From the IMG/VR virus record IMGVR_UViG_3300017964_000025, positions 1 through 44,958 of that record: DNA of 44,958 bases. One strand, 5' to 3'. The first letter of the stretch is position 1. Every line of letters begins with the position of its first letter. A program made the translations under genes and the position numbers. The notes beneath the pieces were generated by a model that saw only the letters and a program-made list of their open reading frames with translations, was not told the DNA's origin and did no database searches. This document shows, piece by piece, positions 1 to 44,958 of this stretch. This DNA comes from a virus.

Positions 1-135
1 GCCCTTAATATTAAATCCGCGAAAATGTATTGGGACAGACAGAGTTATCCCGAAGTCTATGAGAGCATGAATCGGCTGGAAGAAACTGCGGTCAAGATAT
101 GCAAAAAGCGGGTGGCTGAATTTAGGCAGAAGTGA
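1..135 (+). CDS. Hypothetical protein, C-terminal fragment
   Basis: The window opens inside a plus-strand frame that stays open for 44 codons and stops with TGA at 133-135. The visible peptide is strongly charged (many Lys, Glu, Arg) and probably helical, with no recognisable motif. The start lies outside the window. It is one of only two plus-strand genes supported here, so the switch of gene direction lies just to its right. Function unknown. Confidence 0.5.
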   Translation, partial: ALNIKSAKMYWDRQSYPEVYESMNRLEETAVKICKKRVAEFRQK

Positions 136-158
136 CCTTGGTGGATCGTGGTTAACCT

Positions 159-225
159 GGGCGAGTAATTTAAAATAAATCTGTTGATTTTCTTAATGGC
201 TTCATTGGCCTCCCCTTACTCGCCC
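159..225. repeat. 10-bp inverted repeat
   Basis: GGGCGAGTAA at 159-168 is matched by TTACTCGCCC at 216-225, with 47 nt between. It begins 24 nt after the stop of the left-edge gene. No T-run follows the right arm, so it is not a typical intrinsic terminator. Confidence 0.6.
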
Positions 226-342
226 CCTACCTATACCACCTCTACTACACAACTACCTATCCTACTATTACCACCTAGCCACAATCTTCTACAAGCTATA
301 CCACTCCCACAACTGCCTACTACTGTCAGTTACCTTCCTATG

Positions 343-477
343 CCTATATAGAGAATGTCTTACTCTTGTTATACGTGAATCCTTTGTGAGCCTTGTGTTT
401 ATTGGGTTTGTGCTTCTACTGTAGATTCTCTCGCTTGATTGCCGGAGTGTTCGTTTTAATTAGTCTCTCTATATAGG
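343..477. repeat. 12-bp inverted repeat
   Basis: CCTATATAGAGA at 343-354 is the exact reverse complement of TCTCTATATAGG at 466-477, enclosing 111 nt. A 12-bp perfect match over this distance is unlikely by chance in a 760-bp stretch, and it could close a multibranched RNA domain. Confidence 0.6.
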
Positions 478-593
478 ACTACTGATAAAAATCTTGTGCC
501 GGAGTTTGTGTGGAGGATATTCGTTTAACCTTTGTCTGACTTTTGTTTTACGTTTGATTGTTTCTTTACTGGTAAATTTTTATTGGATTATGA

Positions 594-673
594 AGAGTTA
601 AATGTGACTCAGTTGGGATTTCAGTTGATTGGTTAGAATATTTCTCTGCTGGATGTGAGTTGTATTTAACTCT
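594..673. repeat. 10-bp inverted repeat
   Basis: AGAGTTAAAT at 594-603 pairs perfectly with ATTTAACTCT at 664-673, with 60 nt between. It is the third long-range pairing in the same gene-free region. Confidence 0.55.
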
Positions 674-893
674 GTGGGTGCTTATTTTACTTAGTTTTCA
701 ATTACTTATGATTTCGCGGGGATTTACTCAGGATTTTGACATTATAACCCATTGATTTTAAAGGGCTTTTATTTTCTCCATAAGACGCTTTCAGAGACGT
801 TCTGAGCGTGTTTAAATCCTAATGACGAAAGTATACGTGTCACATGCTAAAACGCTGTCAGGGACGACGGCACAACGCTACAAGGAGGACTTT

Positions 894-1175
894 ATGTCAG
901 TAGCAGATCTCTATCTAAATTACGCTTACGGTGTGTTCGCTGCCTTTGCTTTGTTATTCGCTTATAGACCCATTAGAGAGTATTTCTTATGGCTTCCTAT
1001 AGGTATGCCGATATTCACTGCCTTCCTAAGTTTGTTGCCTGATCCTAGCGGAAATATTGGGGAAATGATTGCGTCTGGATTTGTTCTTAGCGTTATCTGC
1101 CTGAGCGCTTTGGGTGCTGTAGTGATGGCTGAAGGAATAGGAAGACAAATAGGTCTAATAAAAAGCCCACAATAA
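894..1175 (+). CDS. Small membrane protein
   Basis: The 93-residue product has about three hydrophobic segments (near residues 8-24, 33-48 and 60-82), so it is probably an integral inner-membrane protein. The frame is open back to an ATG at 822, but the ATG at 894 is preferred because AGGAGG ends seven bases before it, while the upstream ATG has no ribosome binding site. It is the only complete plus-strand gene and converges on the leftward gene cluster. Its stop codon lies inside the hairpin at 1163-1184. No family recognised. Confidence 0.65.
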   Translation: MSVADLYLNYAYGVFAAFALLFAYRPIREYFLWLPIGMPIFTAFLSLLPDPSGNIGEMIASGFVLSVICLSALGAVVMAEGIGRQIGLIKSPQ

Positions 1176-1184
1176 AGTGGGCTT
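1163..1184 (-). terminator. Intrinsic terminator for the leftward cluster
   Basis: AAGCCCAC (1163-1170), loop AATAAA, GTGGGCTT (1177-1184). On the minus strand the stem runs directly into TTTTTA, the usual intrinsic terminator form. It lies 19 nt beyond the stop of the last leftward gene and overlaps the end of the convergent plus-strand gene. Confidence 0.75.
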
Positions 1185-1202
1185 AAGCATTGTCGTTTAG
1201 TA

Positions 1203-1448
1203 TTAACCATTCCACTGGAAGTCTTCTATGGCTTCCTGCTTGATAATCTCCAACTCATCTTTGGTGAAATGAGAGAAATCGAAATCGGCAGGACTCAGAT
1301 CTTCACTGTAAATTGTTTCTCTGCCTGTATCTTCAAACAACAAGACAGAGCATTTTCCATTCTTTACATTTACTGTGGCAGGAATGGAAATGTTGATTAC
1401 TTCTCCATCTTGCTTTACCACTCTTTTTATTCTCGTCTGATAAGCCAT
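1203..1448 (-). CDS. Small hypothetical protein, paralog of its neighbour
   Basis: An 81-residue acidic protein, last gene of the leftward cluster. Its C-terminus (HFTKDELEIIKQEAIEDF) matches that of the gene at 1478-1741 (DFTKEELDRVRRQAIKEY), and both begin with a Lys/Arg-rich strand followed by a short beta-rich core. The pair looks like a tandem duplication. No strong ribosome binding site is visible before the ATG. Function unknown. Confidence 0.7.
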   Translation of the reverse strand: MAYQTRIKRVVKQDGEVINISIPATVNVKNGKCSVLLFEDTGRETIYSEDLSPADFDFSHFTKDELEIIKQEAIEDFQWNG

Positions 1449-1477
1449 AAGCGATTCACTATGATATGAGCTTTGGG

Positions 1478-1741
1478 TTATTCATTTCCGATAGTAGCTT
1501 CGTGGTATTCCTTGATAGCTTGTCGCCTAACTCTATCAAGCTCTTCTTTGGTGAAGTCAGAACTTACAACCATATCACAAACGGTGTTTGTTACAGCGAT
1601 GGTGATGTCAGTTCCTTCTGGTGCGATCTCTACTGAAATTTGGTCTTCACTGACTTCTTCAATAACTACCGGAAGCCAAACATCAAATCCCTCATCTCCG
1701 TCTACCGCTATAAACGCTTTAACCTTAGTTTCGAATGTCAT
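1478..1741 (-). CDS. Small hypothetical protein, paralog of its neighbour
   Basis: An 87-residue acidic protein with a predicted beta-rich body and a C-terminal helix carrying the FTKEELDRVRRQAIKEY motif shared with the next gene (1203-1448). AGGG six bases before the ATG serves as ribosome binding site. No known family recognised. Confidence 0.75.
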   Translation of the reverse strand: MTFETKVKAFIAVDGDEGFDVWLPVVIEEVSEDQISVEIAPEGTDITIAVTNTVCDMVVSSDFTKEELDRVRRQAIKEYHEATIGNE

Positions 1742-1816
1742 TATGTCCCTACTTCGTTGTCCACTTTGGTCTGATTATATGGCTAACGAGAGTCATCTGT
1801 TAAGGGACATGCAGAC

Positions 1817-2203
1817 CTAAAAACAAATATCCTGATCTTCAGGCTCGTAGAGCGATGAGTCAGATAGACTTGGTTTGATAGGTAGATGCCAATTCGCCCT
1901 TTCTTCTTCTGTTAGGTCACCAAGCCTAATCTCTTTCCAGTCGGTGACAGTGAGAACTCGCCCGGTTTCAATGACAGTGAATTGGTCCCCATCTCGCTTT
2001 CCTTCCCAACCTCCATTCTCGACCCAATACATTCCCTCCATGTTTACTGAACACATTTCGCCGTTTACTGAACACATAAGGCCGGCCTTTTCTGAGAACA
2101 TATAAGCTTTCTGGTTAAACTCTTCTGTTCTTATCTGATCATTAATCTCTTTGAGTTGAGCCTCTAAGCTGATTTTCTCTTCTTTTAATAAATCGATATT
2201 CAT
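1817..2203 (-). CDS. Hypothetical protein with N-terminal coiled coil
   Basis: A 128-residue product. Residues 1-28 are heptad-like and charged, suggesting a short coiled coil. A small internal repeat (MCSVNGE / MCSVNME) follows at about residues 43-56, then a beta-rich acidic part. The ATG directly follows the stop (TAG) of the upstream gene, so translation is probably coupled. AAGG lies 9 nt before the start. Function unknown. Confidence 0.75.
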   Translation of the reverse strand: MNIDLLKEEKISLEAQLKEINDQIRTEEFNQKAYMFSEKAGLMCSVNGEMCSVNMEGMYWVENGGWEGKRDGDQFTVIETGRVLTVTDWKEIRLGDLTEEERANWHLPIKPSLSDSSLYEPEDQDICF

Positions 2204-2410
2204 CTAAACGACCTTAGTAGGAACATAAACGTAATCATCTCCCTGCCTGCAACTAAACTTGATTGGCCAGAAATCCTTCTTTGCCATTCGTCTAAGCTTC
2301 ACCCTTAGATAGTCTTGGCTCCATTTATACTTATTAACTCGAAACTCACCTCTGCGATTGGCTATCTCGATAATATCTTCGCAGGATAGTCTTTTAGGTT
2401 GTCTCATCAT
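2204..2410 (-). CDS. Small basic hypothetical protein
   Basis: A 68-residue basic protein (helix with CEDIIEIANRRGEFRV, then Arg/Lys-rich stretches). The shape is compatible with a small helix-turn-helix or winged-helix nucleic-acid binder, which is inference only. Its ATG overlaps the upstream stop as ATGA. Confidence 0.7.
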   Translation of the reverse strand: MMRQPKRLSCEDIIEIANRRGEFRVNKYKWSQDYLRVKLRRMAKKDFWPIKFSCRQGDDYVYVPTKVV

Positions 2411-2595
2411 TCTTCTTCCAGCTCTGCATTGTCAGTTAACGCATGAAGGGTTGTGCAATTTTCGCATCGAATGAATACCTCCGGCTTGAAACCTTCTTCT
2501 CCGAAGTCTTGCCCTTTCTCATCGATTACGAACTTAAACTCGTCATTGCACCCGCAGTTACCGCAAATCATGTGAAGTCTTGCTCTAGCCATCAT
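2407..2595 (-). CDS. Small zinc-ribbon protein
   Basis: A 62-residue protein with two CxxC knuckles, CGNC near residue 11 and CENC near residue 44, the layout of a zinc ribbon. The rest is acidic. GGAG lies five bases before the first ATG, and the gene overlaps both neighbours by 4 nt, so it is one step of a translationally coupled chain. The ligand or partner is unknown. Confidence 0.75.
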   Translation of the reverse strand: MMARARLHMICGNCGCNDEFKFVIDEKGQDFGEEGFKPEVFIRCENCTTLHALTDNAELEEE

Positions 2596-2903
2596 CCTAT
2601 CTCCCTTCTCTGTAACTCATGCCACAACTCATTGAAAACACCTTCGGTGTATTTTGGATCTCCAAATGGTCTGCTTTCATCGATCATCTTTTTAAGTTTT
2701 TGAACTATCCGCATCTCAACCTCTCTATCATGCTGTTTAAGCTCATCAAGGGTGTAGTAGACACCTCTAATGGCGATCCTTTCGTGTGCTGCCAGTTGAG
2801 CTTTCAGAAAGTCAATTTCTCTTTGAACACAAGAGGTCAATTGATAATGAGAGCCATCTTCTCTTAGTTGGCCGTGACACTCTTTGCAGACTTTTATGCC
2901 CAT
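2592..2903 (-). CDS. Hypothetical protein with one CxxC and a coiled coil
   Basis: A 103-residue protein. CKEC lies at residues 6-9 and a lone Cys near residue 25. Residues 26-85 are mostly helical and charged. With only one clear CxxC, metal binding would need further ligands such as the nearby His. Its start overlaps the upstream gene by 10 nt and has GGGAT upstream. Function unknown. Confidence 0.7.
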   Translation of the reverse strand: MGIKVCKECHGQLREDGSHYQLTSCVQREIDFLKAQLAAHERIAIRGVYYTLDELKQHDREVEMRIVQKLKKMIDESRPFGDPKYTEGVFNELWHELQRREIG

Positions 2904-3166
2904 AGTCCCATCCCTTTGCGATGTTCCTTTATTTTCTTAGCCCCTTCGTTGATTCTTTCCATCATGGCCTTAGTTCTAGCAGCGCTCTTTGCGCCTTCTA
3001 AAAGCAATTGCGCTCTTCTGTCGATCAAAGGTTTAATCTGACTGTTGAAAAATCTTTCTTTGGCCGAGTATTCTTTGACGCTAGTTTCGTTGTATCGACC
3101 AAGTTCGTAGATTAAAGAACTAAGCTCTCTGGTGCTTAATTCCTTCCAGTTACTAGGTTTTCTCAT
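2894..3166 (-). CDS. Hypothetical helical protein
   Basis: A 90-residue basic, largely helical protein. The start is set at 3166 rather than the upstream in-frame codon at 3181 because it forms an ATGA overlap with the previous gene's stop and has GGGGAG eight bases upstream. No motif recognised. Confidence 0.7.
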   Translation of the reverse strand: MRKPSNWKELSTRELSSLIYELGRYNETSVKEYSAKERFFNSQIKPLIDRRAQLLLEGAKSAARTKAMMERINEGAKKIKEHRKGMGLWA

Positions 3167-3372
3167 GACGAAGCTCCCCAAGTTTGATAGTCAGCCTCAG
3201 TCATTCGCTCTTCTGTGTGTCTTGTTTTTGATTCTTCTTTGATTAGATCCTGTTTGTGATCTTCGCAAGCGAAAGTAGAGTGTCGGTGTTCATCCGTATA
3301 AACCGCTCTCGTTGTCTTTGGAGGACAGAAGGAACAGTATGGGCCAAGATGTTTCTTTTTGAGTGTTATCAT
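3163..3372 (-). CDS. Small Cys/His protein
   Basis: A 69-residue protein with CSFC near residue 13 and a CEDH near residue 36, a possible zinc site, followed by a charged tail. Both ends overlap the neighbours as ATGA. Function unknown. Confidence 0.7.
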   Translation of the reverse strand: MITLKKKHLGPYCSFCPPKTTRAVYTDEHRHSTFACEDHKQDLIKEESKTRHTEERMTEADYQTWGASS

Positions 3373-3674
3373 TGTTTAGGCTCCCAGGTGCTAGATCCAC
3401 CTATAAAAATACTGCCTTTTCCGTCAATCTCTCTGAGCTGCAAAAATCCTGTGCCCATTCCTGCTCTAACTTCTATGTCATCCGAGAAATACTCTAGTAA
3501 GGCACGAAGCTCACCGACATTGTGGAACGTTGTATTGTCGTGCGATTTACGAAGCTCTTTAATGATCTTTACATTGCTAACACGGTTATTTTCGCGTCTT
3601 CGTCTTCTGATGAACTGATAAGCTTCGTAGCCCGTCATCAAAATCCCGATGATCATTAACGGGATCTCAAACAT
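3369..3674 (-). CDS. Membrane-anchored hypothetical protein
   Basis: A 101-residue protein. Residues 4-20 are hydrophobic and followed at once by a cluster of Arg, the pattern of an N-terminal membrane anchor with a cytoplasmic basic stop. The remainder is soluble and of unknown fold. It overlaps the neighbouring genes by 8 and 4 nt. Confidence 0.7.
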   Translation of the reverse strand: MFEIPLMIIGILMTGYEAYQFIRRRRRENNRVSNVKIIKELRKSHDNTTFHNVGELRALLEYFSDDIEVRAGMGTGFLQLREIDGKGSIFIGGSSTWEPKQ

Positions 3675-4074
3675 CTTGGCTCTCCTCTACAGGATATTTT
3701 GAGTGACAAAGATCGCTGCCGTCTAAAATCTTCACATAGACTTTGTTCGGGAGATCAGAGTTAGGCTTTTTGTAATACTTAGTTTTAAACAAGTAATGAC
3801 TTCCAACCAAAACATCTCTCCAACGATTGCAATGCTTCCTTCTGGCAACACCTTTTAAGACTTCCCCTTTGTCGTTTTGGATGTTTACCCAAAAGTGCTT
3901 AGGAGGATCAACATAAGTGACCTGCCACTTCACATATTGAATCGATACCGTCTCTTCTTGATTCAAAAACCTTTGACGCTCTATATGATCTTTCACCTTT
4001 GAAGTGCATTGAGCACAAAACAAGATAAAGGCGGCAATAAAAACTACATTTAGAATCTTCGCTGTCCTACTCAT
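3667..4074 (-). CDS. Exported or membrane-anchored hypothetical protein
   Basis: A 135-residue protein. Residues 7-22 form a hydrophobic segment after a basic N-terminus, ending in CAQC. That resembles a signal peptide or signal anchor but is not a good lipobox. The mature part is basic, beta-rich and has two further Cys. It overlaps the upstream release-factor-like gene by 8 nt. Function unknown. Confidence 0.7.
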   Translation of the reverse strand: MSRTAKILNVVFIAAFILFCAQCTSKVKDHIERQRFLNQEETVSIQYVKWQVTYVDPPKHFWVNIQNDKGEVLKGVARRKHCNRWRDVLVGSHYLFKTKYYKKPNSDLPNKVYVKILDGSDLCHSKYPVEESQDV

Positions 4075-4495
4075 AGCGGTTCATCACCCCGCTATCGACT
4101 TCTACCTCTCTAATTCTCATTGAGTGATAGTATTTGCCCTGTCCCGACTTTTTGAATTTAGTTTCAATAGCTTCAGCCTTTTGCTTAGTTGAGCAAATAG
4201 CCTCTATTCTGAAGCCCGTTTCATACTGACAGGGACAAGTTTCAAACACCCAAACGGTCTTCAGGCTCTCAGTCGCATCAAAGTCATATCCGCGATTAAC
4301 TAGAAGGGTTTCTAATGTCTTAAGCGCCACCTCTCTATTCCTATGCTGAGATCTATGCTCTTCGCAAGTAACAACAGTTCCGGTAGGAATGTGGATTACT
4401 TTCATCCCAACAGGCTCTTTGATGCTCCATTGCCCCTGAGTTTTGCTAGACCAGGGAGTTATTTTCACCTCTGAAGATTTGAATTTAGCTTTCAT
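4067..4495 (-). CDS. Release-factor-like protein with QGQ in place of GGQ
   Basis: A 142-residue protein. Residues 16-60 align without gaps to the catalytic domain of class I peptide chain release factors: the segment ending HIPTGTVVTC (35-44) followed by HRSQHRNREVAL corresponds to the family's HLPTGIVV...ERSQ...NREKAL. In that register the universal GGQ of the family becomes Q20-G21-Q22. The codon-recognition domain and N-terminal domain are absent. The C-terminal half (about 72-142), with CPCQYE and RIREVEV, is a different and unrecognised domain. A GGTGA ribosome binding site precedes the ATG. A role at the ribosome (rescue, interference or termination control) is inference. With the first Gly replaced, ordinary peptidyl-tRNA hydrolysis is doubtful. 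Confidence 0.7.
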   Translation of the reverse strand: MKAKFKSSEVKITPWSSKTQGQWSIKEPVGMKVIHIPTGTVVTCEEHRSQHRNREVALKTLETLLVNRGYDFDATESLKTVWVFETCPCQYETGFRIEAICSTKQKAEAIETKFKKSGQGKYYHSMRIREVEVDSGVMNRYE

Positions 4496-4498
4496 GAA

Positions 4499-4816
4499 TT
4501 AGTCACCGTCCCAAATGCTTTCTGGGATACGCTTAACCACAATCACATCTTCAGCCTTGTGATAGACACTTCCACACCCAAACAGGTCATCGCCTTCAAT
4601 GTATGCAAGGCAGGCTTTACAGCCTGTCGACTTGACTGTTATCGCATACCAAGCGCCGTCTTCCAGTTTGATTGGACGCTTAATCTCGTGCCAATCACGA
4701 TCCATCGGCATAGCTTCGCTAATAAGGACTTCTCCCGCATTAGGGTTAACTGAAACAACAAGCTCATTAGATACATGATCCCAGTTGATCATCTTTGCTA
4801 CTTTATTTTCATTCAT
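4499..4816 (-). CDS. Hypothetical protein
   Basis: A 105-residue, beta-rich acidic protein with CKAC and CGC. The start at 4816 is chosen over the upstream in-frame codon at 4879 because GGGAGAG lies just before it and it overlaps the end of the previous gene by only 8 nt. No family recognised. Confidence 0.7.
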   Translation of the reverse strand: MNENKVAKMINWDHVSNELVVSVNPNAGEVLISEAMPMDRDWHEIKRPIKLEDGAWYAITVKSTGCKACLAYIEGDDLFGCGSVYHKAEDVIVVKRIPESIWDGD

Positions 4817-5021
4817 CTTCGCTCTCCCAGTCTTTGGTGACATAATCAAACAGCAAGTCAGTTTTTGAGTAGAAGGCAACTAAGTTGCCGTCCTTCATTA
4901 AGTTGACTCCGATAGCTTCATGAGGATATTCATCTGCATAGGCAATCTCGGTATAACAACGTCCCGACTCTTCACCGTGAACTTCCTTATACATGCGTAA
5001 AAGCTTTTGCTCTTCACTCAT
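4809..5021 (-). CDS. Hypothetical protein
   Basis: A 70-residue acidic protein. The ATG at 5021 overlaps the upstream stop and has GAGGG about 9 nt upstream. The in-frame TTG two codons earlier is less likely. No motif recognised. Confidence 0.65.
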   Translation of the reverse strand: MSEEQKLLRMYKEVHGEESGRCYTEIAYADEYPHEAIGVNLMKDGNLVAFYSKTDLLFDYVTKDWESEDE

Positions 5022-5271
5022 CTTCAAATCCCTCTTTAGGAAGAACTCGCCAATCTTCTTTCTTGGCTTGCTCGCTGGTTTTTCTGTAGCCCTTCTTCAT
5101 CAGTTCTTGCATGAAATAACGAAGTTGGTAGTGTCGATAAAGACTCGATAACTCTAAGATCAATTTCTTTCTTACTACGCTTAACATCCATGCAATGCAC
5201 CAAAGTAAAAGCGTTAGCAATACGATAGAAATTGTTGCTTTACCCACTGCGTAGACGGCCGCTTCAAACAT
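5014..5271 (-). CDS. Single-pass membrane protein
   Basis: An 85-residue protein with a hydrophobic segment at about residues 9-31 followed by a basic, helical cytoplasmic part and an acidic tail. The start at 5271 is preferred because GGAG lies eight bases upstream; the frame extends to a TTG at 5289 with no such site. Function unknown. Confidence 0.7.
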   Translation of the reverse strand: MFEAAVYAVGKATISIVLLTLLLWCIAWMLSVVRKKLILELSSLYRHYQLRYFMQELMKKGYRKTSEQAKKEDWRVLPKEGFEDE

Positions 5272-5803
5272 CTCGAATCTCCACGCCAAGCATTAACAAG
5301 CAATCAGATTCCATTTCCTTGATTACTGTTTCAATGGTTTGATTTGAGCCGTAGTGAGAGGTTGGGAGGAATTGGAAACACTTACGGTAGAGTGAACCCA
5401 ATGTCCCGGAGGTATTGTCATCATGATCAAAACATAGGAAGTATTTCTCTTGATTGTGGGCATTCCAATCACACTTCCAACCTTGTTCAGCGTTTAGTTC
5501 CGCGATTCGATCTAAAACGCGCACGGTAGCCAGTTGCTGGTCGAGTGCGGCTTGTGCTTCCTCTTCGGTGCGGTAGACGTTGGCGAGTGCGTATTTACCT
5601 TTGTCCATTACCGTGTTTTGCCAAGTAGTAGAATCAACCAAACATTTAAGTGATATATACCAATAATACTCATCAATCTCAGGCTTCCAACGACCTGCTG
5701 GTGCAGGTTTGCCGTCAGACAGCGCTTCAATGGCCGCTTTTAGCTCTTGGCCTTCAGTTATCCATTTGTCGAACTTTTCCATCAATTTTTCTTTGCTAGC
5801 CAT
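5264..5803 (-). CDS. Conserved phage-type hypothetical protein
   Basis: A 179-residue protein. Residues 35-95 carry WKPEIDEYYWYIS and a later NVYRTEEEAQAAL, a pattern I recognise from many phage and prophage hypothetical proteins (WKPxxxEeYWYI...GNVFrTkEEAe). Its biochemical role is not known to me. GGAG lies nine bases before the ATG. It heads a leftward run of overlapping genes and has a perfect palindromic element 23 nt upstream of its start (5826-5845). Confidence 0.8.
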   Translation of the reverse strand: MASKEKLMEKFDKWITEGQELKAAIEALSDGKPAPAGRWKPEIDEYYWYISLKCLVDSTTWQNTVMDKGKYALANVYRTEEEAQAALDQQLATVRVLDRIAELNAEQGWKCDWNAHNQEKYFLCFDHDDNTSGTLGSLYRKCFQFLPTSHYGSNQTIETVIKEMESDCLLMLGVEIRDV

Positions 5804-5825
5804 CTTTCTTCTCCAAAACCATAAG

Positions 5826-5845
5826 ATAAGTAATTTCTTACTTAT
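5826..5845 (-). promoter_or_regulatory. Palindromic promoter element, copy 1
   Basis: ATAAGTAA (5826-5833), TTTC, TTACTTAT (5838-5845): perfect 8-bp arms. On the minus strand the right arm runs into TATCTT, a -10-like hexamer. It stands 23 nt before the start at 5803. Confidence 0.6.
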
Positions 5846-5894
5846 TAATTAACTAATAAAAATACTAAAACAGCGAATAAGGCGATCACAGAGA

Positions 5895-6134
5895 TTAAGA
5901 TTGCCTTTCGTATATCGGTTTAAGCTTCTCATTCATAAAGGCAACAGCCTCATTCCAAGTGCAAACGATCTCAGTGTTGTTTGCGGGCTGCATGTAAACG
6001 TCCTTCTCGCAGATATGGCATTTAGGATGATAACTTTCTAAATCTTGGCCACCGCCCGCCCCGCATTCAGGACACATAACTCTTACTCTGTATTCGCCCC
6101 ACAAATATCGAATGTTTGCTTTATTAGCTGACAT
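5895..6134 (-). CDS. Small zinc-ribbon protein
   Basis: A 79-residue protein with CPEC and CHIC knuckles about 20 residues apart, a likely zinc ribbon, and a C-terminal CTWNEAVAFMN stretch reminiscent of the AxxxWN ending of Lar-type zinc-ribbon proteins, although the match is too weak to name it. The start at 6134 forms TAATG with the upstream stop and has GGGGAGGG before it. Confidence 0.7.
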   Translation of the reverse strand: MSANKANIRYLWGEYRVRVMCPECGAGGGQDLESYHPKCHICEKDVYMQPANNTEIVCTWNEAVAFMNEKLKPIYERQS

Positions 6135-6340
6135 TAACCCTCCCCTAAAACTTCTTTCCAAATGCGTGTTATTTCGGCCTTCCTCTGTTCGATTGTGTGA
6201 TCAGGAAAAGCCTCTAGTGCTGACGCTGGACGGCCGTTAACTACGAAATTAAATCCTTCGGCAACGCCAAAAGATTTTCGGTAATACTCAACGATTACCG
6301 AAGGATCTAATTGAGAAACGGTAGTGAGTGCGTTACTCAC
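6134..6340 (-). CDS. Hypothetical protein, GTG start
   Basis: The frame is open upstream to 6451, but that would overlap the previous gene by 119 nt. The GTG at 6340 overlaps it by only 8 nt and gives a 68-residue acidic protein. The ribosome binding site is weak (GGACA). No family recognised. Confidence 0.55.
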   Translation of the reverse strand: MSNALTTVSQLDPSVIVEYYRKSFGVAEGFNFVVNGRPASALEAFPDHTIEQRKAEITRIWKEVLGEG

Positions 6341-7055
6341 TGTCTTTGTCCATTGAAAGCATTGCAGGGGTTTCACCAAGAACAGAGCTGACCATCTTAG
6401 ATGTAACCTCCAAGATCTTCTGGCCTTCGTCAGTCTTAGCCAGGTGATCAACTAGAATCTGGGCTTCCATCTGCTCAACCATCTCATCGATGTTGCGGAG
6501 CTTATCAGTGAGGGCGCGTTTTGATTCATCAATCTCTTCAATAGCATCGGTGATGACATGTAACTCTTCGATGTGCTTAATCCAATAATCATCAAGCTCG
6601 ATCTGGCAGTAGTAAGAGATTTGATTGTCATAAGACTCTTCATCACGGGTATCAACCTTTAAATCGACTCGGATCTGTATGCAGTTGTCCGATGGCTTAT
6701 GGCCATCCTTGATTCTTCGTGCCGCACAACCGCATTCTGCATCATCAACAAGGTCACGATTTGACAAAAACTCATCTGACTCATGCAAGAAAAAATTTAA
6801 TGCCGTTCTTAGATTGAAAATTTCTGAGTCATTTTCAATTTCTAAAGCCAGTTTGTTTTTTAGGTATTTAACAAACGCATCGAATTCGAAGTGGTCATTC
6901 TTTTGTTTGGTAAGATCTTGCAATTGCTCACTAAAGCCTTGAATTTGCTTCTCAAGTTGAGCCTTCATCACCTGCTTTCCGATTTTCGCGGAGTAGCCGA
7001 TGTTATTGGTGGTTTGCTCGTGTTGCGTAACTGGTAGAACTGCATTTTCTGACAT
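6333..7055 (-). CDS. Coiled-coil hypothetical protein
   Basis: A 240-residue acidic protein. Residues 28-55 and 160-205 look like coiled coils flanking a middle part with CGCAARR and a charged beta-rich section. GGAG lies eight bases before the ATG, and a 34-nt perfect palindrome (7081-7114) sits just upstream. No family recognised. Confidence 0.75.
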   Translation of the reverse strand: MSENAVLPVTQHEQTTNNIGYSAKIGKQVMKAQLEKQIQGFSEQLQDLTKQKNDHFEFDAFVKYLKNKLALEIENDSEIFNLRTALNFFLHESDEFLSNRDLVDDAECGCAARRIKDGHKPSDNCIQIRVDLKVDTRDEESYDNQISYYCQIELDDYWIKHIEELHVITDAIEEIDESKRALTDKLRNIDEMVEQMEAQILVDHLAKTDEGQKILEVTSKMVSSVLGETPAMLSMDKDSE

Positions 7056-7080
7056 TTTTAATCTCCTAATTAATGAACAA

Positions 7081-7114
7081 CTTAATAGTAAGTAAAATAT
7101 GACTTACTATTAAG
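7081..7114 (-). promoter_or_regulatory. Palindromic promoter element, copy 2 (longest arms)
   Basis: CTTAATAGTAAGT (7081-7093), 8-nt loop, ACTTACTATTAAG (7102-7114): perfect 13-bp arms, the longest of the series. The minus strand contains TACTAT in the right arm as a -10-like hexamer. It lies 26 nt before the start at 7055. Confidence 0.65.
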
Positions 7115-7137
7115 TTTAAAAAAGTGCCAACTTGATT

Positions 7138-7563
7138 TTAAGCTGCCAACTCCATTGCCTGATCGTAATTCATCACAATCGCTTCGCCGGAATTAGTGAC
7201 GCCCGTTAAGCAGCACTCCAAGCCATTCTGATAAACAATCTTTAAGATTCGCAAAGCTTCATCAGTAGATGAAATCGGCTGAGAACAACCTTCCTGACCT
7301 CCAAATGCTAGAGGGATCTGAAAATTTACATGGAAGTGATCGAATTTTGGCAAAGGCTCAGGTTTAGATTTTTTCTTACCTCTCTCACCAAGAAGCCCGT
7401 TCTTTTGAAGTAGCCCCTGATAAGCGATAGTCAAATTTTCAAGAATGGATATTTGCTCGATAGCATCAGCCATCGTTTGCTGTAGTTGAGGGGCAAGAGC
7501 CTGATTAGAGGATGCTGTTTGAAGGTCGTATTTGATCTTGTTTAGAGTTTCACACATTTGCAT
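7138..7563 (-). CDS. Hypothetical protein
   Basis: A 141-residue protein with a helical N-terminal half (about 1-60), a Lys-rich linker and a C-terminal half with DEALRILKIVYQNG. No good ribosome binding site precedes the ATG, but a 19-codon frame ends exactly at its start (7564-7623), so translation may be coupled. Function unknown. Confidence 0.7.
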   Translation of the reverse strand: MQMCETLNKIKYDLQTASSNQALAPQLQQTMADAIEQISILENLTIAYQGLLQKNGLLGERGKKKSKPEPLPKFDHFHVNFQIPLAFGGQEGCSQPISSTDEALRILKIVYQNGLECCLTGVTNSGEAIVMNYDQAMELAA

Positions 7564-7623
7564 TTACCGTATTTGAAGTAATTGATACGGAGAGACAGAT
7601 AGAAGTGTGGCGGTAGACTTCAT
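7564..7623 (-). CDS. Possible 19-residue leader peptide
   Basis: ATG at 7621-7623 opens a 19-codon frame ending in TAA directly abutting the ATG of the gene at 7563. A GGAG lies about 18 nt upstream, which is long for a ribosome binding site. It is in frame with the next gene and may serve translational coupling. It could also be an accident. Confidence 0.25.
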   Translation of the reverse strand: MKSTATLLSVSPYQLLQIR

Positions 7624-7701
7624 GCCAGTGATTCAATTTGTATCTCCTAATTTATGTATCCATTGTGATCGCTGAACACAGGCGATTAAAGCTGTGGCAG
7701 A

Positions 7702-7923
7702 TTAATGAATTCGCTTAAACTCACCTGTTTCAGTGTTGCGTGAGGTAGCAAATTCAATCTGTGCCAAGTCCGTCCCTCCTGATTCTTCTTTGATCAAGCC
7801 AAACAACTTTGATCTACTCATTCGAGAACTGCCGGACATTAAAGAGCCGATAACACGAGTGCCATCGGCTAGTATTGCTAGATATGAATACCTGTAAGTT
7901 TCCATATTCAAAATGTAAGTCAT
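7702..7923 (-). CDS. Hypothetical protein
   Basis: A 73-residue protein with no recognised motif. The ATG at 7923 lies inside a palindromic promoter-like element (7916-7929) and has no ribosome binding site, so either the mRNA is nearly leaderless or a later ATG (7905) is used. Confidence 0.55.
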   Translation of the reverse strand: MTYILNMETYRYSYLAILADGTRVIGSLMSGSSRMSRSKLFGLIKEESGGTDLAQIEFATSRNTETGEFKRIH

Positions 7924-7929
7924 TACTTA
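7916..7929 (-). promoter_or_regulatory. Palindromic promoter element, copy 3
   Basis: TAAGT (7916-7920), CATT, ACTTA (7925-7929): short-arm version. It overlaps the start codon of the gene ending at 7923. TACATT follows as a -10-like hexamer on the minus strand. Confidence 0.45.
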
Positions 7930-7942
7930 TTTATTATCAAGG

Positions 7943-8284
7943 TTAAATTGATAACTTTATCCAATTAATGAATTCCTCATTAGAGAAGAGCAGAATATTG
8001 TCAGCCTCTTCTTTAGTGCATTCACCTTCATACACAGGCTCTCCATCGTTCTTTTGGGTAGTAACGACAAAGACAACCGGATCTTTGTCTGGATCTGATT
8101 GTTGATTGATTCCGGTGAAAATGACATTAATCAGAATGTGATCGGCCTCATACTCAACTAAGCGACTGGAATAAACAAAGTCGTCCGGCAATGATTTATG
8201 AAGCTCTCTCCACTCCTTCCCAGAGCATTTAAAGATTTCTTTAGTCTCTGCATCAATTGAATAAAAAACGTGTGCCGTAGTCAT
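7943..8284 (-). CDS. Hypothetical protein
   Basis: A 113-residue acidic protein, alternating beta and helix in appearance, with no recognised motif. The start forms TGATG with the upstream stop and has AGGAG ten bases upstream, so it is coupled to the DUF6440-like gene. Confidence 0.7.
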   Translation of the reverse strand: MTTAHVFYSIDAETKEIFKCSGKEWRELHKSLPDDFVYSSRLVEYEADHILINVIFTGINQQSDPDKDPVVFVVTTQKNDGEPVYEGECTKEEADNILLFSNEEFINWIKLSI

Positions 8285-8613
8285 CAGAGCGCTCCTGTTG
8301 CTTTACAGCCTTTGTGAGTTAAACCGTCTTCACTGATTCGAGGGTGTATCCCACCTGAAGCGGTCTCCAAATACTGACAGCCTGTTCCGTGATCTATTCG
8401 TAAGACCATGTTAGAGCGAACACCGACAGATTTGTTGTCAGTATCATTGAGGCTTTTGTCGGTAGAGGCGCTTGCAAAGGTTATTCCGCCAATTGCAGCA
8501 ATCACAACAGGGATCAACAAAGAAGTTAATCCCTTATGGATACCACCCTTAACTGCGGCCTCAGTATTGGCTTTATAGTCACTCCAGAACTCTTTTTCGC
8601 CTTGAGTCATCAT
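8284..8613 (-). CDS. Membrane protein with DUF6440-like C-terminus
   Basis: A 109-residue protein. Residues 28-48 are hydrophobic, a probable membrane segment. The C-terminal 45 residues carry DHGTGCQYLE and then GIHPRISEDG, which I recognise as the phage DUF6440-like pattern (DxxTGxQYL...PrlxxDG). No biochemical role is known for that family. The start overlaps the upstream Nmad5-like gene as ATGA. Confidence 0.7.
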   Translation of the reverse strand: MMTQGEKEFWSDYKANTEAAVKGGIHKGLTSLLIPVVIAAIGGITFASASTDKSLNDTDNKSVGVRSNMVLRIDHGTGCQYLETASGGIHPRISEDGLTHKGCKATGAL

Positions 8614-9416
8614 GCTGCTTCAGCCTTATCTTCAGCACCAGGCAAAGGGCGTTTTGAGTCGATCATGCTGTTCAGAGATTTGATCGATTCGACCGGAATC
8701 AAAGCTGAAGAGTTTGGGTCTGTGAATTCAGGTAAAAACTCTTTCGCTTCAGGCCATACTTCTAAGAGTTTGTTTACGGTTTTAACAGAGCCAAGTGTTG
8801 CACTGATCAATTCACCCATCTTGACTAATTCATTCTCGAAAGCTCTGCCCTTCTCAATAAGATTTTCCCACTCTTTGATGATCTCAGAGTCTTTTTCTGG
8901 CGTCAGATGAACATCAGTGTTGTAACGAAGATTTAGAGGCACAAAGAGTCTCTTGTCGGATTGGTGATTGTTTGAGTTGTATGCACGAAGAAATTTCTGA
9001 CCTTCATTTTTTTTGGATGAAACAACTCTCATTCCACGATTTCCCGAAGTCAGATCTTTTTTGATGGTCAGAACATTCTTGTAATTAACGCAGACAAGGG
9101 ACACTTCGCTAACCAAATATTGTTGGTTACTAATATCATGGTCTTCGGCGTTTGAAGACCCATATTTAGGATTAGGCTCAGAAATGCGAAGAGAATATGA
9201 GTCAGCCTGGTAAAAACCAGAAGGATCAAGTCCTTTGCTCTTAATCAAATCACTTACGCCCTCATGAAAGTCACGATGGAAGTGAGCCATAGTTTTTGTG
9301 CTCAACTCGGAGTGCTCTTTAACAAGGGCGTCCAAGTCCGATTGCAATGATTTGGTCAACACATTATCCAAAATCTGTGCACGAATAGCTTTGGTTAGAG
9401 TTCTTGATTTAGCCAT
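8610..9416 (-). CDS. Nmad5-like protein
   Basis: A 268-residue protein. The N-terminus MAKSRTLTKAIRAQILDNVL and the near-C-terminal WPEAKEFLP match the signature I recall for phage Nmad5 proteins (LTKAIR..I at the start, WPE...P near the end), a family proposed to be linked to DNA nucleotide modification. The molecular function is not established and the assignment rests on memory of the motif. The start at 9416 is chosen for its AGGAG; the frame extends to 9452 across the terminator hairpin, which is unlikely to be coding. Confidence 0.65.
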   Translation of the reverse strand: MAKSRTLTKAIRAQILDNVLTKSLQSDLDALVKEHSELSTKTMAHFHRDFHEGVSDLIKSKGLDPSGFYQADSYSLRISEPNPKYGSSNAEDHDISNQQYLVSEVSLVCVNYKNVLTIKKDLTSGNRGMRVVSSKKNEGQKFLRAYNSNNHQSDKRLFVPLNLRYNTDVHLTPEKDSEIIKEWENLIEKGRAFENELVKMGELISATLGSVKTVNKLLEVWPEAKEFLPEFTDPNSSALIPVESIKSLNSMIDSKRPLPGAEDKAEAA

Positions 9417-9451
9417 GATTAAAATCTCCTGTTTTATGGCGAAAGAAAACA

Positions 9452-9471
9452 CCCCAGATTTTTCACTGGGG
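9452..9471 (-). terminator. Intrinsic terminator
   Basis: CCCCAG (9452-9457), 8-nt loop, CTGGGG (9466-9471). On the minus strand it is followed by TGTTTTCTTT. It lies just past the stop of the acidic protein gene (9480) and before the Nmad5-like gene. Confidence 0.7.
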
Positions 9472-9479
9472 CTGTTTAA

Positions 9480-10145
9480 CTAAACGACTTCTGAAAGTGC
9501 CTTAAGCAGTGCGGAGTCTTTGTTGATCTCGAAGACATTGCCCGCACCTTTCGTAGTCACGTTTAATTTGTGAAAAATGTTTGTGGTTTGCGAAGCCTGA
9601 GAGCTTGCAGTGCCAGGTGAGTAGCTATCCATTAGACTGTTTTTAAAGTCCTTGGTAGATATGGACTTGTGCTCAGTCAGGTATTGAATACCCTTAGCCG
9701 TATAAACGGACAGTTGGTTTTCGGCATGGATGCACTTATAAATGTTTAGAACCTTGTCTTTCTGTTTAACAGGCAGCGCCTCATAAACATCAACAAGTTC
9801 AGCCTTGTTTTCCATTCCACACATACCGATGAACATGTCTTTGTCATCGATAGCAGTGAAGCCTGTCATCTTGCTTGAAGAGCGAGTTGTTTTTGGTTTC
9901 TCTTTGGCTTCGACTTCGACCTCTACGGCCTTTTTAACTTCGATTGAATCTTCGATAGACGAATGAATTTCATCGGCCACTTCAAGCTCACGCTCTACGG
10001 CCTCATCGATTTCTTCAGAAAGGTCTAAGTCATCTTTTGCTTCGACCGTTTCTTCCTCAGCTTCAACCTCGATCTCAGATTCGAGATCCATCAATAAGCT
10101 GTTTAGCTCGTCATCGTTCATGATTGCTTCGTTTGTGCCAGTCAT
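9480..10145 (-). CDS. Acidic phage protein with SSB-tail-like N-terminus
   Basis: A 221-residue protein. The first 85 residues are extremely Glu/Asp-rich, including DDELNSLLMDLES at 11-23, which resembles the acidic tail of the gp32-like SSB encoded at 33498 (DEDDLNDLLAELG). After a basic linker (KTTRSSSK) the rest is a compact, mostly helical domain. GGAG lies 9 nt before the ATG. Possibly a DNA-mimicking or replication-interacting protein, which is inference. No family recognised. Confidence 0.75.
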   Translation of the reverse strand: MTGTNEAIMNDDELNSLLMDLESEIEVEAEEETVEAKDDLDLSEEIDEAVERELEVADEIHSSIEDSIEVKKAVEVEVEAKEKPKTTRSSSKMTGFTAIDDKDMFIGMCGMENKAELVDVYEALPVKQKDKVLNIYKCIHAENQLSVYTAKGIQYLTEHKSISTKDFKNSLMDSYSPGTASSQASQTTNIFHKLNVTTKGAGNVFEINKDSALLKALSEVV

Positions 10146-10196
10146 TTGTAATCTCCTAATTAATTAATTCGCTTAACTTGCGATACACAAACAATA

Positions 10197-10433
10197 TTAA
10201 AATCGTGACTCCGGCGATTCGATATTAGGCAGTTCAGAATCAAATTTTCTGTTCGCCTCTAGCCATCGAATTGCGGGGCTTGCAGCCAGGATTGCGATAT
10301 GAGCCGCAATCACGATTAGAGCGACAAAGACTCCGGTTAATGAGTGCGCCAACAAGACGATCATTACCTGCATCCAATCCAAAAGAAGAGAAAAAGGGAG
10401 TGCCTTTTCATAAAGGTTGTTAAGCAGCTTCAC
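10197..10433 (-). CDS. Membrane protein, GTG start
   Basis: A 78-residue protein with one long or two short hydrophobic segments (about residues 12-52) and a charged C-terminus. The frame opens at 10472, but the GTG at 10433 has GGAGG nine bases upstream and overlaps the exonuclease gene by only 14 nt, so it is preferred. Function unknown. Confidence 0.6.
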   Translation of the reverse strand: MKLLNNLYEKALPFSLLLDWMQVMIVLLAHSLTGVFVALIVIAAHIAILAASPAIRWLEANRKFDSELPNIESPESRF

Positions 10434-10995
10434 GGGTGGCCACCTCCGTAAGATCGATGTTGAACTCACCATGTGAAACCCCTTTAAAGAAGCACTTCAT
10501 CATGCGATCAACGTCATATTCAGCGGCGTGAGCCTTGTCTTCGTCATACTCATAGCCTGAAGCACGACAAAGCTCTTTAAGACTTGGCAATTTGCCATGA
10601 GGAGTTGCCCAACGTCCGTTCTCCATAGTGCAAAACACCTCTGGGTTGGGAACGGAATAACCCAATCGTTGCATCTCACCCTTTAGAAATGTCCAATCGA
10701 AATCTGCGTTATGAGCAATGAAGACATCGGTTTTAGCGATCAACCCGTGAATGCTAGGCATCAACTCTTCGATTGTCGGGCAATCAGTAAGCTCTTCGAA
10801 TGAAATATGGTGAACAGCTTGAGCTTTAGGATCGATTGATCGTTGAGGGTTTATTCGCTTAGTCCAGATGAGTCGAGGCTCAGGAATAACGGAGAAGTCT
10901 GTGATGTTGTAAATAAAGCCACAAACCTCAATGATCCTATGCCCTTTAGACTGATCTAAGCCTGTTGTTTCCAAGTCAATGCCTGCGATTAACAT
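10420..10995 (-). CDS. dnaQ: DnaQ-like 3'-5' exonuclease
   Basis: A 191-residue DEDDh-family exonuclease. Exo I is DLETTG (D7, E9), Exo II is HNADFDWTFL (about residues 95-104) and Exo III is HAAEYDVDRM (His and Asp about residues 156-161), so all catalytic residues are present. It corresponds to the epsilon proofreading subunit of polymerase III and most likely proofreads for the split DnaE polymerase encoded at 36691-40564, since no exonuclease domain is seen there. AAGGA precedes the ATG and the gene overlaps the upstream one by 7 nt. A role in degrading host DNA or RNA is a less likely alternative. Confidence 0.9.
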   Translation of the reverse strand: MLIAGIDLETTGLDQSKGHRIIEVCGFIYNITDFSVIPEPRLIWTKRINPQRSIDPKAQAVHHISFEELTDCPTIEELMPSIHGLIAKTDVFIAHNADFDWTFLKGEMQRLGYSVPNPEVFCTMENGRWATPHGKLPSLKELCRASGYEYDEDKAHAAEYDVDRMMKCFFKGVSHGEFNIDLTEVATREAA

Positions 10996-11435
10996 GCTTT
11001 GTATCCTTGTGATGAAAGAGTTTTAATGGTCGAGTTGAACTTCTTTTTGAGGTCCATAGGGTCACTAAAGGAATACGGCTCTACTTGCTTGTGTCTGCCC
11101 GACTTAAAGTCATACCCTCTTGAAACCGTCATTCGACTGTTGGCTGTGTCGAGATTGATCTGAGCAAGATCGCCCTCTTTGTTTACAAAAGTTCGAATGT
11201 AAGTGGTGAATCCCTTGCTACCCTCAAGCTCTTTTATGAGCACCGTAAGGATTTCGGTAAGCTCTTCACTGACGAGTCCAGAGGTCAACCAAAAGACTGC
11301 TTTCAGCGTCTCTATCGCTTCTCTCTTGGTCATCTGAAATGACTCGAATTTGGTGTATGTATTCTGAATTAGCGAAGTGGTCTTCGACTGAAGCTCCGCT
11401 CGATAGTCCACCGGACTGATCTCTGTGACTGACAT
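10989..11435 (-). CDS. Hypothetical protein
   Basis: A 148-residue protein. The N-terminal 85 residues appear helical; the C-terminal part is basic and beta-rich. The start at 11435 has GGGAGA upstream; the frame extends to 11465 without a ribosome binding site. It directly precedes and overlaps the DnaQ-like gene. No family recognised. Confidence 0.7.
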   Translation of the reverse strand: MSVTEISPVDYRAELQSKTTSLIQNTYTKFESFQMTKREAIETLKAVFWLTSGLVSEELTEILTVLIKELEGSKGFTTYIRTFVNKEGDLAQINLDTANSRMTVSRGYDFKSGRHKQVEPYSFSDPMDLKKKFNSTIKTLSSQGYKAC

Positions 11436-11532
11436 TTTGTATCTCCCATTTAAAGCGCCCCTCAATTACGTCATCGACAAATGACGGCAGGGCGAAAACA
11501 GCAGCTACGAATAGAAAACGTAAAAGTTTCAT
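11266..11532 (-). CDS. Possible small exported protein overlapping the next gene
   Basis: The frame begins with a convincing signal-peptide-like start (basic MKLLRF then a hydrophobic core to about residue 18) and a weak GAGATG upstream, and a palindromic promoter-like element lies 57 nt away. Only the first 32 codons are unique; the rest overlaps the hypothetical gene at 10989-11435 in another frame. Either an overlapping gene or a fortuitous frame. Confidence 0.3.
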   Translation of the reverse strand: MKLLRFLFVAAVFALPSFVDDVIEGRFKWEIQNVSHRDQSGGLSSGASVEDHFANSEYIHQIRVISDDQERSDRDAESSLLVDLWTRQ

Positions 11533-11588
11533 GAGGCATCTCGCTTGCTGATTTATAAAATCATGTTAAGCAAGCGAGAAAGAAAAGT

Positions 11589-11608
11589 AAATAAGAACTT
11601 ACTTATTT
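11589..11608 (-). promoter_or_regulatory. Palindromic promoter element, copy 4
   Basis: AAATAAG (11589-11595), 6 nt, CTTATTT (11602-11608). It overlaps the stop codon of the P-loop kinase gene. TACTTT on the minus strand is the -10-like hexamer. It precedes the genes starting at 11532 or 11435. Confidence 0.5.
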
Positions 11609-12233
11609 AATGAAAGGAAACGCTACCTGCGTCTGAGGTCATTACAGACTCGATCCGAGAGATCACGGTCATCATCTGATCTAGACGGTATTCAAGATCG
11701 GTTTCCTGATCGGACAATGAGAACACAAAGCCATTGTATTCCTTGGACTGAGCCAAACCAGTTATCAGCGCATGAAGATGAGTTCTATAGCACTCGTTTA
11801 AAGCGCCCTTCCCTGGCTCTGGGACAACAGGAATACCGGGAGGCACAATGACCAAAGCAGTGAAATTCTCATTCAACAGCTCATAACACCGCTGCATATA
11901 GTCGCTTAATGCCAAATGCTCGTCTTCACAAGAAGGAGTAGCCTCGGCAAGCGTATATGCCATGTAATCCACTGGCGATCTATCCGTCACAAAGGCGCAG
12001 GACTTAGACCAAGCAGAAGAGGCGTGATCCAGAATCTTATTTTGAATTACCAATCGATCTTTCATACCAAAAGACTTAGAAGGATCATAACCTGCATCCA
12101 TCATAATCTCTGAGGTATTCGTCTTAAGGAATGGCATAAAGCCATCCCCAAGAGAGTCAGAAAGATGATCAGATAGTTTCTGGGCTAAAGTTGTTTTTCC
12201 AACTCTGTGCGCCCCTACAAGTGCTATCTTCAT
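11607..12233 (-). CDS. P-loop nucleoside/nucleotide kinase-like protein
   Basis: A 208-residue protein with Walker A GAHRVGKTT at residues 7-15 and DRSPVDYMAY near residue 84, the layout of AAA_28/NadR-type and deoxynucleoside or thymidylate kinases (DR[SF] motif binding the nucleoside). It lies directly downstream of the DHFR-dUTPase gene (TAATG overlap) within the nucleotide module, so phosphorylation of a deoxynucleoside or dNMP is the likely reaction. The substrate cannot be read from the sequence; nicotinamide riboside kinase activity is an alternative. Confidence 0.7.
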   Translation of the reverse strand: MKIALVGAHRVGKTTLAQKLSDHLSDSLGDGFMPFLKTNTSEIMMDAGYDPSKSFGMKDRLVIQNKILDHASSAWSKSCAFVTDRSPVDYMAYTLAEATPSCEDEHLALSDYMQRCYELLNENFTALVIVPPGIPVVPEPGKGALNECYRTHLHALITGLAQSKEYNGFVFSLSDQETDLEYRLDQMMTVISRIESVMTSDAGSVSFH

Positions 12234-13408
12234 TAGTTAATTCCTGAGTGTCCAAATCCACCTTCACCACGATCACTCTCAACATCGAAGCCATCAACAA
12301 TTTTCAGTTCAGCCTGAACCACTGGCACAAATACGATTTGAGAAACGCGATCGCCCACATTCACTTCGAAATCTTCATCACTGCGATTCCATAGACTGAT
12401 CATCAATTCACCCTGATAATCGGAGTCAATTAAGCCAACAAGATTGCCAAGAACGATTCCATGTTTTGCCCCTAATCCAGATCGAGGCAGTAATGTAGCT
12501 GTATAGCCTGGATCTTTAATGTGCATAGCTAATCCAGTCTTAACCATTCGGCATTCACCCGCTTTCAGAACAAAGGCTTCGGTGGATCGCAAATCCATAC
12601 CCGCAGAGCCGGCCGTTTTGTATTCAGGCAACGGAATTTCACTTCCAATACGATCATCAAGAATCTTAACGCCAACACTAAGCCCCAAAGATTCTTCCAC
12701 ATCATTCTTAGGTTGAATGTCATCCAACATCTTTTCGACGCCAATTTTCAAACACTTATCAAAGACTTTTTGATGAGGAACATTCATGGTCGTAGCAAGA
12801 AAATTGATTTGCTCGCCTAAAGCTCGTTTCTCATCTGCTTCTTTCATGTGATCTTCGCTTAGAGCGCCCTCTATCTTTGGCTTAAGGATGTCCACCCAAG
12901 CTTCAGGATCGTCTTCGGATGCTTTAGCAAGCACATGAGCCATTTGAGTAACATCAAAGAACTGAGGTATGAAGCTAGGAGTATGAACATCTCCTTCAGC
13001 CTCTAGATTGATGATGCTGACCACAACCTTATCCAACAGATAAACACCGCGATAAGCAGCATCCAAGAACAGATCGTAAATATGCTTTCCGCCAATAATC
13101 CAGATAGCCTCATCTTCGGAGAACATGCCCGGAGTCTCTGATGCAAAACCCTCCGTGATTGACTCAAACGTAAAAAATTCAAAACCCTCGACAGCTTCAA
13201 ACTCACGCTCATCAACCAGAACAATATTTCTTCGATTTGGAAGTGGCTTACGACCTAAAGAGTCCATCGTATTCCATCCCATAATTACAGTCCCGCCTTC
13301 GGTTTGAGACTTAAACCAAGCCAGATCTGATTTACACTTCCAAGGCAGCTTCCCTTTGTTTCCGATTACTCCGTTGCGAGACGTTGCCATTATCATTGAT
13401 ACGTTCAT
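12233..13408 (-). CDS. Dihydrofolate reductase-dUTPase fusion
   Basis: A 391-residue two-domain protein. Residues 3-160 are dihydrofolate reductase: [24 protein letters not shown] with the catalytic Asp at 28, VIMGWNT and WIIGGKHIY. Residues 240-391 are trimeric-type dUTPase with all five motifs: [10 protein letters not shown] (266-275), [10 protein letters not shown] (308-317), GLIDSDYQG (325-333), GDRVSQ (352-357) and [10 protein letters not shown] (380-389). A charged helical linker joins them. DHFR regenerates the tetrahydrofolate oxidised by ThyA; dUTPase makes dUMP for ThyA and removes dUTP. The ATG at 13408 starts the DHFR fold; the frame extends to 13453. It overlaps the upstream membrane protein gene by 77 nt. 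Confidence 0.93.
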
Positions 13409-13673
13409 GTTTATTACTTTTCCCTTTACCGTTAATTTGAGCCACAAGCTCAACAGATTGCAGCCTGTTAAATAAATTGTTTAAAAGCACCGCAAACCCG
13501 GTAAACACCAAGATCCCGAAAATTGCATGTGCGTCTGTTACCCCGTTAAAACCTTGAATGACTGCTGCCAGTGAATTGCATAAACTCAAAAAGCAGCATC
13601 CCATTAGGAGTCTGTTAACTCCCCCTCTAACCTTGCGTATCTCTGATAAAACAAAATTCATTTCCTTCACCAT
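13332..13673 (-). CDS. Small membrane protein
   Basis: A 113-residue protein with two hydrophobic segments (about residues 20-40 and 48-66) and a basic, hydrophilic C-terminal tail. The tail is encoded in the 77 nt shared with the DHFR start. No good ribosome binding site precedes the first ATG, which lies only three bases from a palindromic promoter-like element. Function unknown. Confidence 0.65.
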
Positions 13674-13675
13674 TG

Positions 13676-13693
13676 TAAGTAAGTGTTTACTTA
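13676..13693 (-). promoter_or_regulatory. Palindromic promoter element, copy 5
   Basis: TAAGTAA (13676-13682), GTGT, TTACTTA (13687-13693), perfect arms. The minus strand continues as TACAAT, a good -10 hexamer. It precedes the membrane protein, DHFR-dUTPase and kinase genes. Confidence 0.6.
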
Positions 13694-13726
13694 TTTAGTT
13701 AAACAAATTTAGAGAGGTCGTTCAAA

Positions 13727-14704
13727 CTAAACTGATACCGCAGCTTTCATGAATGGTTCATGTCTGTAGCCGATAAGATCAAAATCGGAAAACTCAATTT
13801 GATCCAGATCTTTTCCTTCACCGTTGAATACCACATAAGGAAGTGCATGAGACTTTCGCTCAGACGCTTCTTTTGCCAGGTCAATGTGATTGTTGTAGAT
13901 GTGATAGTCACCAAAGGTATGAACAAAGTCGCCTGGAATCATGTTAGTGAGGCCAGCAATTACAATCGTAAGAAGACTATAACTGGCAATGTTAAATGGA
14001 ACGCCAAGAAAACAATCAGCCGATCTTTGATACAACTGACAACTCAAACGCCTGGTTGGAAAGCTAATTTCATCTAGCAGCACACAAGCGCTTTCTAAAT
14101 CCCCGTCATTACAGAAATCCATTACATCGTAATAGACATCCGTAGAGTAGCGGTCAGGACTTCTTGATCTGTCCAAACAAAAGGCTTGTATGCGTTCGTC
14201 ATCGCTCATTTCCAAGGTGTAGAACTGGAACATCGTGTGACATGGCGGAAGCGCTTGTTTTCCATTTGTCGCGTTCTCATTAGGAGAGAAAGAAATGTCC
14301 GGCAGAACTTCGGGATTCCACGCTGAAACAATCATACGTCTTGAGTCAGGGTTAGACTTTAGATCGTTAATTACAGACTGAATCTGATCTACGCCATTAA
14401 AGTCACGCCATTGCTTACCGTAGACTGGCCCCAGGTTGCCATCTTCGTCAGCCCACTCATCCCAAATTTTTACGTTATTGTCTTTGAGATATTGAATGTT
14501 GGTCTCTCCACGAAGAAACCAAATCAGCTCATGCACTACTGCATTGAAGTTGGTTTTCTTGCATGTAACCAAAGGGAATGCCCGGTGAACATCTTTGAAT
14601 CGCATCTGATGACCAAACAAAGAGATTGTTCCCGTTCCCGTCCTGTCGTCTTTCTTCTTAGCTGCCGCGATGATGGTCTTAAGTAAATCTTGATACTGCT
14701 TCAT
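13727..14704 (-). CDS. thyA: Thymidylate synthase (ThyA type)
   Basis: A 325-residue folate-dependent thymidylate synthase converting dUMP to dTMP. Visible signatures are RTGTGT (21-26), FPLVTCKK, WDEWAD, LGPVYGKQWR, the active-site Cys at 155 in PPCHTMFQFY, LSCQLYQRSAD and GDYHIYNNHI. It is longer than the usual 264 residues or so because of an extra segment of about 50 residues (166-218) between FQFYTLE and LSCQLYQRS, plus a shorter one near 140-149. The start forms TAATG with the nrdB stop, so the two are coupled. It works with the DHFR-dUTPase encoded next. Confidence 0.96.
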   Translation of the reverse strand: MKQYQDLLKTIIAAAKKKDDRTGTGTISLFGHQMRFKDVHRAFPLVTCKKTNFNAVVHELIWFLRGETNIQYLKDNNVKIWDEWADEDGNLGPVYGKQWRDFNGVDQIQSVINDLKSNPDSRRMIVSAWNPEVLPDISFSPNENATNGKQALPPCHTMFQFYTLEMSDDERIQAFCLDRSRSPDRYSTDVYYDVMDFCNDGDLESACVLLDEISFPTRRLSCQLYQRSADCFLGVPFNIASYSLLTIVIAGLTNMIPGDFVHTFGDYHIYNNHIDLAKEASERKSHALPYVVFNGEGKDLDQIEFSDFDLIGYRHEPFMKAAVSV

Positions 14705-15807
14705 TACAGTGCTCCCTCAAATGCCGAGAAGTCATCTGTTACCACGTTAGCGTCAACCTGGCTGATTAGATACGAGGAAATTTCAGCCTCTTGTGGTGCT
14801 ACCTGAACATTGTCAGAGTTCACCCATCCGTTCATCCAAGGCAATGGATTGAACTTCAAATTCACATCAAAGACAGGCTCAATACCAATCTGCTGTAAAG
14901 ATGAATCTGTCAGCCACTCCACGTATTGAGAAAGAATGTCCACATTCAGTCCCATGATTGAGCCTTTACTGAATAAATACTTAGCCCATTCTTTTTCCTG
15001 ATTGGCTGCTTCGCGGAAAATCTCACGCATATTGGACTTCATAGTTTGATAAACTTCTTTCCACTCTGCCCCTTCTTCACCAGAACGCCACTTGTTGATG
15101 ATAAACTTCGTAGATGCCTTATGAAGACATTCATCACGAGCAATCAATTTAATGATCTTAGCGTTACCTTCCATTAGCTTGCGTTGAGCAAATGAAAAGC
15201 TACAAGCAAAGCTTACATAGAAGCGCAACGCCTCAAGCGCATAAACCGAAGTAACACATAGAACGATCAAACTCATTAAAGTGCGGCGATCAACGTTTGC
15301 GCTCTGAGAGTATTCAATAAGGCGATCGTAGTAACCGGAAACATCTGTTGCACGTTCGATGATGGCTTCATTGGTAACAATGTCATCAAACACTTCCGAT
15401 GGATTAGGAAGAAGGTTACGGATGATGTGGGTATAGCTACGGCTATGAATAGTCTCGCTGAATGACCAGGTTTCGATCCACGTTTCCAATTCAGGAAGAG
15501 AAACCAATGGAAGTAAGGCGACATTTGGAGAGCGACCTTGAACACTGTCAAGTAGCGTTTGGTATTTAAGATTAGACAAGAAGACATGCTGCTCGGCTTC
15601 GGTCAAATCATTATGGAATTGCTTGCTGTCTAAGCTAAGACCAACTTCTTCAGGACGCCAGAAAAAGGACAATTGTTTCTCAATATACTTTTCGATTTCT
15701 GGGTATTTTTGTTGATCGTATCGAGCGACATTGACGTTCTGACCCAAGAACATAGGTTCTTTGGTTGCGTCAAATTTGTTTTGATTAAATGTTGTGTATT
15801 GCTTCAC
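14704..15807 (-). CDS. nrdB: Ribonucleotide reductase class Ia beta subunit
   Basis: A 367-residue protein carrying the diiron site and radical tyrosine of class Ia R2: D87, E118, H121 and Y125 ([17 protein letters not shown]), and later ARDECLH. These align with E. coli D84, E115, H118 and Y122 with a constant offset of three. It supplies the tyrosyl radical to NrdA. The start is a GTG at 15807 preceded by AGGAG; the frame extends to 15849 through a hairpin. A palindromic element and a hairpin sit between nrdA and nrdB, so nrdB may have its own promoter. Confidence 0.96.
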
Positions 15808-15829
15808 TTTAAATCTCCTGCAATATAAA

Positions 15830-15845
15830 GGGAGCCTTCGCTCCC
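15830..15845 (-). terminator. GC-rich hairpin in the nrdB leader
   Basis: GGGAGC, CTTC, GCTCCC (15830-15845), followed on the minus strand by TTTATA. It shares its stem with the hairpin at 33475-33490. It lies between the palindromic element at 15856 and the nrdB start, so it could be a weak terminator for nrdA transcripts, a 5'-stabilising hairpin for nrdB mRNA, or both. Confidence 0.5.
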
Positions 15846-15855
15846 CCATAAAAGA

Positions 15856-15873
15856 TAAGTAAGTTTTTACTTA
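15856..15873 (-). promoter_or_regulatory. Palindromic promoter element, copy 6
   Basis: TAAGTAA (15856-15862), GTTT, TTACTTA (15867-15873), perfect arms. TATCTT follows on the minus strand as the -10-like hexamer. It lies 49 nt before the nrdB start. Confidence 0.6.
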
Positions 15874-15904
15874 CTATTTTGATAGTAAACGAACTGAAAT
15901 GGCT

Positions 15905-18160
15905 TTACAACTTGCAAGCTCCGCCAGCGCATCCATCATCTTCCTTCTCTACCGTATCATTCGCCCCGTCACGAGTGTTGTGGTAGTAAAGCGTTTTAAG
16001 ACCAAGCTTGTATGCCATTAGAAGGTCATTGAGTATCTGCTTAACAGGGACTTTGCCATCTGGGAACTTAGCCGGATCGTAATTTGTGTTTGCAGAAATA
16101 GCCTGGTCTACAAACTTCTGCATGATGCCAACTAACTCAAGATATCCCTGATTGTTTGGAATATCCCAAAGCAACTCATACTGATCGGCAATACTTTCGA
16201 ATTCGGGAACAACCTGCTTAAGTTGACCGTCCTTGCTGGCCTTAATAGAAATGAAACCACGAGGAGGCTCAATGCCATTTGTTGAGTTAGTAATCTGAGA
16301 GGAGGTCTCAGAAGGCATGATCGCAGTTACAGTAGAATTTCGAAGGCCATGCTCAAGAATTTCATGACGCAAAGATTCCCAATCCTGATAAAGCCCTTCA
16401 TCACAAATGTCATCGATGAAAGGTTTGTATGTATCGATCGGTAATAAACCTTGGAAGTAGGTTGTTTCTTTGAATCCTTCACAAGCACCCTTCTCTTTGG
16501 CCAACTGACATGATGCTTTCAAAAGATAGAACTGGATAGCTTCAAACAGTTTATGAGTTAAGCGCTTACCAGATCCATCAGAATAGCGTTTATAGTGCTT
16601 CGCTAAGTAGTAAGCGTAGTTAGTCACACCGACTCCCAGAGAGCGTCTAAAGAGCGTAGAGCGTTCGGCCGCTTTGATTGGATAATCCTGATAAGACAAT
16701 AGATTGTCTAACGCTCGAACCACAATTAACGAAAGCTCTTCCAGTTCTTCCAAGTTGTCTAACTCGCCAAGATTGAAGGCCGACAAAGTGCAAAGTGCAA
16801 TTTCGCCGTTTTCATCTTCTAGACTGTTTAATGGTTTGGTTGGAAGTGCAATCTCAAGACAAAGGTTACTCTGTCGGATTGGCGCTAACTCAGGATTGAA
16901 TGGGCTGTGAGTATTACAATGATCCACATTCTGAATGTAGATTCGACCAGTGCCAGCTCTTTCTTGGGCCAACAATGAAAACAACTCAATTGCAGGAACA
17001 GTCTTCTTGCGAATAGCCCCATCAGCTTCATAAAGATTGTATAGACGGGCAAACTCTTCCTGATCCTCAAAGAAGGCATCGTATAGACCAGGCACTTCTG
17101 AAGGGCTAAACAGGGAAATGTCCCCACCAGTCACTAGGCGGTTAAATAAGAATCCATTCAACTGAACGCCGTAGTCTAAGTGTCGAACTCGATTGTCCTC
17201 TACACCGCGATTGTTTTTAAGAACCAAAAGACTCTCTGCTTCATACGTCCACAAAGGATAAAAGACCGTAGCAGCTCCACCACGAACACCGCCCTGAGAG
17301 CAGCTTTTAACTGCCGTTTGGAAGTGTTTCATAAAAGGGATCATACCAGTGTGGAAAGCTTCTCCACCTCGTATTGAACTACCAATAGAGCGAATAGCGC
17401 CAACATTAAGACCAATACCTGCTCGCTGACTGACGTATTTAATAATCGATGAAGACCCGGCATTGATGGAGTCCAAAGAGTCCCCTACTTCAATCAAAAC
17501 GCACGAACTAAACTGACGTGTAGGCGTTCGAACACCCGACATGATAGGAGTAGGAAGTGAGAACTTCTTGCGTGAAACCGCATCGTAGAATTTTTCAATT
17601 AATCCAAGGCGAATGTCTTTACGCTCATCGATATGAAGACACATGGCAATAAGCATGTAAGCAAATTGAGGTGTTTCATAGATCTGCTTGATCACACGAT
17701 TCTGAACAAGATACTTTTCTCGGAACTGCTCTGTGGCGGCATAAGAATAATCAAAGTCACGATCGTGGCTGATCACTTCTTCCAGGTAATCAATCTCTTC
17801 CTTAGAGAACTTCTCAGGGATCTCTTTATCGTAAATTCCGGCAGAGACCAGGTGTGCAATGTGATCGGAGAACTTAGGTGGCTCAAATTGACCATAAGCT
17901 TCTTTTCGAAGTGCGAACATGTTGAGACGAGCCGCTACGAACTGAAAGTCCGGTGCTGTCTCTGAAATCAAATCTGAAGCGGTTTTAACCAGTGACTCAT
18001 GAATTTGCTTTGTCGTGATACCATCAAATAGTTGGATCTGTGCTTGCAGTTCAAGCTGTGACTGGCTTACGTTTAGCCCTTCACATGCGTATTTAGTAAT
18101 TCGGTGAATCTTGGAAATATCAACTTCTTCTGTATTACCATCTCGTTTGGTAACGAACAT
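15905..18160 (-). CDS. nrdA: Ribonucleotide reductase class Ia alpha subunit
   Basis: A 751-residue large subunit that reduces ribonucleoside diphosphates to deoxy forms. An ATP-cone regulatory domain fills about residues 1-95. C220 (SSCVLIE), N432-C434-E436 (NLCLEIALP), the tyrosine pair in LKTLYYHNTRDG and the C-terminal redox pair C744/C749 (GCAGGACKL) correspond to the catalytic and radical-transfer residues of E. coli NrdA. The N-terminus closely resembles the enterobacterial protein, supporting the ATG at 18160. The only ribosome binding site candidate (AGGGG) lies in the stem of a hairpin abutting the start, so expression may be controlled there. It pairs with the nrdB product. Confidence 0.97.
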   Translation of the reverse strand: MFVTKRDGNTEEVDISKIHRITKYACEGLNVSQSQLELQAQIQLFDGITTKQIHESLVKTASDLISETAPDFQFVAARLNMFALRKEAYGQFEPPKFSDHIAHLVSAGIYDKEIPEKFSKEEIDYLEEVISHDRDFDYSYAATEQFREKYLVQNRVIKQIYETPQFAYMLIAMCLHIDERKDIRLGLIEKFYDAVSRKKFSLPTPIMSGVRTPTRQFSSCVLIEVGDSLDSINAGSSSIIKYVSQRAGIGLNVGAIRSIGSSIRGGEAFHTGMIPFMKHFQTAVKSCSQGGVRGGAATVFYPLWTYEAESLLVLKNNRGVEDNRVRHLDYGVQLNGFLFNRLVTGGDISLFSPSEVPGLYDAFFEDQEEFARLYNLYEADGAIRKKTVPAIELFSLLAQERAGTGRIYIQNVDHCNTHSPFNPELAPIRQSNLCLEIALPTKPLNSLEDENGEIALCTLSAFNLGELDNLEELEELSLIVVRALDNLLSYQDYPIKAAERSTLFRRSLGVGVTNYAYYLAKHYKRYSDGSGKRLTHKLFEAIQFYLLKASCQLAKEKGACEGFKETTYFQGLLPIDTYKPFIDDICDEGLYQDWESLRHEILEHGLRNSTVTAIMPSETSSQITNSTNGIEPPRGFISIKASKDGQLKQVVPEFESIADQYELLWDIPNNQGYLELVGIMQKFVDQAISANTNYDPAKFPDGKVPVKQILNDLLMAYKLGLKTLYYHNTRDGANDTVEKEDDGCAGGACKL

Positions 18161-18165
18161 AAAAA

Positions 18166-18193
18166 ACCCCTAAAACAAATATGTTGAAGGGGT
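18166..18193 (-). terminator. Terminator-like hairpin abutting the nrdA start
   Basis: On the minus strand ACCCCT pairs with AGGGGT (outer arms 18193-18188 and 18171-18166), with an inner AACA/TGTT pairing, followed by TTTTTT and then the nrdA ATG. It has the form of an intrinsic terminator for the upstream tail gene, but it also contains the only candidate ribosome binding site of nrdA and sits downstream of a palindromic promoter-like element. Attenuation or translational control of nrdA is possible. Confidence 0.65.
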
Positions 18194-18198
18194 CATTG

Positions 18199-18216
18199 TA
18201 AGTAAGAACTTATTTA
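18199..18216 (-). promoter_or_regulatory. Palindromic promoter element, copy 7
   Basis: TAAGTAAG (18199-18206), AA, CTTATTTA (18209-18216), one mismatch. TACAAT follows on the minus strand. It lies 39 nt before nrdA, with the hairpin between. Confidence 0.5.
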
Positions 18217-18225
18217 TTTTCTAGG

Positions 18226-18744
18226 TTAAACAGCGTTTTGCCCGTCTAAAAATCCTTGTTGGTATCTCTCATCCCCATAGTCTTCAAGAGTTTTGCGATT
18301 TGAAACCTCGACCCACTGCCCATCCATCATCTTATAAACTATGTCAGGTGCTACCATCTTTCCGTTGTGCTCGACCTTTAAGAAATCTGATCCGCCGCCT
18401 GTAGCTTCAGGGTCAAAATCAAATTCTACAGTCTTAACTTGGGAAAACGCCTCCATGTGATCAAATAAGAAGTCCAAAGAGTGCATCGGCGCTCTGTCAT
18501 TCGATTCATCGGTAATAGTTGCATACATATCACCGTGATGTCTGAATATTGTTGTGAACAAAGCCACACCATCGGACTCAGCTTTTTTAGAGCCAATAAG
18601 TTTACCCCCTGCTCTTTCGTAAATATTTACGCTATAACCAGCAGAGGGTTCGCCTAGTTTAGTGATCAAAAACTTTAGAGCTACTTTTGACTTCTGCTCT
18701 CCCGAATGAAATGGTTCAACCCTAGAGCTTGATGTAATCCACAT
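18226..18744 (-). CDS. Tail-associated protein, small partner (copy B)
   Basis: A 172-residue protein, paralogous to the gene at 20733-21281. Both share an N-terminal beta-rich part and a C-terminal stretch reading xVxHxGxxVxPDIVYxMxxGxWxEIS followed by DxxYQxGF. Each follows a large tail-type gene with overlap, here TAATG, with GAGGA upstream. Probably a virion or tail-assembly protein partnered with the large protein, by context. No named family recognised. Confidence 0.7.
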   Translation of the reverse strand: MWITSSSRVEPFHSGEQKSKVALKFLITKLGEPSAGYSVNIYERAGGKLIGSKKAESDGVALFTTIFRHHGDMYATITDESNDRAPMHSLDFLFDHMEAFSQVKTVEFDFDPEATGGGSDFLKVEHNGKMVAPDIVYKMMDGQWVEVSNRKTLEDYGDERYQQGFLDGQNAV

Positions 18745-20699
18745 TAAGGCCAGTCCTCATCAGCTAAAGAAATTCCGCAGGAAGTTACATAAGCCGCGTT
18801 CTCTGAGTTGGCGTTGCTAGTTCTTCCTGCGCCATACCACCACATATAATTGCGACCACCTTCGGCAAATATCTCCCCGCAAGGAGGTAGATTCCAGAAG
18901 TTAGCCTCATCAACTACCACTTCCGAAGTGCTTACGGTTGGGTATCGATTGAACATAGAGAAATAACCGGGCAACATGCCAATAATGGATCTATTGTTCA
19001 AATCACCAGATATAGTGGCAGGAAAGAATATGGGAGATCCCTGTAAGGACGAAGAATAACCATAACTCGTTTCAACTCCCGAATAATCGTAACCACTTGG
19101 AACAGAAGAAATAGTGTCAAATGTGATACCCGAGAAATCTCTGCACTTAATTAATCCCTCTCTAGAGGCATTTCTCTGCCAAGGACATGGCCCTTCTGTA
19201 TAGGTTGGTGTAGTCCCTGAAGAAACTGTGTTTACAATAAAAGAGGCGTATTGGTTGTTATCAATGATGCTCTTATACTCTCCAAACCCAAATGCCCAAG
19301 ATGAGTGTTTTGGATTTGTAGTCGTAACAATTAATGCCGACGCTTTTACAAAGCCATACAAGGTTTTGTCAGACGCAACTATCGACCAAGTGTTCTGCAT
19401 TCTGCTTTCTGCTGAAGCCCCTACATAGAGGGTCGCAGTAGTAGCAGATAATGTTGTTGAGTAATGATTTAACGGCAAAAAGAATGCACCATCATTATTG
19501 GATTTGAAAGAGTCTGAGCCAGAGCTGACACTGGTCATACTTGAGAAGCACTCGACCACAAACTGAGCAAAATTGAAGCCGTTAAAAGAAACCTCCGAGA
19601 ATGTCAGCCTAAAATAATCTCTGACCCCGGATTTTGCTCTGAACACCAGTCTTGTAGCATCCTCAAAAACCAAATCCCAGTTACAACCTCCCTGGCCATT
19701 GTAGCCAGCGCCAGTCAGGAACGTTTTAAAAACCTGCATCGCATCTTCTTTGGTTTTCATGTAAACACCAGCCTTAACGAGATCGCCAAGAGAAAGCATC
19801 TTTACGCGAGAAGCAGATAGATCCACTTGATCGGAAGCAATAGCTTTCGGGTAATTAACAGGTGCAACCAATTGAGAGACTTTGATGTCCGTGATGCCAT
19901 AAGTCAGAGATTGATCTGAAAACTCATTGTAAAAAATAGCTCTCACTTGAGAGTTAGCCAAAATGGAGGCGTCAATTGGATAAAATGAGTGCATCAATCG
20001 AACTAGCTCACCATCAACATAAAGCCCCATAAGTAGAACATTGAGCGGCGTTAATTCGAGTCGAACAGTGATCTCTTTAATCCCATCCATAACCTCCGGT
20101 AAACTTGAAAAGCTGCCAGTAGGACTCTGAGAGAAGCGATCGGGGTTTGAATAGGTCGTAGGCATCTCACTAACAAGCTTACCTAAAACTGAAATTTTAA
20201 ATTGATTTGAAGACGATGCTTGTCCCAATTCAAAAGGAAATAAAATCGCACTTTCGTTACTGGCATCATCAAAGCTCACTTTTTGAATATCGCTTACACT
20301 GTCGTAGCCAGATGTAAACAACTTAATGTCAGTCACATCTTTGAAAGCCTTGTCGGTATTAAACAGAAAGCCCGGTATCAACTTAGGATAGTCACCATTA
20401 ATAGGTGATTTACTAATGGCAGACATATCCGCCTTGAATGATATTTCCAAGCCCCGATGTGATGGATCAGTAAAGCAGTCACCAATATTCAGCGAAGCAA
20501 CAGAAGGTCTTCTGTATGTAGCGCCACCCGTCCCCGTGTCCACCAAAAGAGAGTCTGAACCGGAACTTGATATGCTCGAAACTTTACCTCCGTCTACGGA
20601 GGTGTAATCTTCAAAAGTGGCGGTTGCCCAATCCCCTTTCACCTGTTTTGTCCACGTAAACGTATCGTTTGTGGTTACATTATTAAGAATGCCTTGCAT
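18744..20699 (-). CDS. Large tail fibre/baseplate-type structural protein (copy B)
   Basis: A 651-residue protein rich in Ser, Thr, Gly and aromatic residues, of beta character. The N-terminal half (about 80-250) resembles a concanavalin/LamG-like beta sandwich. The middle has GYNGQGGCNWDLV and RAKSGVRDYFRL, the next part has WSIVASDKTLYGFV, and the end is ISLADEDWP. All these segments recur in the protein at 21278-23317, so the two are paralogs. Probably part of the virion involved in host binding, inferred from composition and phage context. GGTGA precedes the ATG. Confidence 0.65.
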   Translation of the reverse strand: MQGILNNVTTNDTFTWTKQVKGDWATATFEDYTSVDGGKVSSISSSGSDSLLVDTGTGGATYRRPSVASLNIGDCFTDPSHRGLEISFKADMSAISKSPINGDYPKLIPGFLFNTDKAFKDVTDIKLFTSGYDSVSDIQKVSFDDASNESAILFPFELGQASSSNQFKISVLGKLVSEMPTTYSNPDRFSQSPTGSFSSLPEVMDGIKEITVRLELTPLNVLLMGLYVDGELVRLMHSFYPIDASILANSQVRAIFYNEFSDQSLTYGITDIKVSQLVAPVNYPKAIASDQVDLSASRVKMLSLGDLVKAGVYMKTKEDAMQVFKTFLTGAGYNGQGGCNWDLVFEDATRLVFRAKSGVRDYFRLTFSEVSFNGFNFAQFVVECFSSMTSVSSGSDSFKSNNDGAFFLPLNHYSTTLSATTATLYVGASAESRMQNTWSIVASDKTLYGFVKASALIVTTTNPKHSSWAFGFGEYKSIIDNNQYASFIVNTVSSGTTPTYTEGPCPWQRNASREGLIKCRDFSGITFDTISSVPSGYDYSGVETSYGYSSSLQGSPIFFPATISGDLNNRSIIGMLPGYFSMFNRYPTVSTSEVVVDEANFWNLPPCGEIFAEGGRNYMWWYGAGRTSNANSENAAYVTSCGISLADEDWP

Positions 20700-20712
20700 C
20701 TAAATCACCATA

Positions 20713-20726
20713 AGTAAGTTCTTACT
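20713..20726 (-). promoter_or_regulatory. Palindromic promoter element, copy 8
   Basis: AGTAAG (20713-20718), TT, CTTACT (20721-20726), within a wider TAAGTAAG context. TATGGT is the weak -10-like hexamer on the minus strand. It lies 14 nt before the start at 20699, so the transcript leader would be very short. Confidence 0.45.
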
Positions 20727-20732
20727 AATTAT

Positions 20733-21281
20733 TTAAGACAAATCAGAAACGGCCGCCTGGTAGCCTTCCTGATACTTGTCATCCAATTCTTTTCTCAGAT
20801 CAACCTTTCTTGAGATTTCATGCCACACGCCATTTCTCATGCGATAAACAATGTCGGGAGTAACCTTTCTGCCTTGATGCTGAACTTGTAGATAATGATC
20901 TGATTGAGCATCTACATTGACGCCCTTAGTTAGTTCCACATTGAAGAAAATTGGATCATCCATATCCGAAAGAAATTGAGCCTTGATAAAATCCATAATG
21001 AAGGGTTGAACACCCTCTTTCGGCGTCCCTTTTACCGTCACATATAGATCTGCCATGCTATTCAGAGGAATAAAACTTGAATATGCTAACCCCTGCTGAT
21101 TTGTGTCCATTGAAAAAATCAGCTCGTGGCTATCTCTGTCAAAAAAATCGACAGATCTATTTGCAATTGGCTCAGAATCAATAGTGAGATACAAGCCAAA
21201 GGCTGTTTTTTTCTGCCTTAATAAAGTTGTTAAGGGTATGGCTCCATGCCCTCCTGTCATAACATTCATCTTTGGTATCAT
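20733..21281 (-). CDS. Tail-associated protein, small partner (copy A)
   Basis: A 182-residue paralog of the product of 18226-18744; the shared C-terminal motif here is VTPDIVYRMRNGVWHEIS then DDKYQEGYQAA. The start at 21281 forms ATGA with the upstream stop and has AGGA eight bases before it; the in-frame TTG at 21287 is less likely. Together with the gene at 21278-23317 it is one unit of a duplicated two-gene cassette. Probably structural. Confidence 0.7.
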   Translation of the reverse strand: MIPKMNVMTGGHGAIPLTTLLRQKKTAFGLYLTIDSEPIANRSVDFFDRDSHELIFSMDTNQQGLAYSSFIPLNSMADLYVTVKGTPKEGVQPFIMDFIKAQFLSDMDDPIFFNVELTKGVNVDAQSDHYLQVQHQGRKVTPDIVYRMRNGVWHEISRKVDLRKELDDKYQEGYQAAVSDLS

Positions 21282-23317
21282 GGCCAATCCTCATCAGCTA
21301 AAGAAATAGCTCCTGCTGAGGTGTATTTCATGCCTTGAGCCACAGCTGTATTGCTACCTAAAACACAGCCGCTCCAAAAATAAATATAACTTTTCGAGTC
21401 TATGGTGAACTCCGTAAGACTTGGCGACCCCTCTGTGAACATTTCGTCTCGATCAAAAGGCTTTGCATCGGTATTCGTTCCAAACGCATTCTGGACTGCA
21501 AAGAGTTGACTTAACCACCCATCAAAGTCGGCACCTGTGTAAGAGGCATGATAATGTGAAATAGTAGTCGGAGTTAGCCTCGGAGCACCTATTAAGGAAG
21601 AGTTAATTCCCATGCTATTTTCTTGGGTGGCAGGACGGTAGTAAGATCCGCCTTGACAGAGATAGGTAGGCTTAAATCCGTTAAAGTCTCTTGTGATAAA
21701 CATACTTCGTCTTGGGAGTGCCTGCGTAGCATCCATCATTCCGTTCCACCGCAAACCGCCGTAAACCTCTTGGTGAGTCCAATCACCATCTGCGCTAGAA
21801 CTAAGAATAAAACTAGCCTTTGGATTGTCTTTTATGGCAGTTTCATACTCTCCAAAAGCCCAACATGAACCAGCGTTCACACCATTATTAGAACTATTTC
21901 TAGAGTGCCCAATGATTACTGAGAACAAGGTCTTGTCAGAGGCCACTATCATCCAATCATGAAGCGGCAAGAATAACTCCATGTGAGGACTTAAATACCC
22001 CTTTTCCATCAAGTTAGTTCCGGCAAATCGGTTTTCACCTACATGGGGTAAAAGAAAATAGAAATGATCTCCATCATGAATATTAGGGTCATGACTCAAC
22101 AAGTTAGTTCCAGTGTCAATGCCACTCATTGATTCATAAGCGACGACGCTCACATTTATCCAGCTATTATCCCAAAGTCCCGACGTTTCGTAGTGCTTGA
22201 ATCTAATTTGATAGAAATCCCTGACTCCACTTTTTGCCCTAACTGCAATCGTATTGTCATTTTCATAAACTAAATCCCAATTGCAGCCCCCAACTCCGTT
22301 ATAGCCATCACCTACGAGGATTGTTTTGAAAATATTTTTATAGTCGGCCAGCGTTTTCATAGGAACGCCAGACTCATAGAGGTCACTAGCTCTGTATGCC
22401 TTAACTCGTTTTGACGACTGATCGAGTGATGTTAATGGTAATTTAGTGGGAAGGTCGCCAGAAACTAATCGACCTACTTTAAATTCAGTAAAGTCAATAT
22501 CCTTGCTTTTGGAGGAGATATAGCCAACAAAATTCTGCATGTGAATGTAAATATCTTTATTTCGGTAAATCTCAGGAAGCACTCGAAAATGGCTTGAATA
22601 GCAACCTACCAAATTTGATCCCACCAAAACATCCACAAACAACCGATGTGTTTTTGAAAAATAAAATCTTATTTTTATTTCCTTAGCCCCATCGAAGTCA
22701 TTGTCGAAATCAAAATCTCGGTAGCTTGGATCTTTCGAGGTGGCGCGATTAATTGAGGTAACGCGAGTTCCACCAGTCGATGTGTCACTACCAACGTTTA
22801 ACTCACCCAGTTCATCTCCAACGCTAACAAGAAAATTATCGTTCCACCAATATCTTAAAAAATCGACAGCTACTACCTTTCCCTTTCCATCATTAAGTTG
22901 ATCCGTAAAATAATTTACACCGCCTCCATCTGAAGCAGATTTAAAGGGGTTTTCTCCGAATGAAATGGCGGCGCGTATACAGCGCTCCCAATAGCTACTA
23001 TAAGATGGCGTAGTAAAATCAATTCCAGTATTTCCTGCGTCACACTTAAAGGAAATTTCAACGCCAACATGATCTTCTTGCGTTAGTATTGACCCTAGAT
23101 TGAATACACCATTGGCTGAATGACGATAATTAAGGTTAGAGGAGTTATCACTAACGTTAAAAGTAAATGAGTCGTAGCCATTAACGGTAATGTTGTTGAA
23201 TCCCGCCCCATTATTATCAATAGCCATATCAGTAGTGAGATCAAATGGCATTAAATACCGTTGAAAACTGTGTTGATGGGTTTCACCCAAAGCTCTTGAA
23301 GTATCAGTTCCTATCAT
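21278..23317 (-). CDS. Large tail fibre/baseplate-type structural protein (copy A)
   Basis: A 679-residue paralog of the 651-residue product of 18744-20699. Shared landmarks in the same order are GYNGVGGCNWDLVYE, RAKSGVRDFYQI, WMIVASDKTLF, SCWAFGEYE and the terminal ISLADEDWP, with divergent N-terminal and insert regions. The divergence suggests different receptor specificity or a heteromeric assembly, which is inference. The start forms TAATG with the upstream stop and has GGAGA before it. Confidence 0.65.
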   Translation of the reverse strand: MIGTDTSRALGETHQHSFQRYLMPFDLTTDMAIDNNGAGFNNITVNGYDSFTFNVSDNSSNLNYRHSANGVFNLGSILTQEDHVGVEISFKCDAGNTGIDFTTPSYSSYWERCIRAAISFGENPFKSASDGGGVNYFTDQLNDGKGKVVAVDFLRYWWNDNFLVSVGDELGELNVGSDTSTGGTRVTSINRATSKDPSYRDFDFDNDFDGAKEIKIRFYFSKTHRLFVDVLVGSNLVGCYSSHFRVLPEIYRNKDIYIHMQNFVGYISSKSKDIDFTEFKVGRLVSGDLPTKLPLTSLDQSSKRVKAYRASDLYESGVPMKTLADYKNIFKTILVGDGYNGVGGCNWDLVYENDNTIAVRAKSGVRDFYQIRFKHYETSGLWDNSWINVSVVAYESMSGIDTGTNLLSHDPNIHDGDHFYFLLPHVGENRFAGTNLMEKGYLSPHMELFLPLHDWMIVASDKTLFSVIIGHSRNSSNNGVNAGSCWAFGEYETAIKDNPKASFILSSSADGDWTHQEVYGGLRWNGMMDATQALPRRSMFITRDFNGFKPTYLCQGGSYYRPATQENSMGINSSLIGAPRLTPTTISHYHASYTGADFDGWLSQLFAVQNAFGTNTDAKPFDRDEMFTEGSPSLTEFTIDSKSYIYFWSGCVLGSNTAVAQGMKYTSAGAISLADEDWP

Positions 23318-24249
23318 TATTCGGTCTCCTCATCAGGCGTTGATAATCCATAAAGTTCAGCAACCAATACGTCAGTTACCGTGTTATTTAGTAGGAACAC
23401 TCGTGAAACATTCTGCTTGTCCAGGTCGCTACCAACTTGATAAACACCCAAACCACCGCCAGACGCTTCATTGCTGTAAGGAACTAGCGCCTTTAGAAAT
23501 CCATTCACATAAAATCGAATAGTCTTTTGAGTGGTGTTTCGTTCAATCAGAATGAAATACTCTGTGGCGTTAGCCAGTGTTGCGCCCGATCCACCAACCA
23601 GCTCTTCATTCACTCCTGCGCCAAACTCATGTATGAATTTAAGTTGGCCAGATGTGTCGATTCGAAGGTCATACAAGAAGTTAAGATCTTCTGTCTCACC
23701 TGCTGCCCCACAGCTCACTAGAGAGCATTCCTGAGTGAAAGAGGTCGGAGTCTTATAGAACAATCCGATAGTAAGATCTCCGCTAATTTGCATAGCTGAA
23801 GAGCTTTGAGCTTCAAGGCGTGAGTTAGTTGGAATTAGCTTTCCATCCAAGTTCAAAAATGAAGTAAATTCCATTGCCGAGACATTACCTCCAAGTCCTT
23901 GCTTGGATAGTTTCGACCCGTCTGCTTCATCACTTAAATCAGTGGTGCTTATGTCTTGGTTTAATAGGTGAAAACTGACCGGGCTTAACGACTCAATGCG
24001 CTTATCAAAGCCGACGATGGTTTTCGCAATCTGATTGTTTCCAACATAAAACCAAAGATCACCTTCATTACCTGGGGTGTCTGGCGTAGGCTTTTGGTTG
24101 GATACAACAAAGTTCTTGTGTTCCACGGTTTCTACTCCCGAATCATTGATTTTGGTTAGTTCACTCTTGATCTTGTTGAAGTTGTTATTCAGGGTTTCAA
24201 CGGAGTCGGAGACAAACACATCGGGATCGATAAGGGTAATGTCTGGCAT
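23317..24249 (-). CDS. Tail protein with LamG/concanavalin-like domain
   Basis: A 310-residue protein. The N-terminus (MPDITLIDPDVFVSDSVETLNNNFNKIKS at its start) has the look of phage tail proteins with a short helical neck. About residues 110-300 form a LamG-like jelly roll: DLTIGLFYKTP, LYDLRIDTSGQLKF, YFILIERN and IRFYVNGFLKAL. It likely binds carbohydrate or forms part of a fibre. The start at 24249 is supported by GGAG; the frame extends to 24279. It heads the structural gene block and has a perfect palindromic element 32 nt upstream. Confidence 0.75.
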   Translation of the reverse strand: MPDITLIDPDVFVSDSVETLNNNFNKIKSELTKINDSGVETVEHKNFVVSNQKPTPDTPGNEGDLWFYVGNNQIAKTIVGFDKRIESLSPVSFHLLNQDISTTDLSDEADGSKLSKQGLGGNVSAMEFTSFLNLDGKLIPTNSRLEAQSSSAMQISGDLTIGLFYKTPTSFTQECSLVSCGAAGETEDLNFLYDLRIDTSGQLKFIHEFGAGVNEELVGGSGATLANATEYFILIERNTTQKTIRFYVNGFLKALVPYSNEASGGGLGVYQVGSDLDKQNVSRVFLLNNTVTDVLVAELYGLSTPDEETE

Positions 24250-24280
24250 TTCACTTTCTCCTGTGATAATGCCAAACATT

Positions 24281-24300
24281 ATAAGTAAGTATTTACTTAT
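24281..24300 (-). promoter_or_regulatory. Palindromic promoter element, copy 9
   Basis: ATAAGTAA (24281-24288), GTAT, TTACTTAT (24293-24300), perfect 8-bp arms. The minus strand continues as TATAAT, a consensus -10 box. It is the best example of the combination. Confidence 0.7.
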
Positions 24301-24313
24301 TTTCTAGGGTAGA

Positions 24314-24880
24314 TTAAGCGGACATCGCCTGCATTAGAGAGGTTGCTTGCTGGAATTGATCAGTCTGAATTCCAGCGTAAATCGCGGCTAAAGCATCTGC
24401 TGGGTGTTCATTTTTGTTGGTTAGTGTCAGCTCACCTTTACGTTTAACTGTTAGCCAGTTTGCTTCTGGATGCTTAAGTGAAGCCCAACCAATCATATCC
24501 GCCTTTGACGCTGTTTTGTTGCCACAAGCAGCAATCTTAACTTCGTCAGGTTTCACTTGGATCATTGGTATTGGACAGCCTGCTAACACCCCTATGCACA
24601 CACCATAAGAAGCCATAGCTCGCGCAGATTTAGAGCCAACTGGCACTTCTGCAATGGCAATATGATGATCCTCGCTCTCTTGTTGGAGTGCGCTAACCAA
24701 TTGAGCTGCTCTGTTAAGATCATCCGAATTCTTCCGAACGTTCTTTTCTTTCGTGGCAGAAGTCTCCACCAGTCGAATCTTGTTTACTTTGACAACTTCA
24801 TTCGTTGACAGATTGAAGTCTGCCGAGACGATACCAAAGTTGCTTAACGAAGGGTCTAAACCCAGAATTTTGATGATCAT
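24314..24880 (-). CDS. RuvC-like Holliday junction resolvase
   Basis: A 188-residue RNase H-fold nuclease. The expected acidic residues are visible: Asp in ILGLDPSLSNFG (residue 8), Glu in IAEVPVG near 80 and Asp in HPADALAAIY near 163. It resembles RuvC/poxvirus A22-type resolvases and would cleave four-way junctions produced during recombination and replication. The ATG at 24880 overlaps the upstream small gene as ATGA and has GGAG eight bases upstream. It follows the SbcC/SbcD genes in the same direction. Confidence 0.85.
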   Translation of the reverse strand: MIIKILGLDPSLSNFGIVSADFNLSTNEVVKVNKIRLVETSATKEKNVRKNSDDLNRAAQLVSALQQESEDHHIAIAEVPVGSKSARAMASYGVCIGVLAGCPIPMIQVKPDEVKIAACGNKTASKADMIGWASLKHPEANWLTVKRKGELTLTNKNEHPADALAAIYAGIQTDQFQQATSLMQAMSA

Positions 24881-25056
24881 ATATAACTCCACTTATATTT
24901 ACCTGAGATCTCACTCCCGTCCTCTTTTCGGTAGATAAGATCATTGTTTCTTTCGCTAATGTAAGACTCTCGTTTTACCTTCGTCTCACTCCCGTTTAAC
25001 AAAATCAAAAACCAAATTCCTACTGGCGGCAGGAATGTAGGATCGTTCCAGTGCAT
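24877..25056 (-). CDS. Small protein, possibly DUF551-like
   Basis: A 59-residue frame filling the space between the genes at 24314 and 25075. A strong AGAGGTGA precedes the ATG and the stop overlaps the resolvase start as ATGA, both good signs of a real gene. The peptide (MHWNDPTFLPPVGIWFLILL start, KYKWSYI end) resembles the W..P..P..G...L...W pattern of DUF551 proteins, which is tentative. Confidence 0.65.
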   Translation of the reverse strand: MHWNDPTFLPPVGIWFLILLNGSETKVKRESYISERNNDLIYRKEDGSEISGKYKWSYI

Positions 25057-25074
25057 AAGTCACCTCTTACTGAT

Positions 25075-25584
25075 TTATGCAAACAAACCAAAGCCTGGTC
25101 TGCCGCTTGATTTAGATTTAATTTGTTTTTTTTCTTCGAGTTCTTCTTTTTTGCCTGACTCTTTAAGTAATTCAGAAAAGTAAAGCCAAAGATCAGGAAT
25201 GCTCGTATTAATCCCAAAATCATCGTCATTAATCCAGGGAAACATGGCGGTTATAACCTCTTTGAATGCAGAAGCACCTGAGTAAACAAAGTTTGCGCGT
25301 TCTGAGTCTCGAAGTTTAACCAAAAAAGTATCAGCACTATCATCCGAGGTTATAGGCTTAAACAAAACGAAATGCTCGGAGCCAACTTCAATAAACCCAT
25401 CGATAGTGCAAACTGCATTAAAGGTTGCCCCAGATTTCTTAAGTAGTAAGCCGCGATCTTCCAAAAAGCAATCGAACATCCCCTCTGTAACTCTACATAG
25501 GGTCAAATCGTCAAATATATTTTTAGAAAGCTCTTTGCTCAAAAACTCATACGCGGCAATGACATCATCGAAGCTCGCACTCAT
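25075..25584 (-). CDS. Hypothetical protein
   Basis: A 169-residue protein with an acidic alpha/beta body and a Lys/Glu-rich C-terminal segment ending in GRPGFGLFA. It overlaps the SbcC-like gene as ATGA and has GGGAG before the start, so it is co-translated with the recombination genes. No family recognised. Confidence 0.75.
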   Translation of the reverse strand: MSASFDDVIAAYEFLSKELSKNIFDDLTLCRVTEGMFDCFLEDRGLLLKKSGATFNAVCTIDGFIEVGSEHFVLFKPITSDDSADTFLVKLRDSERANFVYSGASAFKEVITAMFPWINDDDFGINTSIPDLWLYFSELLKESGKKEELEEKKQIKSKSSGRPGFGLFA

Positions 25585-27536
25585 GACAGCGCTCCCAACT
25601 CATCTACCATCGTAGAGAAGCCTTCTGATTTGCGGATCGTGACCGACTGAGTAATCCAATCGTTCATATCATTGTGTGAGATCAACAATACCGTTCCACG
25701 CTCTTTAGCTTTCTCATTAAGAACGCCCATCAAACGCTCTAAGCCTGTCGTATCAAGTGCGTCATCGATTTCATCCATAACCAATAAATCAATCGGCTTA
25801 GACGCTCGTGTTGCAACCAAATCCTGCATAGCCAGGTAACAAGACAAACGAACCTTGCGCTTCTCCCCGCCTGATAACCCGCCAAATGATTTCGCACCCG
25901 TAAGACTTTCAACCTCAATAGAGAATTTCTCACGTAGATCACCCTTTGCGGTCTTACTTAGCGTTGACCAGGTGGCAGAAATATTTCCATCAGAAAGAAG
26001 TGACAGGTATTGAGAGGTCTGCTCGTTAAGGAATGGCGTCACGGTATCAAGAATGTGCGCTCGAATGCCCGCTGGACTGAAGATTCTTGCGGTCTCTTCC
26101 GCAATTTCCAACGCCTCTTCAGTTTTCAGGATCTTAGTTTCAGCCTCTTCTAACTGCCCTTTTGCTGCTCGTAACCTGTCAGCGCCAGTCTTTAGAGATT
26201 TCTTATGAGGATTCTCTTCTTTGGTTAGCTTTTCAATGCTGGCCTTCGACAGATCCAGTTTTTCCGCAAGCTTGTCGGTTGCTCGTTCGTAGTCAGCCAA
26301 CTCTTTAATTTTCGCTTCCTTAGAGCGAATCTCAGCGTTGGCTTCAGAAACATCTGTCATTCCTTTCTTAAAGTCCGAAACGATCTCACCGAGTTCCTCA
26401 AGCTGCTTCTTGCGTCCGTCTAGTCGTTCCTTTTCAAGTTTCAATTCCTCAACAGAGGATCTAAGCAGTTCGGTGCGCTTTTCGATAACTTCAGCCACTT
26501 CACTTTCGTCCATAGGCTTGCCACACTCTTTGCAAGGTGTTCCTATCGCACTCTTAAGACTTTTGATTTCATCTTTGATAACACCGGCATCACGTTTGTT
26601 CTTTTCGTAAGATAGCTGTTCTGTCTCGCTCAGAGCATTTAATCGAACCAATTTGGAGTTCAGATCCTCTAGCTCTCTGGCTTCATCATCGACAGCCTCA
26701 ATCTGCTTAGATAATTCTTCGACTTGCCCTTCAAGTTCTGCCATCTCTTTTGAAACGTCACCTCGTTCTGCATGGGCAACAGCAATCTTTCCATCCAATT
26801 CCTTGGCGGCTTCAATCATTTCTTTTTGTTTAATTGACCAGGCTTCAGCCTCTAATTTCAAATCTTTAATGAGTCCTGCCAACGTTTCAAGATTGGCTTT
26901 CTTTGAGTCAACCTCTAATTGGGACTTGGTGTGATCACCCTTAGCAGCAGTAACCTTTGACAGGGCAATCTTGTGGGCATCTTGTAAACGATCAATGCCA
27001 GCGGCCTCTTCGATCAAGGTCTTTAACTCTTTGTCCGTCATGTTCGGAAAATCAGGCATCGACTCTTGGCCAGAGTAAACAGCATTTTTAAATACCGTTT
27101 CAGAGCACCCAAGAATTTTATTAAGAGTTTCCTGCGTGATCTTATCTGTGCCACCTGTTAAGTCTTCAGCCATCGCCCCCTCATCCAGATCTTTTGGCTT
27201 GTAAAACAAATGAAGAGAGTTTTTATGATCTTTGTCCTTTCTATATCGACCGATGAAATACGAGCCACCATCAGCATCCTTTAAGACAATTTCAACGTGA
27301 CAATTTTTTTTAGCAATTGCATTAATCACGTTATCACCGGTAACACCACGAGCAGTCTTACCGAACAAGCACCAATGAATCGCATCAGCAATTGATGACT
27401 TGCCAGAGCCATTACTGTTTTGGCTTGAGTCATCCAAGTTTTCACCTTTGATGCAAACTAAGCCGCGAGAATCCAGTTTCATAGTCACTTGGCCAACAGC
27501 CATGAAATTTTTAATATGTGCGCTTATAAACTTCAT
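25581..27536 (-). CDS. sbcC: SbcC/Rad50-like (T4 gp46-type) recombination ATPase
   Basis: A 651-residue SMC-like ATPase. Walker A GSGKSS is at 43-48, a long coiled coil is interrupted by a zinc hook CKEC at C335-C338, the ABC signature LSGGEKRKVRLS starts at 554, Walker B LLVMDEIDD is at 584-592, and LISHND lies near the end. With the SbcD-like nuclease encoded just upstream it forms the end-resection complex that prepares 3' tails for recombination. The length is shorter than bacterial SbcC and close to phage gp46. The start overlaps sbcD as ATGA, with GGAGG upstream. Confidence 0.95.
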   Translation of the reverse strand: MKFISAHIKNFMAVGQVTMKLDSRGLVCIKGENLDDSSQNSNGSGKSSIADAIHWCLFGKTARGVTGDNVINAIAKKNCHVEIVLKDADGGSYFIGRYRKDKDHKNSLHLFYKPKDLDEGAMAEDLTGGTDKITQETLNKILGCSETVFKNAVYSGQESMPDFPNMTDKELKTLIEEAAGIDRLQDAHKIALSKVTAAKGDHTKSQLEVDSKKANLETLAGLIKDLKLEAEAWSIKQKEMIEAAKELDGKIAVAHAERGDVSKEMAELEGQVEELSKQIEAVDDEARELEDLNSKLVRLNALSETEQLSYEKNKRDAGVIKDEIKSLKSAIGTPCKECGKPMDESEVAEVIEKRTELLRSSVEELKLEKERLDGRKKQLEELGEIVSDFKKGMTDVSEANAEIRSKEAKIKELADYERATDKLAEKLDLSKASIEKLTKEENPHKKSLKTGADRLRAAKGQLEEAETKILKTEEALEIAEETARIFSPAGIRAHILDTVTPFLNEQTSQYLSLLSDGNISATWSTLSKTAKGDLREKFSIEVESLTGAKSFGGLSGGEKRKVRLSCYLAMQDLVATRASKPIDLLVMDEIDDALDTTGLERLMGVLNEKAKERGTVLLISHNDMNDWITQSVTIRKSEGFSTMVDELGALS

Positions 27537-28585
27537 ACTGATTCAACCTCCGCAAGAATCTCCAATGCAGCCTTTTTAGCTGCTGTTTTGTGTTTGAATT
27601 CAGAAGCATCGACCCAATCTTCAACACCCTTTTCCAGAGAGCCAAGCTCCGGTGCTTCTGCTGCATCTGGATCACGTTCGACCACGCTGGATGTTTTAAT
27701 TGGCACGATCTGAACTCCTTCAGCGCCCAGCTCGAACAAAGTTTCGCGTAGCTCTTCTATCTCAGAAATAGAAGCGTCTTTCACCTTCATTCGAACGTAG
27801 TTGTTGGCGCAGAGATCAGGGAAGTCTTCTGGTTCACACTCAGTAAGATCAAGAAACTCTGGGGCATTGGACGGGTGATGAGTGACACCATCATCATCAA
27901 CAATAAGAAATCCAGCTTTAGAGCCAATGTCACCCCATGTTTGATGAGTTAAAGCGCCTACTGAATAAACACCGTCACCTAGATCCCGGTGATTGTGATA
28001 GTGGCCGCTAAAAACACCTTTGAAGCCAAGCTCAGATAAAAACTCAGCCGTTAACCCATGAGAGGGAATATGCGGCAACACTTCATCCACTGGCGCATGA
28101 ATGAAAAGCTCCACCTCTTGAGGGTCTTCAAGTTCAACCTTTGCGTGAACCTGTAATTCATCCTTAAGCTTTTCAACAGAGGAGATCCAAGGCACAAACA
28201 AGAAATCATCGATAAGGGTGATGTCGTTAATAACCTTGCATCCAACTTCACCTAGAGAGGAGGCTGCGTTGCCTAAATCATCAGACTCTTTACCCTGAAG
28301 ATCGTGATTGCCCGCAATGATATAAACCTTTAGCCCAAGCTCTGTTGTAATACGTTTGTATGTCTCAAGCGTTGGATTTAATACGCTAGGCGAAACCTTT
28401 CCGCGAACGTGGAATAGATCTCCGGTGTGAATTAACGCTTTACCACCTGCATCCTTGACAGCTTTGGCAGCCCGCCAAGTCTCGTCCAAGATAATTCGAA
28501 GGCGACTATTAACGCCATTTGGTAATTGTTTTGAGAACGCACTCCAATCATGGTTGTGCGTGTCAGATATGATCCCGTAAATCAT
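27533..28585 (-). CDS. sbcD: SbcD/Mre11-like (T4 gp47-type) nuclease
   Basis: A 350-residue calcineurin-like metallophosphoesterase. The metal-binding motifs appear in order: SDTHNH (7-12), HTGDLFH (about 53-59), AGNHD (about 97-101) and SGHYHNH (about 197-203). It is the nuclease partner of the SbcC-like ATPase. GGAG lies ten bases before the ATG, and a perfect palindromic element is 66 nt upstream, so it probably heads an operon running sbcD, sbcC, two small genes and the resolvase. Confidence 0.95.
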   Translation of the reverse strand: MIYGIISDTHNHDWSAFSKQLPNGVNSRLRIILDETWRAAKAVKDAGGKALIHTGDLFHVRGKVSPSVLNPTLETYKRITTELGLKVYIIAGNHDLQGKESDDLGNAASSLGEVGCKVINDITLIDDFLFVPWISSVEKLKDELQVHAKVELEDPQEVELFIHAPVDEVLPHIPSHGLTAEFLSELGFKGVFSGHYHNHRDLGDGVYSVGALTHQTWGDIGSKAGFLIVDDDGVTHHPSNAPEFLDLTECEPEDFPDLCANNYVRMKVKDASISEIEELRETLFELGAEGVQIVPIKTSSVVERDPDAAEAPELGSLEKGVEDWVDASEFKHKTAAKKAALEILAEVESV

Positions 28586-28650
28586 TTGATTTTAATCTCC
28601 TACTTTCGTGTATCCATAAGATAACGATACGACACTGGCGATACTAAAAC

Positions 28651-28670
28651 ATAAGTAAGCCATTACTTAT
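28651..28670 (-). promoter_or_regulatory. Palindromic promoter element, copy 10
   Basis: ATAAGTAA (28651-28658), GCCA, TTACTTAT (28663-28670), perfect 8-bp arms. TATGTT follows on the minus strand. It lies 66 nt before sbcD. Confidence 0.65.
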
Positions 28671-29159
28671 TTTATTAAGCCAAAAAGTAGAGAAAAAAGA
28701 AAGTCACAAATAAAGATTTTGAATATTTCTTTAATTGCGTTAGGCTGGTTGTATCCTACAAAAAACGACTCATACAACCATTTGAGCACCCGTCTTCTGT
28801 GGGTAGAGATGCACGCAAAGAATTCTCACTCCGATGAAGGCTGCACTTCAGCTAACAACGATGAGAACACCCTGAACGTGGTTCCACATCTCGATGTTGG
28901 CGCTGGAACCGTCAATAACCAATCCATGTTGAGGGCAGCAATCCTCTTTATGGCGTCACCGGCCTGTGACGTTAAACTCTCAGGTGTTAATTTTCCTGGG
29001 TCGGCTCGGGGTTTGTTTCGGAGAACGTTATGTTCACCTTAAAGACTTCGAATTGTGAGGTTACGCTTGATATAGCCGCGATAATCCGAGCAGTTGCGAT
29101 TATTTCGATTGTATTATTGTAATCTTTGGCGGGGCGGCTTTGGTCGCCCCAGACCTAAA
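28671..29159. pseudogene. Gene-free stretch, possible decayed coding region
   Basis: No intact minus-strand gene fits here, unlike the dense surroundings, and the base composition looks more GC-rich. The minus strand reads protein-like in three successive frames: 55 open codons ending at 28987, then a stretch with DAIKRIAALNMD, then one with IEMWNHVQGVLIVVS ending in TGA at 28848. Single missing bases in the run at 28991-28994 and at 28921-28922 would join them, but no start codon is seen. The plus strand also has an open frame (28719-29042, TTG start, or ATG at 28808) that one extra base in the same run would extend to 29122. Decayed gene, sequencing indel or chance cannot be separated by eye. 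Confidence 0.35.
29131..29150. other. GC-rich hairpin
   Basis: GGGGCG (29131-29136), 8-nt loop, CGCCCC (29145-29150), ten bases beyond the stop of the gene at 29160. No T-run follows on either strand, so termination is uncertain; it may still protect or end the upstream transcript. Confidence 0.4.
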
Positions 29160-29555
29160 CTAAAAAATATCACCATCTTTTAGTTCATGTAGTCTCAAAA
29201 AAGCCTTTACCACCGAAAGATTAAAATTATCTTCTTCGAAGGTATGTTCTTGCTCAAAAATGATCTTTCCATCTTCGTTCTCAAAGTGAACATTCATTTT
29301 GAAGAGATTAAATAGAATATTAATTTCTGCGTTATATCTAATAACATCTAGCAGGGCAAAGGCATCATGATTAGAATTGCAGGCGTCATAAATGTGATCC
29401 GAAGCATCTAGGCTATTTAATGTCTTACGCCTAAACTCTTCCTCATCAATGATAACGGCAGCACTGCCATTAACATACAGGTCAGGACTTGGCTCATACC
29501 CAACCGCTCTAGCGCACTGTCTGTTTAGCTCTCTTTCTAAATCCAGATTATCCAT
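29160..29555 (-). CDS. Hypothetical protein
   Basis: A 131-residue acidic protein, mostly helical at the ends with a central DEEEFRRKTLNSLD. The ribosome binding site is weak (TGAGAT). It is the last intact gene before the gene-free stretch and the sbcD operon. No family recognised. Confidence 0.7.
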   Translation of the reverse strand: MDNLDLERELNRQCARAVGYEPSPDLYVNGSAAVIIDEEEFRRKTLNSLDASDHIYDACNSNHDAFALLDVIRYNAEINILFNLFKMNVHFENEDGKIIFEQEHTFEEDNFNLSVVKAFLRLHELKDGDIF

Positions 29556-29636
29556 ATCTCATTCAATCCATTATTGTTTTGGCAGAGAGAGACTAACGAT
29601 AAACAATCAGTTTGTTAAGTGGTAAAGGCATTGCCT

Positions 29637-29876
29637 CTACCACCGTCTCACCTTTCCTTTTGTTGATTTACGTTGTGGCCCATAGCCAAGTGGGGGCCTT
29701 GAGATAACCTTCTTGTCTTCAAACTCATCAACAACTATAAATTCGTGGGCAAGACCGTTTATGAGATCCTTGGGATATTCATCAACAAGCTTCACCTCAT
29801 GATCAGTGCCCTCAAGATTCGATTCCAGAAGTTCTTTGAATCTTTCGTCTGACCCTAAAATGTAAAATTTACCCAT
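29637..29876 (-). CDS. Hypothetical protein
   Basis: A 79-residue protein with an alpha/beta start (GKFYILGSDERFKELL) and a basic tail. The start at 29876 is chosen because AAGGTGG lies six bases upstream and the overlap with the previous gene is 8 nt; the frame extends to 29981 without support. Function unknown. Confidence 0.65.
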   Translation of the reverse strand: MGKFYILGSDERFKELLESNLEGTDHEVKLVDEYPKDLINGLAHEFIVVDEFEDKKVISRPPLGYGPQRKSTKGKVRRW

Positions 29877-30132
29877 CAACATCCACCTTACTTTCAATCT
29901 CATAAAGACTGTATTCAGCGTTTCTTGCAGCTTCATACTTCTCATAAAACTCATTGGCCGCATCCTCACCCACGACTTCAATAAGCTCCTTCTTCAGACA
30001 AAGTTTGCAGGGACTACCAGCTCTTGCTCTGTTGCCACAGTCGTTAGAGCACTTTGAGAATGTGCTGGCATGAATAGGCATTTGATGTTTGATGTCTCTT
30101 AAGATTTCATAGACCGGTCTTTTCTGATTCAT
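29869..30132 (-). CDS. Small Cys-rich protein, possible zinc finger
   Basis: An 87-residue protein with CSNDC and CKLC about 12 residues apart, a possible zinc site, followed by a helical acidic part. AGGTGA precedes the ATG. No family recognised. Confidence 0.7.
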   Translation of the reverse strand: MNQKRPVYEILRDIKHQMPIHASTFSKCSNDCGNRARAGSPCKLCLKKELIEVVGEDAANEFYEKYEAARNAEYSLYEIESKVDVDG

Positions 30133-30139
30133 GAATCAC

Positions 30140-30484
30140 CTATCGATAGTGAGTAACGAACATCAGCTTGTTCTGCTCAGGGTTAATATCGAATAGATGC
30201 TTCAGTAGAACATCGGCAATCTCTTTTTCAGCGCTTAAAGATGGGTCATCACACTCGAACATATCAATTGATTGATGATCTGAAGACTTTTTGAGACAGC
30301 GACCAAGAATGACATATTTTCCGTTCATTCCGTCAGCCAAAACGTGGACTCCGCCTGGATTAATGTCGTCAATTTTAAATGCTGAATCAATATACTTATC
30401 AAGAGCCTCATGCTCCTCTTCTGAAAAGTGATTGTAAGGCAGCTTTACGCCATAAATAACATATTGATTCTTTTGAATGCTCAT
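30140..30484 (-). CDS. Hypothetical phage protein
   Basis: A 114-residue protein. It starts with a strand (YVIYGVKLPY) and an acidic helix (FSEEEHEALDKYID), followed by GGVHVLADGMNGKYVILGR and a C-terminal NKLMFVTHYR. It gives the impression of a conserved small phage protein, but no function is known to me. It overlaps the upstream gene by 4 nt. Confidence 0.75.
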   Translation of the reverse strand: MSIQKNQYVIYGVKLPYNHFSEEEHEALDKYIDSAFKIDDINPGGVHVLADGMNGKYVILGRCLKKSSDHQSIDMFECDDPSLSAEKEIADVLLKHLFDINPEQNKLMFVTHYR

Positions 30485-30891
30485 AAACTGAATTCCCCTT
30501 CTTTCTTAATGAAATAAGTAAGAGGCAGATAACGCTGCAACTCACCTCCTCGCTTCTTAAAGTTCATCACCTGGACTTTGCCCTCGTCATAGAAGTTCTT
30601 AAGGTGAGTGATATAAATGTCCCCACTCTCACGAACTCTCACACCAACATAAGCAATGCCTTTTGCTTTCATCTCTCCGAGCGTATCAACGTCAAGCGCC
30701 CAGCAAGCAATACCCTTTCTGATGGCATCACTAATGCTGGGCGCTCCGTTTCTGAAAATTTCTTTCTTGTCTCGATAGGCTAAATAAACACGCTTCTTAG
30801 AGGGCAACTCAAAGATCCCTCCATAAAGTCGTCTGTTCTTTCGAACATGCTCAATTAGGTGTTCATCCAGTTCTCTTTCGATCTTGATCAT
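30481..30891 (-). CDS. Hypothetical protein
   Basis: A 136-residue basic alpha/beta protein with no recognised motif. It overlaps the ASCH-like gene upstream by 29 nt and the next gene by 4 nt (ATGA), so it belongs to the same transcript. Confidence 0.7.
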   Translation of the reverse strand: MIKIERELDEHLIEHVRKNRRLYGGIFELPSKKRVYLAYRDKKEIFRNGAPSISDAIRKGIACWALDVDTLGEMKAKGIAYVGVRVRESGDIYITHLKNFYDEGKVQVMNFKKRGGELQRYLPLTYFIKKEGEFSL

Positions 30892-31357
30892 AATTAGGCT
30901 CCAATTCGATAACAGTTATCTCTTCAGCCAAATTAACGAATAAATTTCCATTGCAACGCCTCAAAATCTTCTCCATTTCATCGGGAGATTCAGGCTTCAT
31001 GTGATTCTCTTTGTAATACGAATGTAAGACATTCTCTTTGGTGTCTACATGCTTTCCAGTTACCAAAGCTGTTCCGGCAACTTGATTATTCTTGTCGACC
31101 AAAGCGACTGTTTGCCCCTTAATAACGCGCTTAAACCAAGCTGATCTCAAACGCATTGTGTTAAAGGCTTTATCCGTCCCTTTCATATCGAAGAACTTGA
31201 TTACTGGCATGTAAGTTGAGCAAGTTTTGACACTGTTAGAATGAGCATTACATGAGCTGCGAATACCGCAGTGATCACACAAGCTACCTGACTTTCTCCT
31301 AAGTCTGTAAAGACTGTCTTCTTCAAGAACGACATAACGAAGATTGGCATCGACCAT
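30863..31357 (-). CDS. ASCH/PUA-like protein with N-terminal Cys cluster
   Basis: A 164-residue protein. Residues 26-48 hold CDHC, CNAH and C residues that could bind zinc. From about residue 65, FNTMRLRSAWFKRVIKGQ and ALVDKNNQVAGTALVTG follow the ASCH/PUA-type pattern (F.T.R....W...v..G..V.L), a fold linked to RNA binding or modified-base handling. The start has AAAGGGGAG upstream, but this lies in a 9-bp hairpin (31359-31393), so translation may be controlled. Confidence 0.6.
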   Translation of the reverse strand: MVDANLRYVVLEEDSLYRLRRKSGSLCDHCGIRSSCNAHSNSVKTCSTYMPVIKFFDMKGTDKAFNTMRLRSAWFKRVIKGQTVALVDKNNQVAGTALVTGKHVDTKENVLHSYYKENHMKPESPDEMEKILRRCNGNLFVNLAEEITVIELEPNYDQDRKRTG

Positions 31358-31358
31358 T

Positions 31359-31393
31359 GATAGACTCCCCTTTGTTTTTAAGAAGAGTCTATC
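31359..31393 (-). promoter_or_regulatory. Hairpin covering a ribosome binding site
   Basis: GATAGACTC (31359-31367) pairs with GAGTCTATC (31385-31393), loop 17 nt. On the minus strand the second arm begins with the GAG of the AAAGGGGAG ribosome binding site and ends one base before the ATG at 31357. It lies between the recA stop and the ASCH-like gene and could reduce its translation. Confidence 0.55.
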
Positions 31394-31432
31394 TGGAAAT
31401 TAGCGTTAACCGCTGACTATTTGCAGGTGATT

Positions 31433-32506
31433 TTAGGCTTCAGCTAGCTTGGCCAATTCAATTGATTCATCATCTGTTTCCAGATCTTCTTCGCCTTTAG
31501 GAAGCATCGCCTCAAGCTTTGCTAGACCTTCAGGATCAGACATCAACTTGGCTGCTACTTGCTTCTTATAGAGCTTTGAGCCGTCCCATTCGATACGAGC
31601 ACCAGCGGAAGGAATCACACCAATCTTTACCAGGTGCTCAAGCGTTGAATGGATATAATCGAAATAGCCCGAACCATCTTCACGGAACATGAAGCGCCAC
31701 TGAGCTGATTTGAACGGTGCAGAACACTTGTTCTTGATTACGTTGGCTTTAACTTCTTGCCCCAAAGTGGTTTTCTCACCGCCTGACTTATCGACAATCA
31801 TTGAACGAGAAAGACTGACACGAATAGAGGCGTAGAATTTTGGCGCTCTACCTCCGGGAGTTGTGGTTGGATCACCATACATAACACCGGGCTTTTCACG
31901 CACCTGGTTAAGAATCAAAATCGCCATCTGATACTTCTCAGCCATCAAAGCGAGTGTTGGGAAGATAGAAGAACAAGCCTTCGATAACGCCAAAGAGTCA
32001 TTCATCCCCTGCTCTGTTACTTCCTTGGCAAACTTAGACTGAGGAATCATTGAAGCCAGAGAGTCGAACACAACACAAATAGGCGCGGCTGGATCGATCA
32101 ACTCACCTTCACGAATGGCTTTAGCCACTTTGATTGTGTTGGTTACAGAAGCTTCGAAGGTATCTGGCGTCTTAAAGATCCAAGGCCCCGGAGTATCATC
32201 AAGCCCCATCCCTGTAGCAAGTGAAACGTCAAAGCTACGTTCATGGTCGTTGAACATGGCAACGCCACCCATCTCTTGAGCAGACTTCATTGCAGATGTA
32301 GCCAAAGCGGTCTTTCCGCAGGACTCTCCACCATAGATTTCGATAATTCGACCTACTGGAATTCCACCGTCATAGTCGCCTGAAAGCGCTTTGTTAAGTG
32401 GTTTGTATCCAGTATCCAACCAAGTTTGAACACCTTGAATTTCATCGTTGTCGCCTACTGCACTAACAACTGCGCCAGCCAATGCTGCTAAATCTGGTTT
32501 TTTCAT
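31433..32506 (-). CDS. recA: RecA/UvsX-type recombinase
   Basis: A 357-residue RecA-fold recombinase. Walker A is GGESCGKTA (59-67), FNDHERSFD corresponds to the DAEHALD region, CVVFDSL is Walker B, LILNQVREKPG matches the L1-region start of RecA and the C-terminus is acidic (EEDLETDDES). It forms filaments on single-stranded DNA for strand invasion and recombination-dependent replication. The start overlaps the 5'-3' exonuclease gene as ATGA. The gp32-like SSB gene lies two genes upstream. Confidence 0.95.
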   Translation of the reverse strand: MKKPDLAALAGAVVSAVGDNDEIQGVQTWLDTGYKPLNKALSGDYDGGIPVGRIIEIYGGESCGKTALATSAMKSAQEMGGVAMFNDHERSFDVSLATGMGLDDTPGPWIFKTPDTFEASVTNTIKVAKAIREGELIDPAAPICVVFDSLASMIPQSKFAKEVTEQGMNDSLALSKACSSIFPTLALMAEKYQMAILILNQVREKPGVMYGDPTTTPGGRAPKFYASIRVSLSRSMIVDKSGGEKTTLGQEVKANVIKNKCSAPFKSAQWRFMFREDGSGYFDYIHSTLEHLVKIGVIPSAGARIEWDGSKLYKKQVAAKLMSDPEGLAKLEAMLPKGEEDLETDDESIELAKLAEA

Positions 32507-33441
32507 AGTTCTACCTCACGAGAAAGAAATGGCTCGACAAATTCATCAAGCTTTTTAAGCAGTGAAACGAAAGCCAAGCGCTCAAACAGCGTCTTTAACT
32601 TGGCTTCGTTGTATTCGGATTTATTAATAACAAGATCAGAAGGGCGCTCTTTGTCACGCAGATCCATCAAGGTCATGTTGCGCTCATAAACCTCACGACC
32701 TTCATCTTCTGTGGCAAATTTAGCGATCTTCTTTCGGTATCGAGAAAGATCTGAGCCTTTTGGGATTTCTGTCTCTCCATCAAACTCTTTTGATTCGAAT
32801 CGACTTAAGAAATCAGGCACAGAGCCATACTTCTCGAGGAAAGCAGGTGCACACTTCTCACCAATTCCTTCAACACCTGGAATACAATCTGATCCATCAC
32901 CAATCAGGACTTTCGCCTGAAGGAAAAGATCAGCGTTGTCGTAGCCCGTTTGATCTTTGAAATTGCCAACAGAAGCACGTTTGTTGTTGTAAGGGTCAAA
33001 CCAGCTCACACGTTTCTGAACTAACTGAATCCAGTCTTCGTCTTTGGTGATCAGAACAACTTTCCCATCTCTGGCAAGCTGTGGAGCTAACCAGCCAGCA
33101 ATGTCATCAGCTTCGTTTGAAGCCGAACGCATTTGAGTAACACCCAACGCTTCGAATGTTTTCTCAATCAGCGGAGCAACCTTCTTGTATTTCTCTTTCT
33201 GAGCAATACTTACTGGGTTAGTGCTTCGTTTTGATTTGTATTCCGGCCACATATCAAAACGCCATTGCGCTCGACCATCCCAAAGAACAATAGGCTTATA
33301 CCCTTCATATCGCTCAAGCAATTCACGCAATGTCTTTACCGAATGAAAGACCGCCTGGACTTCTGTTTCGCCAACATGCAGAGGATTCGCGTATTGAGAG
33401 GTGTAGCCAATCGCATTACCGTCAATTACTAGGTAATCCAT
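32503..33441 (-). CDS. 5'-3' exonuclease / flap endonuclease
   Basis: A 312-residue FEN-family nuclease. Visible metal-binding motifs are VIDGNAI at the start, NEADDIAGWLA (about 109-119), ITKDEDWIQLV (about 130-140) and the H3TH segment GDGSDCIPGVEGIGEKCA (about 180-197). It would remove RNA primers and flaps, like T4 RNase H or T5 D15. GAGG lies six bases before the ATG. A terminator-like hairpin separates it from the SSB gene. Confidence 0.92.
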   Translation of the reverse strand: MDYLVIDGNAIGYTSQYANPLHVGETEVQAVFHSVKTLRELLERYEGYKPIVLWDGRAQWRFDMWPEYKSKRSTNPVSIAQKEKYKKVAPLIEKTFEALGVTQMRSASNEADDIAGWLAPQLARDGKVVLITKDEDWIQLVQKRVSWFDPYNNKRASVGNFKDQTGYDNADLFLQAKVLIGDGSDCIPGVEGIGEKCAPAFLEKYGSVPDFLSRFESKEFDGETEIPKGSDLSRYRKKIAKFATEDEGREVYERNMTLMDLRDKERPSDLVINKSEYNEAKLKTLFERLAFVSLLKKLDEFVEPFLSREVEL

Positions 33442-33474
33442 ATAAACCTCAAAATTTATAGATAAGAAAAGAAA

Positions 33475-33490
33475 GGGAGCGAACGCTCCC
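33475..33490 (-). terminator. Intrinsic terminator after the SSB gene
   Basis: GGGAGC, GAAC, GCTCCC (33475-33490), followed on the minus strand by TTTCTTTTC. It lies 8 nt past the SSB stop. Partial termination here would make the abundant SSB a separate short transcript. The stem equals that at 15830-15845. Confidence 0.7.
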
Positions 33491-33497
33491 TTATTTG

Positions 33498-34376
33498 TTA
33501 ACCAAGCTCTGCAAGCAGGTCATTCAGGTCGTCTTCATCAGAGGATGCTGACGTAGTAGTTGGCGATGGAGATACGTCTGATCCAGCCGCAGCCTTCACT
33601 TCGTATTCAACATCAATTGCATCATCTACCGACGCTGAAGCCAGGTCAGACGCAATAGACTCAGTTGCTTTCTCTGCTGGCGCAGGAAGCTTGCCATGAG
33701 TGGAAGAGGCCAAAGCAGTGATAGCTTTCGCTTTCTTGGCTTCACTTTCTTGTTGCGCGTAACCGTATAGATCTTCCATCTTCTCAAGCATTGCAGGAGA
33801 GGTTTCAGATTGCTTCTTGGCAAGTGACAAGGTGTAACGAGTGTCACGGCCAGAGCCAGAACGCTTAACTACAACATCGATGCCCATGTTCTCTTCGAAG
33901 TCATCACCTTCCAGTGCCATTTCTTCAAGAACATCCATCAAGTCTTTTTCAAAAAGAGACTTAGGGAATTCGTAAATTTGCGGCTCTGTTTCGCCTGCTG
34001 TGACATTGATTGCGTTAACCAATACACGACCTTTGGCGCGAGCTTCATCAAGCATTTTGAAAGTAGGATCATGCTCTGCGGCGTCCTTACCAAGACGAGA
34101 GCGAATTTCACGCTTACCGTCATTGATCATTTCGCAGATTTCACATGGCTTATCAAAAGTCTCTTCGGAGCAAACGTAAACCGCTTTTAACTGCCCTTTG
34201 TTGTCTTTGATGAAGTGATTTGCGAAAGGCTGGAAGAAAAGACCACGATCTTTTTCACCGCCAGGAAGGATTCGAAGAACTGAACGACCATCAGGAATTT
34301 TTGCTGTCTTCTTGAAGGTTGCTTTTTTACTTTCTTGGGTTTGCTTGAACTTTTTAAGTCTGTCTAATGCTGACAT
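33498..34376 (-). CDS. gp32-like single-stranded DNA-binding protein
   Basis: A 292-residue SSB of the T4 gp32 type. A basic N-terminus (LKKFKQTQESKKATFKK) is followed by a zinc site H54-C69-C78-C81 spaced much as in gp32, and by an acidic C-terminal tail ending DEDDLNDLLAELG, comparable to the DDLLNDL tail of gp32 that binds replication proteins. It coats single-stranded DNA at forks and recombination intermediates. The start at 34376 has AAGGTGA upstream; the frame extends to 34424. A palindromic element 63 nt upstream and a terminator downstream frame it. Confidence 0.88.
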   Translation of the reverse strand: MSALDRLKKFKQTQESKKATFKKTAKIPDGRSVLRILPGGEKDRGLFFQPFANHFIKDNKGQLKAVYVCSEETFDKPCEICEMINDGKREIRSRLGKDAAEHDPTFKMLDEARAKGRVLVNAINVTAGETEPQIYEFPKSLFEKDLMDVLEEMALEGDDFEENMGIDVVVKRSGSGRDTRYTLSLAKKQSETSPAMLEKMEDLYGYAQQESEAKKAKAITALASSTHGKLPAPAEKATESIASDLASASVDDAIDVEYEVKAAAGSDVSPSPTTTSASSDEDDLNDLLAELG

Positions 34377-34438
34377 TTCATTCACCTTAATTTTCTGTTT
34401 TAACTGCTCTTTCGAGATACTCAAAGCCTACCAAATGT

Positions 34439-34458
34439 AAGTAAGCTATGACTTACTT
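34439..34458 (-). promoter_or_regulatory. Palindromic promoter element, copy 11
   Basis: AAGTAAG (34439-34445), CTATGA, CTTACTT (34452-34458), perfect 7-bp arms. TACATT follows on the minus strand. It lies 63 nt before the SSB start. Confidence 0.6.
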
Positions 34459-34495
34459 TTTAAAGTTTAATTAGTTTATTTCCGAAGTCAACAGC

Positions 34496-35089
34496 TTAAG
34501 CTGAAATCTTCTCCCTACGATCGTTCACGGCTCTCGCCAAGCTTCGTGTAGAGCCGCTTTCGCTTACTGAAAGCTCACCTTCACGTTCAACATTTAAGCG
34601 CTTTGCAACCTGCGTTAGCATGTCACGGCGATGATTGAAAGACTCAAAGGCAGACTTAGCTAAAGCATGTTCGGCTTTAACATCGTGATAGCTATCCAGC
34701 GCATTCTGGTAATCTTCATTCAGAAGAATTTCACCTTCGATCATCTTCTCAGTGACCTTACGTTTTTCTTCTGTTGCTGCTGCCCTAACCTCACGATCAA
34801 GCATGGCATAAAGAACTTCCATACGCTTTTTGGCGGCATCCATTCTTCGCTGAATCTTTGAAAGCAACACACCATATTTTAAGTGCAATGAGGCTTGCTC
34901 AATCATGGCGTTGTCGAGTTCCAGCTCATTAAAGGCAACGTCTTTGTGAAGCTGATCTGGATCGATGCGACCCGATGGTTTGGCTTTGGGCTTCTCAACA
35001 ACCTCTTCCGAAGCTTTCGTGCCTATTTCAGCCATCTCTAGCTCATCCAGGTCTTCAAGTAATTCATCAATATCTAAGTCGTCTGACAT
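34496..35089 (-). CDS. Possible UvsY-like recombination mediator
   Basis: A 197-residue protein. Residues 4-17 (DLDIDELLEDLDEL) resemble the SSB acidic tail. About residues 50-170 are long amphipathic helices with Y.....KI.R..D.A...ME.LY, then KVTEKMIEGEILLN, then KSAFESFNHRRDMLTQVAK. That pattern recalls UvsY-like mediators that load RecA/UvsX onto SSB-coated DNA, and the gene sits beside SSB, exonuclease and recA. The name rests on pattern and context, not on catalytic residues. The start at 35089 has AGGAGA upstream; the frame extends to 35134. Confidence 0.5.
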   Translation of the reverse strand: MSDDLDIDELLEDLDELEMAEIGTKASEEVVEKPKAKPSGRIDPDQLHKDVAFNELELDNAMIEQASLHLKYGVLLSKIQRRMDAAKKRMEVLYAMLDREVRAAATEEKRKVTEKMIEGEILLNEDYQNALDSYHDVKAEHALAKSAFESFNHRRDMLTQVAKRLNVEREGELSVSESGSTRSLARAVNDRREKISA

Positions 35090-35112
35090 GGTTTTCTCCT
35101 GTTTAGTTAAAT

Positions 35113-35310
35113 TAAAACCCTTCCCAACCATCATTTGGGAAATTTGTATTTGGCAATTTCTTCTCTCCTTTTTTCGATGTCTTCTCTTGTGGTATAGAGA
35201 CCTCTTCGAAGACTTAAATTACCCCGTGAATATCTGGCAACAAGGTTTCGGGTTAGCTCTCGCTCCCTATCCTCTCGTTTATTTGAGAATAACTTTTTAA
35301 TGGAGCGCAT
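35113..35310 (-). CDS. Small conserved-looking phage protein
   Basis: A 65-residue basic protein between the genes at 34496 and 35297. The core RYSRGNLSLRRGLYTTREDIEK resembles a short phage protein motif (RYaRGNiSLqrGrYiTkEDIek). The ATG at 35310 overlaps the upstream stop by 14 nt; the ribosome binding site is weak. It ends with TAA at 35113, 24 nt before the UvsY-like start. Function unknown. Confidence 0.65.
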
Positions 35311-35509
35311 TGTCTTTTTGGCCCATATCTATTAAAACTTGAATTAGTTGACCTTCATCAGCCAATACTTCTTCATCTTTTCCGTTAGGCGATTCGTCAA
35401 TTTTGTCCTTCAAGAAATCAGCTTGAGGAGAGTTTTTGCCAAAAGCCAACTCCGTTAGCATTAACCAATTACCAAGCGTTGAGTCTTGACCTGTTGATAG
35501 TTTCTTCAT
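35297..35509 (-). CDS. Hypothetical protein
   Basis: A 70-residue acidic protein without recognised motifs. It overlaps the upstream gene as ATGA and the next by 14 nt, so it belongs to a coupled chain. Confidence 0.65.
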   Translation of the reverse strand: MKKLSTGQDSTLGNWLMLTELAFGKNSPQADFLKDKIDESPNGKDEEVLADEGQLIQVLIDMGQKDNALH

Positions 35510-35826
35510 GATTGGCCCTCTTTATAAATATGAAGCATTGCAAGGTATTTATTGTTTTTCATTCTCCAAATATCGAAGTGGAATGTGTATTTCTCAGAGG
35601 GAAATTCCTTTACTGAGTATGCGCTTCTAATTAGCTCCTTGTTCTTTATCTGTAATTCAACAATGGTGTTTTTATATTCCTTCTTACGCCAGAACCAACC
35701 TGCCCAAGAGTTAGCAAGTTTCCACTTCAAAGAATAAATCTCATAAAGGTTTTTGCACATAGCATCAAACCAATCGGGATTATCGACATCTTTAAAGTCT
35801 ATGTAGACTTTCACCAGAGTTTTCAT
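35506..35826 (-). CDS. Hypothetical protein
   Basis: A 106-residue protein rich in Trp, Tyr and Lys, with a beta-strand start (KTLVKVYIDFKDVD). No membrane segment is clear and no family is recognised. It shares the transcript with the genes on both sides. Confidence 0.7.
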   Translation of the reverse strand: MKTLVKVYIDFKDVDNPDWFDAMCKNLYEIYSLKWKLANSWAGWFWRKKEYKNTIVELQIKNKELIRSAYSVKEFPSEKYTFHFDIWRMKNNKYLAMLHIYKEGQS

Positions 35827-35828
35827 GG

Positions 35829-36137
35829 TTATGACTCCATAGCCGCTTTGAAGTGAATTAACACCTCTTTAAAAACCGCATTGTGAGCAAGAACCCACTC
35901 GTATAGGTCATCATCTTCTTTCTTATCAACGGTAAGTCTTGCGAACATTCCGGCTGACTCTTCATAGCGCATTTGCAACCACTGTTCGAAGGTTTCCAAG
36001 CTGTTAACACCTGCATGTTTTAACAATGCCGATGTGCACTTGTTGATTTCAATCATTTTGGAATACGGAATCATGCCCGCAGCTTCCATCTTTTGATCGA
36101 GATCTTTAATCTCTTCCTTGGTCATCGATTTTTTCAT
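35829..36137 (-). CDS. Hypothetical helical protein
   Basis: A 102-residue mostly helical acidic protein. The ATG at 36137 has AGGAG nearby and overlaps the previous gene by 32 nt. No motif recognised. Confidence 0.7.
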   Translation of the reverse strand: MKKSMTKEEIKDLDQKMEAAGMIPYSKMIEINKCTSALLKHAGVNSLETFEQWLQMRYEESAGMFARLTVDKKEDDDLYEWVLAHNAVFKEVLIHFKAAMES

Positions 36138-36684
36138 GATCCACTCCTACTGCCGCTGATTCCTGTAACTTCAAAAGTGCTTCAAGATATTTCTCAGAAC
36201 CGCCATAACGGAGGTTTCTTAGAGCATCGAAGAACTCAAGAATTTCTGCATGTGTGGTAAAAATCTTTGTTGGAAGGTGATAGGTGTATTCCTGATCGTA
36301 GTTAAACTTGATCTCTTCGCCTTTAACAAAGAAGTTCGCCAAAGCCTTCGTAATGGTTCTTGATTTATCAGCACTACAAGGCCACCCTTCGTGCTTTTTA
36401 ATCTGAGCTTTAAAATGTCGCTCATAGAAGTTGCAATGAAGAAATAAATCCTCTGCCTTTTCATTTTTCGCTTTAGAACTTATTAAGCCCTTAAAGACAT
36501 CAATTAATGGGCTTAATCCAAAATTAAACATTTCAGGGTCGCAGTTTTCGACGCACTTACCGGAATTTTGTAGTATTTCAGATTCAGCCAATTCCTCGTA
36601 AGCCGAAGTTTGTCTTTCTTTAGCGGCCACAAGTAATCCGTTTAACACATCAGACACAGCATCTTTATTTTGATCAGTCATCAT
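36106..36684 (-). CDS. Hypothetical protein
   Basis: A 192-residue helical protein with scattered Cys (KCVENCD, HCNF, WPCS) that do not make an obvious metal site. GGGG lies before the ATG. It follows the polymerase C-terminal gene after 6 nt, so it is co-transcribed with it. No family recognised. Confidence 0.7.
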   Translation of the reverse strand: MMTDQNKDAVSDVLNGLLVAAKERQTSAYEELAESEILQNSGKCVENCDPEMFNFGLSPLIDVFKGLISSKAKNEKAEDLFLHCNFYERHFKAQIKKHEGWPCSADKSRTITKALANFFVKGEEIKFNYDQEYTYHLPTKIFTTHAEILEFFDALRNLRYGGSEKYLEALLKLQESAAVGVDHEKIDDQGRD

Positions 36685-36690
36685 TCACCC

Positions 36691-37893
36691 CTATTTACCT
36701 TTTAATCCACGAACCATATCCATCACGGTCGCAAACACATCGTCTAGACGACTTTGTTCGTCAGGTCGAAATGCGATCATGGAAGGGTTCATTCCAAAAA
36801 CTATTGAACGGTCTTTCTTCTCGTCATAAATGACTTGGCCACATAGCTGATCCCAAGAGCCTTTGGCGTCAGGCCACACATGACGAATTGCAGCTCCACC
36901 CAAACAGACAATCACTGCTGGATTTAAAAGCTCAATCTCTTTGTCTAACGTGGGCGCTTGATCATTGATTTGATCGTTGGTCAGGGTCTTCTGCTCTTTA
37001 GGGCGCTTATACTTGATTAGCCCTGTCCAGTAGCCATCGTTCTTGTCTAAGCCACTACAAGCCATTGCTTGCTCAACTGGATCAGCAGTAATGCCCTCCA
37101 TAAAGCGGCCGGCCTCTTCTTCCGACCAAGTGGCAGAGTCCGTAACAACCATGAACTTCGCGTTTGCCCCAATCGCAGGTTTAACAAAGAACTCGGTATC
37201 AAACTCATCGATCTTTGAATCCCTGGCATTCAACAATTCAGTCAAAAGCTCATCTTTGGTGTCAGCGTCCAATGTCAAAGCTCGCTCTGCCTTCACAACC
37301 TCATCAATCAACGCTCCCAGAGCTTCGATCTGAGCTTTTAATCGAGATTCATCCAAAGGCTCTGGCACTCCCTTCTGAATGGAGTAGAACGCGCCTATGG
37401 AATCCAGACGTTCAATGACTCGCTTGTTCACACAACGGCGATTCACGTTATCAATCAACTCTTCAACGCTTTTGAATCGTCCGCCACATAAGCTCTTAGC
37501 GTCTTTGATGCTCTGTAGCCCTTTCTCAGAGAGCCCCTGAATCTTTTCTAAAGGCGTAAGTAGAACCAATTCACCGTCATGTTCTTTGATCTTGAATTTG
37601 GTAAAGTCCGAGTCATTAATGTCCGGTGGAAATACTTTGACTCCGTTTAGCTTCGCGTCTTTCACAAGCGGAAGGATCTTCTCATCGGTATCCGCAACAG
37701 AGAGCGCGGCAGCGTAGAACTGAACTGGATAATTAGCTTTCACATACGCAGCTAAATAACTAATTACCGTGTAGCTATAAGCGTGAGAAGAGTTGAATGA
37801 GTAGGCAGCAAAACCTTCAATATCATTCCAGAAAGATTCTGCTGCTTCGCTGGCCATTCCGTCTTCAAGGCGTTTTAAATTTTTAATCTTCAT
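36691..37893 (-). CDS. DNA polymerase III alpha, C-terminal piece fused to UDG-like domain
   Basis: A 400-residue protein. Residues 13-120 match the finger region of bacterial DnaE (FAAYSFNSSHAYSYTVISYLAAYVKANYP, then VFPPDIN), and about 115-170 form the following helix-hairpin-helix part. The beta-binding and OB regions of full-length DnaE are missing. Instead residues 246-400 look like a family-4/5 uracil-DNA glycosylase fold: YWTGLIKYKRP, ELLNPAVIVCLGGAA, FGMNPSMIAFRP. The expected GExPGxxE and HPS motifs are changed (VTDSATWSEEE; NPS), so glycosylase activity is doubtful and a DNA- or uracil-sensing role is possible. The start codon lies in a palindromic element and lacks a ribosome binding site. 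Confidence 0.85.
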   Translation of the reverse strand: MKIKNLKRLEDGMASEAAESFWNDIEGFAAYSFNSSHAYSYTVISYLAAYVKANYPVQFYAAALSVADTDEKILPLVKDAKLNGVKVFPPDINDSDFTKFKIKEHDGELVLLTPLEKIQGLSEKGLQSIKDAKSLCGGRFKSVEELIDNVNRRCVNKRVIERLDSIGAFYSIQKGVPEPLDESRLKAQIEALGALIDEVVKAERALTLDADTKDELLTELLNARDSKIDEFDTEFFVKPAIGANAKFMVVTDSATWSEEEAGRFMEGITADPVEQAMACSGLDKNDGYWTGLIKYKRPKEQKTLTNDQINDQAPTLDKEIELLNPAVIVCLGGAAIRHVWPDAKGSWDQLCGQVIYDEKKDRSIVFGMNPSMIAFRPDEQSRLDDVFATVMDMVRGLKGK

Positions 37894-37906
37894 AAGTCAT
37901 TACTTA
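37893..37906 (-). promoter_or_regulatory. Palindromic promoter element, copy 12
   Basis: TAAGT (37893-37897), CATT, ACTTA (37902-37906), followed by further TACTT units. It overlaps the first base of the polymerase C-terminal gene, so that half may have its own promoter separate from the N-terminal half. Confidence 0.45.
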
Positions 37907-37949
37907 CTTACTTTTAAATTTAAATTAATATCGCTCAATCACAGCGGTT

Positions 37950-38255
37950 TTACAACTGCTGGTGATCATCCCTTTCAAGATATTTAGTCAAAGCTTCCAC
38001 CAATTCAGGGCTAGGCTGCTTGTTTTCTACAACGGTTCTAGCCATCTCTTGCAGTGTAAATTGCAAGGCTGAAGAGTAACTACAGCGACCCTCAGAATTA
38101 TTTGCCTGGAAGTTAAGGAAATCTTGCATCAGATCTCTAAGAGGCTCATCCAACTTATAAGGTCTTGGCTTGATGCCCTTCTCAGCTTGCAGCTTTAAAG
38201 ATTCCTGCTTCTTCTGAGAAAAGTATTCAGAACCGCGCTCTTGTGTATTGGACAT
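37950..38255 (-). CDS. Hypothetical protein between the two polymerase pieces
   Basis: A 101-residue charged, mostly helical protein. It starts as TAATG with the stop of the polymerase N-terminal piece and ends 57 nt before the C-terminal piece. No HNH, GIY-YIG, LAGLIDADG or Vsr motif is visible, so it is not an obvious homing endonuclease, although its position is where one might have inserted. Function unknown. Confidence 0.7.
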   Translation of the reverse strand: MSNTQERGSEYFSQKKQESLKLQAEKGIKPRPYKLDEPLRDLMQDFLNFQANNSEGRCSYSSALQFTLQEMARTVVENKQPSPELVEALTKYLERDDHQQL

Positions 38256-40564
38256 TATAAACCCCCCTCAATTGTGTATCCGTTTTCGTAAGCCTGAAGG
38301 ATTGTAACCTGATCCTCCACTTCTTCAACTGACACTTTGGTTAGAGCATGAACTTCTTTAACTTGACCATCCTCAAGTTCAATTTGCACATAGCCTGTTG
38401 TTGCGCCATCCATGAATTGCTTCTTCATGGAGGCCATCAAGTCAGCATCCTTCTTGCCTACCGCTTTACGAAGAACGTCGGCTTCTGCCATCGTAAAGCC
38501 ACACATGTCACGGGCAATCTGCATCAACTGTTCTTGATAGATAAGAACACCATCCGTAGATTTAAGGGCGTCATTCGTCCTTGGGTGCGGATACGTTGGC
38601 ATCTCGATTCCCTGGCGAATTTCGATGTATTTATCTGCCAATCCAGCATCTAATGGGCCAGGTCTATTCAGTGCTGTCACCGCAACCGCATCATCAAATG
38701 AGATAGCAGAACCACAACTAAGATCTCGCAATAGCTTTCGTGCTCCACCCTTCTCAAACTGGAAGATTCCAACAGTGTCACCTCTCCCCATTAGCTTCAA
38801 CGTTTCTTTGTTGTCTAATGGAATGGCTTCATAGTCGATCACCTCAGAAGTAGTTTCTTCAATAAGATCTTGAGCAATGTCCAAGGTATCAAGCGTTGCT
38901 AGACCAAGAATATCGAGCTTAATTAAGCCCCACTCTTCTACCGATCGCTTGTCCCAGTTAACCGTTGTGTCTTTTCGAGTTTCAACAACCGCTCTGTTTA
39001 CGATGGGTTCGCCCGCAACAACGATACCTGCTGCGTGTTGTCCTAACGCTCGATTCTGACCTTGAAGCGCTACTGCCTGTTCAAACACATCTTCGTTATC
39101 TTTAGCGAATCGAGAAAGCTCCGGCACTTCTTTTACGGCCTCCTCAAGTCGTGTGTCAGCCGGAATCAACTTCGCACAGCTCAGTTCATGAGGTAACAAT
39201 CCAAATACTCGCCCTACGTCTCTCAATGCTCCTGACGCTGCAATGGTTGAATAGTTTGATATGCCCGCTACATTCTCACGGCCAAAATGCTCAACTAAGT
39301 GATCGATCACCATCTGTCGCTTGGAGGACTGAAAATCCAAATCAATATCGGGGTAATCAAGTCGATCTGGATTTAAGAATCGCTCGAAAATTAGATTGAA
39401 CCGTAGAGGATCGACATCAGTAATACCCAACACATAAGAAAGTAATGATCCAGCCGCAGATCCTCGACCGGGACCGACTTTTACATCGTTCTCTTTGCAC
39501 CAATTGACAACGTAACTAACCAATAAAAAATAAGAGCTAAAACCCATCTGTCGAATGACCTGAAGCTCATAAGCCAAGCGATCTTTATAGGGAGTAAGAT
39601 CTTTTGGCTTGAATCCATAGACCTCAGAACCCAATCGTTTTTTAAACCCTTCAACAGCCAGTTTTGCTAACGTTGCGAATTCGTTTTCACTGAATGTTGG
39701 CAAGCACATTTCCTGCTTTTCCCAGTGATAGTCACAATCTGAGAATGCGCCCAGTGAAGTGTCATACACGAATATCGAAGCCCCATCGCTAATCGTGCAC
39801 TTGCTGGCGATAGCCTCAAGTTCTTCAGGCGATACCGGATGAAGATCTCGGAAATGCGACACCTGAAAGAAGCGACTCATCACGTTGCCCTTAGTGATAA
39901 CACCACGCATGATGTCTTTAGGAAGATCCTGCCCTTCCAAGTAATGAATAGGACGAGTAACGATTCCGGTAATTCCTTTCTCAAACATCGCTGAGACTGC
40001 TTTAGAGTTCATTGTATGATTGAGTAATCCTTCAACGGCATGAAGCTCTACGAGGATGTCAGACGTATTGCCGGACTCAATTAACTTATCCAGAAGCTCA
40101 TCATGTTTGTTCGCATAAAACAAACCGTCAAATCCACCGGTCATCAACTTCAGGTTACCCTTTGAGAAGACTTCACAAACCTGGTCGTAAGATGCGCGTC
40201 CAGTGAAGTGAAACTGATGTTCTTGGTGTGCTTGCGTTAAAAGCCAAAACAAGTCCTTCATGCCTTCATTATTCTTGGCTATCAGTCGAATCCAGGCATG
40301 ATCATTATCAATTGCCTTCTCATCCGAATTTCTGGATGGCTCTTTGTATTCGGCATCTGATACGCAATGTATGGTTACGCCAATATGAAGCTTGAAATCC
40401 TTGTCTTTTGGAAGAGCTTTCGTGGCGTTAACTAATCCATTTACCGAGTTAGTGTCTGCCAAAATCGCTTCTTTGTATCCAAGTTCAATCAAGCTATTGA
40501 TTGCTTCTTTTGGGGAAATAATGCTTTCGCCCATTGAGAAGTTTGATTTAATTACAGGGATCAT
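38255..40564 (-). CDS. DNA polymerase III alpha (DnaE), N-terminal piece with catalytic palm
   Basis: A 769-residue C-family polymerase fragment. The N-terminal PHP-like region (1-250) lacks the metal-binding HxH and DH residues. GPGRGSAAGSLLSYVLG (about 365-381) and PDIDLDF with D406 and D408, plus D551 in LIKLDILGL, give the complete catalytic triad. Similarity to DnaE stops after MKKQFMDGA (721), exactly before the GFNKSH-type finger found in the separate gene at 36691. The last 48 residues (YVQIELEDGQ, ILQAYENGY) are an extra tail. The two products presumably assemble into the replicative polymerase. The start overlaps the upstream stop as ATGA. Confidence 0.92.
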   Translation of the reverse strand: MIPVIKSNFSMGESIISPKEAINSLIELGYKEAILADTNSVNGLVNATKALPKDKDFKLHIGVTIHCVSDAEYKEPSRNSDEKAIDNDHAWIRLIAKNNEGMKDLFWLLTQAHQEHQFHFTGRASYDQVCEVFSKGNLKLMTGGFDGLFYANKHDELLDKLIESGNTSDILVELHAVEGLLNHTMNSKAVSAMFEKGITGIVTRPIHYLEGQDLPKDIMRGVITKGNVMSRFFQVSHFRDLHPVSPEELEAIASKCTISDGASIFVYDTSLGAFSDCDYHWEKQEMCLPTFSENEFATLAKLAVEGFKKRLGSEVYGFKPKDLTPYKDRLAYELQVIRQMGFSSYFLLVSYVVNWCKENDVKVGPGRGSAAGSLLSYVLGITDVDPLRFNLIFERFLNPDRLDYPDIDLDFQSSKRQMVIDHLVEHFGRENVAGISNYSTIAASGALRDVGRVFGLLPHELSCAKLIPADTRLEEAVKEVPELSRFAKDNEDVFEQAVALQGQNRALGQHAAGIVVAGEPIVNRAVVETRKDTTVNWDKRSVEEWGLIKLDILGLATLDTLDIAQDLIEETTSEVIDYEAIPLDNKETLKLMGRGDTVGIFQFEKGGARKLLRDLSCGSAISFDDAVAVTALNRPGPLDAGLADKYIEIRQGIEMPTYPHPRTNDALKSTDGVLIYQEQLMQIARDMCGFTMAEADVLRKAVGKKDADLMASMKKQFMDGATTGYVQIELEDGQVKEVHALTKVSVEEVEDQVTILQAYENGYTIEGGL

Positions 40565-41130
40565 AATTTACTCCAAATGATTTGCCCTTCGACCTTTATC
40601 AGCTCGTAACTCTTGGCGATGTTCACAAAAGTTGAGACATATCGCTTGGCTGATAACTCGCTTACTGACAACACCTCTTGATAGTGCTGTCTCAGTGATA
40701 ACTTGCTCGACCTGCTGTTCCTTTTAATCCAGCTCCACCCCTCACGCATGAAAGGGTAAAGATGAGAAGGAAAAGGATTTGCCTCTTTTGAAGCTCTTAA
40801 ATCCAATCCATCTTTGAAAAGTGCGGTCAAAACTTTCCTGTCCCTTTCCGGTATGTTCATAGGAATATTCGCTTGGCTTGCATAATCGAACTTAACTGTC
40901 TTCGCAGGTTGCGATACCTCTGCTGACTTCACTTCGAGCTTGGGCTTATCCAGCTCCATTCTTCGAATGTTTTGAAGTCTCACAAAGGTTTCAGTGTTCG
41001 CCACAGAACTCGCTTCATTAAGATAATCTGAGGACGCATCAAGGCAGTTACGCTCATGCTCACACCCTTTGCATGTATCTGACTTAGGGTTGTAGCAAGT
41101 GAATAATCCAAAGCATCTAGGGGCTAACAT
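40561..41130 (-). CDS. Hypothetical protein with Cys-rich N-terminus
   Basis: A 189-residue protein. The first 30 residues contain C6, C12, C20, C23 and C29 in a pattern (CFG..TCYNP...TCKGCEHERNC) that may bind zinc or an iron-sulfur cluster. A charged linker leads to a C-terminal basic domain that may be a winged helix (SVSELSAKRYVSTFVNIAKSYELIK region). It sits between the CobS-like gene and the polymerase. Function unknown. Confidence 0.7.
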   Translation of the reverse strand: MLAPRCFGLFTCYNPKSDTCKGCEHERNCLDASSDYLNEASSVANTETFVRLQNIRRMELDKPKLEVKSAEVSQPAKTVKFDYASQANIPMNIPERDRKVLTALFKDGLDLRASKEANPFPSHLYPFMREGWSWIKRNSRSSKLSLRQHYQEVLSVSELSAKRYVSTFVNIAKSYELIKVEGQIIWSKL

Positions 41131-41132
41131 GC

Positions 41133-42302
41133 TTAATCCCCAAAGATGCGCTGTGCGAAGCCAAGAACCTTTTCTTTGTCCATGTCAGAAAGTCGATTTA
41201 TGAAGGCCAACTCAGCGCCTTTCTTGAAGCTGCCTTTCGCAAATCCAACTTTCGCAATGTTCAAAAGCACTCGTGGCCCAAGCGTGTTCGATGTTTCTTT
41301 GTTTAAGAAGGCTTCACGACACTTGGTAGCAAACTCAACAATCAATTTGGCTTCAGACATCTTCACGCCGCCGTTCTTATGCACCATGTCGATTTCAACC
41401 TTCTGATCCATGTATCCGAGATAGATCACGATGCCAAATCGTTCGTAGTTAGCAGAGTTACCTACGACTGTTCCGCCATACAGTCCCGTTTCGTCACCAG
41501 AACCGTTCGTATTTCCTGTCGCGCAGAAACGGAAGTTTGGATGTGGCTCAACAATTCTCCACTCTTCAGGGGCTTCTTTAACAACAAGAGGCTTTCCTTC
41601 TAGAACTGCTTGATAGCAAGAAAGGACTTCTGGAATGGCGAAGTCATATTCGTCTGCCAGGTAAAGCCATCCGTATTTCATAGCCTGTTGAAGTAAGCCT
41701 GGAACCCAAACCATTTCTTCGCCCTGAACTGTGTATTGTCCGGTAACGTGCGCCTCTTCCATGTTTCCTGTGTGTTGCACACGAACTGTTGGCCAATTGA
41801 AAGAGGAAGCAATGAACTCCCACAAAGTAGACTTACCTGTTCCTGCATGTCCCCAAATCATTGTTGGGATATTCAGTTCAAGTCCCATCACTGCGGTCTT
41901 GGTTTCTTCAGGCTGTGGAATGTAGTTTTCGAATGATTTCTTACATGGAATCAGGTGATTCCAGGCTTCATCAGATTCAGGCAGCTTTACTGGAATTGGA
42001 TCGCCTGTTTTTGATTTGAATTGATCTTTAAGGATCTTTTCAGAAGCTAAAACTTGGTGAAGATAAGTTCCCTCATCTTCAGTCTTTTCAACTTCTTTAA
42101 CGGAATCTGATGCCGAAACCTTCTCACGTTTGCGATTTTCAATCTGTAAAACAGCGTATTCAGAAAGCAACGGTGCTTCTGGGAACTCTTCGCTGTAGCG
42201 CTCAAGCGTATATTCAGGGTGCTCTTTCTTTAAGTGCGGTTTGATTGCGTGAGTCTTTGCACCACAGATTTGACAAGTAATTTGGGCTGTTGAGTTAGCC
42301 AT
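41133..42302 (-). CDS. CobS-like AAA+ ATPase
   Basis: A 389-residue MoxR/CobS-type AAA+ ATPase. Residues 10-28 have C-x2-C and His residues (CQIC...H...H), a possible zinc finger. Walker A is GHAGTGKST (151-159), Walker B is LYLADEYDFA (about 222-231) and FCATGNTNG is sensor 1. In cobalamin synthesis CobS works with the VWA protein CobT in metal chelation; phages carry the pair without the pathway, so the target here is unknown. The CobT-like gene is directly upstream. The ATG at 42302 has AGGAG before it; the frame extends to 42341. Confidence 0.85.
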   Translation of the reverse strand: MANSTAQITCQICGAKTHAIKPHLKKEHPEYTLERYSEEFPEAPLLSEYAVLQIENRKREKVSASDSVKEVEKTEDEGTYLHQVLASEKILKDQFKSKTGDPIPVKLPESDEAWNHLIPCKKSFENYIPQPEETKTAVMGLELNIPTMIWGHAGTGKSTLWEFIASSFNWPTVRVQHTGNMEEAHVTGQYTVQGEEMVWVPGLLQQAMKYGWLYLADEYDFAIPEVLSCYQAVLEGKPLVVKEAPEEWRIVEPHPNFRFCATGNTNGSGDETGLYGGTVVGNSANYERFGIVIYLGYMDQKVEIDMVHKNGGVKMSEAKLIVEFATKCREAFLNKETSNTLGPRVLLNIAKVGFAKGSFKKGAELAFINRLSDMDKEKVLGFAQRIFGD

Positions 42303-42369
42303 TAAGTTATCTCCTAAATTGTTTCTTAACTTGTTATGCAATTCATATTACATGAATATTCAAATAATG

Positions 42370-42387
42370 TAAGTAATCTTTTACTTA
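42370..42387 (-). promoter_or_regulatory. Palindromic promoter element, copy 13
   Basis: TAAGTAA (42370-42376), TCTT, TTACTTA (42381-42387), perfect 7-bp arms. TACATT follows on the minus strand. It overlaps the stop of the CobT-like gene and lies 68 nt before the CobS-like start. Confidence 0.6.
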
Positions 42388-44511
42388 CTTTTTGTCGCCT
42401 AGTAAAGCCTCTGACAAAATACCCATCAAACTTTGAGGTAGCTCAGTAACGTCATCAAGCACACAGTTCTTTGGGTAGTAACTCACGACACTTCTGGTTT
42501 CAATGCCTACTCCAATAACATCGATACCCAAATCAGCCATCAGGTAGTCTTTAACAACCTTTATCATTTCATCGTGTTTACCTCGTTTTGTTCCCCAACC
42601 ATAAGCCGGAGAACCGTCGGACAATACGATCATCAATTTTTTTGCTGACTTTTGGGTCATCAAACGCTTGGCACATAAGCGTAAAGATTCGCTATCGATG
42701 TTTTGATACAAGCAAACAGAACCACGTCCTTCATAACCTGTAAATGCCATCCTTCCTGTGGTCACTGGGTTCAAACTCTCGGAAAACGCTTTAAAAATTG
42801 GCAAATAGATCGGGCCATAAGAAGAGTAATCATCTGGATCATCACCCGCTCTTATCGATTCTCGAATTGCTTTATGTAGTTCTTCTGAATCAGTTTCGCG
42901 CCCCTCAGCCGTGAACCCAATAACTTCATTGTTGATCTTTAATCTGCTCAAGACACTAGAAAGTGCATAGGCAGACTCCATAGCAACCTTAATCCTGTTC
43001 CCACTCATAGAGCCTGAACAATCAACTACCAAGGATACATCGACATCCTTGGCGGACTTCAACTCCCTCTGATAGAACACTCGATCGTCACCAGATTTCA
43101 GACGATGCAATGAAGCAGTGTTAATTCGCCCCTTTCGCTTTCCACCCATCTTTCTGGCTCTGCTCTTAGCGGCAATAATTCGCTCAAGCGTCTTTTGCAG
43201 TGGCCCAGTAATTTTATTGCTTTTATCTACTAGCTTTTCAGCGAGATACGATTGGTCACTTGGTAGGTTTGGTGCGTAGTCAACCAAGTCGAAATCACGA
43301 CTCCAAACAGAGAAATCCCCGGAGTAACTATCCGGCCGAGACATAGATAAAGCGGTAGAAACGTCCCCGTCAAAATCGCGCTCTTCGAAGTCGCCAAGAC
43401 TAAGTTCTTTCGTTTCTCCTCCCTCAAAATCAGGTTTGCTTGCAGAGTCATCCTCACCTGACATTCCTGAGTCATCTTTCTCTTCTTCACCTGGCTCTTC
43501 ACTGCCAGAACCGTCCTTGTCGACATCGGCTTCGTCAGAGTCGTCTTCTTTTGATTCATCTTCACCATCAGACTCAGAGTCGTCTTCTTCGGGATCTTCG
43601 TCTTCTTCGGGATCTGCTGGCTCCTCACTGTCATCGCCATCTTCGTCTCGATCACTAGAACCATCGCTTCCTTCAGAACTGCCTTCTTCGCTTGAATCCC
43701 CTGACTCACCCTTGCCGTCAGTGGCATCATCTGACTCATCTGACTCATCTGACTCATCTGACTCATCTGGTGAATCTCCCTTGTCGCCGCCCTTATCGTC
43801 AGGCATATCGGGTTCTGGTTTAGATTCTTCGTCTTCGTCTTTTGGAGGGAAGATCGCCTCAAAGATTTCAATCGACAAGTTAGCGCCATCAAAACTGTCT
43901 TTTAAATCCTGAATTCGATCTTCAAAGGGCTTTAGTCGATCCCAATAATCCGACAGACCTTCAGCTTCAAAATGCTCTAACAAACATTTGAATTCTGAGT
44001 GTCCACCCAATAGACGAATCATTGGAATATATGAGTAGTTAAACAACTCTTCGGTAGATTTGGCTTCTTTGATCGACTTCTTAAAGAAGTTCTCAATGTA
44101 ATATTCGCGGGTAGAAGACAAGTTGCTCCCGGAACCTTTGTATTTTTCTGCCTGCTTCTTCTCAATGAAAACATCTTCAACGGCATTACTCGTTGTATTC
44201 AGGAAGTTAGCAAAATTTTCTGGAAGCTTTCTTTTCTTAATGTATGGAACAATGATCTTCTTGTAGGCGTCAGGCTCAGTAAACAAGGCGTGAGCACACT
44301 CATGATCCACGAAGCCTTCAATTGCTTTAAGGAAATCGTCAGGCGCATCATCTTTGATATAGGGGATATTGATGACGGATGGCTTACCATCTTCATCATA
44401 CGAGCAATAGGCGTTAGAGCCACGTTGGGTCACTTTAATATCGGACTCAGAAAGAATCCGTGTCACAGAGACGACTTTGGCTCTGAGTAGTTCAACTCTT
44501 CTTCTAGACAT
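42385..44511 (-). CDS. CobT-like protein: HExxH metalloprotease-like domain plus VWA
   Basis: A 708-residue protein in three parts. About 1-220 carries HECAH (70-74) and NAVED (109-113), the arrangement of a gluzincin-like zinc peptidase. About 225-370 is an extremely acidic Ser/Asp/Glu linker encoded partly by a 9-nt tandem repeat. About 490-700 is a von Willebrand A domain with the MIDAS start DCSGSMSG (about 497) and LSDGSP. It pairs with the CobS-like ATPase, as MoxR-type ATPases pair with VWA proteins. A remodelling or processing machine acting on a host or virion target is inference. AGGAG precedes the ATG, with a palindromic element further upstream. Confidence 0.82.
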   Translation of the reverse strand: MSRRRVELLRAKVVSVTRILSESDIKVTQRGSNAYCSYDEDGKPSVINIPYIKDDAPDDFLKAIEGFVDHECAHALFTEPDAYKKIIVPYIKKRKLPENFANFLNTTSNAVEDVFIEKKQAEKYKGSGSNLSSTREYYIENFFKKSIKEAKSTEELFNYSYIPMIRLLGGHSEFKCLLEHFEAEGLSDYWDRLKPFEDRIQDLKDSFDGANLSIEIFEAIFPPKDEDEESKPEPDMPDDKGGDKGDSPDESDESDESDESDDATDGKGESGDSSEEGSSEGSDGSSDRDEDGDDSEEPADPEEDEDPEEDDSESDGEDESKEDDSDEADVDKDGSGSEEPGEEEKDDSGMSGEDDSASKPDFEGGETKELSLGDFEERDFDGDVSTALSMSRPDSYSGDFSVWSRDFDLVDYAPNLPSDQSYLAEKLVDKSNKITGPLQKTLERIIAAKSRARKMGGKRKGRINTASLHRLKSGDDRVFYQRELKSAKDVDVSLVVDCSGSMSGNRIKVAMESAYALSSVLSRLKINNEVIGFTAEGRETDSEELHKAIRESIRAGDDPDDYSSYGPIYLPIFKAFSESLNPVTTGRMAFTGYEGRGSVCLYQNIDSESLRLCAKRLMTQKSAKKLMIVLSDGSPAYGWGTKRGKHDEMIKVVKDYLMADLGIDVIGVGIETRSVVSYYPKNCVLDDVTELPQSLMGILSEALLGDKK
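43730..43769. repeat. 9-nt tandem repeat in the acidic linker
   Basis: About four copies of TGACTCATC encode repeated Asp-Glu-Ser triplets in the linker of the CobT-like protein. The unit is a multiple of three, so copy-number change would alter linker length without a frameshift. Confidence 0.75.
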
Positions 44512-44535
44512 GATTTAATTTTCTCCTAAAATCTG

Positions 44536-44549
44536 TAAGTCATTACTTA
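44536..44549 (-). promoter_or_regulatory. Palindromic promoter element, copy 14
   Basis: TAAGT (44536-44540), CATT, ACTTA (44545-44549), with further ACTTA units beside it. It lies 25 nt before the CobT-like start; the leader contains AGGAG. Confidence 0.5.
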
Positions 44550-44620
44550 CTTATTTATTATAAGCAAAAAAATAGGGAGTGATACAAGATCTACTCCCCT
44601 CTTTTTTCTATTTTACTTGC

Positions 44621-44815
44621 CTAGATGACTCGTAAAGATAGCTCAAGATAACCTGACATCCCACCAATGAGGAGTGTCTTCGTGGCGTTGATCTTGTTGA
44701 AAACAATAACTTCCAAACCTCTATACTTACATTCTTTCTCTATTCCGGCGGCCTTCCCTAGCGCCACATACTTATCTGCGAACTGATCTATCGTCAGAGG
44801 GTTCATCACGGTCAT
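44621..44815 (-). CDS. Small hypothetical protein
   Basis: A 64-residue alpha/beta protein (DQFADKYVALGKAAG, then ECKYRGLEVIVFNKI). The start at 44815 has AAGGA about ten bases upstream; the frame extends to 44896 across promoter-like sequence and is unlikely to be used. No family recognised. Confidence 0.6.
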   Translation of the reverse strand: MTVMNPLTIDQFADKYVALGKAAGIEKECKYRGLEVIVFNKINATKTLLIGGMSGYLELSLRVI

Positions 44816-44868
44816 AATACATCCATCCTTAATGACTTGTTTATACTTTAGCGGGTATTGCGGGCTTG

Positions 44869-44896
44869 ATTTTAGTAAGTTAGAACTTATTGTCAA
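44869..44896 (-). promoter_or_regulatory. Sigma70-type promoter containing palindromic element, copy 15
   Basis: On the minus strand TTGACA (44896-44891), a 16-nt spacer and TAAAAT (44874-44869) form a near-consensus promoter. The short palindrome TAAGT-TAGA-ACTTA (44876-44889) fills the spacer. It drives leftward transcription of the gene starting at 44815. Confidence 0.65.
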
Positions 44897-44899
44897 TAG

Positions 44900-44915
44900 T
44901 CCGTAATATTACGGA
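44900..44915. promoter_or_regulatory. 16-bp perfect palindrome upstream of a promoter
   Basis: TCCGTAATATTACGGA is a perfect palindrome three bases upstream of the -35 box. It could be an operator or activator site for a dimeric regulator. No second copy was seen in the window. Confidence 0.4.
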
Positions 44916-44958
44916 TGGCTAATAAAATCAAATTCTTACATTTGTCTATTTCCATCCC

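What the first reader, a model, noticed from the sequence alone, without database searches (positions are those of the whole stretch)
36691..40564. Replicative DnaE polymerase encoded in two pieces
The N-terminal gene has the full catalytic triad (D406, D408, D551) and loses similarity after MKKQFMDGA. The second gene resumes at the next DnaE segment (FNSSHAYSY, VKANYP). Between them are a 48-residue extra tail, a 101-codon gene and a palindromic promoter-like element. No frameshift joins them, so the enzyme must assemble from two chains, as known for the split NrdA of phage Aeh1.
Basis: partly seen in the sequence, partly recalled or inferred. Interest (0 to 1): 0.7.

Follow-up and report, generated by a model that had tools for sequence, protein, structure and literature searches.

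The report
Split phage polymerase with intein remnant
A phage DNA-copying enzyme is encoded as two separate proteins, probably because a mobile cutting-enzyme gene once broke its gene, and the broken ends carry a small leftover of a protein-splicing element that can no longer splice but may still hold the two halves together.

Summary
Confirmed and extended. dnaE-N (40564-38255, 769 aa) and dnaE-C (37893-36691, 400 aa) are two ORFs in different frames, 361 nt apart; four other metagenome contigs carry the stretch unchanged. Relatives show every state at this one point: no insert, an in-frame insert (SSU5 group), or a break with an HNH homing endonuclease (HEG); 350 plasmids carry one of the two HEG types counted. 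In the window the HEG slot holds an orphan ORF. Complete relatives with split dnaE have no other family A, B or C polymerase. New: the 48-residue tail resembles the second half of DnaE-type split IntN (PDB profile search, hhalign against shuffles, Foldseek), ending next to the natural intein split, and the second chain starts MKI like IntC. Splicing residues are absent. Best reading: a two-chain DnaE, probably held non-covalently by a splicing-dead split-intein core left by HEG invasion. Chain assembly and clasp function are inferred. On a quick tree the insert state changed at least six times. The promoter claim is not supported. Some Acinetobacter copies also carry an intact-looking split intein elsewhere in dnaE.

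The parts
38255..40564 (-). dnaE-N: PHP, palm and first part of fingers of a Pol III alpha (DnaE); catalytic D406, D408, D551
38258..38401 (-). 48-residue C-terminal tail of dnaE-N (residues 722-769), resembling the second half of a DnaE-type split IntN; splicing residues absent
38262..38269 (-). Shine-Dalgarno GAGGGGGG inside the last codons of dnaE-N, 6 nt before the ATG of orf101 (TAATG overlap)
   Evidence: sequence
37950..38255 (-). orf101, an orphan ORF in the slot that holds an HNH homing endonuclease in relatives
   Evidence: no homologue in Pfam, PHROGs, NCBIfam, phages or plasmids
37894..37949 (-). 56-nt intercistronic gap with an AT-rich palindrome (37913-37926); no promoter above chance
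36691..37893 (-). dnaE-C: rest of fingers, HhH domain and a C-terminal UDG-fold domain
37858..37893 (-). N-terminal head of dnaE-C (MKIKNLKRLEDG), equivalent to the last strand of the fused insert in relatives and resembling the IntC start
36709..37167 (-). family-4 / UdgX-like uracil-DNA glycosylase fold fused to DnaE (approximate bounds, residues 243-395)

Best explanation
The phage makes its replicative polymerase as two chains. An element carrying a homing endonuclease entered dnaE in the loop between the finger domain and the helix before the FNKSH motif, and broke the gene. The element is, or derives from, a split intein that lost both splicing ends: what remains is the second half of IntN on the first chain and the first strand of IntC on the second. 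These two pieces most likely still pair and hold the chains together non-covalently, so the enzyme works without splicing. In the window's phage the endonuclease gene has been lost or replaced by orf101, while the split stays. Shown: the split, the insertion site, the HEG in relatives and its decay there, purifying selection on split copies, absence of another polymerase in complete relatives, and sequence and fold similarity of the tail to inteins. Inferred: that the chains assemble, that tail and head pair in trans, that the tail descends from an intein rather than resembling one by convergence, and that the HEGs home.
For: Same-site states in relatives: no insert; fused insert (SSU5, PhiR41_1, Cyrano, pJN2-26, L047, L049); split by NUMOD4-HNH or NUMOD3-HNH (L015-L020, L028, L029, L114, L123, L153, L173, L184); split without an endonuclease ORF (L051) or with a truncated one (L037, L141, L142). 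Tail profile against PDB: the best 13 of 177,635 sequences are DnaE inteins, best E 1.9e-5. hhalign against inteins: score 35-41 versus at most 20 in 300 shuffles and 17 in 86 other DnaE segments; the divergent subgroup L029/L123/L153/L114 scores on its own (prob. 95%; 88.5% against phage inteins only). Foldseek of the template-free insert model: ranks 1-8 of 350,542 chains are DnaE inteins, best 1.8 A over 41 columns. The head-equivalent segment is a strand in both models. Tails are acidic (-2 to -8) and six of eight heads tested are basic, as described for the capture step of split inteins (PMC11766414). One polymerase per complete relative. dN/dS 0.034 and 0.035.
Against: No expression, purification or two-chain model. 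The window has no endonuclease, so its HEG history rests on relatives, and it sits on a long branch. The tail-intein match is short (about 40 residues), the Foldseek E-values are weak (0.04 at best) and the insert model is modest (pLDDT 71.5, pTM 0.50). In one profile search designed repeat proteins also reached E 3e-4. The tail profile did not recover L037's own IntN at E<10. No complete intein was found at this site in the loci examined. One Acinetobacter locus (L152) appears to have a frameshift in the tail, so the tail may be dispensable, or that draft sequence wrong. Two of eight heads tested are not basic.
Confidence: 0.6

Rival explanations
1. Ordinary gene-in-pieces: HEG insertion split dnaE and the two halves reassociate through their native polymerase interface; the tail is an inert remnant or a chance resemblance to inteins.
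For: Split gp43 of Aeromonas phage 25 co-purifies and is active, and split NrdA of Aeh1 works (PMC2988022); the Aeh1 NrdA-A tail does not match this profile. L152 appears to keep the split with a frameshifted tail.
Against: Tail and head recur in many lineages with a conserved pattern, and the insert is kept in frame in SSU5-type single-chain enzymes. Intein similarity is well above shuffles, other DnaE segments and the reversed profile.
Confidence: 0.25
2. The pieces are joined covalently by protein trans-splicing (a split intein).
For: Similarity of the tail to IntN and of the head to the IntC start; a split intein with C1 and HN|C does exist elsewhere in dnaE of some Acinetobacter copies.
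Against: In the window there is no block A nucleophile, no T..H of block B (absent in all 13 tails), and no block F/G with terminal Asn in the head (sequence). Single-chain relatives keep the insert as part of an open reading frame without splice residues.
Confidence: 0.02
3. A self-splicing intron or recoding (frameshift, bypass) joins the pieces at RNA level.
For: HEGs often sit in group I introns.
Against: No Rfam intron in the window or eight relatives. Both ORFs are closed, in different frames, with a further ORF between, and the tail is conserved as protein.
Confidence: 0.02
4. dnaE is decaying and the phage relies on the host replicase.
For: The gene is broken, and only part of the window's genome is held.
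Against: Catalytic residues intact, strong purifying selection on split copies of relatives, no replacement polymerase in complete relatives, the same split in several hundred plasmids.
Confidence: 0.06
5. Assembly or sequencing artefact.
For: The window is a metagenomic contig.
Against: Identical in four other contigs, and relatives in complete plasmids share the split.
Confidence: 0.01

Closest known systems
Split gp43 (PolB) of Aeromonas phages 25 and 44RR (Petrov et al. 2010, as reviewed in PMC2988022)
   Same: Phage replicative polymerase made of two chains at a HEG-associated break; one relative (44RR) without a HEG in the gap
   Different: Family B polymerase; whether its ends resemble inteins was not tested here
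Split NrdA of phage Aeh1 (mobE insertion)
   Same: HNH HEG between two gene pieces; functional two-chain enzyme (PMC2988022)
   Different: Different protein; the NrdA-A tail does not match this profile and its NrdA-B head is acidic, not MKI-like
Cyanobacterial split DnaE inteins (Npu, Ssp)
   Same: DnaE in two chains near FNKSH; our tail matches the second half of their IntN and our head resembles the IntC start
   Different: Those splice; their site lies about 22 residues downstream (from general knowledge); here all splicing residues are missing
Fractured genes with split intein and HEG (Dassa et al. 2009, from general knowledge)
   Same: IntN-like end, free-standing endonuclease, IntC-like start, as also seen at the second dnaE site of L037
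   Different: Splicing ends lost; endonucleases are NUMOD3/NUMOD4-HNH
nrdA of Listeria phages A511 and P100 (PMC3653736)
   Same: Fragmented gene with reported traces of an intein in the gap
   Different: The trace is in non-coding DNA, not kept as protein on both chains

Membership tests
Bacterial DnaE / Pol III alpha | Three catalytic aspartates and PHP, palm and finger domains | tested here: met
Bacterial DnaE / Pol III alpha | Polymerase activity of the two-chain protein | not testable with these tools
   needs biochemistry
HEG-split (genes-in-pieces) phage gene | Two ORFs collinear with one gene in relatives | tested here: met
HEG-split (genes-in-pieces) phage gene | Homing endonuclease gene in the gap | tested here: not met
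   In the window orf101 has no recognised family; met in relatives L015-L020, L028, L029, L114, L123, L153, L173, L184
HEG-split (genes-in-pieces) phage gene | Halves reassemble into an active enzyme | not testable with these tools
   needs co-expression
Intein (splicing) | N-terminal nucleophile (block A) and conserved T..H of block B | tested here: not met
   no T..H in any of 13 tails; no block A
Intein (splicing) | C-terminal Asn followed by Cys/Ser/Thr | tested here: not met
   head is MKIKNLKRLEDG running directly into DnaE sequence
Intein-derived fold (half Hint) | Sequence-profile and fold similarity to the second half of IntN | tested here: met
Group I/II intron | Covariance-model match | tested here: not met

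The most novel reading that the evidence does not exclude
A split intein gave up splicing and became a mobile, non-covalent clasp: endonuclease genes invade an essential polymerase gene flanked by two short coding pieces that dock with each other, so the break is tolerated. Different endonucleases then exchange in the gap and are lost, leaving a stable two-chain enzyme, or a one-chain enzyme with a fossil domain.
Probability: 0.4. Interest if true: 0.8.

Novelty: new variant of a known kind. Interest (0 to 1): 0.68.

Why it matters
Two-chain replicative polymerases without splicing are known for PolB; this extends the idea to the bacterial C family, in a widespread group of phage-plasmids (hundreds of Klebsiella, Enterobacter and Acinetobacter plasmids). 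One site is seen in every state: empty, occupied, decayed, and fused. It suggests that an intein can outlive its splicing by keeping only the part that lets its halves find each other. That makes a question directly testable: how do proteins broken by endonuclease insertion stay functional?

Tried and rejected
Trans-splicing intein in the window (splicing residues absent). Intron (Rfam). Misassembly (four more contigs). Promoter in the gap (no more than chance). Homologues of orf101: none in phages, plasmids, Pfam, PHROGs or NCBIfam. Tail domain elsewhere: tblastn in phages found only dnaE-bearing phages of this family, and the annotated plasmid rows listed were dnaE; one copy per genome in 12 records; none convincing in the 50 kb of Aeh1 read. 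Tail profile against all ORFs of the held loci did not recover L037's IntN. Genome-collection scan gave only four loci. Literature searches found no report of split dnaE or of a UDG-DnaE fusion in these phages, but only open-licence papers were searched. Complex prediction of the two chains was not possible with the tool given.

Full report
OBSERVATION. Reverse-strand ORFs 40564..38255 (769 aa) and 37893..36691 (400 aa) encode the two parts of a DnaE polymerase. D406, D408 and D551 are present and the tail after MKKQFMDGA is 48 aa. The frames differ, both are closed, and orf101 (38255..37950) lies between. Four other IMG/VR contigs carry the same 3,874 nt unchanged. The promoter-like element is not above chance; the palindrome itself is real but AT-rich.

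WHAT RELATIVES SHOW. The neighbourhood is conserved: CobT/CobS-like pair, dnaE, gp32-like SSB, 5'-3' exonuclease and RecA. Nickie, V1VFA-S, BUCTxx99 and Acinetobacter AR_0102 have one dnaE without an insert. SSU5, PhiR41_1, Cyrano, pJN2-26, L047 and L049 have one dnaE with an in-frame insert homologous to the window's tail plus head. Klebsiella, Enterobacter, Salmonella, E. coli, Aeromonas and Acinetobacter elements and several metagenomic phages have dnaE broken inside that insert by an HNH endonuclease with NUMOD4 or NUMOD3 motifs. L051 has only a 70-nt gap, and L037, L141 and L142 have a shortened gap, with the endonuclease cut to 63 aa in L037. Of 834 plasmids with a tail match, 243 carry the Klebsiella-type endonuclease; 107 Acinetobacter plasmids carry the Acinetobacter type, 12 of them covering less than 80% of it.

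TREE AND EXCHANGE. On a quick tree of 57 dnaE-C sequences the no-insert state needs 7 changes, 6 forced by well-supported branches, with sister pairs split/empty (L029/L125, L028/L034, L123/L131, L016/L021). The tree does not tell gains from losses, and the window is on a long branch. L173 and L184 are 77% identical in dnaE-C but have different endonuclease types; L029, L123 and L153 share an endonuclease (47-50%) in dnaE-C that is 42-55% identical.

THE TAIL IS INTEIN-LIKE. A profile of tails and inserts hits DnaE inteins as the best 13 PDB sequences; tail plus head gives the same top family, with some designed repeat proteins close behind. hhalign against an intein profile scores 35-41; 300 column shuffles reach 18-20, other DnaE segments 17, the reversed profile 10. 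Two tail subgroups score separately (probability 62.75% and 95.4%). A profile built without the window recognises its tail (E 1.1e-5 at Z = 1e6). AlphaFold of a fused relative (L049) has mean pLDDT 88 and folds the insert as strand-strand-helix-strand; the insert alone (pLDDT 71.5) gives Foldseek ranks 1-8 all DnaE inteins, E 0.04-0.14. The matched part is the second half of IntN, ending next to the natural split of split inteins. All 13 heads compared start with M, then K-I with at most one residue between. Block A, T..H and the C-terminal Asn are missing, so splicing is not expected.

FUNCTION. Complete relatives with the split carry one DnaE and no family A or B polymerase. Klebsiella versus E. 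coli split copies give dN/dS 0.034 (N) and 0.035 (C); synonymous changes are near saturation there, so the exact ratio is rough. So the split enzyme is probably the working replicase. How the chains hold together is inferred: split-intein halves associate by electrostatic capture (PMC11766414), tails here are acidic and most heads basic, and the head-equivalent segment is a strand in both models; in the isolated insert model it can only pair within the insert.

LIMITS. No experiment, no two-chain model, the window's own genome incomplete, no complete intein found at this site, and one locus (L152) with an apparent tail frameshift. orf101 has no known relative. Its placement (ATG overlapping the dnaE-N stop, strong SD) resembles the tight coupling of the endonuclease gene in L015 and L114, but that it replaced an endonuclease is an inference.

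Noticed in passing
L037 1128-4771 (also L141, L142, L145, L156): The same Acinetobacter dnaE carries a second break with an intact-looking split intein (GPGRGS|C ... HN|CGGSL; TIGR01445 above cut-off) and, in L037, a 343-aa ORF between the halves, so the polymerase is encoded in three pieces, one junction apparently spliced and one not.
   Followed up: partly
window 36709-37167; relatives in alignment A1: dnaE-C ends in a family-4/UdgX-like uracil-DNA glycosylase fold (Pfam 8e-9, NCBIfam 8e-11; Foldseek about 1e-7 in relative L049).
   Followed up: partly
L152 5100-5170: Apparent frameshift inside the tail of a split Acinetobacter dnaE-N with a truncated endonuclease: natural tail loss or a draft sequencing error.
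   Followed up: partly
L173 and L184: Closely related split dnaE (dnaE-C 77% identical) with different endonuclease types in the gap: endonuclease exchange at a fixed break.
   Followed up: partly
window 12233-13453: One 406-aa ORF holds both dihydrofolate reductase and dUTPase domains.
   Followed up: no
L187 41489-44628 (phage Aeh1): NrdA-A ends in a lysine-rich tail and NrdA-B starts with an acidic head, possibly a different charge-paired clasp.
   Followed up: no
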